Origin: Oscillospiraceae bacterium
GTDB taxonomy: Bacteria > Bacillota > Clostridia > Oscillospirales > CAG-272
Direction of reading: 5' to 3'
DNA: 40,048 nt
Assembly (NCBI GenBank): GCA_015064005.1
Contig: SVTA01000007.1
Coordinates: 1 to 40,048 of the forward strand
Made by a program: the position numbers and the translations under genes. Below, in pieces: positions 1 to 40,048 of the stretch. The notes under the pieces were generated by a model. That model searched no databases. It saw nothing but the letters and a program-made list of their open reading frames with translations, and was not told the origin of the DNA. The stretch's first letter is position 1, and each line of letters begins with the position of its first letter.

Positions 1-516
1 GCTGACGGATGAGGTGTCAAGCTTTAGCATTAACAATTTATTGCCGGATTTGATATCATCGCCGCATGGCAACATCAGACTCCCCGCCCACTTTTTCTTT
101 GACACCACAGGCGCAAAGAAAAAGTTATCAAAAAGAAACGCCCTTTTTGTGGGCGCCGCCCACACCCGCCAACTTTTTGAAAAAGTTGGATCAAAACTTC
201 CCGAAAGGGCTTGTGCGAACAGGGCGATAAATCAAAATTTGAAGCCCGGAGGCGTTCGCTATGAACACGCCCGATCTCTTTGTTTCAGATTTTTGGGGTG
301 GAGGTGCAGGAGGAGGGGGCTTTTGTAAAAGCCCCCTCCTCCTGCTGATATCCCCGATCAATCAAAATGTATCGTTCCGTCTGCCCGCAATGTGCGCTGC
401 CCTTTTTTAGAAGGTTTTGGGGGTGGTGGGTGAATGCCTTTTCGCCTGCGCGAAAAGGCAGAGGGAGGCGAGCCCCTTTTACAAAAAGGGGGCGCCTCCC
501 TCCCGCTCTTTCTCCC
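1..516. repeat. Intergenic region with stacked perfect hairpins
   Basis: I see no credible gene here; open frames lack a ribosome binding site and recognisable domains. The region is packed with inverted repeats. Arms at 90-101 and 114-125 pair as ACTTTTTCTTTG and its complement. Positions 169-189 are an almost perfect palindrome (CCAACTTTTT, one G, AAAAAGTTGG). Arms of 18 bp at 307-324 and 327-344 pair perfectly around a GT loop. Arms 436-445 and 450-459 (GCCTTTTCGC and complement) pair, and 463-480 pairs with 483-500. The stretch at about 404-440 resembles 6850-6890 further along, so at least part of this is a dispersed repeat. Base composition alternates between poly-T and poly-C blocks. 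The first bases could hold the end of an upstream gene, but I cannot tell. Confidence 0.7.
463..500 (-). terminator. Probable terminator hairpin after the methyltransferase
   Basis: A near-perfect stem of about 17 bp starts 17 nt past the methyltransferase stop codon. On the transcribed strand the arms begin GGGAGGCG and end CGCCTCCC, with A/T-rich bases around the loop. There is no long U-tract after the stem, so it is not a textbook intrinsic terminator. Equivalent stems lie just past the stops of the genes ending at 7119 and 35257, which supports a 3'-end function. Confidence 0.5.
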
Positions 517-1428
517 TTACCAAAGGCTTTCGTCCAGATAACACTTGATGGTATCCTCCAGCCAGAAGGTAAAATCAATATCGGGGTGCTTCGATTCGTA
601 TTCCTTCATTTTCAAATACAATTCCCTGCCGTCGCCGGCGTCGTGCCAGATATCGGCAAACACGAAATCAAAATTGCCGGCCATCTTGGTATCGGCAAAG
701 GCAAAGGCATCCTCGCACACAAGACGCACCTTCTCCTTGTGGGGGAATTGGGGCAGGATCTGTTCCTTAAAAAGCGCGATCACGTCGGGGCTGATATCCA
801 CCACCGTCACCGATTCCACCTCCGGGTTCTCCGCCGCGTGGTAGGTGAAGTACCCAAGGCCAAGACCAAAGGTCAGCACGCGACCGTGGGCTTTTTTCAG
901 CGCCGGCCAGGTGGTCACCATTTCGTTGGGCTGCAGCGTCATCCATTCACGGCCGTTTTCCAGCACGGCGGGAAAGGGATAGGCCTCCTTGAAAAAGCCG
1001 ATCTGCGGGATCATCCGACGGTCACCGGTGATAACGAAATCGTCCCGCACAAATGCCTCAAAGGGGCGCAGCGCCTCGGTCTTCAGCTCCCATTTGCCCC
1101 GCTTGCGGGGCTCGATGTGAATATTTTGAAAATACGCGTCCGAGAGAAACGGCGCGGGGTCCAGCTCCTTGATGGCGGGCTGAAGCCAATAGCGGAAAAA
1201 GAGTCTGTCACGGCCTGCGGTATCCAACCCCGCAATGGCGGCCAGATACTGAGCAAAGGCCTCGTCGCGGGTGATATGACAATCGTCGGCAAGGCTCTGC
1301 ACGCTCTTTTCGTCAATAGCATCCGGTGCCAGGTTCAAATAGAGGCTGAAAAGATGCACCAGATCGTTATTGTACTTGCGGACGGTTTCCGCAGGCAGCC
1401 CCACGTTTGTTAAAAATAGATTTTCCAT
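517..1428 (-). CDS. Class I SAM-dependent methyltransferase-like protein
   Basis: This 303-residue protein has a C-terminal Rossmann-type methyltransferase fold. Residues 184-200 (VLTFGLGLGYFTYHAAE) match the glycine-rich SAM-binding motif I, VTVVDISPDVI (207-217) looks like motif II with its acidic residue, and FDFVFADIWHD (253-263) matches motif IV. The pattern resembles spermidine-synthase-like methyltransferases, but the substrate is unknown. The N-terminal ~170 residues are helical and unrecognised. I chose ATG at 1428 over an in-frame TTG two codons upstream, because the preceding gene stops 2 nt before it, as in translational coupling. It is probably the last gene of the repressor-exporter-hydrolase operon, and a terminator-like hairpin follows. 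The ribosome binding site is weak (GGTGG). Confidence 0.75.
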   Translation of the reverse strand: MENLFLTNVGLPAETVRKYNNDLVHLFSLYLNLAPDAIDEKSVQSLADDCHITRDEAFAQYLAAIAGLDTAGRDRLFFRYWLQPAIKELDPAPFLSDAYFQNIHIEPRKRGKWELKTEALRPFEAFVRDDFVITGDRRMIPQIGFFKEAYPFPAVLENGREWMTLQPNEMVTTWPALKKAHGRVLTFGLGLGYFTYHAAENPEVESVTVVDISPDVIALFKEQILPQFPHKEKVRLVCEDAFAFADTKMAGNFDFVFADIWHDAGDGRELYLKMKEYESKHPDIDFTFWLEDTIKCYLDESLW

Positions 1429-1430
1429 GC

Positions 1431-2258
1431 TCAAATTTCAACCACCATACCGTCATAGGAAACGAGAAAATCCTGTTCTGCGGCGATCTTCACAAACTCG
1501 TCATAGCTGACGTTTCTGCCGTTATGAGAAAAGTGATTCAGCACGAAACGGGTGTGTGCATCGGCGGCACCGATGCGAAGCAGCTCCTCCCGCAGGGCGA
1601 TGCAACGGTCAAGAGTCAGATGTCCCACGTAGGTGTGGTGATTGCAGGCCTCGGTGCAGTCAAGAGAAATCAGATCCAGAGGTTTTTGAAGCGTTTTTAA
1701 GTAAGCAAATGATTCCTCCGGGTATTCACTGGTATCGTTGGAGTAAAATAGGCTCTTGCCGTCCTTTTCGATGATATACACCACCGGCGAGGAGCTTTTG
1801 CCGTGAGCGGCTCGCAGGGCGGTAACGGTATAATCGCCCACAGGAAAGGGTTTATTCAGCTCAATTCCCTTCACCTCCACCGCCGTCATTTTGAATGCAT
1901 CGATCACGGCCTGAATCTTTTCTCTGCCATCGGTATCGGAATAAAAGACCATAGGAGATTGGTCGCTGAGGTGAGCATAGCCGTTGATGCGCATTTCCAG
2001 CTCGATGGGATACAGGTGATCGGAATGAGAATGGGTAATGAGACAGCTTTTGATCTTATGAAGAGGAAAACGGTGGGTAAGATAGTGCAGATAGGTATCG
2101 GCGGGAAAATCGATCAAAAGCTCGTCGTCTACCAAAGCCTGACTTCTGGTACGAATGTGCCGCCCGCCCCGCTCCATTGCGGTTTTGCAGGTCTCGCACT
2201 CACAGAAAATGGCGGGGATGCCTTCGGCCGCGGCCGTGCCCAAATATTGCAGTTTCAT
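1431..2258 (-). CDS. PhnP-like metallo-beta-lactamase-fold hydrolase
   Basis: This 275-residue protein is a complete metallo-beta-lactamase-fold enzyme. The metal-binding HSHSDH motif lies at residues 76-81. Near the N-terminus Cys19, Cys21 and Cys24 (CECETC) match the structural zinc site known in PhnP phosphoribosyl cyclic phosphodiesterases. A cytosolic phosphodiesterase is therefore likely, though the substrate is not shown; there is no phn operon nearby. The ATG at 2258 is preceded by GGAGG at 8-9 nt. A longer in-frame start upstream would add 28 residues from the AT-rich spacer and has no family support. It sits 61 nt after the ABC exporter stop and its stop nearly abuts the methyltransferase start, so the three probably form one transcript. 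Confidence is high for the fold and moderate for the PhnP group. Confidence 0.82.
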   Translation of the reverse strand: MKLQYLGTAAAEGIPAIFCECETCKTAMERGGRHIRTRSQALVDDELLIDFPADTYLHYLTHRFPLHKIKSCLITHSHSDHLYPIELEMRINGYAHLSDQSPMVFYSDTDGREKIQAVIDAFKMTAVEVKGIELNKPFPVGDYTVTALRAAHGKSSSPVVYIIEKDGKSLFYSNDTSEYPEESFAYLKTLQKPLDLISLDCTEACNHHTYVGHLTLDRCIALREELLRIGAADAHTRFVLNHFSHNGRNVSYDEFVKIAAEQDFLVSYDGMVVEI

Positions 2259-2319
2259 CGTGTTTGTTCCTCCATAATGCAAAATTAAAATGTAAAATGT
2301 AATGCGGTAAAGAGAATTT

Positions 2320-4053
2320 TCATTCAAAGGTATCGTTATCACGGAACTGGAGGGCGTAGAGTTCGCGGTAGGTGCCGCCCCTCGCGATCAGCTCCTCGTG
2401 CGTGCCGCGCTCGGTGATCTCGCCGTTCATCACCACGGCGATCTCGTCGGCGTTGCGGATGGTAGAAAGGCGATGCGCCACCACCAGCGTGGTGCGACCG
2501 CGGCAGAGCTCGTCCAGTGCCTGCTGGATCAGCACCTCAGTGGTGTTATCAAGAGCGCTGGTGGCCTCGTCAAGAATGAGGATAGCGGGGTTTTTCAGGA
2601 ACACACGGGCGATGGAAAGGCGCTGCTTCTGACCGCCGGAAAGCTTCACGCCACGCTCGCCGATCTCGGTATCGTAGCCGTTTGGCAGTGTCATGATGTA
2701 ATCGTGGATGTTGGCGCGGCGGGCGGCCTCCATCATCTCCTCCTCGGTGGCATCGGGACGGCCGTAGAGGATGTTCTCGCGGATCGTGCCCACAAAGAGG
2801 AACACATCCTGCTGCACGATACCGATGTTACGGCGCACCGATTCCAGCGTCAGACTGCGGATATCCTTTCCGTCAATGAGGATGGAGCCCTCGCCGTCGC
2901 GGAGCTGATAGAAGTTGGGCAAGAGGTGGCAAAGAGTGGTCTTGCCGCCGCCGGAGGGACCCACCAGCGCCAGCTTTCTGCCCTTTTCCAGAGTGAGGCT
3001 CACATCGCGCAGCACGTCCTTTTCGGGATCGTAGGCGTAGGTGACGTTGCGGAATTCGATCTTACCCTCCACGTTTTCAAGGGGCTTGGCATCGGGTGCC
3101 TCGGCCTCCGGCTCCTCCTCCATGATCTCCACGAAGCGCTTGAAGCCGCTGACGCCGTTCTGGAACTGCTCCATAAAGCTGATGAGGGTGTTGACGGGGC
3201 TGATGAACAAATTCACCGATACGATAAAGGTGGAATAATCACCGAAGTTGATGCGTCCCGCATAGAGGAACAGGCCGCCGGCAATGAGAATGATCACGTT
3301 GAATACGTCGGTGATAAAGGTGGTAGAGGAATGAAATTTGGCCATGGCGTTGTAGGCGCTTTTAGAGGCATTCACAAACTCCTCGTCGCCCCGCTTGAAC
3401 TTTTTCACCTCCAGCGGCGCGTTGGTATAGGCCTTGGTGACGCGGATACCGGTAACGCTGCTCTCCACCGCCGCGTTGATGGTGGCGTTGCTCTTGCGAC
3501 GGTCGGCAAAGGCCGTTTTCATCGCCTTGCGGTAGTGCGCCGTCACCACGACGAGAATGGGCACACAGGCAAAGATGATGAGGGTGAGGATCCAGTCAAT
3601 GGTCATCAGATAGATGAAGGAAAGCACGATCATCACCGAGCTGATCAGCAGATTCTCAGGGCCATGGTGCGCCAGCTCGCAGACCTCGAAAAGGTCGCTG
3701 GTGATGCGGGTCATGATGCGGCCGGTCTCGTTGTTGTCGTAGAAGCGATAGGGGAGCTTCTGCAGATGGCCAAAGAGGTCGATACGCATCTGGGACTGCA
3801 TCTTCACGCCGATGATGTGACCGTAATACTGCACGAAATACCGCAGCAGCATCCGCAGCACGTAAAGCACCAGCACCACGATGCCGGCAATGACGATGGT
3901 CTTGTACTGCTTTTCCGGTATGTAGATATTCAGCATATTGCGGGTAACGATGGGATAGACCATGCCGATGACGGAGATGCACAGCGCGGCCAGCATGTCC
4001 AGCACCATCATCTTTTTGTGGGGGCCGTAATAACTCATAAAACGCTTTAACAT
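2320..4053 (-). CDS. ABC exporter, fused membrane and ATPase domains
   Basis: This 577-residue half-transporter has six predicted membrane segments (about 17-39, 53-77, 136-153, 154-174, 247-266 and 275-295) followed by a nucleotide-binding domain. The Walker A GPSGGGKTT is at 365-373, the Q-loop at about 414, the signature LSGGQ at 471-475 and Walker B ILILDEATSALD at 491-502; the H-loop AHRLST follows. All ATPase residues look intact, so it should work as a homodimer or with a partner elsewhere. The family (MsbA/LmrA/BmrA type) exports lipids, drugs or peptides; the substrate here is unknown. ATG at 4053 has AGGAAAGGA upstream and starts 4 nt after the ArsR-like gene ends, so the repressor and exporter are co-transcribed. 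This arrangement suggests an inducible efflux system. Confidence 0.93.
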   Translation of the reverse strand: MLKRFMSYYGPHKKMMVLDMLAALCISVIGMVYPIVTRNMLNIYIPEKQYKTIVIAGIVVLVLYVLRMLLRYFVQYYGHIIGVKMQSQMRIDLFGHLQKLPYRFYDNNETGRIMTRITSDLFEVCELAHHGPENLLISSVMIVLSFIYLMTIDWILTLIIFACVPILVVVTAHYRKAMKTAFADRRKSNATINAAVESSVTGIRVTKAYTNAPLEVKKFKRGDEEFVNASKSAYNAMAKFHSSTTFITDVFNVIILIAGGLFLYAGRINFGDYSTFIVSVNLFISPVNTLISFMEQFQNGVSGFKRFVEIMEEEPEAEAPDAKPLENVEGKIEFRNVTYAYDPEKDVLRDVSLTLEKGRKLALVGPSGGGKTTLCHLLPNFYQLRDGEGSILIDGKDIRSLTLESVRRNIGIVQQDVFLFVGTIRENILYGRPDATEEEMMEAARRANIHDYIMTLPNGYDTEIGERGVKLSGGQKQRLSIARVFLKNPAILILDEATSALDNTTEVLIQQALDELCRGRTTLVVAHRLSTIRNADEIAVVMNGEITERGTHEELIARGGTYRELYALQFRDNDTFE

Positions 4054-4057
4054 GGGC

Positions 4058-4414
4058 TTATTCCTTTCCTCGCCGTTCCGGCGGTACGTAAGATTTGCAT
4101 TGGATGTGCTCCGATTCCGGACACCCGTAAAAGGGACGGGTGCAGGGCTGACACTCCGCATCCCGCAGGGCGACAAACGCCTCCACCACGCGGCCGAGCG
4201 CCTCCTTATTGAGGCTGTAATGGGTGTAGTAGCCCCGCTTCAGCCCCAGAACCAGATCTGCCTCCCGCAGCACCTTCAGGTGTTGGGAGACCGCCGACTC
4301 GGAAAGGCCGCTGCGATAGGCCAGCGCCCGCACGCAGTAGCCCCGCTCCGCCATCAGCTGCAGCAGCAGAAAGCGGCTTGGCTCCATGAGGGCCTTCAGT
4401 GTTTTTTCGTCCAT
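4058..4414 (-). CDS. ArsR-family repressor with C-terminal Cys cluster
   Basis: This 118-residue protein is a winged-helix ArsR/SmtB-type regulator. Residues 8-70 hold the DNA-binding domain; the recognition helix is around SESAVSQHLKVLREA (38-52), followed by the wing KRGYYTHYSL. The C-terminal tail has Cys88, Cys91, Cys98 and Cys106 (with Cys27 in the core), an arrangement suited to metal or thiol sensing. That role is inference; no ligand can be read from the sequence. AAGGAG sits before the ATG. The gene heads an operon with the ABC exporter 4 nt downstream and has a consensus promoter, so it most likely represses its own transcript until the exporter's substrate or a metal appears. Confidence 0.88.
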   Translation of the reverse strand: MDEKTLKALMEPSRFLLLQLMAERGYCVRALAYRSGLSESAVSQHLKVLREADLVLGLKRGYYTHYSLNKEALGRVVEAFVALRDAECQPCTRPFYGCPESEHIQCKSYVPPERRGKE

Positions 4415-4454
4415 AAAAGCTCCTTTTTCGTCATAAAATCGCAGTGATGTTTAT

Positions 4455-4483
4455 ATTATACCGCGCTGAATTGATTTCGTCAA
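4455..4483 (-). promoter_or_regulatory. Sigma-A promoter of the repressor-exporter operon
   Basis: On the minus strand TTGACG (4478-4483) and TATAAT (4455-4460) are separated by exactly 17 bp. The -10 box lies about 40 nt upstream of the ArsR-like start codon. The short leader leaves room for a repressor operator overlapping the start site, but I see no clear dyad. Confidence 0.85.
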
Positions 4484-4583
4484 TACTAAATTAAAAATTC
4501 GATTCTTGGTTTTGAAAAACGCAAACGGGGTATGAACAGAGTGTAAATTTTGTTAATAAATATAAAACAATACACTCCGGCCC

Positions 4584-4612
4584 TTGACATATTCGTGCAA
4601 AATGTGTAATAT
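4584..4612 (+). promoter_or_regulatory. Sigma-A promoter of the paralogous membrane protein pair
   Basis: TTGACA (4584-4589) and TAATAT (4607-4612) are 17 bp apart, about 80 nt upstream of the first start codon. No terminator is visible between the two genes that follow, so both are probably read from here. Confidence 0.75.
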
Positions 4613-4691
4613 GAAATTGAAAGATGCGTTTTTTGCCACAAAAAAGATGTCAGAACGCCTCTGACCACAATGGAACGAAAGGAGTGTTTTT

Positions 4692-5537
4692 ATGAAGAAG
4701 CTTTGTGCCATTTGCTTGTTGCTCCTCACGCTGATCTCGTTGGTGCTGCCTTGCCACGCCGAGGACGCAGTGATCGAGATCACGCCGCCGAATGTTTGCT
4801 ATCCGCCTCCAATTTTCTGGCCTCAAACAACCTTTGATACCCTGGCAGAATACCAAGCATCCATAGAAGAATATTTACCCATAGAAAATTTTGTCCCCTA
4901 TGAGAAGATCAGCATCTTTGGTAGCTTTTCCCGGTCGACTGTGACACACATGGAACAGACCAAAACAATATCTTATGACGTCATAGACGAAAACGACGTG
5001 ACCTTCACCATTTCACCCAAAGCTTCGTCATATGACCTTCATTTGATAGAGGAAACCGATCTGAACCTACTATCGAATATGCGTAGCACCGAGGATACGG
5101 CATATGCAGACAAATCAGAATTGCGCGTGGGCAATGTCTGTTATATCTATGGCGCGGAAAATTCACTGATCGGAGTTCGATTCGTGTTGGATGACGTGGT
5201 TTGCGAGGTGACCTGTACGGAATCGAAATTTGTGAATTATCCGCATGACGGCCAAAGCACGTTGATGGCGCGGCTGCTGAACCCGAAAACTGCAGAGGAC
5301 GCCGCCGAGGAGCTGGAGGATCATATGAGCGGCAAGGCCCAAATGCGCAAAAAGGCACTGCGCATCATCCTGCTATCCATCGCCTCCGGCGTCTTCGCAG
5401 CCGCGATCGTTACCTTCCTCGTGATACGCAAAAGGTCAAAAAACCCGCACCGTTTGGGGGGTAATGAGGTTGACAACGGCATGAGCGATGCGGAAAGCCT
5501 ATCTCCCTCCAACGAAACCGCACCACCCGTATCGTAA
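4692..5537 (+). CDS. Secreted single-pass membrane protein, paralog 1
   Basis: I do not recognise this 281-residue protein. It has a clear signal peptide (about 1-23, basic N-terminus and long hydrophobic core, cleavage likely after CHA), an extracellular domain of about 200 residues, a transmembrane helix at about 224-245, and a short cytosolic tail beginning RKRSKNPHRLGGNE. The next gene is a diverged paralog: both share an early block around 'DT..(E/D)Y' followed by 'F(V)xYE.IS', a late 'ARLLN..TA' block, and an almost identical tail motif. The domain is mixed beta/alpha and not Cys-rich. Translation starts at an ATG with AAAGGAG upstream. The tail and topology suggest a surface protein anchored in the membrane; no function can be assigned. 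Confidence 0.85.
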   Translation: MKKLCAICLLLLTLISLVLPCHAEDAVIEITPPNVCYPPPIFWPQTTFDTLAEYQASIEEYLPIENFVPYEKISIFGSFSRSTVTHMEQTKTISYDVIDENDVTFTISPKASSYDLHLIEETDLNLLSNMRSTEDTAYADKSELRVGNVCYIYGAENSLIGVRFVLDDVVCEVTCTESKFVNYPHDGQSTLMARLLNPKTAEDAAEELEDHMSGKAQMRKKALRIILLSIASGVFAAAIVTFLVIRKRSKNPHRLGGNEVDNGMSDAESLSPSNETAPPVS

Positions 5538-5573
5538 ACGATCACGATCAACTCTGCGAAAAGGAGGTATCGC

Positions 5574-6497
5574 ATGAAAAAAGCCATCGTCATTCTGCTT
5601 TGTTTGTTATATATTTGTGGCTCGGTGCTACCTGTTGCGGCATCCATGCCAGAGTCGCCAAAGCCGGATGATCCAAAGGAAACCATCCGTCTGGATACTA
5701 TAGAGGACTATAAAAAGTGGATAAGAACAGAAAAATTGGCCGATGACTTTGTCTGTTACGAGCAAATTTCCTCGCTGGGTGAATTTGTGCAGTTCTCTAT
5801 CACAAATACGTATGCAGGCGATATTCACAGCTTTTACTACACGTTGCGGGACGCATCAGGAGAGCGCATCAGAATCACTTTTCGTAAGTATGCCTACGCC
5901 TTTATCGCCTATGGAAAGCTGTGCACGCAGGACGATGCTACGGATCCCCAATGGATGACAAGCCTGAAGGACGATTCTCGGAAAGGACATCACGCACAGA
6001 GGATTGAGCTCTCTAATATGTCTTATCAGTATCTTCTGGGTCGGCTTGCAGCAATATACTTTTCGTATGCAGATTGGCGCTGCAAAATAAGTTGCGTGTA
6101 CTATCCGGAGAATCGGGAAAAAATAGAGGCCTCGCTTCCTGAGACCATTCGTTTGGTGGGACTGGCAAGAAACGCAAAGTACGATCTGATTGCGACGCCA
6201 ACGTATCTTTATCCCAACACCGACGAAACAACCTTTGCTCGCCTTTTGAACGCAAGCACGGCCGAAGCAGAGCTACAACGACTGCTGCATGAAATGGATC
6301 GCAATCGTTACCACCCCATTTCCGAGACCACGATCATACTGTTGGCTGCTTCAGGCGCCCTTGTTCTTGTGCTCGCCGTTTCTTTTTTGATATACAAAAG
6401 GTCAAAAAACCCACACCGTTTGGGGGGTAATGAGGAAATCCTCGAGAAAATCCCCGTGTTAGAGACACCTCCGGAGGATGTCGCATCCGAGGAATAA
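5574..6497 (+). CDS. Secreted single-pass membrane protein, paralog 2
   Basis: This 307-residue protein has the same architecture as the preceding gene: a signal peptide (about 1-23, ending VAA), an extracellular domain, a transmembrane helix at about 252-274 and a tail starting KRSKNPHRLGGNE at 275. It begins 36 nt after its neighbour with a strong GGAGG site and is followed by a good terminator. Overall protein identity to the paralog looks low, yet the 40 bases encoding the tail motif (6396-6435) match 5430-5469 with one mismatch. That points to a tandem duplication with strong conservation or recent gene conversion of the tail. The function is unknown. Confidence 0.85.
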   Translation: MKKAIVILLCLLYICGSVLPVAASMPESPKPDDPKETIRLDTIEDYKKWIRTEKLADDFVCYEQISSLGEFVQFSITNTYAGDIHSFYYTLRDASGERIRITFRKYAYAFIAYGKLCTQDDATDPQWMTSLKDDSRKGHHAQRIELSNMSYQYLLGRLAAIYFSYADWRCKISCVYYPENREKIEASLPETIRLVGLARNAKYDLIATPTYLYPNTDETTFARLLNASTAEAELQRLLHEMDRNRYHPISETTIILLAASGALVLVLAVSFLIYKRSKNPHRLGGNEEILEKIPVLETPPEDVASEE

Positions 6498-6570
6498 TGT
6501 TTCCTTAGGTAAGAGGAGATGTCCGAATGTCTCCCTTTTACCTAACCGGCAAATAACCGCAAAAACACAT

Positions 6571-6608
6571 GGGACTGATGCACTGAAATGTGAATCAGTC
6601 CCTTCTTT
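6571..6608 (+). terminator. Intrinsic terminator after the paralog pair
   Basis: GGGACTGAT (6571-6579) pairs with ATCAGTCCC (6594-6602) and is followed by TTCTTT. It lies about 75 nt past the second paralog's stop codon. Confidence 0.7.
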
Positions 6609-7118
6609 CAGTGCATCCAAACCGCTAAATTGGGGTTTGTTGGGCTGTGGATAAAACGAAATGGCTACGCACATCTCTTTTCGGCACATCAATACTCGCC
6701 TTGTTGTGTTGTGCGAACATATCATGGACCGTCGAGGACGCCGGTCCCTACAGGGTGTGGAAACAGCCGTATCGCTACATTCAACTCCCCGGCAAATCAA
6801 AATTTTTCCGCGCCGTTTGAGGTCTTTTTGCTTTGTTCGCATTCCCCCCTCTTTTTTAAGGTTTTCGCGGAGGAGTGGGTGAATTTTTTGCCCCTTGGGG
6901 CAAAAAAGAGGGGACGTGCGCGAGCGCCCACTGTGTGGGATGCAGCGAGCGCTAAGGATGTGGCCTGTCCTCGGCTACGCCGAGCACTGCAATGTTTGCC
7001 TTTGGCAAACATTGCAGCCGTCGCAGAACGCGAGCAAAACGCGATTTGCGATGCGTGATGCGAAAACGGCAACAGGAAAGAGGAGGTGCTTTTAAAAAGC
7101 ACCTCCTCTCCCTCCGGC
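6609..7118. repeat. Intergenic repeat module with multiple hairpins
   Basis: No gene is supported here. The stretch at about 6850-6890 resembles 404-440 (a T-run, AAGGTTTT, then a G-rich GGGTGAAT block). Each copy is then followed by a short hairpin: here TTTTTTGCCCC (6884-6894) with GGGGCAAAAAA (6897-6907). Further hairpins are a 14-bp perfect stem at 6987-7000 and 7004-7017 with a TTT loop, and CTCGGC/GCCGAG around 6970-6984. The module ends in the GAGGAGG hairpin at 7080-7108. The order 'G-rich block, A/T-flanked hairpin, GGAGG hairpin' is the same as near 404-500, with about 170 extra bases inserted here. It is probably a dispersed non-coding element. Confidence 0.6.
7080..7108 (-). terminator. 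Terminator-like GGAGG hairpin after the DUF4838 gene
   Basis: Perfect 14-bp arms GAGGAGGTGCTTTT (7080-7093) and its complement (7095-7108) surround a single A. The hairpin lies 10 nt beyond the stop codon of the minus-strand gene ending at 7119. The U-run is inside the stem rather than after it, so termination is an inference from position and from the similar hairpins at 463-500 and 35221-35244. Confidence 0.5.
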
Positions 7119-9029
7119 TTATCCCTCCATATGCCGCCGCAGGTAACGGCGGAAGTGGGTGTCCTTATAGAGATGCGCGTCGAAGACCTCATGCACGTAG
7201 GGCTCGATGCGGTGAACGGTTTCAGTGAGCGCCGCCTTGGCCGCCTCGCGCTCCGCCTCGCTGTTGCCGCCAAGCAGCGCGTCGTACCAATCCGCATAGG
7301 AAAGGACGAGATCCGCGTGGTAAGCGAGATAACGGCGGGAGGGGTTGGGATCATCGTAGGAAAGCCCTGCGCTCTCGCGGAAGGCCGCCACCACACGGCG
7401 TGCCTCGGCAGAGTCGCGCCGCACGCGGTCGTAATCCTTTTCCCGCTCGGCGCGTACGCGGGGCGGATCAAAGAGGGTGGAAAGAGTGGTCAGGTACTGC
7501 ACCACCGACTCGGCCTCCTCGCCGAAGGCCGCCGTGAAATACTCCTTCACCACATCCTCAAAGCGGGAGTGCTTGTTCCACAGCGCCTTGGCCATAGCGT
7601 ACTGAGGCAGACCCGTGGGGAAGGCCGCGCGCTGCAGCTGGCAGCTGACCATGCCGTCAAGGCCGATCCTGTCAAGCCCTGCCATATCGGTGTGCAGGAT
7701 GCGGGCGCACTCCATATAACCGGGATCCACGTCGTGATCCCACATCAGATGATAGTCAAAATCAAAGCTGTCGCCGGGCAGGAGCTTCTGCCAGCTCCGC
7801 AGCATGGCCACGTTGGCGGCAACAGAGTGGGGCATGGTGAGCTTGTTGCGCTCAAACGGCGGGATCTCTACCTTTTCCGTTTCATCAAAATCCGCAAAGG
7901 CGTTGGTATAGGTACGGGAGATGGGAGCAAACATCAGCACGAAGCGATCGGGATTGCGGAAGGTTTCCTTCTCCGGCGCCCACAGCAGATCGCGGTAAAG
8001 CAGGCACACGATGCGGGTGGAGATCCCTTCAGCGGTGAGACGCGCGTCCACCTCGTTGAGGAGGCGTACGTAAAAATCGGAAGGAAGCGACTTGACGCAC
8101 TCCGGGCATTCACAGTGGTTGTTGGCACCGTCCGCCAGCCAGAAATGCAGGAAATTCACCTGCGGATGCTCCTTGCAGTAGTCCGCTACCGCATCCACCA
8201 TCCGCTGACGGGTTTCCTTGTTCGAATAGCAAAGATTGGTGTTCAGCGCCACGCCGCGGAACAGCTCCCGCTTGCCACCCAGCAGTGCCAGGTGTCGGCT
8301 GACCTCCTCGGGCAGCTCGCGGTTATCCACCACCCAGCCGGTGCCGGCAATGCCGAAGGGCTCACAGGTCCAGCCGTGTCCCATGGCGTGATAGTCAAGA
8401 GAGCGCAGGGCGATATCCTCCTCCAGCCGCGCCATCATGCGGTCTACGTCTGCATCGTTGACGGGAGAGGTGGGCATGGCAGGGTTGGCGGTCTGGTTAT
8501 AAAACCGCTCAAAGAAGCAGGAGGGCGTTTTAAACTGCACGAAATAGCCGTTCATACCCACCTTCGGCAGCCAGTCGATGGTGTTTTTCACGTGCTCGTA
8601 GGCCACAGCGCCCTCAATGCAGATGGCACGGTGACGGTAGGAGGGCTTTTCCTGCAGCGTCAGCGTCAGGGCTGCGGCATTCACCGTGCGGGCGGGCACG
8701 ATCTCGCCGGTCTTGCCCGGGAAAAGGAACCGGCAGCCCAGCTCCTGCAGCAGGCGGTAGACAGCCATCAGCACGCTGCGCTCGTTGGCGCCGGTGATGT
8801 GTCCCGCACCGTTTTCAACGGCAATGGAAAAGCCGTCGTGATCGGCATCGTAGGGCACGCTGCCGTCAAGACCCAGCCACAGCACGTGAGAAAGGGAGGC
8901 ATCCACCTCGCTGTAGACCCGCTCCTCCACAAAAAGCGTTCCGTCCATCTGACGGAGATAGCGGGAAAGCTCTTGCGCTGCAAAGGCCACGGTGGGGTGC
9001 TTGCCCACCCTTGCTAAAATCAAATTCAT
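7119..9029 (-). CDS. DUF4838 carbohydrate-active protein
   Basis: This 636-residue protein fits the DUF4838 family, which is related to glycoside hydrolases with a GH67/GH20-type N-terminal domain. Residues 1-120 form that alpha/beta domain, ending in YRLLQELGCRFLFPG (91-105), a signature of the family. The central barrel-like domain carries WLADGANNHCECPEC (297-311), whose Cys cluster is typical of DUF4838. The C-terminal ~150 residues are helical. There is no signal peptide, so it appears cytosolic, unlike many polysaccharide-degrading relatives. The catalytic activity is unproven. AAAGGAG lies 6-7 nt before the ATG. It is a single-gene unit with an extended -10 promoter upstream and a hairpin downstream; no sugar transporter is adjacent. 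Confidence 0.8.
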   Translation of the reverse strand: MNLILARVGKHPTVAFAAQELSRYLRQMDGTLFVEERVYSEVDASLSHVLWLGLDGSVPYDADHDGFSIAVENGAGHITGANERSVLMAVYRLLQELGCRFLFPGKTGEIVPARTVNAAALTLTLQEKPSYRHRAICIEGAVAYEHVKNTIDWLPKVGMNGYFVQFKTPSCFFERFYNQTANPAMPTSPVNDADVDRMMARLEEDIALRSLDYHAMGHGWTCEPFGIAGTGWVVDNRELPEEVSRHLALLGGKRELFRGVALNTNLCYSNKETRQRMVDAVADYCKEHPQVNFLHFWLADGANNHCECPECVKSLPSDFYVRLLNEVDARLTAEGISTRIVCLLYRDLLWAPEKETFRNPDRFVLMFAPISRTYTNAFADFDETEKVEIPPFERNKLTMPHSVAANVAMLRSWQKLLPGDSFDFDYHLMWDHDVDPGYMECARILHTDMAGLDRIGLDGMVSCQLQRAAFPTGLPQYAMAKALWNKHSRFEDVVKEYFTAAFGEEAESVVQYLTTLSTLFDPPRVRAEREKDYDRVRRDSAEARRVVAAFRESAGLSYDDPNPSRRYLAYHADLVLSYADWYDALLGGNSEAEREAAKAALTETVHRIEPYVHEVFDAHLYKDTHFRRYLRRHMEG

Positions 9030-9042
9030 ATCCTGCTCCTTT

Positions 9043-9078
9043 CCGCGCCGCGGCGCGGGTGTTTTTCATCTCATTATA
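9043..9078 (-). promoter_or_regulatory. Extended -10 promoter and GC palindrome before the DUF4838 gene
   Basis: On the minus strand TGC-TATAAT (-10 at 9073-9078) forms an extended -10 element; I see no good -35. Between it and the AAAGGAG site lies a perfect 16-bp palindrome, CCGCGCCG/CGGCGCGG (9043-9058). Its position directly next to the ribosome binding site suggests an operator or an RNA hairpin affecting translation; this is inference. Confidence 0.55.
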
Positions 9079-9256
9079 GCACATATTCCCGCAAAAAAAT
9101 AGCAAAATGTTGCCGGTTTCTTCCGTTTTTGTAAAATATTGCGCAAAAGCCGAGCTTTATTCCTCCCGGCGAAACGGGCGAGGGGCTGCTTTGGCCGCTT
9201 TTCATGTCGGTGCTCGCCCCCCGCCGCAATTTTTTTGCCCAATCCGCCGAAGCCCC

Positions 9257-9285
9257 TTGCCCTCGGCGCAATTTTGTGATACAAT
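9257..9285 (+). promoter_or_regulatory. Sigma-A promoter of the lipoprotein-lgt gene group
   Basis: TTGCCC (9257-9262) and TACAAT (9280-9285) are spaced by 17 bp, 31 nt before the start codon of the C_GCAxxG_C_C gene. The following genes run closely on the same strand to the terminator at 12191. Confidence 0.7.
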
Positions 9286-9316
9286 AGAAATAACAACACA
9301 AAAAAAGGAGAAAACC

Positions 9317-9790
9317 ATGGCAAAACGCGACATCGCCATTGAGCATTTCAAAAGGGGCTGCAACTGCGCCCAGGCCGTGCTGCTTGCCTTCCGCGAGGAG
9401 GTGGGCCTTGATGAAAAAACCGCCCTGCGCCTTGCCGCACCCTTTGGCGGTGGCTTTGGCCGCCAGAGAGAGGTGTGCGGCGCCGTTTCCGGCATGTGCC
9501 TGGTGCTGGGCTTTCTGGACGGCTACGACGATGTGACCGATCCCGCCAAAAAGGCCGCTCACTACGCCACCGTGCAGCAGCTTTGCGCCGCCTTCCGTGA
9601 GCGGAACGGCAGCATCATCTGCCGGGAGCTGCTGGGGGGCACCGCCGGCAAGGACACCGCTCCCACCCCCGACGCCCGCACCGAGGCTTATTATAAAAAG
9701 CGCCCCTGCGCGGAGCTGGTAGGCGATGCCGCGGAGATCATCGACGGCTGGCTCAAGGCCAACCGCCCCTCTGATCCGAAGGAGGAATAA
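9317..9790 (+). CDS. C_GCAxxG_C_C family protein
   Basis: This 157-residue protein matches the C_GCAxxG_C_C family (TIGR01909/PF09719-type), a group of small, presumed redox-active Clostridial proteins of unproven function. Diagnostic features are RGCNCAQAV (13-21), the glycine stretch APFGGGFGRQ (41-50) and CGAVSGMCLVLG (54-65), with further Cys near residues 103 and 133. There is no signal peptide. The ATG at 9317 follows AAAAAGGAG; a longer in-frame extension upstream lies over the promoter and is not credible. It is followed after 3 nt by the first Cys-rich lipoprotein, whose ribosome binding site lies inside this gene's last codons, so the two are translationally linked. A role in thiol or metal chemistry for those Cys-rich lipoproteins is possible but speculative. 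Confidence 0.85.
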   Translation: MAKRDIAIEHFKRGCNCAQAVLLAFREEVGLDEKTALRLAAPFGGGFGRQREVCGAVSGMCLVLGFLDGYDDVTDPAKKAAHYATVQQLCAAFRERNGSIICRELLGGTAGKDTAPTPDARTEAYYKKRPCAELVGDAAEIIDGWLKANRPSDPKEE

Positions 9791-9793
9791 AAC

Positions 9794-10483
9794 ATGAAAA
9801 GAAAGCTTTTTGTCGCGCTGATCAGCCTGCTCTCCCTGCTTCTGACACTTTGCAGCTGCAGCTGCAAGGGCGCTTGGAATTGTACCGAAACCAAATGCCG
9901 CAACTGTGGGGCGGACTGCCTCGAATGCATCGGGTGCGCCAACGACCTTGTGAACTGCGTCCCCTTCTTTTTGTGCGGCGAAGAATGCACCGATACCTGC
10001 GGCGTGGCACCCTGCTTCACGCTGGCCTCGGGACTGCGCACCAATAAAAACTGCGCTTGCTCCACGCAAGGCTTTCTGGAGGATCTTCAAAAGCTGGAGC
10101 CGGGCGATTACTCGGTTTCCGCCCATCTCGGCCCGTCAGAATCCATTTTTGAGCTGCGCTATTACAGCAAAAGATCCTATGGATTTTCCGTACGGGCGAT
10201 CAATGCCGATCTGAAGGACGTGGTGGTAGAGTATTCCTTTGAGGATAGCTACGGCAATCGCGTCAGTCACGCGCTTTTGTACATTGACGATTTCATTAAG
10301 GCCGGTGAGTATTCCGACTCCGTCTACGCCATCCACACCGTTTCTGCCGAAAACGGTAGGATTGACGGCTTTCCGGCAAACGGCTTCGACCCGGATATCA
10401 CCACCCTCGTGGAGCAGGATTCCAGCGACAGCAACGGCTACAAGGCGCTGGTAACTATCCACTGTGTCTACGGCAGGTATTGA
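9794..10483 (+). CDS. Cys-rich lipoprotein-like protein, copy 1
   Basis: This 229-residue exported protein has a signal peptide of about 20 residues ending in a Cys-rich boundary (TLCSCSC). A lipobox is plausible at Cys22 or Cys24 but less ideal than in copy 2. Residues 20-75 contain over a dozen Cys in CxxC-like spacing, for example KCRNCGADCLECIGCA and GEECTDTCGVAPC. The remaining ~130 residues look like a beta-rich domain around LKDVVVEYSFEDSYGN. The gene at 10640 is a full-length paralog of identical length. AAGGAGG lies upstream of the ATG. The Cys block could bind metal or form disulfides outside the cell. The family is unknown to me. A decayed start of an lgt gene follows. Confidence 0.82.
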   Translation: MKRKLFVALISLLSLLLTLCSCSCKGAWNCTETKCRNCGADCLECIGCANDLVNCVPFFLCGEECTDTCGVAPCFTLASGLRTNKNCACSTQGFLEDLQKLEPGDYSVSAHLGPSESIFELRYYSKRSYGFSVRAINADLKDVVVEYSFEDSYGNRVSHALLYIDDFIKAGEYSDSVYAIHTVSAENGRIDGFPANGFDPDITTLVEQDSSDSNGYKALVTIHCVYGRY

Positions 10484-10486
10484 GCG

Positions 10487-10606
10487 GATCCTTATCCATC
10501 CCCCTCTTCCATACCGGGCTTTGCCTTGACGGCGGCTATTGACGTCGCGGCCCTTTCCTTTGGGCACTGACGGTTCCCATCAAGCTCAAGCACAAGGACC
10601 GCCGCA
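10487..10606 (+). pseudogene. Remnant of the 5' end of a second lgt gene
   Basis: The bases after copy 1's stop align with the beginning of the intact lgt at about 11337-11460. Shared stretches include CATACCGGGCTTTGCC, CGCGGCC, TGACGGTT and GAGCACAAGGATCGCCGC (here AAGCACAAGGACCGCCGC). Single-base indels break the reading frame and the initiating ATG of the intact gene is missing. Only about the first 45 codons are represented. The arrangement shows that a lipoprotein-plus-lgt unit was duplicated in tandem and the first lgt copy was lost. Confidence 0.85.
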
Positions 10607-10639
10607 AACAACATATCTTTTACAGAAAGCGTGATCAAC

Positions 10640-11329
10640 ATGAAGCAAAAATTACTGGCCACCGTGTTGGCCGTACTGACCCTGTGCTTTTCTCTTGTCG
10701 GCTGCAGCTGCGACGGCCTTTACCGTTGCGTAGATGCGAAATGCACAAACTGCCTGGCAGGTATGGCCGAATGTACCGGCTGTCTGATCGATTGCGGCGA
10801 CTGCACGCTGTCCTGTTTCCTTGGTGAGGAATGCACCGACACCTGTCTTGTCGCACCCTGTTATCAGTGCGCCGGATGTATCCGCAGCGGCAATATAGGA
10901 GGCTCCACCTATGCCGCGAAGCTGTTCCGGGATACGAATCCCTTGAATCAGGAGGACTACTACGTAACCGCCGGCTGCAGTCAAAGCGCCATCGAAAACA
11001 TAGAAAATCTGGACAATTATTTCAAATTGACCGTCAGCGTTACCGTAGAAAGCTGGGTGACGCTGAAGGACGTGGTGGTGGACTTCAGCGTGGAGGACAA
11101 CTACGGCAATCAAATGGATCACGCATGCCTGTATATTGCCGATTGCATAGAGCCTGAGGACTCTGACGGCCAAACGCAATTCGCCACCTTCACCTTCTGC
11201 AGATCCGGCGAAATGATCGAGGACTTTTCCCACAGCGTAAGCGATACCGGCAGCCTCTCCTTCCTGGAGGATGGCCGGAACGAGTACATCGTGCGGGTCA
11301 CAGTCAACAGCGTTCACGGCAGGTATTGA
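10640..11329 (+). CDS. Cys-rich lipoprotein, copy 2
   Basis: This 229-residue protein is the paralog of the gene at 9794. It has a signal peptide with a good lipobox (SLVGC, lipidated Cys22), then a Cys-rich segment of about 50 residues (KCTNCLAGMAECTGCLIDC, GEECTDTCLVAPCYQCAGC) and a beta-rich C-terminal domain with LKDVVVDFSVEDNYGNQ. I chose ATG at 10640; an in-frame GTG three codons upstream is possible. Neither has a strong ribosome binding site, only AGAAAG, because the upstream DNA derives from the decayed lgt fragment, so translation may be weak. The stop TGA is one base from the lgt start codon, indicating tight coupling with the enzyme that would lipidate it. Confidence 0.82.
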   Translation: MKQKLLATVLAVLTLCFSLVGCSCDGLYRCVDAKCTNCLAGMAECTGCLIDCGDCTLSCFLGEECTDTCLVAPCYQCAGCIRSGNIGGSTYAAKLFRDTNPLNQEDYYVTAGCSQSAIENIENLDNYFKLTVSVTVESWVTLKDVVVDFSVEDNYGNQMDHACLYIADCIEPEDSDGQTQFATFTFCRSGEMIEDFSHSVSDTGSLSFLEDGRNEYIVRVTVNSVHGRY

Positions 11330-11330
11330 G

Positions 11331-12158
11331 ATGTATCCACACATTCATATCGGCCCTCTGCACATACCGGGCTTTGCCCTGATGGTGGGCATTGGCATCG
11401 CGGCCTTTTTCCTTTGGACGTTGACGGTTCTCATTAAGATCGAGCACAAGGATCGCCGCAGTGTTCTGAAAATTCTGGTGATCGCGGCCCTCTCGCTGGG
11501 CGCGCTCTTCCTTTCGGCGCTGCTGCTGAACTCCCTGTTTCATTCCATCAAGCAGGGCTACCCCGTCCTCGGTGGCATTACCTGGGAGGGCGGCGTGCTG
11601 GGTGGCCTTGCGGCCTTTCTGCTGCTGACACGCATCTTTGTAAAAAGCGAGCGCGGCAACGAGGTGCGTCTTCTTTCCGCCTTGATGCCGGGACTTGTGC
11701 TGGCGCACGGGTTCGGACGGGTGGGATGCTTTTTCGGCGGCTGCTGCTTCGGTCGGCTGACCGAGAGTCCCCTCGGCGTGTGCTTCCCCACCGGTAGTCC
11801 CGCCGCCGCGCTCTATCCCAATACCCTGACCGGATCGGGCAGCTTTCCGGTGCTTCCCACCCAGCTGTTTGAAGCCGCCTTTGAGCTGCTGCTCTTTTTG
11901 CTGATGCTGCTGCTTTACAAGCGCCTTTGTCACCACTATCTGTCACTTTATCTCATGGCCTACGGCGTCTTTCGCTTCGTGCTGGAGTTCTGGCGGGGCG
12001 ACAATCGGGGCGCCACCGGCCTGCCCATTTCCCCCTCGCAGCTGATGAGCATCGTGCTGGTCGGCTGGGGCGTGGTGCTTCTGCTGCGTCATCACGGATG
12101 GCTGAAAGGCCGTCGGCAGGAGGCGCAGGATGCCTCCTCCCACACCGCCGCCCCGTAA
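11331..12158 (+). CDS. lgt: Prolipoprotein diacylglyceryl transferase (Lgt-like)
   Basis: This 275-residue polytopic membrane protein belongs to the Lgt family, which transfers diacylglyceryl from phosphatidylglycerol to the lipobox Cys of preprolipoproteins. Visible signatures are PGFALMVGIGIAA in the first helix, GGITWEGGVLGG (81-92), HGFGRVGCFFGGCCFG (126-141) in place of the classic arginine-containing Lgt signature, PTQLFEA (176-182) and the C-terminal YGVFRFVLEFWRGDNRG (211-227). It is a divergent Clostridial form, so it may serve particular substrates rather than be the housekeeping enzyme. The start lies one base after the upstream lipoprotein stop. The pairing with Cys-rich lipoproteins, and the duplication of the whole unit, suggest dedicated processing. 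A strong terminator follows. Confidence 0.85.
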   Translation: MYPHIHIGPLHIPGFALMVGIGIAAFFLWTLTVLIKIEHKDRRSVLKILVIAALSLGALFLSALLLNSLFHSIKQGYPVLGGITWEGGVLGGLAAFLLLTRIFVKSERGNEVRLLSALMPGLVLAHGFGRVGCFFGGCCFGRLTESPLGVCFPTGSPAAALYPNTLTGSGSFPVLPTQLFEAAFELLLFLLMLLLYKRLCHHYLSLYLMAYGVFRFVLEFWRGDNRGATGLPISPSQLMSIVLVGWGVVLLLRHHGWLKGRRQEAQDASSHTAAP

Positions 12159-12187
12159 ACACGCCAAAGAACATATACGCAAATAAC

Positions 12188-12223
12188 AAAAGGCCCTTCC
12201 GCTGCGCGGAAGGGCCTTTTTAT
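12188..12223. terminator. Bidirectional intrinsic terminator
   Basis: AGGCCCTTCCGC (12191-12202) pairs perfectly with 12206-12217 around a TGC loop, with AAA(A) before and TTTTATT after. It serves lgt on the plus strand and can also stop the minus-strand lipoprotein transcript arriving from 12382. Confidence 0.9.
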
Positions 12224-12260
12224 TCTGTTTATTGCGCAGCGATCCATGCGTGAAGCCAGC

Positions 12261-12378
12261 CGCTTGTCACCACGGCATCGAGCATTTCACGTTTCGTCAT
12301 TTGTCAAACGACGGATTGATGGCGTAGAAATTCTTGCTGTCCAGCCCGTCCTGCACCAGCCGCAGGGCGTCGGCAAAA
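12261..12378 (-). pseudogene. Duplicated 3' fragment of cotJC
   Basis: On the minus strand this repeats the last ~26 codons of cotJC plus the bases after its stop; it matches 13046-13163 at a constant offset of 785 bp with only a few substitutions. It encodes the same end (LRLVQDGLDSKNFYAINP...) and keeps the stop codon, but has no start. It begins about 4 nt beyond the stop codon of the lipoprotein gene, so this gene and the promoter before it sit exactly between the two repeats. Confidence 0.9.
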
Positions 12379-12381
12379 CAA

Positions 12382-12918
12382 TCAAGGTGTGTTATCCGAC
12401 TTGGATGTGCTGAAATATTTTGTTTCTAGCTTTTCCATGCCGGCGTATCCGAAATCACCTATGTATTCAATATACTTTCCGTCTTTATCAAACATAATGC
12501 ATCCACCGTAGTAGAACGTTCCATCGTTTTCGCTTTCATATATACAACCGAAAAGAACAAGCATATTTCCGTTGATTTGATGCAAAATCAGCGTTTTGCC
12601 AATTGGTTCATTCAAGGTTCTGTTGAAATAAAGGTATTCATATTCCCCTAAATCATGAATGAGATCTTCAATTTGAGAATCATCAAGTGTTGCTATCGGA
12701 GTCACCTTGTTGAAATCAAACGTGGGTTTATGCCTGCCGTTAAGATTTTTAATATGTTTTGGATTTTCATTTATATATTCAACAAGCTCCACCTTTACCG
12801 TGCTCCGCAACAATTCATCGATGTCAAGTGCATGTCTACTGGGATCACAACCTGTAAATACATGCAGGCAAGTCAATACACAAACCAATAGCAAAGCCAA
12901 CGCTGTTATGTTTTTCAT
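12382..12918 (-). CDS. Small lipoprotein of unknown function
   Basis: This 178-residue protein has a signal peptide ending in a lipobox-like FTGC (Cys24), then a soluble domain with no motif I recognise. It is AT-rich in codon use compared with the GC-rich cotJ and lgt genes around it, and it is bracketed by direct repeats of the cotJC 3' end, so it looks like a recent insertion. The ATG has AGAGGTG upstream and a clear promoter at 12974-13002. Its transcript would end at the bidirectional terminator at 12191-12217. A surface-attached protein is likely; any further role is unknown. Confidence 0.8.
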   Translation of the reverse strand: MKNITALALLLVCVLTCLHVFTGCDPSRHALDIDELLRSTVKVELVEYINENPKHIKNLNGRHKPTFDFNKVTPIATLDDSQIEDLIHDLGEYEYLYFNRTLNEPIGKTLILHQINGNMLVLFGCIYESENDGTFYYGGCIMFDKDGKYIEYIGDFGYAGMEKLETKYFSTSKSDNTP

Positions 12919-12973
12919 AGTGACACCTCTGTTTCATAAATTTGCTTTGATCATCTACCGCTTAACCACTTTA

Positions 12974-13002
12974 AGCATATCATACCAATATAAAAAAGTC
13001 AA
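12974..13002 (-). promoter_or_regulatory. Promoter of the small lipoprotein gene
   Basis: On the minus strand TTGACT (12997-13002) and TATGCT (12974-12979) are 17 bp apart. The -35 box overlaps the U-tract region of the cotJ terminator, so terminator and promoter are fused. Confidence 0.65.
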
Positions 13003-13031
13003 GGGGCGGCTCGATCAGATCGAGCCGCCCC
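12992..13031 (-). terminator. Terminator of the cotJ operon
   Basis: Perfect 13-bp arms at 13003-13015 and 13019-13031 (GGGGCGGCTCGAT and its complement) are followed on the minus strand by CTTGACTTTTTT. It lies about 50 nt past the cotJC stop codon. Confidence 0.8.
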
Positions 13032-13081
13032 CGTTCGCTCGATGCCGCTTGTCATCGCGGCATCGAGCATTTCACGTTCCG

Positions 13082-13678
13082 TCATTTGTCAAACGACGGA
13101 TTGATGGCGTAGAAATTCTTGCTGTCCAGCCCGTCCTGCACCAGCCGCAGGGCATCGCCGAATCGCTGGTAGTGCACCAGCTCGCGCTGGCGCAGGTACT
13201 TGATGGGATCCCGCACGTCGGGATCGTCCACCATGCGCAGGATATTGTCGTAGGTCACCCGTGCCTTTTGCTCCGCCGCCAGATCCTCATTGAGGTCAGC
13301 GATGGCGTCGCCCTTTACCCCCACGTATTTCATATCAAAGGGTACGCCGGAGGCGGCGATGGGATACAGTCCCGCCGTGTGATCCACGAAATAGATATCC
13401 ATGCCTGCCTTTTTCAGCTCCTCGGGGGAAAGCCCCTTGGTCAGCTGGTGCAAAATGGCGGCGATCATCTCCAAGTGTGCCAGCTCCTCGGTGCCGATAT
13501 CCGTGAGGATGCCCACCACCCGATTATCGGGCATGGAATAGCGCTGATGGAGATAGCGCATGGAGGCGGCCAGCTCCCCGTCGGGCCCGCCCAGCTGACT
13601 GATGATGATCTTGGCGTAATTGGCGTTGGGGTTTTTGATCTTGACGGGATACTGCAGCTTTTTGTCATAGGTCCACAT
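13082..13678 (-). CDS. cotJC: CotJC-type manganese catalase-family spore coat protein
   Basis: This 198-residue protein is a CotJC-like member of the manganese catalase family, a ferritin-like di-metal fold found in the spore coat. It opens MWTYDKKLQYP, and the helical metal-binding region includes IGTEELAHLEMIAAILHQL with Glu and His ligands; further Glu/His ligands lie in EDLAAEQKARVTYDNI and RQRELVHYQRF. The length fits the family. The ATG shares a base with the cotJB stop (TAATG), so the genes are translationally coupled. The last ~26 codons are duplicated at 12261-12378. A role in coat assembly or peroxide protection during sporulation follows from the family. Confidence 0.93.
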   Translation of the reverse strand: MWTYDKKLQYPVKIKNPNANYAKIIISQLGGPDGELAASMRYLHQRYSMPDNRVVGILTDIGTEELAHLEMIAAILHQLTKGLSPEELKKAGMDIYFVDHTAGLYPIAASGVPFDMKYVGVKGDAIADLNEDLAAEQKARVTYDNILRMVDDPDVRDPIKYLRQRELVHYQRFGDALRLVQDGLDSKNFYAINPSFDK

Positions 13679-13932
13679 TAGTTTGCCTCCTTTTCCCAGG
13701 GCCAAGGGCCCTCCACCCACTGCCAGTGGTGGGGATCGGTATTTTCAAAGGCAGTCAGCGGCCCATATTTCTGTTGGTACTCCGCCTTCAGCATTTCGGC
13801 CATTTTTTTGTATTTGCCAAAATAAGCCAGCGCCCGTCGGTCATCGGGGTAGGCATCCAGATATAACACCAGCTCATAGAGCGCGAAATCCGCCGCCTTG
13901 ATGCGGTTTGCAAGTCTTGTTCTGTCGCTCAT
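13678..13932 (-). CDS. cotJB: Spore coat protein CotJB
   Basis: This 84-residue protein matches CotJB. It has the helical start (IKAADFALYELVLYLDAYPDD), the central YFGKYKKMAEMLKAEYQQKYGPL and the conserved C-terminal WQWVEGPWPWEKE. It overlaps the cotJA stop by four bases (ATGA) and shares a base with the cotJC start, the classical compact cotJABC arrangement. It is a structural coat component made late in sporulation in related bacteria. Confidence 0.93.
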   Translation of the reverse strand: MSDRTRLANRIKAADFALYELVLYLDAYPDDRRALAYFGKYKKMAEMLKAEYQQKYGPLTAFENTDPHHWQWVEGPWPWEKEAN

Positions 13933-14222
13933 CTGCCCCTCCCGCCGAGAAACGGCTTCTCCAGCTCCTGAAAGATCGTGCCGCGGCTAAGCGCCTCCTC
14001 GGGCTCGTAAAGACCCTGAAAGCGCTGCACCGGTGCATAAACCATGGCAAGGCTCACGCCCGCAAGGCAAGCCCCCGCGCCCGCAGCACCGTCATCATCC
14101 CCCTCGCAGGAGCTGCCGCGCCCACGCTCCTCTACGCTGTTCCGCGCACCTCCGCAGCCGCCGCGAGCCGCACCGGCATCGCTCTGCAAAAGCCGCAGCA
14201 GCGCGTCGTTGTGATAGTTCAA
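13929..14222 (-). CDS. cotJA: Spore coat-associated protein CotJA
   Basis: This 97-residue protein carries the CotJA hallmark in its C-terminal half: SLAMVYAPVQRFQGLYEPEE followed by GTIFQELEKPFLGG. The N-terminal half is a Gly/Ala/Asp-rich variable region with several Cys. I chose a TTG start at 14222 because AGAAGGAG lies 7 nt upstream; the next upstream TTG (14243) would place this site inside the coding region. It overlaps cotJB by ATGA. A CATATACT box at 14295-14302 on the minus strand resembles a sporulation sigma factor -10, but the -35 is not convincing. Confidence 0.88.
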   Translation of the reverse strand: MNYHNDALLRLLQSDAGAARGGCGGARNSVEERGRGSSCEGDDDGAAGAGACLAGVSLAMVYAPVQRFQGLYEPEEALSRGTIFQELEKPFLGGRGR

Positions 14223-14420
14223 TGTGATTCTCCTTCTGACCAAACGCGCTCCGCGCGTCGGAATTGGAGGGAGGCCGCGCCCCCCTCTGTTTTCAGTATA
14301 TGCACCCTGCTCCCGCCGCGAAACGTGTCGATTTGCCCGTAAAACGAAAAATATTCCAATTTCATTTTCTGTTTTTCCAGTTTTAACATTTATTCATTCA
14401 CTTTATTCCAAAAACAGCAA

Positions 14421-14456
14421 AAATAACGCTCCGCACGTGGGTGCGGAGCGTTATGC
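14421..14456 (-). terminator. Terminator of the polysaccharide operon
   Basis: ATAACGCTCCGCAC (14423-14436) pairs perfectly with 14441-14454 around a GTGG loop. On the minus strand it is followed by TTTTGCTGTTTTT. It lies 14 nt beyond the last gene of the locus. Confidence 0.85.
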
Positions 14457-14468
14457 TTCGAAATATGA

Positions 14469-15629
14469 TCACAGGCCGATCTGTCGGCGCAGCTCTGCCG
14501 CTTCCTCTCGCAGGCGCGGATCCAGATTGCCGCTGATGGCCAGCTCCCTTCTGGCTCTTTTGGCGCGTCCGGGCTTCAACAGATTGCACCATCTCCGCAT
14601 CTGCATCAAAGGCGAGAGCCAAGGATGACGCTGCAGGATGGGGTATTGCATCTTCAACAGGGGATACGGAACAAAAATTCTTGACAGCAAATACCGGACA
14701 TTGCCCCCCTTTTTCTTTTGCTGCAGGGCCACCCGGTTATCCACGGTGCCGTACACGCCGCCGTGGAGCAGATAATTCTGCATGTTTACGGATATGTCGT
14801 CCGCCTCGGCTCCCTCAAACCAAATGCGGCACAGCTTGCGGGCAGCATTGGCAAAGACCAGCAGCCCTCCCTGCTCCAGCAGCGCGTCGCGCTCCTCGAG
14901 GGAAACGTCCTTCAGCTGCTCCAGAAGCCAAAGATCGATAAAGGGGCGCACACCGCAGCCGCCGTTCTCGAAATGCTTGGCCATATGGGCGATATGATAA
15001 AAATAGAAGAAGGCGTCGGAGGTATCGTACCGGAAGCGACATTCGCCGTGCAACACGGTGTGCTCCCACGCGGTACGCAGTATGGAGGCAGCGTCGTTGG
15101 CCCTGTTTTCCTCCACCAGATCAAAATGCAGCTCGATATGCGTGCCGTTGGGACTATAGAGAGAAATATCGTGGGGGGTGCCGCCCTTTTTGGTATATTG
15201 CAGTCTTGCCTCCAGCTGCGCAGCGGCGCGCTTCAGATCCTTTCGATGAATGAGAATATCAATATCGGAGCTGGTGCGCATCCACGCCTCCGGATAATAC
15301 CGGCGCAGCACAGCACCCTTCAGGGGGATAAAGGGGATCTCCGCATCCTCCAGCGCCCGGCAGACTCGCTCCAGCTCGTAGTTCAGCTGCTCAAAGCGGA
15401 AAACCGCCTTCAGCATCCGCTTTTTGAGATCTGGGCTCTCGCCCGCCGCATGGCCGCTTTGCTGTAGTCCCAGCACCAGGATATTTGCCACGTCGTGCCC
15501 CTCGGCCAGTTCCATCAGCGAGGGGATCGCCTCCTCTGAAAGCGACGCCCTCTCCGCCTCATCCAGCGGCCTGCCGCCAACAGCACAGCGCAGCAGCGCG
15601 AAAAACAGCCGCGTATGACCAAAATCCAC
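14469..15629 (-). CDS. PF14907-like nucleotidyltransferase
   Basis: This 386-residue protein resembles the uncharacterised nucleotidyltransferase family PF14907 (NTP_transf_5), often found in surface-glycan gene clusters. The active-site region is visible: PLKGAVLRRYYPE (102-114) then RTSSDIDILI (118-127), where the Asp pair would bind metal. The rest is helical with a basic C-terminus (KPGRAKRARREL). The substrate is unknown. I chose GTG at 15629 because AAGGAGGT lies 6-8 nt before it; an in-frame ATG at 15650 would put that site within the coding region. It is the last of 17 same-strand genes and lies 61 nt after the GlmU-like gene, with a short GGACGGG/CCCGTCC hairpin between. Confidence 0.8.
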   Translation of the reverse strand: MDFGHTRLFFALLRCAVGGRPLDEAERASLSEEAIPSLMELAEGHDVANILVLGLQQSGHAAGESPDLKKRMLKAVFRFEQLNYELERVCRALEDAEIPFIPLKGAVLRRYYPEAWMRTSSDIDILIHRKDLKRAAAQLEARLQYTKKGGTPHDISLYSPNGTHIELHFDLVEENRANDAASILRTAWEHTVLHGECRFRYDTSDAFFYFYHIAHMAKHFENGGCGVRPFIDLWLLEQLKDVSLEERDALLEQGGLLVFANAARKLCRIWFEGAEADDISVNMQNYLLHGGVYGTVDNRVALQQKKKGGNVRYLLSRIFVPYPLLKMQYPILQRHPWLSPLMQMRRWCNLLKPGRAKRARRELAISGNLDPRLREEAAELRRQIGL

Positions 15630-15690
15630 AGCAAGCCACCTCCTTATCATGGATTGGACGGGGTTCCCGTCCGTTGCGTATCTCGGTATT

Positions 15691-16443
15691 TCAGCGAACG
15701 GCCATGCGCTTGGTGAGGATCTGCTCGCAGATCTTCAGATCCTCCGGGGTGTTGATACCGCGGAGATCGTCGCCGTCCTTGGTAAAGTAGGTTTCTACCT
15801 TCAGTCCCTCGGCTGCCATCAGCTCGGGCACCTCGGTCACGTAGTATTCCTTCTGAACGTTGGCGCAGCCAACCCGGGGCAGAATGCGGAACAGCGACTT
15901 GCTGTTGAACACCATCACGCCCGAAAACAGCTCCTTGATCTGTGCCTGCTCCGGGGTGCAGTCCTTGCCCTCCACGATTCGCTGAAAGCGGCCGTCCTCC
16001 CCGCGCAGCACGCGGGCCCACAGCTTGAGGGAATCGTTATGGGCGGTCATCAGCGTGCAATCGGCACCGTTTTCCACGTGCTGACGGCACATGGCCTCCA
16101 TCTCCTCCCGACGGAACAGCGGCATATCGCCAAAGGTAACCAGCACGCTGCCGTCAAAATCGGCAAAGGCCTCGGCGCACTCCATGACAGCGTGGCCGGT
16201 ACCCAGCTGCTGCCTTTGCTCTACGTAGTGATAGCGGTCGCCAAAATGCTCCAGGATCCGTTCTTTTCCGTAGCCTACCACAATGTAGATCTCTTTCTCG
16301 TCAATAAAGGATATGTTCTCCAGCACGTATTCCAGCATCGGCCTTTTCCCGACAGTAAACATTGCCTTGGGCAGGTCTCCGCTGATGCTCTGCAGCCGGC
16401 TTCCCTTGCCCGCGGCAGGCACGATCGCTCTGATGTCCTTCAT
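15691..16443 (-). CDS. GlmU N-domain-like sugar-1-phosphate nucleotidyltransferase
   Basis: This 250-residue protein is a nucleotidyltransferase-A-fold enzyme like the uridylyltransferase half of GlmU. The nucleotide-binding start is VPAAGKGSRLQS...GDLPKAMF, the central EQRQQLGTGHAV matches the GlmU-type Q..L.GTGHA sequence, and VTFGDMPLF supplies the metal-binding Asp. The acetyltransferase half of GlmU is absent, as expected for a dedicated pyrophosphorylase. It most likely makes UDP-GlcNAc or UDP-GalNAc from the 1-phosphate. It begins 18 nt after the NahK-like kinase, which would supply exactly that substrate. GGAGG precedes the ATG. Confidence 0.85.
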   Translation of the reverse strand: MKDIRAIVPAAGKGSRLQSISGDLPKAMFTVGKRPMLEYVLENISFIDEKEIYIVVGYGKERILEHFGDRYHYVEQRQQLGTGHAVMECAEAFADFDGSVLVTFGDMPLFRREEMEAMCRQHVENGADCTLMTAHNDSLKLWARVLRGEDGRFQRIVEGKDCTPEQAQIKELFSGVMVFNSKSLFRILPRVGCANVQKEYYVTEVPELMAAEGLKVETYFTKDGDDLRGINTPEDLKICEQILTKRMAVR

Positions 16444-16461
16444 GTTTGCGTATCCTCCGTT

Positions 16462-17595
16462 TTATAAAGCTTTGCCGGGCAGTCCCAGCCGGTCGTAGAT
16501 CTCCTGCAGGATCCTGCGGATCTCGGGCAGCTTTTTTTCCATATCCTCCAGCAGCTTCAGCTGTGTGCGGGAGCGATCCAGATTCTGGCCCGGGTAGTCG
16601 ATCTGATAATACGTATCACCGTCAATGTGATCCATCAAAAAGCGGATGCCGTCCTCCGACGTAATGACCAGCGAGGCATAGGGCAACAGCGAAAGCTCCT
16701 CCTCGGTCAGAATGTCTCCGCAGGCCTCCAGATATCCGCGGGCATACTGCTCGTACAGCCCCAGATCGCAGGAAACAAGGCTGAGATCCTTCTCGTCGTC
16801 CTTGGCGGTGTTGGTGCCGATGCGCATGCTGTCGCCAAAATCGTACAGCGGCGACGAGGGCATCACCGTATCAAGGTCAATGATGGCCACGGGAAGATGT
16901 GTCTGCTCATCAAAGAGAATGTTATTGAGATTACAGTCATTGTGGCAGATCCTTGTGGGGATCCTACCGCTTTCCAGCGCATCGGTGATCCTGCCAAACA
17001 GATCCGTGTGGGCACGCACAAAGGCGATCTCCGGCGCCACCTCGCCAACGCGTCCCACAGGGTCGCGGGCGATCGAGGCCTCCAGTGCGTTGTAGCGGCT
17101 TCTGGTGTTATGGAAATTCGGGATCACCTCCCGGATCTTTGCGGCATCTACCGTGCTCATCGCCTTGATGAAGCGTCCAAAGGACACACCCGCGTGATAA
17201 AACACCTCGGGGCTGTTGGGAATATCCAGGGAATATACCCGATCAAAGTAGGTCATCACCCGCCAATAGCCGCTGTCATCGCAGAAATACAGCTTGCCGT
17301 CCTTGGTGGGGCGCAGCGTCTGCACCGTGCCGCGGCCGTGCTGCCCCGGCATCTGCAAATGACGGCTCAAATGCTCCGTGGTCAGCAGGAAATTGCTCAT
17401 CAGGGCGTCAATGTCGGGAAAAACGTTGACGTTGATGCGCTGCAGAATATACTTATGGATATTCCCATGGCAAGAAAGCGTATTCACCTGATAGGTGCGG
17501 TTGATGTACCCTTTATTGATGCGTTCGATGCTGACAATATCACCCTGCAGGGTAAACTGCTCCGCGATATGTTGAAGCTCCTTGATCGTATACAT
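16462..17595 (-). CDS. N-acetylhexosamine 1-kinase (NahK)-like
   Basis: This 377-residue protein has the aminoglycoside-phosphotransferase fold and the specific features of NahK, the anomeric kinase that makes GlcNAc/GalNAc 1-phosphate: RINKGYINRTYQV (25-37), PNFHNT (159-164), the catalytic HNDCNLNNILFDE (218-230) and the metal-binding IDLDTVMPSSPLYDFGDS (239-256). Length fits the family. In bifidobacteria NahK salvages sugar released from host glycans. Here it lies between two nucleotidyltransferases in a polysaccharide locus, so salvage into nucleotide sugars is likely. The start ATG has GGAGA upstream. Substrate preference cannot be told from the sequence. Confidence 0.82.
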   Translation of the reverse strand: MYTIKELQHIAEQFTLQGDIVSIERINKGYINRTYQVNTLSCHGNIHKYILQRINVNVFPDIDALMSNFLLTTEHLSRHLQMPGQHGRGTVQTLRPTKDGKLYFCDDSGYWRVMTYFDRVYSLDIPNSPEVFYHAGVSFGRFIKAMSTVDAAKIREVIPNFHNTRSRYNALEASIARDPVGRVGEVAPEIAFVRAHTDLFGRITDALESGRIPTRICHNDCNLNNILFDEQTHLPVAIIDLDTVMPSSPLYDFGDSMRIGTNTAKDDEKDLSLVSCDLGLYEQYARGYLEACGDILTEEELSLLPYASLVITSEDGIRFLMDHIDGDTYYQIDYPGQNLDRSRTQLKLLEDMEKKLPEIRRILQEIYDRLGLPGKAL

Positions 17596-17671
17596 ACTGT
17601 CTCCATTTTGACACAGAGCGCGGTGACACGCTCCTGAATTTTACATGCGCCGGGGGGTGGCAGAAGAAGTC

Positions 17672-18409
17672 TCACTTGGTGATGCCGTGATACTCCGCCT
17701 TGACGCGCTCATAGCTCTCCAGATTGCCGATATCGTAGCGGCTTCCGGGCATTTCCATGGCGTGCACCGGCGTCTTGGTGCAAAGCCATGCGGCATAGCT
17801 GCCGGGGGCATCCGTGGCGCAGCCGCCCTCAATGCCCACCTTCACCAGCCTTGCATCCTCGCGGGTGTAGTAATAAAAGGGCGGGCAGCACCAATGCGTG
17901 GCGGGCGTTGCGGATTTCTCGGTCATGGAAAGGACTCTGTCATGCTCGTCGATCTCCACCACGCCGCATTTCAGCAGCTTTTTGTGCTCGGGCTCATAGT
18001 AGCGCATAATGCAGGAGGTGTTCTTTTCCTTGGCGTAGGCAATGAATCCGGTCAGGCTGAAATCCAGCACGTTGTCGCCGGCAATGACCAGCATATCGTC
18101 GTCAAGCCCAAGGCGCTCGATGGCAAACTGAATATCCTTCACCGCGCCAAGCCTTGTTTCGTTGGAGTCGGTGCCGTCGTCCACCACCGTGATTCTCTGC
18201 TGCTTCGTTTTTGCCCATTTGTCAAAATGATGGGCAAATTTGTGATTGGAGATCACCACGTACTCATCAATTTCGCCGGCGGCGTCGATATCGTCCACCA
18301 GCCAATCCAGAATGGTCTTGTCACCCACCGTGAGCAGGGGCTTGGGAAAATTCTCCGTCAGGGGGTAAAGCCGGGTGGCATAGCCCGCCGCAAGGATCAA
18401 ACACTTCAT
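17672..18409 (-). CDS. Sugar-1-phosphate nucleotidyltransferase
   Basis: This 245-residue protein has the nucleotidyltransferase-A fold. The N-terminus LAAGYATRLYPLTENFPKPL carries the nucleotide-binding glycine loop, Arg and the conserved Lys, and VIAGDNVLDF the metal-binding Asp. It is a single-domain enzyme of RmlA/GlmU-N type. It starts 4 nt after the GHMP kinase gene, so the two are almost certainly partners: the kinase makes a sugar 1-phosphate and this enzyme activates it. Given the kinase's resemblance to galacturonokinase, UDP-galacturonate is one candidate product; that is inference. Confidence 0.85.
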   Translation of the reverse strand: MKCLILAAGYATRLYPLTENFPKPLLTVGDKTILDWLVDDIDAAGEIDEYVVISNHKFAHHFDKWAKTKQQRITVVDDGTDSNETRLGAVKDIQFAIERLGLDDDMLVIAGDNVLDFSLTGFIAYAKEKNTSCIMRYYEPEHKKLLKCGVVEIDEHDRVLSMTEKSATPATHWCCPPFYYYTREDARLVKVGIEGGCATDAPGSYAAWLCTKTPVHAMEMPGSRYDIGNLESYERVKAEYHGITK

Positions 18410-18413
18410 ATTA

Positions 18414-19604
18414 TTATACTACCTCGTTTCGTTCAAGGTGAACACCGTCGGCGCTCTCGCAAATGTGCATGGAGTATTTACCCTCCAGATGCGGGAAGGC
18501 CTTCAGATATTCCCGAGTAACCGTTTCACGGATCGATTCCTCAAAGGCGGGATCGATCAGAGCCATGCAGCAGCCCTTAAAGCCCGCGCCGGAAAAACGG
18601 CCGCCGTAAATGCCGTCGGTGGTCTTCATGATCTCGTAGAGCGTTTTCAGCTCCGGGGAGCCGGTTTCCCAGTTGTAAATAGAGGAAGCACCGCTTTCAA
18701 AGGACAGCCTGCCAAAGGTGTCAAGATCGCCCCTCCGCCAGGCCTCAGCACCCTGCTGCACCCGCTGATATTCCGTGTACCAATGCTCCGCACGGCGGCG
18801 CCAGGTTTCGGGTAAGCGATCCTTGTACTGTAAGTAAGCCTCATAGGGCACGTCGCGCAGGTTGGTCTCCTCAAATTTGCCGTAAGGGAGTCCGGCGTAG
18901 GCCTTCAGCGCATACGCGGCGCTGCGACACTCATCCACCCTCATATTGAAGGCAGAGCCGGCAAGGCTGCGCTCCAGACCGCTGAAAAACACCGCGATCT
19001 TATAGGGCTTCATATGGGGTGCCTGAGGGATCAGCTCGTAGCTGTCGTCCCGCAGATCCATATACAGCAGATGATTCTTCCTGCAGTAGACCTCGCAGGA
19101 TTGATCCAGCTTGCCGCAGGCCACGCCCACGTATTTGTTCTCCGCCTCCTTGGAGATCTCGATCAGCTCCGTAGGCGAGAGCTGAATACCGTTCATGTTG
19201 GCCAGCGCCGACAGGAAGGTGATGATCACCGCCGCAGAGGAGGACAATCCTCCGATGGGCAGCTCTCCGTGCAGCACGGCACAAAGGCCGCGGCGGAGGG
19301 GATAACGCTTATGCAGCGCAATGGTGGCACCGCGCAGATGATCTGCCCAGTCATTTTCTCTTGCCTTGGGTGTGGCCTCCACGTACCACTGCGCCCGCTT
19401 TTCAAACTGCATGGACTGAATTTCAATCACGCCGTTTTCCTTGGGGCCGTAGGCAATGTGAATGCCCTTGTTGATGGCAAAGCCCGTGATCTTACCCAGC
19501 TGATGATCGCTGTGCGCACCGATGGGGCACACGCGATAGGGGGTAAACGCGGTATACTTTGGAGGCTTCTTGTAAATACGCTCAAAGGCTTCTACTGCAT
19601 TCAT
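18414..19604 (-). CDS. GHMP sugar kinase, galacturonokinase/galactokinase-like
   Basis: This 396-residue GHMP kinase has the ATP-binding loop PIGGLSSSAA (116-125). The substrate region reads YRVCPIGAHSDHQLGK (23-38) where canonical galactokinase has a GEHTDYN-type sequence, CGKLDQS (163-169) holds the catalytic Asp, and GRFSGAGFKGCCMALID lies near the C-terminus. From memory these variants resemble plant galacturonokinase more than GalK. The product would be a sugar 1-phosphate. The next gene, 4 nt downstream, is a nucleotidyltransferase; upstream are the two enzymes for de novo UDP-uronate synthesis. A salvage route to the same nucleotide sugar is therefore plausible. AAAGGAT precedes the ATG. 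Confidence 0.82.
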   Translation of the reverse strand: MNAVEAFERIYKKPPKYTAFTPYRVCPIGAHSDHQLGKITGFAINKGIHIAYGPKENGVIEIQSMQFEKRAQWYVEATPKARENDWADHLRGATIALHKRYPLRRGLCAVLHGELPIGGLSSSAAVIITFLSALANMNGIQLSPTELIEISKEAENKYVGVACGKLDQSCEVYCRKNHLLYMDLRDDSYELIPQAPHMKPYKIAVFFSGLERSLAGSAFNMRVDECRSAAYALKAYAGLPYGKFEETNLRDVPYEAYLQYKDRLPETWRRRAEHWYTEYQRVQQGAEAWRRGDLDTFGRLSFESGASSIYNWETGSPELKTLYEIMKTTDGIYGGRFSGAGFKGCCMALIDPAFEESIRETVTREYLKAFPHLEGKYSMHICESADGVHLERNEVV

Positions 19605-19616
19605 GCTTATCCTTTC

Positions 19617-20801
19617 TTAATCTCGGAAATACAGATCTCTGGTATAGACCTTGTCCAACACATCCGCAATTTCCTCGTTGTAACGATTGGCGATGATCAC
19701 GTCACTCATTTGCTTAAATTCTGCCAGATCCCGGATCACACGGCTGTTGAAAAAGCGATCCTCCTTCATGGTAGGCTCATATACCACCACCTCAATGCCC
19801 TTGGCCTTGATGCGCTTCATCACGCCCTGAATGGAGGACTGCCGGAAATTATCCGACCCGGCCTTCATCGTCAGGCGATACACGCCCACGATCTTCGGCT
19901 TCTTGGCAATGATCTGATCGGCAATGAAATCCTTACGGGTGCTGTTGGCGGCAACAATGGCAGAAATGATATTCTGCGGCACGTCGTTGTAGTTGGCCAG
20001 CAGCTGCTTGGTGTCCTTCGGCAGGCAGTAACCGCCGTATCCGAAGGAGGGGTTGTTGTAGTGAGAGCCGATACGGGGATCAAGACCCACGCCTTCAATG
20101 ATAGACTTGGTGTCCAAGCCTCTGACGGCCGCATAGGTATCCAGCTCGTTGAAGAAGGATACCCGCAGGGCGAGATACGTGTTGGCGAAAAGCTTTACCG
20201 CCTCCGCCTCGGTAGGATTCATATAACGAACCTCAATATCCTCCTTGATGGCGCCCTGCTGCAGCAGTGCGGCAAAGGTCTCGGCAGCCTTGTGGAGCCG
20301 GGCATTCTTCACCGGCACGCCCACGATGATACGGCTGGGGTAAAGATTGTCGTAAAGTGCCCTACCCTCCCGCAAAAACTCGGGGCTGAACAGGATGTTA
20401 TCACAGCAGAAGTCCGCTCTGGTCTTTTCCGTAAAGCCGACGGGCACTGTGGATTTGATGATCATGACGGCGTCCGGGTTGGCCTCGATGACCTGTTCGA
20501 TCACCGTCTCCACGGAGGAGGTGTCAAAATAATTCTTGCTTGGGTCATAATTGGTGGGAGTGGAAATGATCACCAGCTCCGCGTCCCGGTAGGCCTCGGC
20601 ACCGTTGGTGGTAGCCACAAGATTCAGCTCCTTGGTGGCCAAATACTCCTCGATCTCCCGATCAACGATGGGGGATCTTTTGCTATTGATCATCTCCACC
20701 TTTTCGGGAATGATGTCAACGGCGGTAACTTCATTGTGTTGGGCAAGTAGAATTGCCATAGAAAGACCGACGTAACCGGTCCCTGCGACTGCAATTTTCA
20801 T
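19617..20801 (-). CDS. ugd: UDP-glucose 6-dehydrogenase
   Basis: This 394-residue enzyme oxidises UDP-glucose to UDP-glucuronate with two NAD+. The NAD-binding GTGYVGLS is at 7-14, STPTN at 80-84, the [11 protein letters not shown] segment at 116-126, the central [20 protein letters not shown] at 196-215 and the catalytic Cys259 in [14 protein letters not shown]. The C-terminal domain is complete. Length fits the short bacterial form. It follows the 4-epimerase gene by 89 nt and precedes the GHMP kinase by 12 nt. Together with the epimerase it should give UDP-galacturonate for the polysaccharide. The ribosome binding site (AAGAGAG) is modest. Confidence 0.95.
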
Positions 20802-20890
20802 ATGTTCATCATGCTCTCTTTCTTTTTTGATTATGATGCGTTCCTGCAGTCCCTACGAGTGCTTCTCCATGGCAACTGATTTCGGCATTG

Positions 20891-21973
20891 TTATACGTTA
20901 TAAAATTTCTTATACCACTCTGCAAATTTGCGCAGGCCCTCCCGCAGAGGGGTGGAGGGCTTGAAGCCGAGATCCCGCTCCAGCGCGGTGGTGTCGGCAA
21001 AGGTCACGGGCACGTCACCCGGCTGCATGGGCACCAGCTTCTTGTGTGCCTCAAAGTCATAGTCGGCGGGCAGCACCTCTGCGCGAAGCAGCTCCTCCTG
21101 CAGGATGGTCACAAAATCCAGCAGATTCTCGGGGCTGTTGTTGCCGATGTTGTAGACGCGATAGGGCGGCAGCGGCAGGCCGTCCTCGCCGTTTTGCTTG
21201 TCGGGGGCGCATTGCATCACGCGCTTCACGCCCTCCACGATATCATCCACGTAGGTGAAATCGCGCTTGCAGTTGCCGTAGTTGAAGATCTCAATGGTCT
21301 GACCCTTCAGCAGCTTGTTGGTGAAGCCGAAATAAGCCATATCGGGGCGCCCCGCCGGGCCGTAAACGGTGAAAAACCGCAGGCCCGTGGAGGGAATATT
21401 GTAAAGCTTGGAGTAGGCGTGTGCCATCAGCTCGTTGCTCTTTTTTGTGGCCGCATAGAGCGACACGGGGTTGTCCACCTTGTCGTCGGTGGAATAGGGG
21501 ATCTTCTTGTTGCTGCCGTACACCGACGAGGAGGAGGCGTAAACCAGATGCTCCACGGGGTGATCGGTGGCCATGGTGGCGCGGCAGGCCTCCAGAATAT
21601 TGTAAAAGCCGATGATGTTGGACTCAATGTACACGTCCGGATTGGTGATGGAATACCGCACGCCCGCCTGGGCCGCCAGGTTCACCACCACGGAAAAATG
21701 ATAGCCGGAGAACAGCTCGTCAATGAGCCCCCGGTCGGCAATGTTGCCCCGCACAAAGGTCCAGCCACAGTCCGGGTGCGCGGCCGCCAGCTTGTCGATC
21801 TCCGCCAGACGGTACTCCTTGATGGATACGTCGTAGTAGTCGTTGACGTTGTCAAGACCCACAATCTGTACCCCCGGCACCGTCCGCAAAAGCTCCATCA
21901 CCAGATTCGAGCCAATAAACCCCGCCGCACCGGTGATGAGGAGGGGGGAGGGGGATAATTTCACATTCGACAT
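20891..21973 (-). CDS. UDP-glucuronate 4-epimerase-like SDR protein
   Basis: This 360-residue extended short-chain dehydrogenase has the NAD-binding GAAGFIG (15-21), AAQAGVRYS (100-108), the catalytic Ser-Tyr-Lys set with YAATK (173-177) and RFFTVYGPAGRPDMA. The AGVRYS and GRPDMA features are typical of UDP-glucuronate/UDP-galacturonate 4-epimerases. It acts directly with the neighbouring UDP-glucose dehydrogenase. I chose ATG at 21973 over ATG at 21979 because GAAGGA lies 8-9 nt before the former and too close to the latter. It starts 27 nt after the flippase gene and marks a return to GC-rich sequence. Confidence 0.88.
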   Translation of the reverse strand: MSNVKLSPSPLLITGAAGFIGSNLVMELLRTVPGVQIVGLDNVNDYYDVSIKEYRLAEIDKLAAAHPDCGWTFVRGNIADRGLIDELFSGYHFSVVVNLAAQAGVRYSITNPDVYIESNIIGFYNILEACRATMATDHPVEHLVYASSSSVYGSNKKIPYSTDDKVDNPVSLYAATKKSNELMAHAYSKLYNIPSTGLRFFTVYGPAGRPDMAYFGFTNKLLKGQTIEIFNYGNCKRDFTYVDDIVEGVKRVMQCAPDKQNGEDGLPLPPYRVYNIGNNSPENLLDFVTILQEELLRAEVLPADYDFEAHKKLVPMQPGDVPVTFADTTALERDLGFKPSTPLREGLRKFAEWYKKFYNV

Positions 21974-22000
21974 AAACATTTTCCTTCTTTAAAATACGTA

Positions 22001-23494
22001 TTAACGGCGCAACAACTTTTTAAATGTTGTTCTTGCCACATCTTTGTAGGCAATTAAATTAACTAGAATACTTACCAAAATGCATGTAAGGGCAACAACT
22101 ACAGCCACGCCCGCCCATTCTATATAGTTGGTGGGGTAAACATTGATCCACGCAGTAGCCGCTACCATCAATGCAAGGCTTACACCATCCACCGCAAGAT
22201 GCTTTACAAAGTGGCGAATAGGACGCTTTAGGATATTTTTCTTATTATAAATTACCAAATATATCATGCGATAGCTCATTGCCAAAATAGTACTTACCGC
22301 AACGCCTTCCATGCCCCATATCAATACCAAAATGCATGCCGTTACAATATTGATGGCGGCTTCGATAATGGAACTCATTTGAGTCTGCTTATACTGACCG
22401 GTTACAGAAATCATCATTTCATAAGGAATTCTCAAGCAATATGTTGCTTGTCCCAAAACCATAAGTGCGGCAAATACTGGTTGTATATATTCGGCATCTG
22501 TAAAATTAACCGTATATATTCTGACAAAGGGAATGATTAGAATTGCAGTTATGCCAAATAAAAGTGTCACTAATGTATGAAAAGAAAACTCAACCATACT
22601 AAAACTTTGATTCAAGGTTTCGGATTCGTTTTTCGCATACATATTGCCCAGCATTGCAGTAACGCCAGTGTTTAACGTGATGATGATTTGTCGGATACCG
22701 TGAGCTACCAAATAGTACACACTATAAATGGAAATAGACTCCAAGGTGGAGAAAACTGTTAGTACAACAGTGGCAACATTGCTTTGAACAACAGAAGCAA
22801 TATGCTGCGCCAATCCATTCCATTTTTGTTTCAACGGCTCTTCCGTTAACGGCAATTTTAAATTCAAATGGTACCGCTTATCAATGTAAATTTTGACCAG
22901 CAAAGGCTGGAAGAAAAAGGCTACGACCGATCCCAGCTTTACTAAATGAACCGATGCTCCGAGTTTAATCAACAAAATAGTCAATCCGGCGTTGAAGATT
23001 AAAGCAATAGAATGTGCCCCCAGTTGAATGTAGGATAACTGGTCGGCATTCAGCAAAAGGCGGTACGTTAAAAATAGATAGTATTGCACAAGATAACTAA
23101 ACGCCAAAATCAATACAAGCGATGCCGTGTATAGAGGCGAAAACTCATTTTTGACGATAATGGGATAGAAAACCATCAAGCCAATTACATAAATGCCTAA
23201 TATCCGAACTATCTTGTTGAAAAAGCGATTAGAGGAAATTACGACCTTGCTGATATCCTCATCATTCCGATCTGCAAGGGGCTTATATAAAGCGGATTGC
23301 ACAACGGCACCGACACCACATTCGCATAATGTGATAATGGTGAGAAATTGCGTAATGGAGTTGATTAATCCATTTGTGGCAGAACCAAAATACGGGATGA
23401 TAAATTGGGGCAACACAAATCCACACACAATAGTTATGAGTTGATATCCTATAGCCGTGCCCACATTCAAAAAAAGTTTCTTTTTTCTATTCAT
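22001..23494 (-). CDS. Wzx-like polysaccharide flippase
   Basis: This 497-residue protein consists almost wholly of membrane helices (about 12-14) and belongs to the MATE/polysaccharide-transporter group that flips undecaprenyl-linked repeat units across the membrane. The N-terminus (FLNVGTAIGYQLITIVCGFVLPQFIIPYFG) and the alternating helix pairs with short charged loops are typical. It overlaps the preceding ATP-grasp gene by four bases. It is AT-rich compared with the epimerase gene that follows. Together with the Wzy-like polymerase it indicates a Wzx/Wzy-dependent capsule or wall polysaccharide. Confidence 0.87.
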   Translation of the reverse strand: MNRKKKLFLNVGTAIGYQLITIVCGFVLPQFIIPYFGSATNGLINSITQFLTIITLCECGVGAVVQSALYKPLADRNDEDISKVVISSNRFFNKIVRILGIYVIGLMVFYPIIVKNEFSPLYTASLVLILAFSYLVQYYLFLTYRLLLNADQLSYIQLGAHSIALIFNAGLTILLIKLGASVHLVKLGSVVAFFFQPLLVKIYIDKRYHLNLKLPLTEEPLKQKWNGLAQHIASVVQSNVATVVLTVFSTLESISIYSVYYLVAHGIRQIIITLNTGVTAMLGNMYAKNESETLNQSFSMVEFSFHTLVTLLFGITAILIIPFVRIYTVNFTDAEYIQPVFAALMVLGQATYCLRIPYEMMISVTGQYKQTQMSSIIEAAINIVTACILVLIWGMEGVAVSTILAMSYRMIYLVIYNKKNILKRPIRHFVKHLAVDGVSLALMVAATAWINVYPTNYIEWAGVAVVVALTCILVSILVNLIAYKDVARTTFKKLLRR

Positions 23495-24447
23495 TTGCTA
23501 TCAAAATGCGTTTGATCAAGATTGCAAGTTTTAATACCGTCAATTGAAATCCAACCCCCCATCTTTATATCCCATTCTTCAGGATGAATTTCAAAAAAGC
23601 CTCCGGAATGGTATAAGGTCAGCTCGCCCACATATAGCTTTCCGTTTACTTGATAGAAATCAACTCTGATTTGAGGATAATTCTGTGACAATATCGTAGC
23701 CAGCCGAACCATATCCTCAAATTTTTCCGGCTTCGCAGGCGGAACATCCGCATGCGGATTAGCCATTTTGATTGGCAAATGATTATATTCCATATCAAAC
23801 CAATCCGTCACGTGGGTGTCCCCGCACTCTTTGGAAATAAACATTGCCTTTGGAACGCCGTCAAAGCAAAAAAACTTATAATCCACAAGAGAACAGCCCG
23901 CTTCGTTTTGATTCGTGTCGCTCAAGTATACTTCAGCGATGATTCTGGGAGGAACATTGCGATAAGGCCACTCACGGTTCCTGTAATAAAAATTGATTTT
24001 CAACGCCTGTTCCAAGCGTTTTTTGGCCTTCTTCTTGTCAAACCGGCTTTTGTCGCGGCAAATCACATAACTTGCGCTATCATGCGTACATTTCAAAACA
24101 AATTGCTCAGGCAGCTCGTCAAAATTTATTTCATCAAAGCTATCCCAAACGCCTAACGTGGGCACCACATATTCCTCCCCAACAAGGTCAGCAATGTGCT
24201 TTTTAGCAGCCACTTTATCCACAATCACCGAATAACGCTCTTGGTGATCATGCAATTTAAGCCACTGCATTTTTTCGGAAAAACGTTGGGGATTTTCCAA
24301 GTTCAATTCTCTGTGCAATACTGCACGGTATCTTCTGCGAACGAGTCGCTCATCTGACCATTTCTTGTACCCGCCGCGATTCGCATTCTGCAAGAATCTA
24401 TAGTCGGAATTAAATATATACTTGAAAATTTTCGCTACGCTTGACAT
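23491..24447 (-). CDS. TupA-like ATP-grasp protein, copy 2
   Basis: This 318-residue protein matches the TupA-like ATP-grasp family (PF14305), named after a teichuronopeptide synthesis protein and common in capsule loci. The start ELNLENPQRFSEKMQWLKL, the FVLKCTHDSASYVI segment that corresponds to the nucleotide loop, VDYKFFCFDGVPKAM and RVDFYQVNGKLYVGELTLY are family features. The last holds likely metal-binding acidic residues. Members are thought to ligate amino acids or similar groups to uronic acids or sugars, which fits the UDP-uronate genes here; the activity is unproven. A paralog lies at 27987. It starts 4 nt after the GT4 gene and overlaps the flippase start by four bases. Confidence 0.83.
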   Translation of the reverse strand: MSSVAKIFKYIFNSDYRFLQNANRGGYKKWSDERLVRRRYRAVLHRELNLENPQRFSEKMQWLKLHDHQERYSVIVDKVAAKKHIADLVGEEYVVPTLGVWDSFDEINFDELPEQFVLKCTHDSASYVICRDKSRFDKKKAKKRLEQALKINFYYRNREWPYRNVPPRIIAEVYLSDTNQNEAGCSLVDYKFFCFDGVPKAMFISKECGDTHVTDWFDMEYNHLPIKMANPHADVPPAKPEKFEDMVRLATILSQNYPQIRVDFYQVNGKLYVGELTLYHSGGFFEIHPEEWDIKMGGWISIDGIKTCNLDQTHFDSK

Positions 24448-24451
24448 GATA

Positions 24452-25573
24452 TCACTCCTTGTTATTTACAACATGCTCAAAATATGATTCCCATTTGTCT
24501 GCGATAATTTGTTCCGAAAAAAAATCCGTAATTTCAATGGCAGCTTTCGAAATGCGCTCTGAAATCTCGGGAGTCTCAACTATGCGAGATAGACGTTCTG
24601 CAATGGCAGTAGCATCTTCCCGTGGGACGAGGAAGCCGTTTTCTCCGTCACGAATCAGTAACGCTGCACCACCGGGACTGCAATCTGTTGATACCGACGG
24701 CACGCCAATACTCATAGCCTCTATCAATGCATTTGGAATTCCTTCGTAATCCGAAGAAAGCACAAATGCGCTCGCACAAAAGATTTCTTTTTCGACCTGA
24801 TTGGTCCTACCCGCTAAAACAACACTATCTGACAGATTTGATTGCTCTATCAAATCCTTAATCTTGTCCATGTCTTGTCCATCGCCGTATAAAACAAGCA
24901 TATAGCCAGGATGCTTCTCGTGAAACAGCCGAAAGGCCTCCAAAAGGACGTCTTGCCTTTTTTGCTTCAAAGACATGCGACCAACCGTAACAATCCGTCT
25001 ATCTCTTTCCGCTGCAGAAGGAACGTGTTGCTGCATTGTGCGAATTTCATCGCTTACAACTACGGGATTGGGAATCACTGTGCTATTATGGTATATTCCC
25101 TTGAAACTTTCAAAGAAACGACGTGCCCCTTCCGTTTGAAAAACGATTGCATCGGCATACTGCATCAATTGGAATCGCAGTTTGGCCGTTCTCCCACGAT
25201 AAGCATACGGATCTACACGTTCAGAAACGACGAATTTGCTCCGAGTAAACGCCGAACCTATGGGTAAGTATACATATCCTACGGAGTCGAGGAACGATAC
25301 CACCACATCTGGCTTTAATTGCCTTACCTTTTTATGAAGTCTAGCTATTGTTTTGAACATTCCTAATGTGTTTCTGATCAGGCGTTTCTTGCTTTGCTTC
25401 ACTTGAAGAGAATGTATGCAAATGTTTTCGTGCAAAATGCGTGCTTGCTCCTCAGAAAAAAACGTAACCAAATGAACCTCATGGCCGCGCATCGCCATTT
25501 GATTGGCAACCCACGCCATCATTTTTGGAGCACCGGAATACGTAAGCTTTGGGATTGTAAATAGCAATTTCAT
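24452..25573 (-). CDS. GT4 glycosyltransferase
   Basis: This 373-residue protein has the GT-B fold of family 4 retaining glycosyltransferases. The N-terminal acceptor domain includes KLTYSGAPKMMAWVANQMA, and the C-terminal nucleotide-sugar domain has VTVGRMSLKQKRQDVLLEAF and the E-x7-E region YEGIPNALIEAMSIGVPSV. It is cytosolic or membrane-peripheral and would add one sugar of the repeat unit. It overlaps the polymerase gene by four bases (ATGA). Donor and acceptor are not readable from the sequence. Confidence 0.9.
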   Translation of the reverse strand: MKLLFTIPKLTYSGAPKMMAWVANQMAMRGHEVHLVTFFSEEQARILHENICIHSLQVKQSKKRLIRNTLGMFKTIARLHKKVRQLKPDVVVSFLDSVGYVYLPIGSAFTRSKFVVSERVDPYAYRGRTAKLRFQLMQYADAIVFQTEGARRFFESFKGIYHNSTVIPNPVVVSDEIRTMQQHVPSAAERDRRIVTVGRMSLKQKRQDVLLEAFRLFHEKHPGYMLVLYGDGQDMDKIKDLIEQSNLSDSVVLAGRTNQVEKEIFCASAFVLSSDYEGIPNALIEAMSIGVPSVSTDCSPGGAALLIRDGENGFLVPREDATAIAERLSRIVETPEISERISKAAIEITDFFSEQIIADKWESYFEHVVNNKE

Positions 25574-26841
25574 GCGGATCTCCTCTCTGTGCTAACAGTC
25601 TGTTGCTTCTTTTTTTGCTGCTCTTCTATCAGCAGAGGGAGCATGGGCATAATAAACAGCATTACTATACTTTCTTCTGCTGAACGAAATCCCAGATTTA
25701 AAACCAAAAACAGGCCATAGATCATTATGATAACAGGAGCGATTTGCGATTGACCAATCTTTCCCCAAGCACATTTCAAATGCTTAAAATAGCCAACGAA
25801 AAAAATGCCGTAAAAAGACAGTGCTAATATGCCGTATCGGGCTAGATCATCTAAAAACTGAGAATGATAACCAATACCATTTTCGAACACACGATAAGAA
25901 TAATGCACGCCCACACCAAACGGATGCCTCAAAAACGTATTGAATGAGGCTTTATACAGATCTCCGCGAACTCCTGCATCGCCTTCCAATACACCGCTAG
26001 AAAATATTGCGGCTAAATCGGATAATCGAGACGCAATCGTAGCATTATCAAGTTGGTTGCTTACCCAAAGCAACAAGTCTCCTATCCCCGTCCAAAAAAC
26101 AACCAGTGAAACAATTACCGCCCCCGTCAGAATCAACCGATTAGCTTTTGAAATTTTATTCGCAACGGATAGGACTATGGCAACAGCAAAAACAAGCAGA
26201 GAAATGGTAAATGAGGCATTTATCAAAACAACTAAAACAACAAGCATTAGAAAAATGGAAAGCCATCTTTGCTTTTTGGTTTCGGGCAAGAAAATCAGCA
26301 CGGGTACAAAGCACACCAAGGATTGGAACAGATAAATGCCGGCGATATTTTTGATTTGGTACGAAGCCTGCAATTCCTCATCTGCAGCAGCGTGCGCAAT
26401 AGTTCTTGCAGCGGCGTTGTCTGCTAATACTCCTAAAGCAGAAGTAATAGCGGTAAGGCAAAATATAAGCAACAAGTATTTACCAATTCTGATACGCCCC
26501 GCATCGTCCAAAAGACCGAAATATAATAGCGCTGTTCCCCAGAAAGTAAAACTTATTCTAATATGTGCGCTTGCATCGCCCACTTTCAACAGCCAAAATG
26601 TTAAAAACACCAAGTAATATAACAGCACAATTCCCACTACAGTATGGAGGCGGATGCCGTTAAAGCACAACAAACCAACGCATCCGACCACAAAACATCC
26701 GAAAAATAAGATTTTGAAGGGGCCGTCCCAAAGCAAGACCTTACACACAGGTAAAAAATACCAGGTGTAGAAAAGGCACACCAAAATTTCACACAGCCTT
26801 TTTAGGCCAATGGTGTTAATTTTATTGATTCTTATCCCCAT
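25570..26841 (-). CDS. Wzy-like O-antigen/capsule polymerase
   Basis: This 423-residue protein has about 11-12 hydrophobic helices and one larger extracytoplasmic loop (around RHPFGVGVHYSYRVFENGIG) that matches the O-antigen ligase/polymerase pattern. It would join flipped repeat units into polymer outside the membrane. Sequence identity in this family is low, so the call rests on topology, loop motif and position between glycosyltransferase genes. ATG at 26841 has AGGAGA upstream; the gene overlaps the preceding glycosyltransferase by 20 nt and the next by 4 nt. Confidence 0.82.
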   Translation of the reverse strand: MGIRINKINTIGLKRLCEILVCLFYTWYFLPVCKVLLWDGPFKILFFGCFVVGCVGLLCFNGIRLHTVVGIVLLYYLVFLTFWLLKVGDASAHIRISFTFWGTALLYFGLLDDAGRIRIGKYLLLIFCLTAITSALGVLADNAAARTIAHAAADEELQASYQIKNIAGIYLFQSLVCFVPVLIFLPETKKQRWLSIFLMLVVLVVLINASFTISLLVFAVAIVLSVANKISKANRLILTGAVIVSLVVFWTGIGDLLLWVSNQLDNATIASRLSDLAAIFSSGVLEGDAGVRGDLYKASFNTFLRHPFGVGVHYSYRVFENGIGYHSQFLDDLARYGILALSFYGIFFVGYFKHLKCAWGKIGQSQIAPVIIMIYGLFLVLNLGFRSAEESIVMLFIMPMLPLLIEEQQKKKQQTVSTERRSA

Positions 26842-27979
26842 CAATTTCTCCTAAAATCTTTTCGTAGTACGCGTTTCTTTTTTGAGTCAAGATATCATCT
26901 TCGTACTCTTCGGACTTTTTAAAGTTTTGTTTTGCCAATTCGGACATTTTGTCTATATTCGCAAATTTTTTAATGGCGTTCACAATTTCCTGCACGGACT
27001 TTCTTTTGACTACACATTTTTCATCGATCAATTCGGGGATTCCCGCCGTCCTGGCACCAATTACCGGACACGCCCTGCTCATCGCCTCCACGACGGAGCG
27101 CGGCAGTCCTTCCTGCAGGCTGGGCTGAACGTAGAAATCGGCTTGATCCAGCAGTTCAAAAACCTCCGGCAGCGTGCGTCGGCCGGCAAATTCAACCTGA
27201 TCCTCTACGCGGTACTTTTTTGCTACACTTCTCAAATACGAGTTATCTCCACCACCGATAAGAAGATATTTTACCCGAATCCCCGCTTTGTTAAGCTTGG
27301 GTATAGATTTGATGACAAATTGTTGCCCTTTATATCGCACATCGACGGCAGCGGTTGTCATAAGTGTTATATTTCGATAATCCGCATTCTCAATTTTTTT
27401 CAGCCTTTTTTGTAGCACTGCTTCATCAGCAGGCCGGATCAACACATCAGAAACACCAACACTTTCATTCTTGCATGGATAACGCTTTTGTAAAAAGCTA
27501 TTCGTCACATAGACGGCGTAATCCGCATGGTATATTGCACTTTTTGTTCTAAAAAATATATGTGGTGCAACAATTTTCCCTACGAGGCCATGATTCCAAA
27601 ATGCATCCCAAGCGCATGATATAACTTCTGCCAAATAAGGCTTTTGCAGCTTTTTTGCAGCAGCTGCAGCACAATACGAAATAATCCCTCCGCATCTGCA
27701 AATAACGAAATCGCTTTCCGCAACTGCCTTCTTGATTTTTTTGTTGTATACGCCAACCATAGCTTTTGCAAGAGACGGTATAGCAACAATCTCGTCAATC
27801 ATATCGGTAACATCGATAAACGAAGGGGATAGCTCCTGAATATGCGAAATTCGTGCACAAACGTTTAATTTTCCAAAATGTTCATAGTAGCGCTGCACGA
27901 TTGAAAAAACTTGAGAAACAAAATAATATCTCCCGTTGCACATGTTAACATGAACATCTGTAGCAAGCAATATTTTCAT
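26822..27979 (-). CDS. GT4 glycosyltransferase
   Basis: This 385-residue GT-B protein belongs to family 4. The C-terminal half carries LMTTAAVDVRYKGQQFVIKS, LLIGGGDNSYL and the E-x7-E segment QEGLPRSVVEAMSRACPVI. The acceptor-side half is less typical. It starts 7 nt after the first TupA-like gene and runs into the polymerase gene. It would add an internal sugar of the repeat unit. Confidence 0.88.
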   Translation of the reverse strand: MKILLATDVHVNMCNGRYYFVSQVFSIVQRYYEHFGKLNVCARISHIQELSPSFIDVTDMIDEIVAIPSLAKAMVGVYNKKIKKAVAESDFVICRCGGIISYCAAAAAKKLQKPYLAEVISCAWDAFWNHGLVGKIVAPHIFFRTKSAIYHADYAVYVTNSFLQKRYPCKNESVGVSDVLIRPADEAVLQKRLKKIENADYRNITLMTTAAVDVRYKGQQFVIKSIPKLNKAGIRVKYLLIGGGDNSYLRSVAKKYRVEDQVEFAGRRTLPEVFELLDQADFYVQPSLQEGLPRSVVEAMSRACPVIGARTAGIPELIDEKCVVKRKSVQEIVNAIKKFANIDKMSELAKQNFKKSEEYEDDILTQKRNAYYEKILGEIDGDKNQ

Positions 27980-27986
27980 AAACGTT

Positions 27987-28901
27987 TCATTCCCTTTCTT
28001 TTTCTATACCTGGTAATACAAAGCTTTCTCCCAGCTTCCCATCAAATTCATCAGGATCAAACTGCACATATCCGCTCCACGGATAAAATGTCAACTCTCC
28101 AAAATAAATCTCGCCGTCGTTGTTATAAAGATCAACTCGAACAAACGGAAAGCCCTCCGAAAGCTTTGCTGCTATTTCCATCATATGATCAAATCCAATA
28201 GGCTTCTCGATTTTTCTATCAGAAGCAGGACAATCGCTACCGATATGAAGGTTATTCCACTCAGAATCATAAAAATTTCTCTTATGGCCAATATAACGAT
28301 CTACATCAACCACTATATACTTTGGAACGCCGTCATAGCAAAAAATTTTATAATCATTCATACCGGCGGCAGGATTTTCCTTATTGGTCAAAAGCTCTTC
28401 CACAACCAAACCAGGCTGTAGACCATAATACGCCCATTCACGCCCTAATGTATTTGTCTTCACCGGTTTATTTTTGAATGACAACTTCTGCCTTACATCA
28501 TCAAAATTTAACCGCTCTTTATCTTGACACACAAGAACATTTAGTCCACCACCGCCATGCGTTGTCTTCATAACAAATTGATTCGGCAGCTTATTCCACT
28601 CTACTTCATCAATCGAATTGTAATGAGCAATCAAAGGAATGAGAATATTCTCCAAACCTTTGCTCTTTACGTAATCTCTAACGAGATATTTATCAACGCA
28701 CTGATGCATGACTGGATTGCGATAATACATCTTGTACTGCTGCAGCTTTTCCGTGAAGCGCCGAGGGTTTTTAAGATTAAGCTTTCTTCCTAGTTTCATT
28801 TGGTATTGCAATGGAAGCATGATAGAATCCGGTATGAACCTCAACATATTCAGAATCGCCGCACGAGATTTTCCCGTTTTAAGTATCTTTTTATAATCCA
28901 T
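27987..28901 (-). CDS. TupA-like ATP-grasp protein, copy 1
   Basis: This 304-residue protein is a second PF14305-like ATP-grasp member. It shares with the gene at 23491 the NLKNPRRFTEKLQQYKMYYR start, the FVMKTTHGGGGLNVLV nucleotide loop (here with a full glycine run, unlike the other copy), NDYKIFCYDGVPKYIV and RVDLYNNDGEIYFGELTFY. The glycine-rich loop suggests that this copy retains ATP binding in the usual form. It overlaps the preceding glycosyltransferase by 11 nt. Its likely role is ligation of a substituent onto the glycan; the substrate is unknown. Confidence 0.83.
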   Translation of the reverse strand: MDYKKILKTGKSRAAILNMLRFIPDSIMLPLQYQMKLGRKLNLKNPRRFTEKLQQYKMYYRNPVMHQCVDKYLVRDYVKSKGLENILIPLIAHYNSIDEVEWNKLPNQFVMKTTHGGGGLNVLVCQDKERLNFDDVRQKLSFKNKPVKTNTLGREWAYYGLQPGLVVEELLTNKENPAAGMNDYKIFCYDGVPKYIVVDVDRYIGHKRNFYDSEWNNLHIGSDCPASDRKIEKPIGFDHMMEIAAKLSEGFPFVRVDLYNNDGEIYFGELTFYPWSGYVQFDPDEFDGKLGESFVLPGIEKERE

Positions 28902-29991
28902 TTTTGCACACCTTCTTGGTTTCTTCCAAATACTTTTGAATTACAATTTTTCGATCAAACTCACTCTCCACTTTCGCGCGGCCGGCAAGCCCCATTGCCT
29001 TGCGTTCCGCATTTGAAAGAGCAAGAAATTTTTCGATTTTCTCAATAAGATCGGCAGAATCCTGCTGCTTGACGATAAATCCATTTACATCATCGGTGAT
29101 CACCTCACGGCAACCACTGCGATTCGTTGTGATAATTGGTCGACCGGATGCAGCGCTTTCAAGCAATACATTACTCAATCCCTCGGGGTAATACGTGGGG
29201 TGAACCGTGCAAGATGCCATGCAATAAATAGGCTTCATATCCGCCACTAAACCGTGATATATCACCGTACCGTTGTCACTAAGTTCTCTCAATGTCTGCT
29301 CATAATTCTGTTCGCAGAAACCACATATATGAAAGCGCGTTTCTGGATGCCGCTCTCTGATTACCTTAGCAGCCTCCAAATATTGATCTATTCCCTTTTC
29401 CTTCATAACACGAGCGATAAAAACAAAATCTATCGTTTCGCCATTCGGATAGGGTTGCGTCTGATACTGATCGAGATTTACACCAGATCCCGGCAACATA
29501 TCATACCGATCCTTTACAACACCACGACTGACCATAAAATCTCTATTTTCAGTATTTTGAAAGAAAACCTTTTGAGCCTTTCGTAGCCCTGCTTTATACA
29601 GCATGAGGGCAACTCTTTGCATCAAGCCACCATTCTCTACAGCAGTGCCTAAACCTGTGACATTTACCACGTAAGGAATCCCAAGGCTTGCGCACGCCAT
29701 GCCACCATATGCATTGGGCTTAATGGTGTATGTAAAAACAATATTGGGCTTGATACTACGCAATACGTTTTTATAGAAGCCAATAAGCTTTAACTCCTTA
29801 ACCGGATTTGTACCATGGCGATCCAATAAAGGATTGTCAATAAACTGGCATCCCAGCGCCTTGATAGGCTCGACATATTCGTCATTCGGGATGCAGAAAA
29901 AAACCTCGTGCTCTTTTACAAGCTCTTCTAACAATTCTCGTCGAAATTTATACAAGCCAATGCCTATATTGGCTAATATTAAAATGCGCAT
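28891..29991 (-). CDS. GT4 glycosyltransferase, PglA-like
   Basis: This 366-residue GT4 enzyme directly follows pglE-pglC-pglD homologs and resembles PglA/CapM-type transferases that add the second sugar (GalNAc in Campylobacter) to undecaprenyl-PP-bacillosamine. Visible features are ILANIGIGLYKFRRELLEEL at the start, VNVTGLGTA, FIARVMKEKGIDQYLEAA and the E-x7-E segment PEGLSNVLLESAASGRPII. ATG at 29991 has GAGGAG upstream; a longer in-frame start extends into the PglD gene and is rejected. The donor sugar is inferred only from context. Confidence 0.87.
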   Translation of the reverse strand: MRILILANIGIGLYKFRRELLEELVKEHEVFFCIPNDEYVEPIKALGCQFIDNPLLDRHGTNPVKELKLIGFYKNVLRSIKPNIVFTYTIKPNAYGGMACASLGIPYVVNVTGLGTAVENGGLMQRVALMLYKAGLRKAQKVFFQNTENRDFMVSRGVVKDRYDMLPGSGVNLDQYQTQPYPNGETIDFVFIARVMKEKGIDQYLEAAKVIRERHPETRFHICGFCEQNYEQTLRELSDNGTVIYHGLVADMKPIYCMASCTVHPTYYPEGLSNVLLESAASGRPIITTNRSGCREVITDDVNGFIVKQQDSADLIEKIEKFLALSNAERKAMGLAGRAKVESEFDRKIVIQKYLEETKKVCKNGL

Positions 29992-30001
29992 AAAATTCTC
30001 C

Positions 30002-30601
30002 TCAACCAGTTCTCCTCGCCGGCACTCCAACATAGGTGCCCGGCTCGTTCATATCCTTGATCACCACGGCCCCTGCACCGATCATGCAGCCGCTACAGAT
30101 GTTGATATTATTGCTTACCACGGCTCCTGCACCGATCCATGTACCATCCCCGATTTGCACCGTACCCGATATATGCGTGCCTGGCGAGATGTGTACATAG
30201 TCAGAAACTCTGCAGTCGTGATCCACCGAAGCGCATGTGTTGACAATCACTCCTGTGCCAAGCGTTGTGCCCGGATTGATAACGGCACCTGCCATTACCA
30301 CAGAACCGCAGCCGATTTCCACATCATCGGCCACCACGGCGTTGGGATGAATCAAAACCGGGAAATTTCGTCCCGCGTTCCGTTCCATCAGCATCTTTCT
30401 GATTTGACCGTTTCCAATCGCAACAAACAGGTCCCCCTCAAGCTGACTTGCCATATCATCAGCGCCTATCACAGGGAACCCGCCACAGGAAGATCTGCTT
30501 GAATCATTATCAAGAAACACGATATCCTCATACCCGCATTTCTTTGCTATATCAGCCACAACTCGACCGTGACCGGAAGCACCAATAATTATCAGTTTCA
30601 T
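30002..30601 (-). CDS. pglD: PglD/NeuD-type sugar O/N-acetyltransferase
   Basis: This 199-residue protein has the two-part PglD fold: an N-terminal Rossmann-like domain (IIGASGHGRVVADIAKKCGY) and a left-handed beta-helix of hexapeptide repeats (from about residue 85; HPNAVVADDVEIGCGSVVMA, ASVDHDCRVSDYVHI). The His in VDHDC is the likely catalytic base. PglD acetylates UDP-4-amino sugar in bacillosamine synthesis. Its place directly after the PglC gene (ATGA overlap) and near the PglE-like gene supports that role over NeuD. The reaction product would be a UDP-diacetamido-trideoxyhexose. Confidence 0.86.
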   Translation of the reverse strand: MKLIIIGASGHGRVVADIAKKCGYEDIVFLDNDSSRSSCGGFPVIGADDMASQLEGDLFVAIGNGQIRKMLMERNAGRNFPVLIHPNAVVADDVEIGCGSVVMAGAVINPGTTLGTGVIVNTCASVDHDCRVSDYVHISPGTHISGTVQIGDGTWIGAGAVVSNNINICSGCMIGAGAVVIKDMNEPGTYVGVPARRTG

Positions 30602-31272
30602 ACGTTAGCACTCTCCATATTACGCGCGTTTGCCTCTGCCGATGCCACATCAGCATTTCCCATAAATTCCGTCATGGTCGCGCTTCCCTCTTCGCTGATG
30701 CCTTCATGCTTCAAAACGGATCTCACCGTTGCAAACAAAATGCCAATATCCACCTTGAAGGTTACGTTTTGGGTGTACCAGACATCCATTTTGAATCGTT
30801 CCTCCCAAGAGAGAGCGTTCCGGCCATGCGCTTGCGCGTATCCGGTAAGGCCGGGGCGCACGTCATGGCGATGTCGTTGCTCATCGCTGTATCGGTCAAG
30901 ATATTTTACCAGCAGCGGCCTCGGGCCGACGATGGCCATGTCGCCCACAAGGATATTGAGCAGCTCGGGCAGCTCGTCAAGGGAGGTGGAGCGCAGAAAT
31001 CTGCCGTATGTATTCAGCCGCACGTCATCGGGCAAAAGGTTGCCGTCCTTGTCCTTGGCGTTGGACATGGTGCGGAATTTGATCAGCTTGAAGATCTTTT
31101 CCTTGCCCGTTTTTTTGCTGATCTTTCCGGGGCGCATCTGGGTAAAGAAGGGATTGCCCTTCATGGCCACGGCACCGATGACGGCCAGCACAAGCAGGAT
31201 GGGAAAAAGCACCACCAGCGCGATCAGCGACAGCGTAAAGTCGATGCCGCGCTTGAAACATTTTGCATACAT
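30598..31272 (-). CDS. pglC: Initiating phosphoglycosyl transferase (PglC-like)
   Basis: This 224-residue monotopic phosphoglycosyl transferase starts glycan assembly by moving phospho-sugar from the UDP-sugar to undecaprenyl phosphate. It shows the family layout: KRGIDF, a re-entrant membrane helix (about 12-36), KLIKFRTM (62-69), the catalytic Asp-Glu at 99-100 in TSLDELPELLN, and GDMAIVGPRPLL (110-121). It lacks the large N-terminal membrane domain of WbaP-type enzymes, as PglC does. ATG at 31272 gives the standard PglC start (MYAKCFKRG) and has GAGGT upstream; an ATG six codons earlier is possible. Confidence 0.92.
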   Translation of the reverse strand: MYAKCFKRGIDFTLSLIALVVLFPILLVLAVIGAVAMKGNPFFTQMRPGKISKKTGKEKIFKLIKFRTMSNAKDKDGNLLPDDVRLNTYGRFLRSTSLDELPELLNILVGDMAIVGPRPLLVKYLDRYSDEQRHRHDVRPGLTGYAQAHGRNALSWEERFKMDVWYTQNVTFKVDIGILFATVRSVLKHEGISEEGSATMTEFMGNADVASAEANARNMESANV

Positions 31273-31295
31273 GCTATGTAAACCTCGCATTCCAT

Positions 31296-32555
31296 TCAGT
31301 CAAAGCAGCCTCTGACGATCTCAATCACGCCGTCCTGCTCCTCGGGGGTCATTTTGATGTCGCTGGGCAAGCAAAGTCCCCGGTCAAAGAGATCGGCGCC
31401 CACGTCGGCGCAGCCGCCGGCGATATAGGCATTGGTACAGCAGCGTCCGCTGCCCTCGCGGGTGATAAATTCGTGCATACGGTACATGGGCTGCATATGC
31501 ATCGGCTTCCAGAGCGGTCTGCCCTCGGCGTTGCACGCTGCCAGCGCTTCGAGCATCTCGGTAGGACAGGTCTTGCCCCCTTCGGGCACGTAGAGCGCCC
31601 CGGCGTCGTCACGCACCTGGCGGCACATATACGCCCGATCCACGGTAATGGCGGAAAGCCAATAGTTGGGCTCCGCACCGTCTATGACGGGGTTCATCTG
31701 CACGGGCAGATCCCGGAATCCCTCGCGATAGCGCTGGTAAATAGCCTTTTTGCGGGCAATATGCTCCGCAAGATACGGATACTGACCGCGCACCACGCCG
31801 GCCACCACGTTGCTCATGCGGTAGTTGTAGCCAACCTCCTCGTGCTGATACCACGGGGCGTTTTCTCTTGCCTGCGTCGACCACTTCCGGGCCTTGTTGG
31901 CCACCTCGATATCGTTGGTCAGCAGGCAGCCTCCGGCAGAGCCGGTAATGATCTTGTTGCCATTATAGCTGACGGCGGCATAGTGACCGAAGGAGCCGCA
32001 CTGTCTACCAAAAAGCGTGGCGCCCATGGCCTCGGCAGCGTCCTCGATCAGCAGCGCGCCGTGGCGCTCGCAGATCTCGCGGATCAGGTCCATGCGCCCC
32101 GGAAAGCCGTACAGCTCCGCGCTGATCACCAGCCTGACGTCGGGGTACAGTTCAAACGCCCGCTCCAGTGCCACCGGATCCATATTCCAGGAGGCCTCCT
32201 CCGTATCAATGAACACGGGCACGCCCCCCTCGTAGACAACGGGGTTCAGCGTGGCGGCAAAGGTCATGTCGGAGCAGAAAACGCGCCTACCCTCCACAGC
32301 GCCGTGACCGATAGTGGGCTTACCGTAAAGCCGCTCGCCGGCAGCCTTCACGCAAAGATGCAGCGCTGCGGTGCAGCAGGACAGCGCCACGGCGTGCCTC
32401 ATATCCGCCTGCTCGGCTGCAATACGCTCCACCTCGTTGATATTCTCGCCAACGGTGCTCATCCAGTTGGTTTCATAGGCCTGCTGTATGTACGCCAGCT
32501 CCGTTCCGTGCATTGTGGGAGAGGCCAACCATATTTTCTTTTCAAATTTTTTCAT
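31296..32555 (-). CDS. DegT/DnrJ/EryC1 aminotransferase (PglE-like)
   Basis: This 419-residue PLP-dependent sugar aminotransferase has the DegT signature: IEDAAEAMGATLFG (170-183) with the cofactor-binding Asp, and SYNGNKIITGSAGG (196-209) with the Schiff-base Lys201. It opens with IWLASPTMHGTELAYIQQA, and the substrate would be a UDP-4-keto-6-deoxy sugar, giving a UDP-4-amino sugar. Position before pglC and pglD suggests the PglE step of bacillosamine synthesis. It is slightly longer than usual owing to inserts before the active-site region and near WKPMHMQPMYRMHEF. It is the first gene after the locus promoter, with AGGGGGA before the ATG. The required 4,6-dehydratase (PglF) is not in the window. 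Confidence 0.88.
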   Translation of the reverse strand: MKKFEKKIWLASPTMHGTELAYIQQAYETNWMSTVGENINEVERIAAEQADMRHAVALSCCTAALHLCVKAAGERLYGKPTIGHGAVEGRRVFCSDMTFAATLNPVVYEGGVPVFIDTEEASWNMDPVALERAFELYPDVRLVISAELYGFPGRMDLIREICERHGALLIEDAAEAMGATLFGRQCGSFGHYAAVSYNGNKIITGSAGGCLLTNDIEVANKARKWSTQARENAPWYQHEEVGYNYRMSNVVAGVVRGQYPYLAEHIARKKAIYQRYREGFRDLPVQMNPVIDGAEPNYWLSAITVDRAYMCRQVRDDAGALYVPEGGKTCPTEMLEALAACNAEGRPLWKPMHMQPMYRMHEFITREGSGRCCTNAYIAGGCADVGADLFDRGLCLPSDIKMTPEEQDGVIEIVRGCFD

Positions 32556-32631
32556 CGCTTCCCCCTCAATTTAGTTGCATAACGAACAAATCATAATCTA
32601 AAATTTTATATAAGATAATTATATATAATAT

Positions 32632-32660
32632 ATTATACTACTTTGTTATACAAAAATCAA
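32632..32660 (-). promoter_or_regulatory. Promoter of the polysaccharide operon
   Basis: On the minus strand TTGATT (32655-32660) and TATAAT (32632-32637) are exactly 17 bp apart within a very AT-rich stretch, leaving a leader of about 70 nt before the first gene. I see no other good minus-strand promoter inside the 18-kb locus, and no internal terminator. Confidence 0.8.
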
Positions 32661-33137
32661 CCCTATTTCACATTTTGCCGTATTTTGTCACATTTGCCCG
32701 TATTGCTATCCAAGGAAACGCGCAAATCCAAAAAGCATCCAAACGGGGGGCGGAAAACAGACCTACAGTGCTTGCTTTTTTGCCGTGCCTCCGTTTCTTC
32801 AACGCGAGGTAAATTTTTTTGTTCATTTTCACAAAAATCAATCTCAAAAAGCACATTTTATGCCAAAAACAAGAGGCCGCCTGTGTGTTTCCCTCCTTTG
32901 GCGGGTGCTTTTTCCGCGTTTCGCAAAAAACGACCATGAAATGCCTTTGCCGATGCCGCAAGCAAGCAAAAACAACCATCCCCGGTCTTTTTTGCGCACA
33001 AATCCATTTAGCTCCATAACGGTATCGAAAAACGACGCGTTTTGTCACCAAGCATCTGTGCCGCGCGCGTAAATCGGTGAGTGTTGGTGGCTATTTTTGT
33101 GGTTTTTGCACAAAAAATAGTTTTTTCGTCAAATTGC
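32661..33137. other. Non-coding gap between divergent units
   Basis: No gene is supported. Open frames on both strands (for example 32668-33051, minus) have no ribosome binding site, odd composition and no recognisable domain. The DNA is rich in A and T runs. A weak stem at 33091-33101 and 33109-33120 precedes TTTTTT, but it is GC-poor. It lies between the polysaccharide promoter and the riboswitch promoter and could hold control sites that I cannot identify. Confidence 0.6.
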
Positions 33138-33166
33138 TTGCAAAGTCGCCGCGACCGTGCTATAAT
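33138..33166 (+). promoter_or_regulatory. Promoter of the cobalamin riboswitch unit
   Basis: TTGCAA (33138-33143) and TATAAT (33161-33166) are 17 bp apart. The first bases of the riboswitch aptamer begin about 20 nt after the -10 box. Confidence 0.8.
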
Positions 33167-33187
33167 GGAGCATGCAAAACAGAATAA

Positions 33188-33346
33188 ACACAGTTCATTG
33201 TGAGGGCTCGCCCTCCATTGTCGGGCACGGCTTCCAAGCCGCTGCTCGGGGATAAGGAAATCGCAGTGCAAATCTGCAGCAACAGCCATTGCCGTAACGC
33301 TCTGCCCTACGGGACAGGCCAAGTCGGAATGCTTATCGTTCTGTGC
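33188..33346 (+). ncRNA. Cobalamin riboswitch aptamer
   Basis: The leader contains a cobalamin-type core: GCAAATCTGC at 33268-33277, CAGCCATTGCCGTAA at 33283-33297 (the conserved GCCACTG-GTAA region of the class) and a B12-box-like AGTCGGAATGCTTATC at 33322-33337. Short arms CACAG (33189-33193) and CTGTG (33341-33345) could close it. A terminator follows at 33431, so control is probably by transcription attenuation: B12 binding would end the transcript. The two genes it controls also point to B12. The match departs from the strict consensus, so the exact borders are approximate. Confidence 0.8.
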
Positions 33347-33430
33347 CTCGTAAAAGGCTCTTGGGCAACTGGGGAGCGGCGGGCTTGCTTTGAAAAGGAT
33401 ACGGCAGGGTATCTCTTTTTTGGCGCGTCA

Positions 33431-33457
33431 GCACCCCTTGAAGGGTGCTTTTATTTT
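33431..33457 (+). terminator. Attenuator hairpin of the riboswitch
   Basis: GCACCC (33431-33436) pairs with GGGTGC (33443-33448) and is followed by TTTTATTTT. It lies 43 nt before the lipoprotein start codon, so it is read before any gene and is best explained as the expression platform. Confidence 0.8.
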
Positions 33458-33499
33458 ATCCTTTTTTGCTATTTTACCGTAGAAGAAAGGAACAACAAC

Positions 33500-33910
33500 A
33501 TGACAAAGCAAATCAAAATCACAGCACTTCTTTTGGTATTGGCAACGCTTTTCTGCCTTGCCGCCTGCAACACCGTTGACGCCACCGGCCTGTGGGAGAA
33601 CGCCACCTATCGGCGGGACGTGACCCTCGGCAAGGGAGCAAAAACCGTGGAGGTGGAGATCAAAGCCGGCGACGATGCCATCACCGTCACCGTCAAAACC
33701 GACGCCGACACCCTTGGCGAGGCGCTGCTGGCCCACGGCCTGATCGAGGGCAAGGACGGTCTCTACACCACGGTCAACGGCATGACGGCGGATTGGAACG
33801 TGGATCAGAGCTACTGGGGCTTTTACAAAAACGGAGAATATATGATGGTAGGCATGGACGATGCCACCATTGCTGACGGAGAACATTACGAGCTTGTCTA
33901 CACAAAATAA
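33500..33910 (+). CDS. DUF4430 (transcobalamin-like C-terminal) lipoprotein
   Basis: This 136-residue lipoprotein has a signal peptide ending in the lipobox CLAAC (Cys23). Residues about 60-134 fit DUF4430, the domain related to the C-terminal part of transcobalamin and intrinsic factor: DADTLGEALLAHGLIEG, YTTVNGMTADWNVDQSYWGF, YKNGEYMMVGMDDATIADGE, YELVYT. In animal proteins this domain covers the bound B12. Here the cobalamin riboswitch in front and the ECF-type membrane protein behind make a role in capturing B12 or a relative at the cell surface likely, though binding is not shown. GAAAGGA precedes the ATG. Longer upstream in-frame starts lie in the riboswitch and are rejected. Confidence 0.88.
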   Translation: MTKQIKITALLLVLATLFCLAACNTVDATGLWENATYRRDVTLGKGAKTVEVEIKAGDDAITVTVKTDADTLGEALLAHGLIEGKDGLYTTVNGMTADWNVDQSYWGFYKNGEYMMVGMDDATIADGEHYELVYTK

Positions 33911-34445
33911 TCGCGCCAATCCCCGCATATACCGGCAAAGGGTGCGGGAAATCTGTATTTTTGCCATGCTCGGCACCTTGATGTTCTGCTCCAAGCTGAT
34001 TATGGAGGCCCTGCCAAACATCCATCTGCTGGGCATGCTGACGATGACCTACACCATTGCCTTTCGACGCAAGGCGCTGATCCCGCTGTACGTATTTGTC
34101 TTTCTCACCGGCCTTTACGCCGGCTTTGCCACCTGGTGGGTGCCCTATCTTTACATCTGGACGGTGCTGTGGGGCATGACGATGCTGCTCCCCCAACGCA
34201 TGCCGGATAGGCTGAAAATGGTGCTTTACCCCATCGTTTGCGGCCTTCACGGCCTGCTTTACGGCGTACTTTACGCACCCGCACAGGCGCTGCTGTTCGG
34301 GCTGAACTGGCAGCAGATGCTGGCGTGGATCGCCTCCGGCTTTTTCTTCGATCTCCTGCACGCCGTCGGAAACGTGGCGGCAGGACTTCTGGTCCTACCC
34401 TTTTCAAGGCTACTGCAAAGGCTGATGCGCCAAGGCGCCCGCTGA
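33861..34445 (+). CDS. ECF transporter S component-like membrane protein
   Basis: This protein of up to 194 residues has about five to six membrane helices (from REICIFAMLGTLMFCSKLIM onward) with a C-terminal helix and basic tail, the size and pattern of ECF S components that bind a vitamin and work with a shared energising module. The ATG overlaps the lipoprotein gene by 50 nt; a TTG at 33894 is an alternative, with GGAG 12 nt upstream. It is co-transcribed with the DUF4430 gene under the cobalamin riboswitch, so cobalamin or a B12 precursor is the likely substrate. No EcfA/EcfT genes are in the window; they would be supplied from elsewhere. Confidence 0.8.
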   Translation: MPPLLTENITSLSTQNNRANPRIYRQRVREICIFAMLGTLMFCSKLIMEALPNIHLLGMLTMTYTIAFRRKALIPLYVFVFLTGLYAGFATWWVPYLYIWTVLWGMTMLLPQRMPDRLKMVLYPIVCGLHGLLYGVLYAPAQALLFGLNWQQMLAWIASGFFFDLLHAVGNVAAGLLVLPFSRLLQRLMRQGAR

Positions 34446-34455
34446 CAGCAAAAAG

Positions 34456-34498
34456 GCCCCGTATGTCGCCAAAAGGCGGCATACGGGGCTTGTTTTAT
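34456..34498. terminator. Bidirectional terminator between convergent genes
   Basis: GCCCCGTATGTCGCC (34456-34470) pairs with GGCGGCATACGGGGC (34475-34489) across an AAAA loop, with one G-U pair. TTGTTTT follows on the plus strand and TTTTTGCTGTC on the minus. It serves the B12 unit and the minus-strand zinc-ribbon gene. Confidence 0.85.
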
Positions 34499-34504
34499 GG
34501 CTTT

Positions 34505-35158
34505 TTATTCCAGCGTCAGCGAGTCGCAATTCAGAAAATCGTGAGCCTCCAGCAGCGACCGTGTGGGCACCAGCTTGGTGGCACCGCAGCGGCGGCAGGT
34601 CACTCGCACGCCCTCGGGCAGGATCTCGGCATCATACTCACACTCCGGCTCTCCCTCTCCTCGCGGGCATTTGCAGTAGATCTTCCCCTCCTCGTCCAGA
34701 TCCCGGATCACGAAGGTCACGATCTCGACCACCTGCGGATCGGTCACCTGCTCCTCGGCCTCTTGGTGCAGCGTCGAAAAGCTCTCAATGCCGCTTTTTT
34801 CCATCATATCAAGGAGCTGCAGCTCGGTGCGGGCCAGCTCCGCCTTCACGTGATTGATCTCGCCCATGACGGCAATATTGATGTCTGAATAGGGACATGG
34901 GAGGGCAAAAAGCTCATCGTTGAAAAAGACGCTTTCGCTCACCGTAAAATGGTGAGGCTTGGGGCAAATGATGCAGGGCACCGTCAGACGCAGCTTCTGC
35001 TCCGGCGCCGGCTCCACCTCCAGATAGCTTTTGCCGCAGGTGCATTTGAGGCGGATCATATTTCCCCTCAGAGCAAAAAGACTGACCGCGCTCATCACGC
35101 CGGTACCACAATGCGGGCAGCGATAAGCAAGGGTGGTTTGCTTGGCATTGAGAACCAT
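34505..35158 (-). CDS. Zinc-ribbon protein of unknown function
   Basis: I do not recognise this 217-residue protein beyond its Cys pairs. YRCPHC (13-18), KCTCG (38-42), PCIICP (61-66), a CKCP segment near 162 and TCRRCG near 188-193 suggest two or three zinc-binding knuckles around a central helical part (HVKAELARTELQLLDMMEKS). The N-terminal half resembles CpXC-type domains. It has no signal or membrane segment. AAGGAGG stands before the ATG. It lies downstream of the foldase gene on the same strand, with a hairpin between the two. Confidence 0.75.
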   Translation of the reverse strand: MVLNAKQTTLAYRCPHCGTGVMSAVSLFALRGNMIRLKCTCGKSYLEVEPAPEQKLRLTVPCIICPKPHHFTVSESVFFNDELFALPCPYSDINIAVMGEINHVKAELARTELQLLDMMEKSGIESFSTLHQEAEEQVTDPQVVEIVTFVIRDLDEEGKIYCKCPRGEGEPECEYDAEILPEGVRVTCRRCGATKLVPTRSLLEAHDFLNCDSLTLE

Positions 35159-35220
35159 ATTCTCCTCCTTGGCATCAAAATGTGCAAATAATATGACCCG
35201 TTTTGGGGGATATCATACAA

Positions 35221-35244
35221 GAGGAGGCACTTTTGTGCCTCCTC
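35221..35244 (-). terminator. GGAGG-type terminator hairpin after the foldase gene
   Basis: GAGGAGGCAC (35221-35230) and its complement (35235-35244) enclose a TTTT loop. It lies 12 nt past the stop codon of the foldase gene on the minus strand. There is no U-tract after the stem. The same type of hairpin ends two other minus-strand genes in this window. Confidence 0.5.
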
Positions 35245-35256
35245 CGGTGGACGGAA

Positions 35257-37071
35257 TCAACCGTCGATCTTCAGCATATTGTTGTTGTTCCACTGAATGC
35301 CGAAGGCCTTCTGCTGACCCTCGTACCAAACCTCGTAGTCGTCGTCAATGAGGTCGTTGCGGCAGTCAATGAACCAAGTCTCCTCGTTGCACTCGCCGGT
35401 GAAGAACATGATGTGGAAGCCGTAGGTGGATTCCACAGCGGCGGGATAGGAGATCTCGTTGTCCACACGGGCGCTGTCAAAGAGCCAGTTCTCGAAGGGA
35501 GCGACCATGTCGCCCTTGGCAACCTCCTCATAGAAGATGTTGCTATCCTCGTTGTACTTCTTGCCGTACTCCTCGAACTTATCCTTGTCGATCACGTAGT
35601 ACTTCTCGCCGTCGTCGTTGGTCTTCTCCTCGATAGCCTTGTCGTCCATCATCTTCTTCAGAACGGCCTTGGCCATCTTCTCGGCGCTGACGGACTCACC
35701 GGACTTGATGATCTCCTCAGCCAGCTTTGCAAGCTCGGTGGGGAGAGAGCCGGTGTTGGTCAGATCCTTGTAGGTAGCGGTCTTCAGCAGGATGTGACCC
35801 ACGTCACGCACCTTGGTGTCGTTTCTGTGGAGGGTCTTGGTGACAATGTAAGCGCCGTAGGTGGAGCTGGCCTTGCTGTAGGTATCCTTCTCCTCGTCGT
35901 AAGCCTTCTTGGTCTCCACAAAGGTGTTGATATCGCCCTCCTTGCGGGTGGCCTCTGCCTTCTCCTCGTCGGTTTCGTCATCCTCGTCGGGAGTGGAGAA
36001 GAGCCAGGAGTCAGCGTCGCTGGGGCTGCTGGGCTTCTCGTAGTTCACCTTGGTGGCAGCATCCATCTTCTTAAGCGCATCAAGATCAGGGGTCTCGGAG
36101 CCTGCGGCTACGGCATCCTCTCTGAAGAAGCCAAGCAGCATGTCGTGGAAGGCCTCCACACTGGAGCACTCCTTGAGCGCATCCATACGGGCCTGGTACT
36201 TTGCCTGCTCCTCCTGATACTTGGCAAGAGCCTCGGCGTTCTTGGTAGCAGCGTCTGCATCCTTGCTGTCTGCAGGGGTGAAGGTAGCCTCAAACTCATA
36301 GCCGATAAAGTTAATGGAAATATCGTAGTCGGCCTTGTTCTTGTCGTAGAACTCCTCAACGCGCTTGTCGGTAGCGCCGTCCTCCAGCTGCTCCAGCTTG
36401 TACTCAGAGTACTTGGAAGCCAGCTGGGAAAGCTCCATCATCTTGCGCACATCCTTGATGCTCACGCCCTTGCCATACTGCATGCTGATGTAGGCATCGG
36501 TGGTGTAGCCGTAGATGGCGGCGTAGGCCTTCAGCAGGTTGATGGCACCGTCGATCTCCTTCACATCGTCCTCGTCCAGCTCCATGCCCATGGCATTGGC
36601 ACACTCACAGAAAATGAGGATGCGCTCTGCCTTAACCTTGGCGGAGGAGGCAAAATAGTCAAACCAGGTCACAACAGTGGTGGCACCGGTGGTCTTATCG
36701 GTGGTCACGCTGTAGTTCTGCAGATGCAGGCTCTTGTTGACATTGATCTTGTCACCGCCGGAGCCGGTGATGTACTGATAATAGCCCTCGTAATTGGTCA
36801 TCCAATCCTGGTACTCGGTATGTACCATGTAGGACATCATCGGTACGGTGATTTCATAGTTTTTGGTCTCAGCAACCAGCTTGCCACGCACGAACACGCC
36901 GCGAGAGCTCATCACGGCAACGGAGGCAAACACGATCAGGAAGGCGAGAACACCGCACAGGATCGAGGTGCCGACCCAAGTAGGCAGCGGCTTCTTAGCC
37001 GCCTTTTTTGCGACGCCGGTTGCCAGCACGCTGTTTGCTCTTTCTTTTTTAGCTCTGTTTCCTTTTCCCAT
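35257..37071 (-). CDS. Membrane-anchored parvulin-type peptidyl-prolyl isomerase
   Basis: This 604-residue protein has a basic N-terminus, one transmembrane helix (about 33-54) and a large extracytoplasmic part. Residues 421-560 look like a PpiC/parvulin rotamase: it starts VRDVGHILLKT and ends with PAAVESTYGFHIMFFTGE, with a helical insert between. Residues 60-250 resemble a SurA/PrsA-type chaperone N-domain (VRGKLVAETKNYEITVPMM). A long acidic linker (about 250-400; for example STPDEDDETDEEKAEA) separates them. PrsA-like foldases help exported proteins fold. There is no lipobox; the anchor is a helix. The ATG has GGTGGATC upstream. Codon use is strongly biased, which suggests high expression. 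Confidence 0.8.
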   Translation of the reverse strand: MGKGNRAKKERANSVLATGVAKKAAKKPLPTWVGTSILCGVLAFLIVFASVAVMSSRGVFVRGKLVAETKNYEITVPMMSYMVHTEYQDWMTNYEGYYQYITGSGGDKINVNKSLHLQNYSVTTDKTTGATTVVTWFDYFASSAKVKAERILIFCECANAMGMELDEDDVKEIDGAINLLKAYAAIYGYTTDAYISMQYGKGVSIKDVRKMMELSQLASKYSEYKLEQLEDGATDKRVEEFYDKNKADYDISINFIGYEFEATFTPADSKDADAATKNAEALAKYQEEQAKYQARMDALKECSSVEAFHDMLLGFFREDAVAAGSETPDLDALKKMDAATKVNYEKPSSPSDADSWLFSTPDEDDETDEEKAEATRKEGDINTFVETKKAYDEEKDTYSKASSTYGAYIVTKTLHRNDTKVRDVGHILLKTATYKDLTNTGSLPTELAKLAEEIIKSGESVSAEKMAKAVLKKMMDDKAIEEKTNDDGEKYYVIDKDKFEEYGKKYNEDSNIFYEEVAKGDMVAPFENWLFDSARVDNEISYPAAVESTYGFHIMFFTGECNEETWFIDCRNDLIDDDYEVWYEGQQKAFGIQWNNNNMLKIDG

Positions 37072-37184
37072 TGTTAGGATCCACCTTTTGATTTGAATTT
37101 TCTATAAAGTAATACAGCTCCTATTGTACACGCAATAAGTGTTGTATCCTTGAACGAAGTGTGAATGAAATTTAAATTTGCCGA

Positions 37185-38867
37185 TCAGATATTCATAATA
37201 ACCGGCAAAATCATCGGCTTGCGGCCGGTTTTGGTAAAGAGGAACTTGGAGAGATCGTCCCGCACGGTGTTTTTCAGGTGCATGCGGTCGAGGTTTTTGC
37301 CCTTACCAAGGCAACGCTCCAAGGATTTTTGCACTACCCGCTTTGCCTCTTCCATCAGCTCCTCGTTCTCGCGCACGTAGACAAAGCCGCGGGAAACGAT
37401 ATCGGGGCCGGAAAGCAAGAGGGAGCTATCCTCATCCACCGTGGCTACCACCACGATGAGGCCGTCCTGTGACAGATGCTTACGGTCACGCAGCACGATG
37501 TTGCCCACGTCACCAACGCCATAGCCATCCACCAGCACTTGGCCGGCAGGCACGGTGCCTGCAAAGCGGGCGCCCTTGCTGTCGATCTCCAGCACCTTTC
37601 CGATCTCGGAGAGGAAGATGTTTTTATCCGGAATGCCCATTTCTCTTGCCAGCTCACGGTTGGCGGCCAAATGCCGATTCTCACCGTGGATGGGCATAAA
37701 GTAACGGGGCTGCGTCAGGGCCTGCATTAGCTTCAGCTCCTCCTGGCAGGCGTGGCCCGACACATGCACGGCAAGGGATGCGTCGTGCAGAACCTCCACG
37801 CCGTTGCGGGAAAGCTCATTGATCACGCGCCCCACCAGCTTTTCGTTGCCGGGAATCGCGCTGGAGGAAAGCACCACCAGATCGCTGCGGCCAAGAGTCA
37901 CTTGGCTGTGCTCCGAGTAGGCCATGCGGTACAGTGCCGACATCGGCTCGCCCTGGCTGCCGGTGGTCACCAGCGTCAGCTGCTCAGGCTTGTAGCGCTT
38001 GATATCGCCAATGTCGATGAGCACATCCTTTGGCACCTTCATATATCCAAGCTCCACCGCCGCGCCCACGATATTCAGCATACTGCGGCCGGTCACAGCC
38101 ACCTTGCGCCCATGCTGCGCGCTGATGTTAATGATCTGCTGCACGCGATGAACGTTGGAGGAAAACGTGGAAATCACGATCCGTTTGGTGGGATTTGTGG
38201 TGAAAATATATTCAAGGGATTTCCCCACCTTCTTTTCCGAGGGGGTAAATCCGGGACGCTCTGCATTGGTTGACTCGCACATCAGCATCAACACACCCTT
38301 GCGCCCCAGCTCGCCAAAGCGAGTGAGATTCATCATTTCGCCCTGAATGGGAGTGATATCCAGCTTGAAATCGCCTGTGTGCACAATGGTGCCAAGAGGG
38401 GTATGAATGGCCAGCGCGCAGGCATCGGCAATCGAATGGTTGACACGAATAAATTCTACGTTGAGACTGCCGGCCCGTATGGTATCACCGGCGCTGACAA
38501 CACGCAGATCCGGATTCCAGGGCAGCGAATGCTCCTCCAGCTTGTTTTTGATGATACCCACCGTCAGCTTGGTGCCGTAAACGGGGGGATTGATGGTGCG
38601 CAGCACGTATGGCAGAGCTCCAATGTGATCCTCGTGACCGTGAGTAAGGAAAATACCCCGCAAACGGTCTTGATTTTGCTCCAAATACGTGACATCCGGA
38701 ATGACCAGATCCACGCCCAGCATATCTTCATCGGGGAATGCAAGACCGCAATCCACCGCGATTATATCGTTTTCATACTCGATAACCGTCAGGTTCTTAC
38801 CTATTTCAGAAAGGCCGCCAAGCGGTATGATGCGCAATTTTCCTTTGTCCTTTTTAATCTTCGGCAT
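37185..38867 (-). CDS. rnj: Ribonuclease J
   Basis: This 560-residue enzyme is a complete RNase J of the metallo-beta-lactamase/beta-CASP group, combining endonuclease and 5'-3' exonuclease activity in mRNA decay and rRNA maturation. The N-terminal LRIIPLGGLSEIGKN (11-25), the metal motif HGHEDH (76-81), HTGDFKLD, the beta-CASP region with STFSSNVHRVQQII and GSQGEP, and HVSGHACQEELKLM with PIHGENRHL are all visible. ATG at 38867 follows AAAGGAGG; ten upstream in-frame codons are not part of the protein. It has a perfect promoter at 39006-39034 and is probably a single-gene unit. Confidence 0.96.
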   Translation of the reverse strand: MPKIKKDKGKLRIIPLGGLSEIGKNLTVIEYENDIIAVDCGLAFPDEDMLGVDLVIPDVTYLEQNQDRLRGIFLTHGHEDHIGALPYVLRTINPPVYGTKLTVGIIKNKLEEHSLPWNPDLRVVSAGDTIRAGSLNVEFIRVNHSIADACALAIHTPLGTIVHTGDFKLDITPIQGEMMNLTRFGELGRKGVLMLMCESTNAERPGFTPSEKKVGKSLEYIFTTNPTKRIVISTFSSNVHRVQQIINISAQHGRKVAVTGRSMLNIVGAAVELGYMKVPKDVLIDIGDIKRYKPEQLTLVTTGSQGEPMSALYRMAYSEHSQVTLGRSDLVVLSSSAIPGNEKLVGRVINELSRNGVEVLHDASLAVHVSGHACQEELKLMQALTQPRYFMPIHGENRHLAANRELAREMGIPDKNIFLSEIGKVLEIDSKGARFAGTVPAGQVLVDGYGVGDVGNIVLRDRKHLSQDGLIVVVATVDEDSSLLLSGPDIVSRGFVYVRENEELMEEAKRVVQKSLERCLGKGKNLDRMHLKNTVRDDLSKFLFTKTGRKPMILPVIMNI

Positions 38868-39005
38868 AAGTCCTCCTTTAATCAAATTTTGCAACAAAAC
38901 GAAGACCCACGAAAAAGCGCAAACGACCCACGCTCTTTCCCGAGCCTTCCGTATTTTTGTTCTAAAAACCGTTCAAAGCGCCTCGGCGCTATATAAACTC
39001 TCCTT

Positions 39006-39034
39006 ATTATACACCATAAAAAGAAATTTGTCAA
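39006..39034 (-). promoter_or_regulatory. Sigma-A promoter of rnj
   Basis: On the minus strand TTGACA (39029-39034) and TATAAT (39006-39011) are 17 bp apart, a perfect consensus promoter. The leader is about 130 nt long. The -35 box begins just 3 nt past the stop codon of the small membrane protein gene upstream. Confidence 0.9.
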
Positions 39035-39037
39035 TAC

Positions 39038-39301
39038 TTAAAGACGCAGTAAAAGCCAAATGATTGCAAAAAAAGCGCCTCCGCAAAAAAGCCCCAGCAG
39101 AAAAGCACCCATACTGCCCCCCAAACGGCGCCGCCGGCGATCCGGGCGCGCTCCCTCGCTCACGATCCGCTCCGCCTCCGCCAGCATATCCACTTCCCCC
39201 GCACAGGGCTTTTCTTGCCGCAGCACGAACCACGCGCTTTCAAAAAGCGCGCTATCCCTGGTTTGTAACACGATCATCTCTCTCTGACATCCTCGCAGCA
39301 T
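39038..39301 (-). CDS. Small C-terminally anchored membrane protein
   Basis: This 87-residue protein is not one I recognise. It has a soluble N-terminal part of about 60 residues, starting MLRGCQREMIVLQTRDSALF, a strongly basic stretch (PDRRRRRLGG) and one C-terminal transmembrane helix (MGAFLLGLFCGGAFFAIIWLL), so it should be a tail-anchored protein with the N-terminus in the cytosol. AAGGAGG at the right distance before the ATG makes it a real gene. The N-terminal 'TRDSALFESAWFVLR' segment resembles small translation-quality or signal-protein leaders only in general look, so I make no functional claim. It lies on the same strand as rnj. Confidence 0.7.
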   Translation of the reverse strand: MLRGCQREMIVLQTRDSALFESAWFVLRQEKPCAGEVDMLAEAERIVSEGARPDRRRRRLGGSMGAFLLGLFCGGAFFAIIWLLLRL

Positions 39302-39449
39302 AAAGCGCCTCCTTCTGTATCCATCTTACGCCGAGCATGATGGACCTTGCTCCATTTTTAGCCGGAAAACCACCGCTTTATGCAGAAAACCTGCCGACGA
39401 GCTTCGCCCTTCTTCTTACAATAATTCCATAAAATTCCATAATTGGTAC

Positions 39450-39478
39450 TTGACAACCATATTTCGACGGTGTATAAT
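39450..39478 (+). promoter_or_regulatory. Sigma-A promoter of the abrB-like gene
   Basis: TTGACA (39450-39455) and TATAAT (39473-39478) are 17 bp apart, a perfect consensus. The start codon is about 40 nt downstream. Confidence 0.9.
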
Positions 39479-39518
39479 AGATACAATGGATCAAATATCG
39501 AAAGGAGTGTCACAAAAT

Positions 39519-39761
39519 ATGAAATCAACCGGTATCACCCGCCAGATCGACGAGCTCGGCCGTCTGGTGCTGCCCAAGGAAATCCGTAAGACCTACGGCA
39601 TCAACGTAAAGGACACACTGGAGATCTTTACCGAGGATGACCGCATTATTCTGAAAAAATACCAGCCCGCCTGCATCTTCTGCGGTGAGGCAAAGGATGC
39701 CAAGCTATTCGAGGGCAAGCGCATCTGCCCCGGCTGCCTCGCCCGTCTGAAGGAGCTTTGA
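39519..39761 (+). CDS. AbrB/SpoVT-type regulator with zinc ribbon
   Basis: This 80-residue protein has an N-terminal SpoVT/AbrB swapped-hairpin DNA-binding domain (GITRQIDELGRLVLPKEIRK, 5-24; then LEIFTEDDRIILKKY) and a C-terminal CIFC (52-55) and CPGC (70-73) pair forming a probable zinc ribbon. Such proteins act as transition-state or growth-phase regulators in Bacillota. AAAGGAG lies before the ATG; an upstream in-frame start overlaps the promoter and is rejected. The strong promoter suggests that it is highly expressed. Target genes cannot be inferred. Confidence 0.93.
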   Translation: MKSTGITRQIDELGRLVLPKEIRKTYGINVKDTLEIFTEDDRIILKKYQPACIFCGEAKDAKLFEGKRICPGCLARLKEL

Positions 39762-39825
39762 GGCAAAAGCCCGTAAAACCGATACCGTTTGCCTACATTT
39801 TGCCAAAAACAAAGGAGAGTGTCAT

Positions 39826-40037
39826 ATGCGCAGTGCCCTTAAGGACACTGCGCGTCGATATAGATCCGCTTGCGCGGATCTTCGATATACGCTGACGCGT
39901 TCGATATGTGCTGACGCACTCGATATGCTCACTGCGTGAGCGCGGATCTATATCATATCGAGCTTGAGCGTAGCGAAAGCATATCGAATTTGCCGCAAGG
40001 CAAATATATCGAGCCGAGCGAAGCGACGGCATATCGA
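39826..40037. repeat. Nested array of hairpins separated by TCGATAT/ATATCGA
   Basis: After a GCGCAGTG/CACTGCGC stem (39828-39835 with 39846-39853), TCGATAT occurs at 39855, 39882, 39901 and 39920, and its complement ATATCGA at 39955, 39981, 40006 and 40031: four left, four right, around a centre near 39940. Between successive copies lie small perfect stems: AGATCCGC (39862-39869 with 39874-39881), ACGC/GCGT, GTGC/GCAC, GCTCAC/GTGAGC (39927-39941) and ATTTGCC/GGCAAAT (39988-40005). ATATAGATCCGC also pairs with GCGGATCTATAT (39942-39953). Transcribed or single-stranded, this could fold into a ladder of short stem loops. AAAGGAG before an ATG at 39826 opens a 37-codon frame, probably fortuitous. 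No protein or known RNA family is recognised. Confidence 0.85.
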
Positions 40038-40048
40038 CAATTGAATAA

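Follow-up and report, generated by a model that had tools for sequence, protein, structure and literature searches.

IVS of 23S rRNA with an S23 ORF, as in Leptospira and Coxiella, are the closest described relatives of the locus analysed here. In the passages of PMC4990558 drawn on here, IVS are described as standing in place of small tetraloops of 23S helices, with borders that are complementary to each other and with RNase III as the enzyme that cuts them, and S23 is given as a protein whose function is not known, with a Xanthomonas relative forming a homopentamer. A further neighbour is the Gut-1 RNA (Rfam RF01706), which Weinberg et al. reported from the human gut only and took to be most likely a noncoding RNA, with no S23 or mobility link mentioned in the section cited (2010; PMC2864571). 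Among the open-licence literature matches listed, there was no account of ladders and no link between S23 and Gut-1; one figure legend, as excerpted, lists "23S rRNA IVP" among abbreviated domains (PMC10910872).

The window (the whole 40,048-nucleotide stretch analysed) ends in a ladder of 7-nt words separated by hairpins. The original prediction could name no element type for it; the ladder is most likely a copy of an S23/IVS-type mobile element, with no protein gene in the part covered by the contig, and this type is partly represented in Rfam as Gut-1. The family has in common with 23S rRNA IVS the S23 family, complementary borders and insertion at a former hairpin loop, and differs from them in sitting at a terminator, in having arms with side hairpins, in its many S23-less copies and, in most laddered S23 copies of the order, in carrying both arms upstream of S23. 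Since the window has no rRNA match and the ladder follows an AbrB-like gene, it is a variant and not an rRNA IVS. The features are as follows, with hairpins as read from the sequence:

39519-39761, + strand: AbrB/SpoVT-like gene, upstream context outside the element
39805-39823, + strand: A-tract and stem, probably the 5' half of the terminator used as target, judged from sister copies with paired halves
39828-39853, + strand: the element's end hairpin, of the same type that terminates other copies
39855-39861, + strand: word 1, TCGATAT
39862-39881, + strand: terminal side hairpin AGATCCGC/GCGGATCT, its stem copied in the centre
39882-39888, + strand: word 2, TCGATAT
39889-39900, + strand: side hairpin ACGC/GCGT
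39901-39907, + strand: word 3, TCGATAT
39908-39919, + strand: side hairpin GTGC/GCAC
39920-39926, + strand: word 4, TCGATAT
39927-39941, + strand: centre hairpin GCTCAC/GTGAGC
39942-39954, + strand: centre strand GCGGATCTATATC, complementary to 39857-39869 (13/13), from its own match and covariation across elements, and so a possible substitute for one arm of the terminal hairpin
39955-39961, + strand: word 5, ATATCGA
39962-39980, + strand: side hairpin with tandem G.A mismatches on the + strand (GCTT-GA-GC gta GC-GA-AAGC)
39981-39987, + strand: word 6, ATATCGA
39988-40005, + strand: side hairpin ATTTGCC/GGCAAAT
40006-40012, + strand: word 7, ATATCGA
40013-40030, + strand: side hairpin GCCG/CGGC
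40031-40037, + strand: word 8, ATATCGA; in gene-bearing in-facing relatives S23 begins just past this side
40038-40048, + strand: the contig's final 11 bases, continued in contig C107 of the same genome

The four TCGATAT words (starting at 39855, 39882, 39901 and 39920) and four ATATCGA words (39955, 39981, 40006 and 40031) that had been described with palindromic gaps are present at the window's right end, the ladder spanning 39855-40037 with side hairpins in 6/6 gaps and a further hairpin in the centre. The distances 27/19/19 and 26/25/25 are start-to-start spacings. The abrB-like gene noted beside the ladder was confirmed as AbrB/SpoVT-like (39519-39761), and such a gene was noted at just one other locus, L059. 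We do not take AAAGGAG-ATG for a gene start, with 39805-39823 looking like a terminator half and the ATG opening the end hairpin at 39828-39853. Contig C53 of the window's own draft genome (G000; 2,118,865 bases, 140 contigs, 80% complete) stops at position 40048, and the partner of the terminator half would sit past it; the element may likewise extend beyond this point. The ladder's far flank is off the contig, so that a terminator as insertion site of the window copy itself is presumed from its sister copies. There is no S23 gene in the 11 bases right of word 8 within the window, nor in the 1671 bases covered in C107, where these 11 bases recur. Between the AbrB gene and the ladder (39773-39808) lies a mere 3' remnant where the close relative G015 (L310) has a gene after AbrB, phosphopantetheinyl transferase-like by eye, indicating that the locus also underwent deletion.

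The outcome named beforehand as refuting, with neither further copies nor folding beyond that of shuffled sequence, did not occur: the ladder region folds better than its shuffles, and other copies exist (below). Against 200 dinucleotide shuffles, 39815-40048 as RNA scores z -5.5 (+ strand) and -6.8 (- strand) and 39826-40037 as DNA scores z -7.2, with the bare ladder (39855-40037, as RNA) at z -3.8 and 1/200 shuffles equally good. In the predicted RNA fold, words 1-8, 2-7 and 3-6 are paired with side hairpins between them, so that borders able to pair (words 1-3 with 8-6) are present in the window ladder, and a rearrangement is predicted for the innermost step by the centre; the prediction thus agrees with nested pairing of the words with side hairpins for the outer steps. 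The centre strand consists of GATAT-X beside the centre hairpin, X being a copy of a terminal hairpin's outer arm. The first six bases match the element's own centre fully in 18/27 distinct 4+4 elements (both ends tried), against 123/692 for centres of elements with other end stems, and with one element per distinct end-stem pair the figures are 14/23 and 68/506. The copying holds for most, not all, elements, and the terminal stem could thus exchange its own pairing for one with the centre.

The search for other copies called for at the outset returned many. The pattern TCGATATN{12,22}TCGATAT has 33 matches in the 2.1-Mb own draft genome, where the backwards-read word pattern has 0, and a similarity search of the same genome gave 10 further matches at E<=10, among which 6 reach E 1.5e-16 or better; some of the 10 are probably two ends of one copy. 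Further copies lie at the contig ends of C4, C32, C92, C107 and C130, as expected of a repeat that breaks the assembly, with an intact copy in C17. Across 39 genomes (own and relatives), the word pattern occurs in 19, some single matches looking like chance, and the reversed pattern 0 or 1 times per strand. When named genomes were scanned blindly for runs of three words, at least 119 stretches came up; of the 119 listed, 78 have palindromic gaps (threshold 0.6), with 77 of these titled Clostridia, Oscillospiraceae, Ruminococcus/Ruminococcaceae or Christensenella and the remaining one, an actinomycete, looking like chance, and the 41 non-palindromic stretches come from many phyla. The suggestion of a mobile non-autonomous repeat is supported.

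From the 53 elements collected (51 distinct cores, 40 oriented, some cut by contig ends), the plan is exactly 4+4 in 22/40 distinct oriented elements and 4+3 or 3+4 in 10 more, so growth by unit addition, which the differing gap palindromes had suggested, finds no support; 287/305 words are exact. This plan also bears on the view that template switching makes hairpins expand locally at terminators and that S23 genes are mere hitchhikers. Such expansion would suit the location of the elements at hairpins and the side hairpins being unlike one another; we consider it highly unlikely given how common the 4+4 plan is, the use of the same word in several families, and two copies from separate sites of one genome (G012) that share 97% identity over 634 bp.

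Hairpin sequences vary freely yet remain palindromic across the oriented elements, with gap halves being Watson-Crick in 0.905 of 923 cells, compared to a mean of 0.51 and a maximum of 0.574 in 500 controls in which halves were re-dealt among equal-length gaps. CRISPR arrays have longer repeats and unrelated non-palindromic spacers, and were ruled out by the 7-nt words and by this palindromic fraction. The gap closing pair is Watson-Crick in 153/154, meaning that every side hairpin begins exactly at the word boundary. Stem mismatches on the S23 sense strand comprise 51 G.A or A.G versus 2 T.C or C.T, and 15 G.T versus 9 A.C (the 11/53 elements without orientation were left out of the mismatch and closing-pair counts). 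Of the 51 G.A mismatches, 36 fall in one position, the hairpin beside the centre, a count inflated by descent; with this innermost hairpin excluded the comparison is 15 G.A to 2 T.C. Duplex DNA or a cruciform would weigh the strands equally, so the asymmetry indicates selection on one single strand, either RNA or ssDNA, and in the window this is the + strand. Folding and mismatches together back the earlier idea of a structured single strand, and the strand asymmetry disfavours the cruciform offered beside it.

REP/BIME and BOX repeats are short, intergenic, palindromic and partly modular, and the ladder differs from them in its fixed 7-nt word, its freely varying hairpins and its S23 partner. 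A DNA cruciform or REP/BIME-like repeat moved by an IS200/IS605-type Y1 (RAYT) transposase would agree with the resemblance of intergenic palindromes beside terminators to REP sequences and with the Y1 proteins found in 20/39 relatives, and is nevertheless very improbable in view of the strand-asymmetric mismatches, the linkage of the S23 gene to ladders, and the lack of a Y1 match in the word-pattern carriers G000, G003, G016 and G018 (drafts 80, 85, 97 and 93% complete; PF01797 in the case of G000).

At L050, one ORF lies between two half-ladders and encodes a four-helix bundle matching TIGR02436 (E 2.5e-23), PF05635 (E 4.9e-21) and the solved relative 2rld, with 5 chains (E 8.5e-23); PHROGs and PADLOC gave no match for S23. 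Elements with a gene carry the ladder and one S23 gene, many copies are without S23, and the arms of the window's lineage are built from the 7-nt word TCGATAT. Among the blind-scan loci there are 10 S23 genes; for 9 of these a TCGATAT arm is no more than 100 bp away, and the tenth (L143) has its own ladder with another word. Ten TCGATAT ladders adjoin an S23 gene, and their ten proteins form one clade (support 96/90). On the S23 tree, built without L285, L289, L293 and L307 and with word classes assigned partly by eye, all word labels together require 21 changes compared to 42.9 when shuffled (0/200). Physical linkage of words and S23 explains such shared descent, so the clade is no proof of recognition. 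The S23 proteins of L284, from the window's genus, and L296, from a different family, are nearly identical.

PF05635 is present in 27/39 genomes (own and relatives), with four matches in the own draft, for which no TCGATAT ladder was seen alongside. Many S23 genes of the window's order adjoin, by eye, ladders built from other words, for example GTGATGT, ATGATG, GTTATGA, GTGAAGT and AGTTATAT. Ordered 3+3 inverted arrays occur upstream of 21/55 S23 regions versus 2/649 control ORFs, the controls coming from all scan loci, other phyla included, and the 55 regions from 62 S23 ORF matches after leaving out duplicates and short upstream regions, with L293 counted twice as two fragments. The 34/55 regions without a 3+3 array include out-facing, hairpin-free and ladder-free loci. 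This array score replaced an earlier strict ladder detector, which was positive at 12/30 S23 loci (at L288 away from the gene) against 3 matches in 683 kb of controls. The survey of S23 loci covers 48 distinct places and L050, out of 69 listed, with L289 and L307 dropped as duplicates of L287 and L281.

Two layouts are found (F being TCGATAT and R ATATCGA words), in-facing F-R-S23 (L087, L091, L094, L097, L168 and L177) and out-facing R-S23-F (L050 and L184), and S23-less forms exist of both (the window; L053, L055 and L056); at L146 the ladder sits behind the S23 gene. The two layouts are circular permutations of each other, which may be a sign of a circular intermediate; that the element is a composite of two independent halves is a conceivable alternative. 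At L051 (1532-1954), two out-facing half-ladders surround an unrelated 141-aa membrane-protein-like ORF, a possible cargo, with no S23, and at L054 and L059 some arms have the word variant GCGATAT/ATATCGC beside TCGATAT arms of the same locus.

Against Rfam, the window ladder has no RF01706 match, none at E<=1, so that a known repeat family was found for relatives with other words and not for the window copy. RF01706 exceeds its gathering score in L263, L286, L277 and L301 (4/40 S23 loci tested), in each case in the half distant from S23 and in the same sense as that gene, with a weaker match on the other strand in L301. The Gut-1 RNA and the ladders are alike in consisting of hairpins joined by a constant linker word; they differ in that the RF01706 model (77 nt, linker UGAAAU) covers one half-ladder only. 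Across the 39 genomes, RF01706 is found in at least 27 at E<=0.001 and in at least 21 over the gathering score, and among 14 controls E. coli has a match below the gathering score. Among the matches listed, 24 genomes have both PF05635 and Gut-1, 3 S23 only, 3 Gut-1 only and 9 neither. Upstream of at least 9 S23 genes, at a distance of 137-174 bp, there is a Gut-1 match in the same orientation as the gene. Inverted pairs of Gut-1 matches ~20 bp apart are frequent (e.g., G000:C107:7289-7363 on + and 7383-7471 on -) and amount to two half-ladders, and the matches outnumber S23 genes, with at least 36 in G018 and at least 34 in G026.

These observations also bear on the reading of the ladder as a Gut-1-like structured noncoding RNA with a cellular function, spread by duplication and not selfish. 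Relatives matching RF01706 over the gathering score, the account of Gut-1 by Weinberg et al. and the selection on one strand speak for it; we nevertheless judge it improbable, considering the at least 36 matches at E<=0.001 in one genome, the terminator-loop insertion with an empty site, the near-identical S23 proteins in different families (L296/L284), and the 12/39 relatives without Gut-1 among the matches listed.

In support of an S23-type mobile element, the relative G015 has a whole terminator, AAAAAGCCGCCC-AACG-GGGCGGCTTTTTT, which is the empty site of G000:C17, where the element sits in the terminator loop and the flanks are 83% (674 bp) and 88% (1477 bp) identical. This was the only clean empty site in the searches, with none around L264, and in another empty-site search the terminator behind an orthologous gene was uninterrupted, though at just 68% identity. 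By eye, the other-word ladder L339 also lies between terminator halves. Locus-specific inverted repeats of at least 12 bp in the flanks are present in 5/35 own versus 5/1190 swapped flanks. Matched terminator halves are seen only in the window's genus and close named relatives, and ladders of other genera end mostly at a complete hairpin. TACG stands on both sides in G000:C17 but sister copies disagree, and a target-site duplication is not claimed.

Of 48 distinct S23 loci, 20 have a tRNA or tmRNA within ~600 bp upstream, in every case on the strand of S23 itself, and no tRNA was found on the downstream side; at L271 a tmRNA is on the opposite strand. The resolved gene-bearing sites are a terminator loop, positions just past tRNA terminators, the inside of 23S rRNA and the inside of RNase P RNA, with the orientation of the S23 element nearly always being that of the host RNA strand. 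At L267 (~2090-2113), the S23 element is bordered by the last ~27 bases of a tRNA-Cys gene and its terminator, as if mobilised with the element or left by an island.

Group IIC introns insert at intrinsic terminators in one orientation, and the family here does likewise; in contrast to such introns, the window has no Rfam ribozyme match and its own 80%-complete draft has no RVT_1. The resemblance to group IIC introns of terminator insertion in host RNA sense could speak for a retroelement that a reverse transcriptase moves in trans and in which S23 plays the part that Avd has in diversity-generating retroelements; PF05635 is held homologous to Avd in the portion of PMC10053308 cited here. We regard this as improbable, with RVT_1 in just 9/39 relatives and missing from 21/27 S23 genomes (10/14 even at 90% completeness or more), as well as the lack of RT in the own draft. 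Reverse transcriptase and Y1 transposase as helpers received no support from co-occurrence across the 39 genomes, and several carrier drafts have no RT or Y1 transposase; as RT is missing in 21/27 S23 genomes and Y1 in several carriers, we name no mobilising enzyme.

Beyond the order, PF05635 occurs in 29/149 genomes across the phylum. None of 23 phylum-wide S23 loci has a 3+3 array, and 16/23 S23 genes are flanked by inverted arms, compared to 17/506 with swapped flanks. Period-7 tandem repeats (threshold 72% identity) were found upstream in 5/23 and downstream in 6/23, versus 4/768 control segments, L374 and L376 in this set being from one genus; lags 4-6, 8-10, 12 and 13 gave none, lag 11 gave 1 and 2, and lag 14 gave 3 and 1. 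The 18/23 upstream regions below the lag-7 threshold of 0.72 include all three 23S rRNA copies. A set of 13 hairpin-free loci chosen by eye as tandem was lag-7 positive upstream in 8/13, a biased choice that is not evidence. In L377, L381 and L388, S23 lies inside 23S rRNA as in a classic IVS, on the host RNA strand (lag-7 0.62-0.69), and in L383 and L385, from one genus, inside RNase P RNA, again on the host RNA strand (lag-7 0.69-0.78), the RF00010 match being spread across 775 bases versus 367. By eye, the arms of the 23S rRNA and RNase P RNA copies are heptamer rows, so the likeness to 23S rRNA IVS extends to host-RNA sense and to period-7 arms, the latter just under the test threshold. 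From this we infer that the heptamer is the common unit, and the window ladder would be a heptamer row with looped-out hairpins between its words, a reading that the seamless hairpin bases fit.

Taken as a whole, an S23-type element with heptamer rows and hairpin targeting is a likely explanation of the ladder. In the mechanism we propose, S23, a homopentamer in the solved relative, would bind the heptamer row in RNA or ssDNA, and hairpins between words would be tolerated only if looped out seamlessly, so that the heptamers stay in a row. Pairing of the two half-arms would give a rod made up of four-way junctions; the terminal stem recurs a third time in the centre, and this copy could switch the rod to a second fold. 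The folded strand, with S23 supplied by another copy, would then be placed at hairpins by enzymes not yet named, the window copy most likely being a passenger that depends on S23 from elsewhere. That S23 itself reads tandem heptamers in a single strand is a tentative proposal, somewhat short of probable. More speculative, and to our mind rather doubtful, is the extension by which S23 proteins would be ring-shaped readers of tandem heptamers in single strands, driving tiny elements across the phylum without a reverse transcriptase or transposase of their own and homing to hairpin loops (rRNA, RNase P RNA, terminators), with the arms in gut Clostridia having become four-way-junction ladders with looped-out hairpins and a strand-exchange switch, circularly permuted layouts hinting at a circular intermediate, and Gut-1 being half an element. 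Under the S23-element explanation, S23 and Gut-1, both without a known role in the portions of the literature consulted, would belong to a single mobile system, for which tandem heptamers are a concrete ligand to test and hairpin loops the target. This would explain the location of IVS at former rRNA tetraloops, and the element would be one that moves although it carries no gene recognisable as a nuclease, transposase or reverse transcriptase.

Other repeats accompany the ladders at several loci. L018 (own genome, C102; TCGATAT) and L303 (GTGAAGT) have a common hairpin, GTTGAAAC..GTTTCAAC, at the ladder end, and an outer repeat with TATACCTTTTGG and CCCCCGTTTTTGGC or similar is common to L018, L303, L274, L279 and L280, possibly a second repeat family preferred by S23 elements. 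A module of CGGTAGAGCAGTATGAAATTGAATATACCTACCGACAG and a GGACGAGAAATT hairpin adjoins ladders of several words (G000:C17 and C130; L333 and L339) and occurs once without a visible ladder (L334), and may be a nested or hitchhiking repeat. In a viral collection, 9/70 contigs are over the palindrome threshold of 0.6, with L202, L205, L246 and L248 looking like tandem repeats and, by eye, L194/L255 and L201/L235 (two like pairs) and L198 being family members, which makes three distinct ladders.
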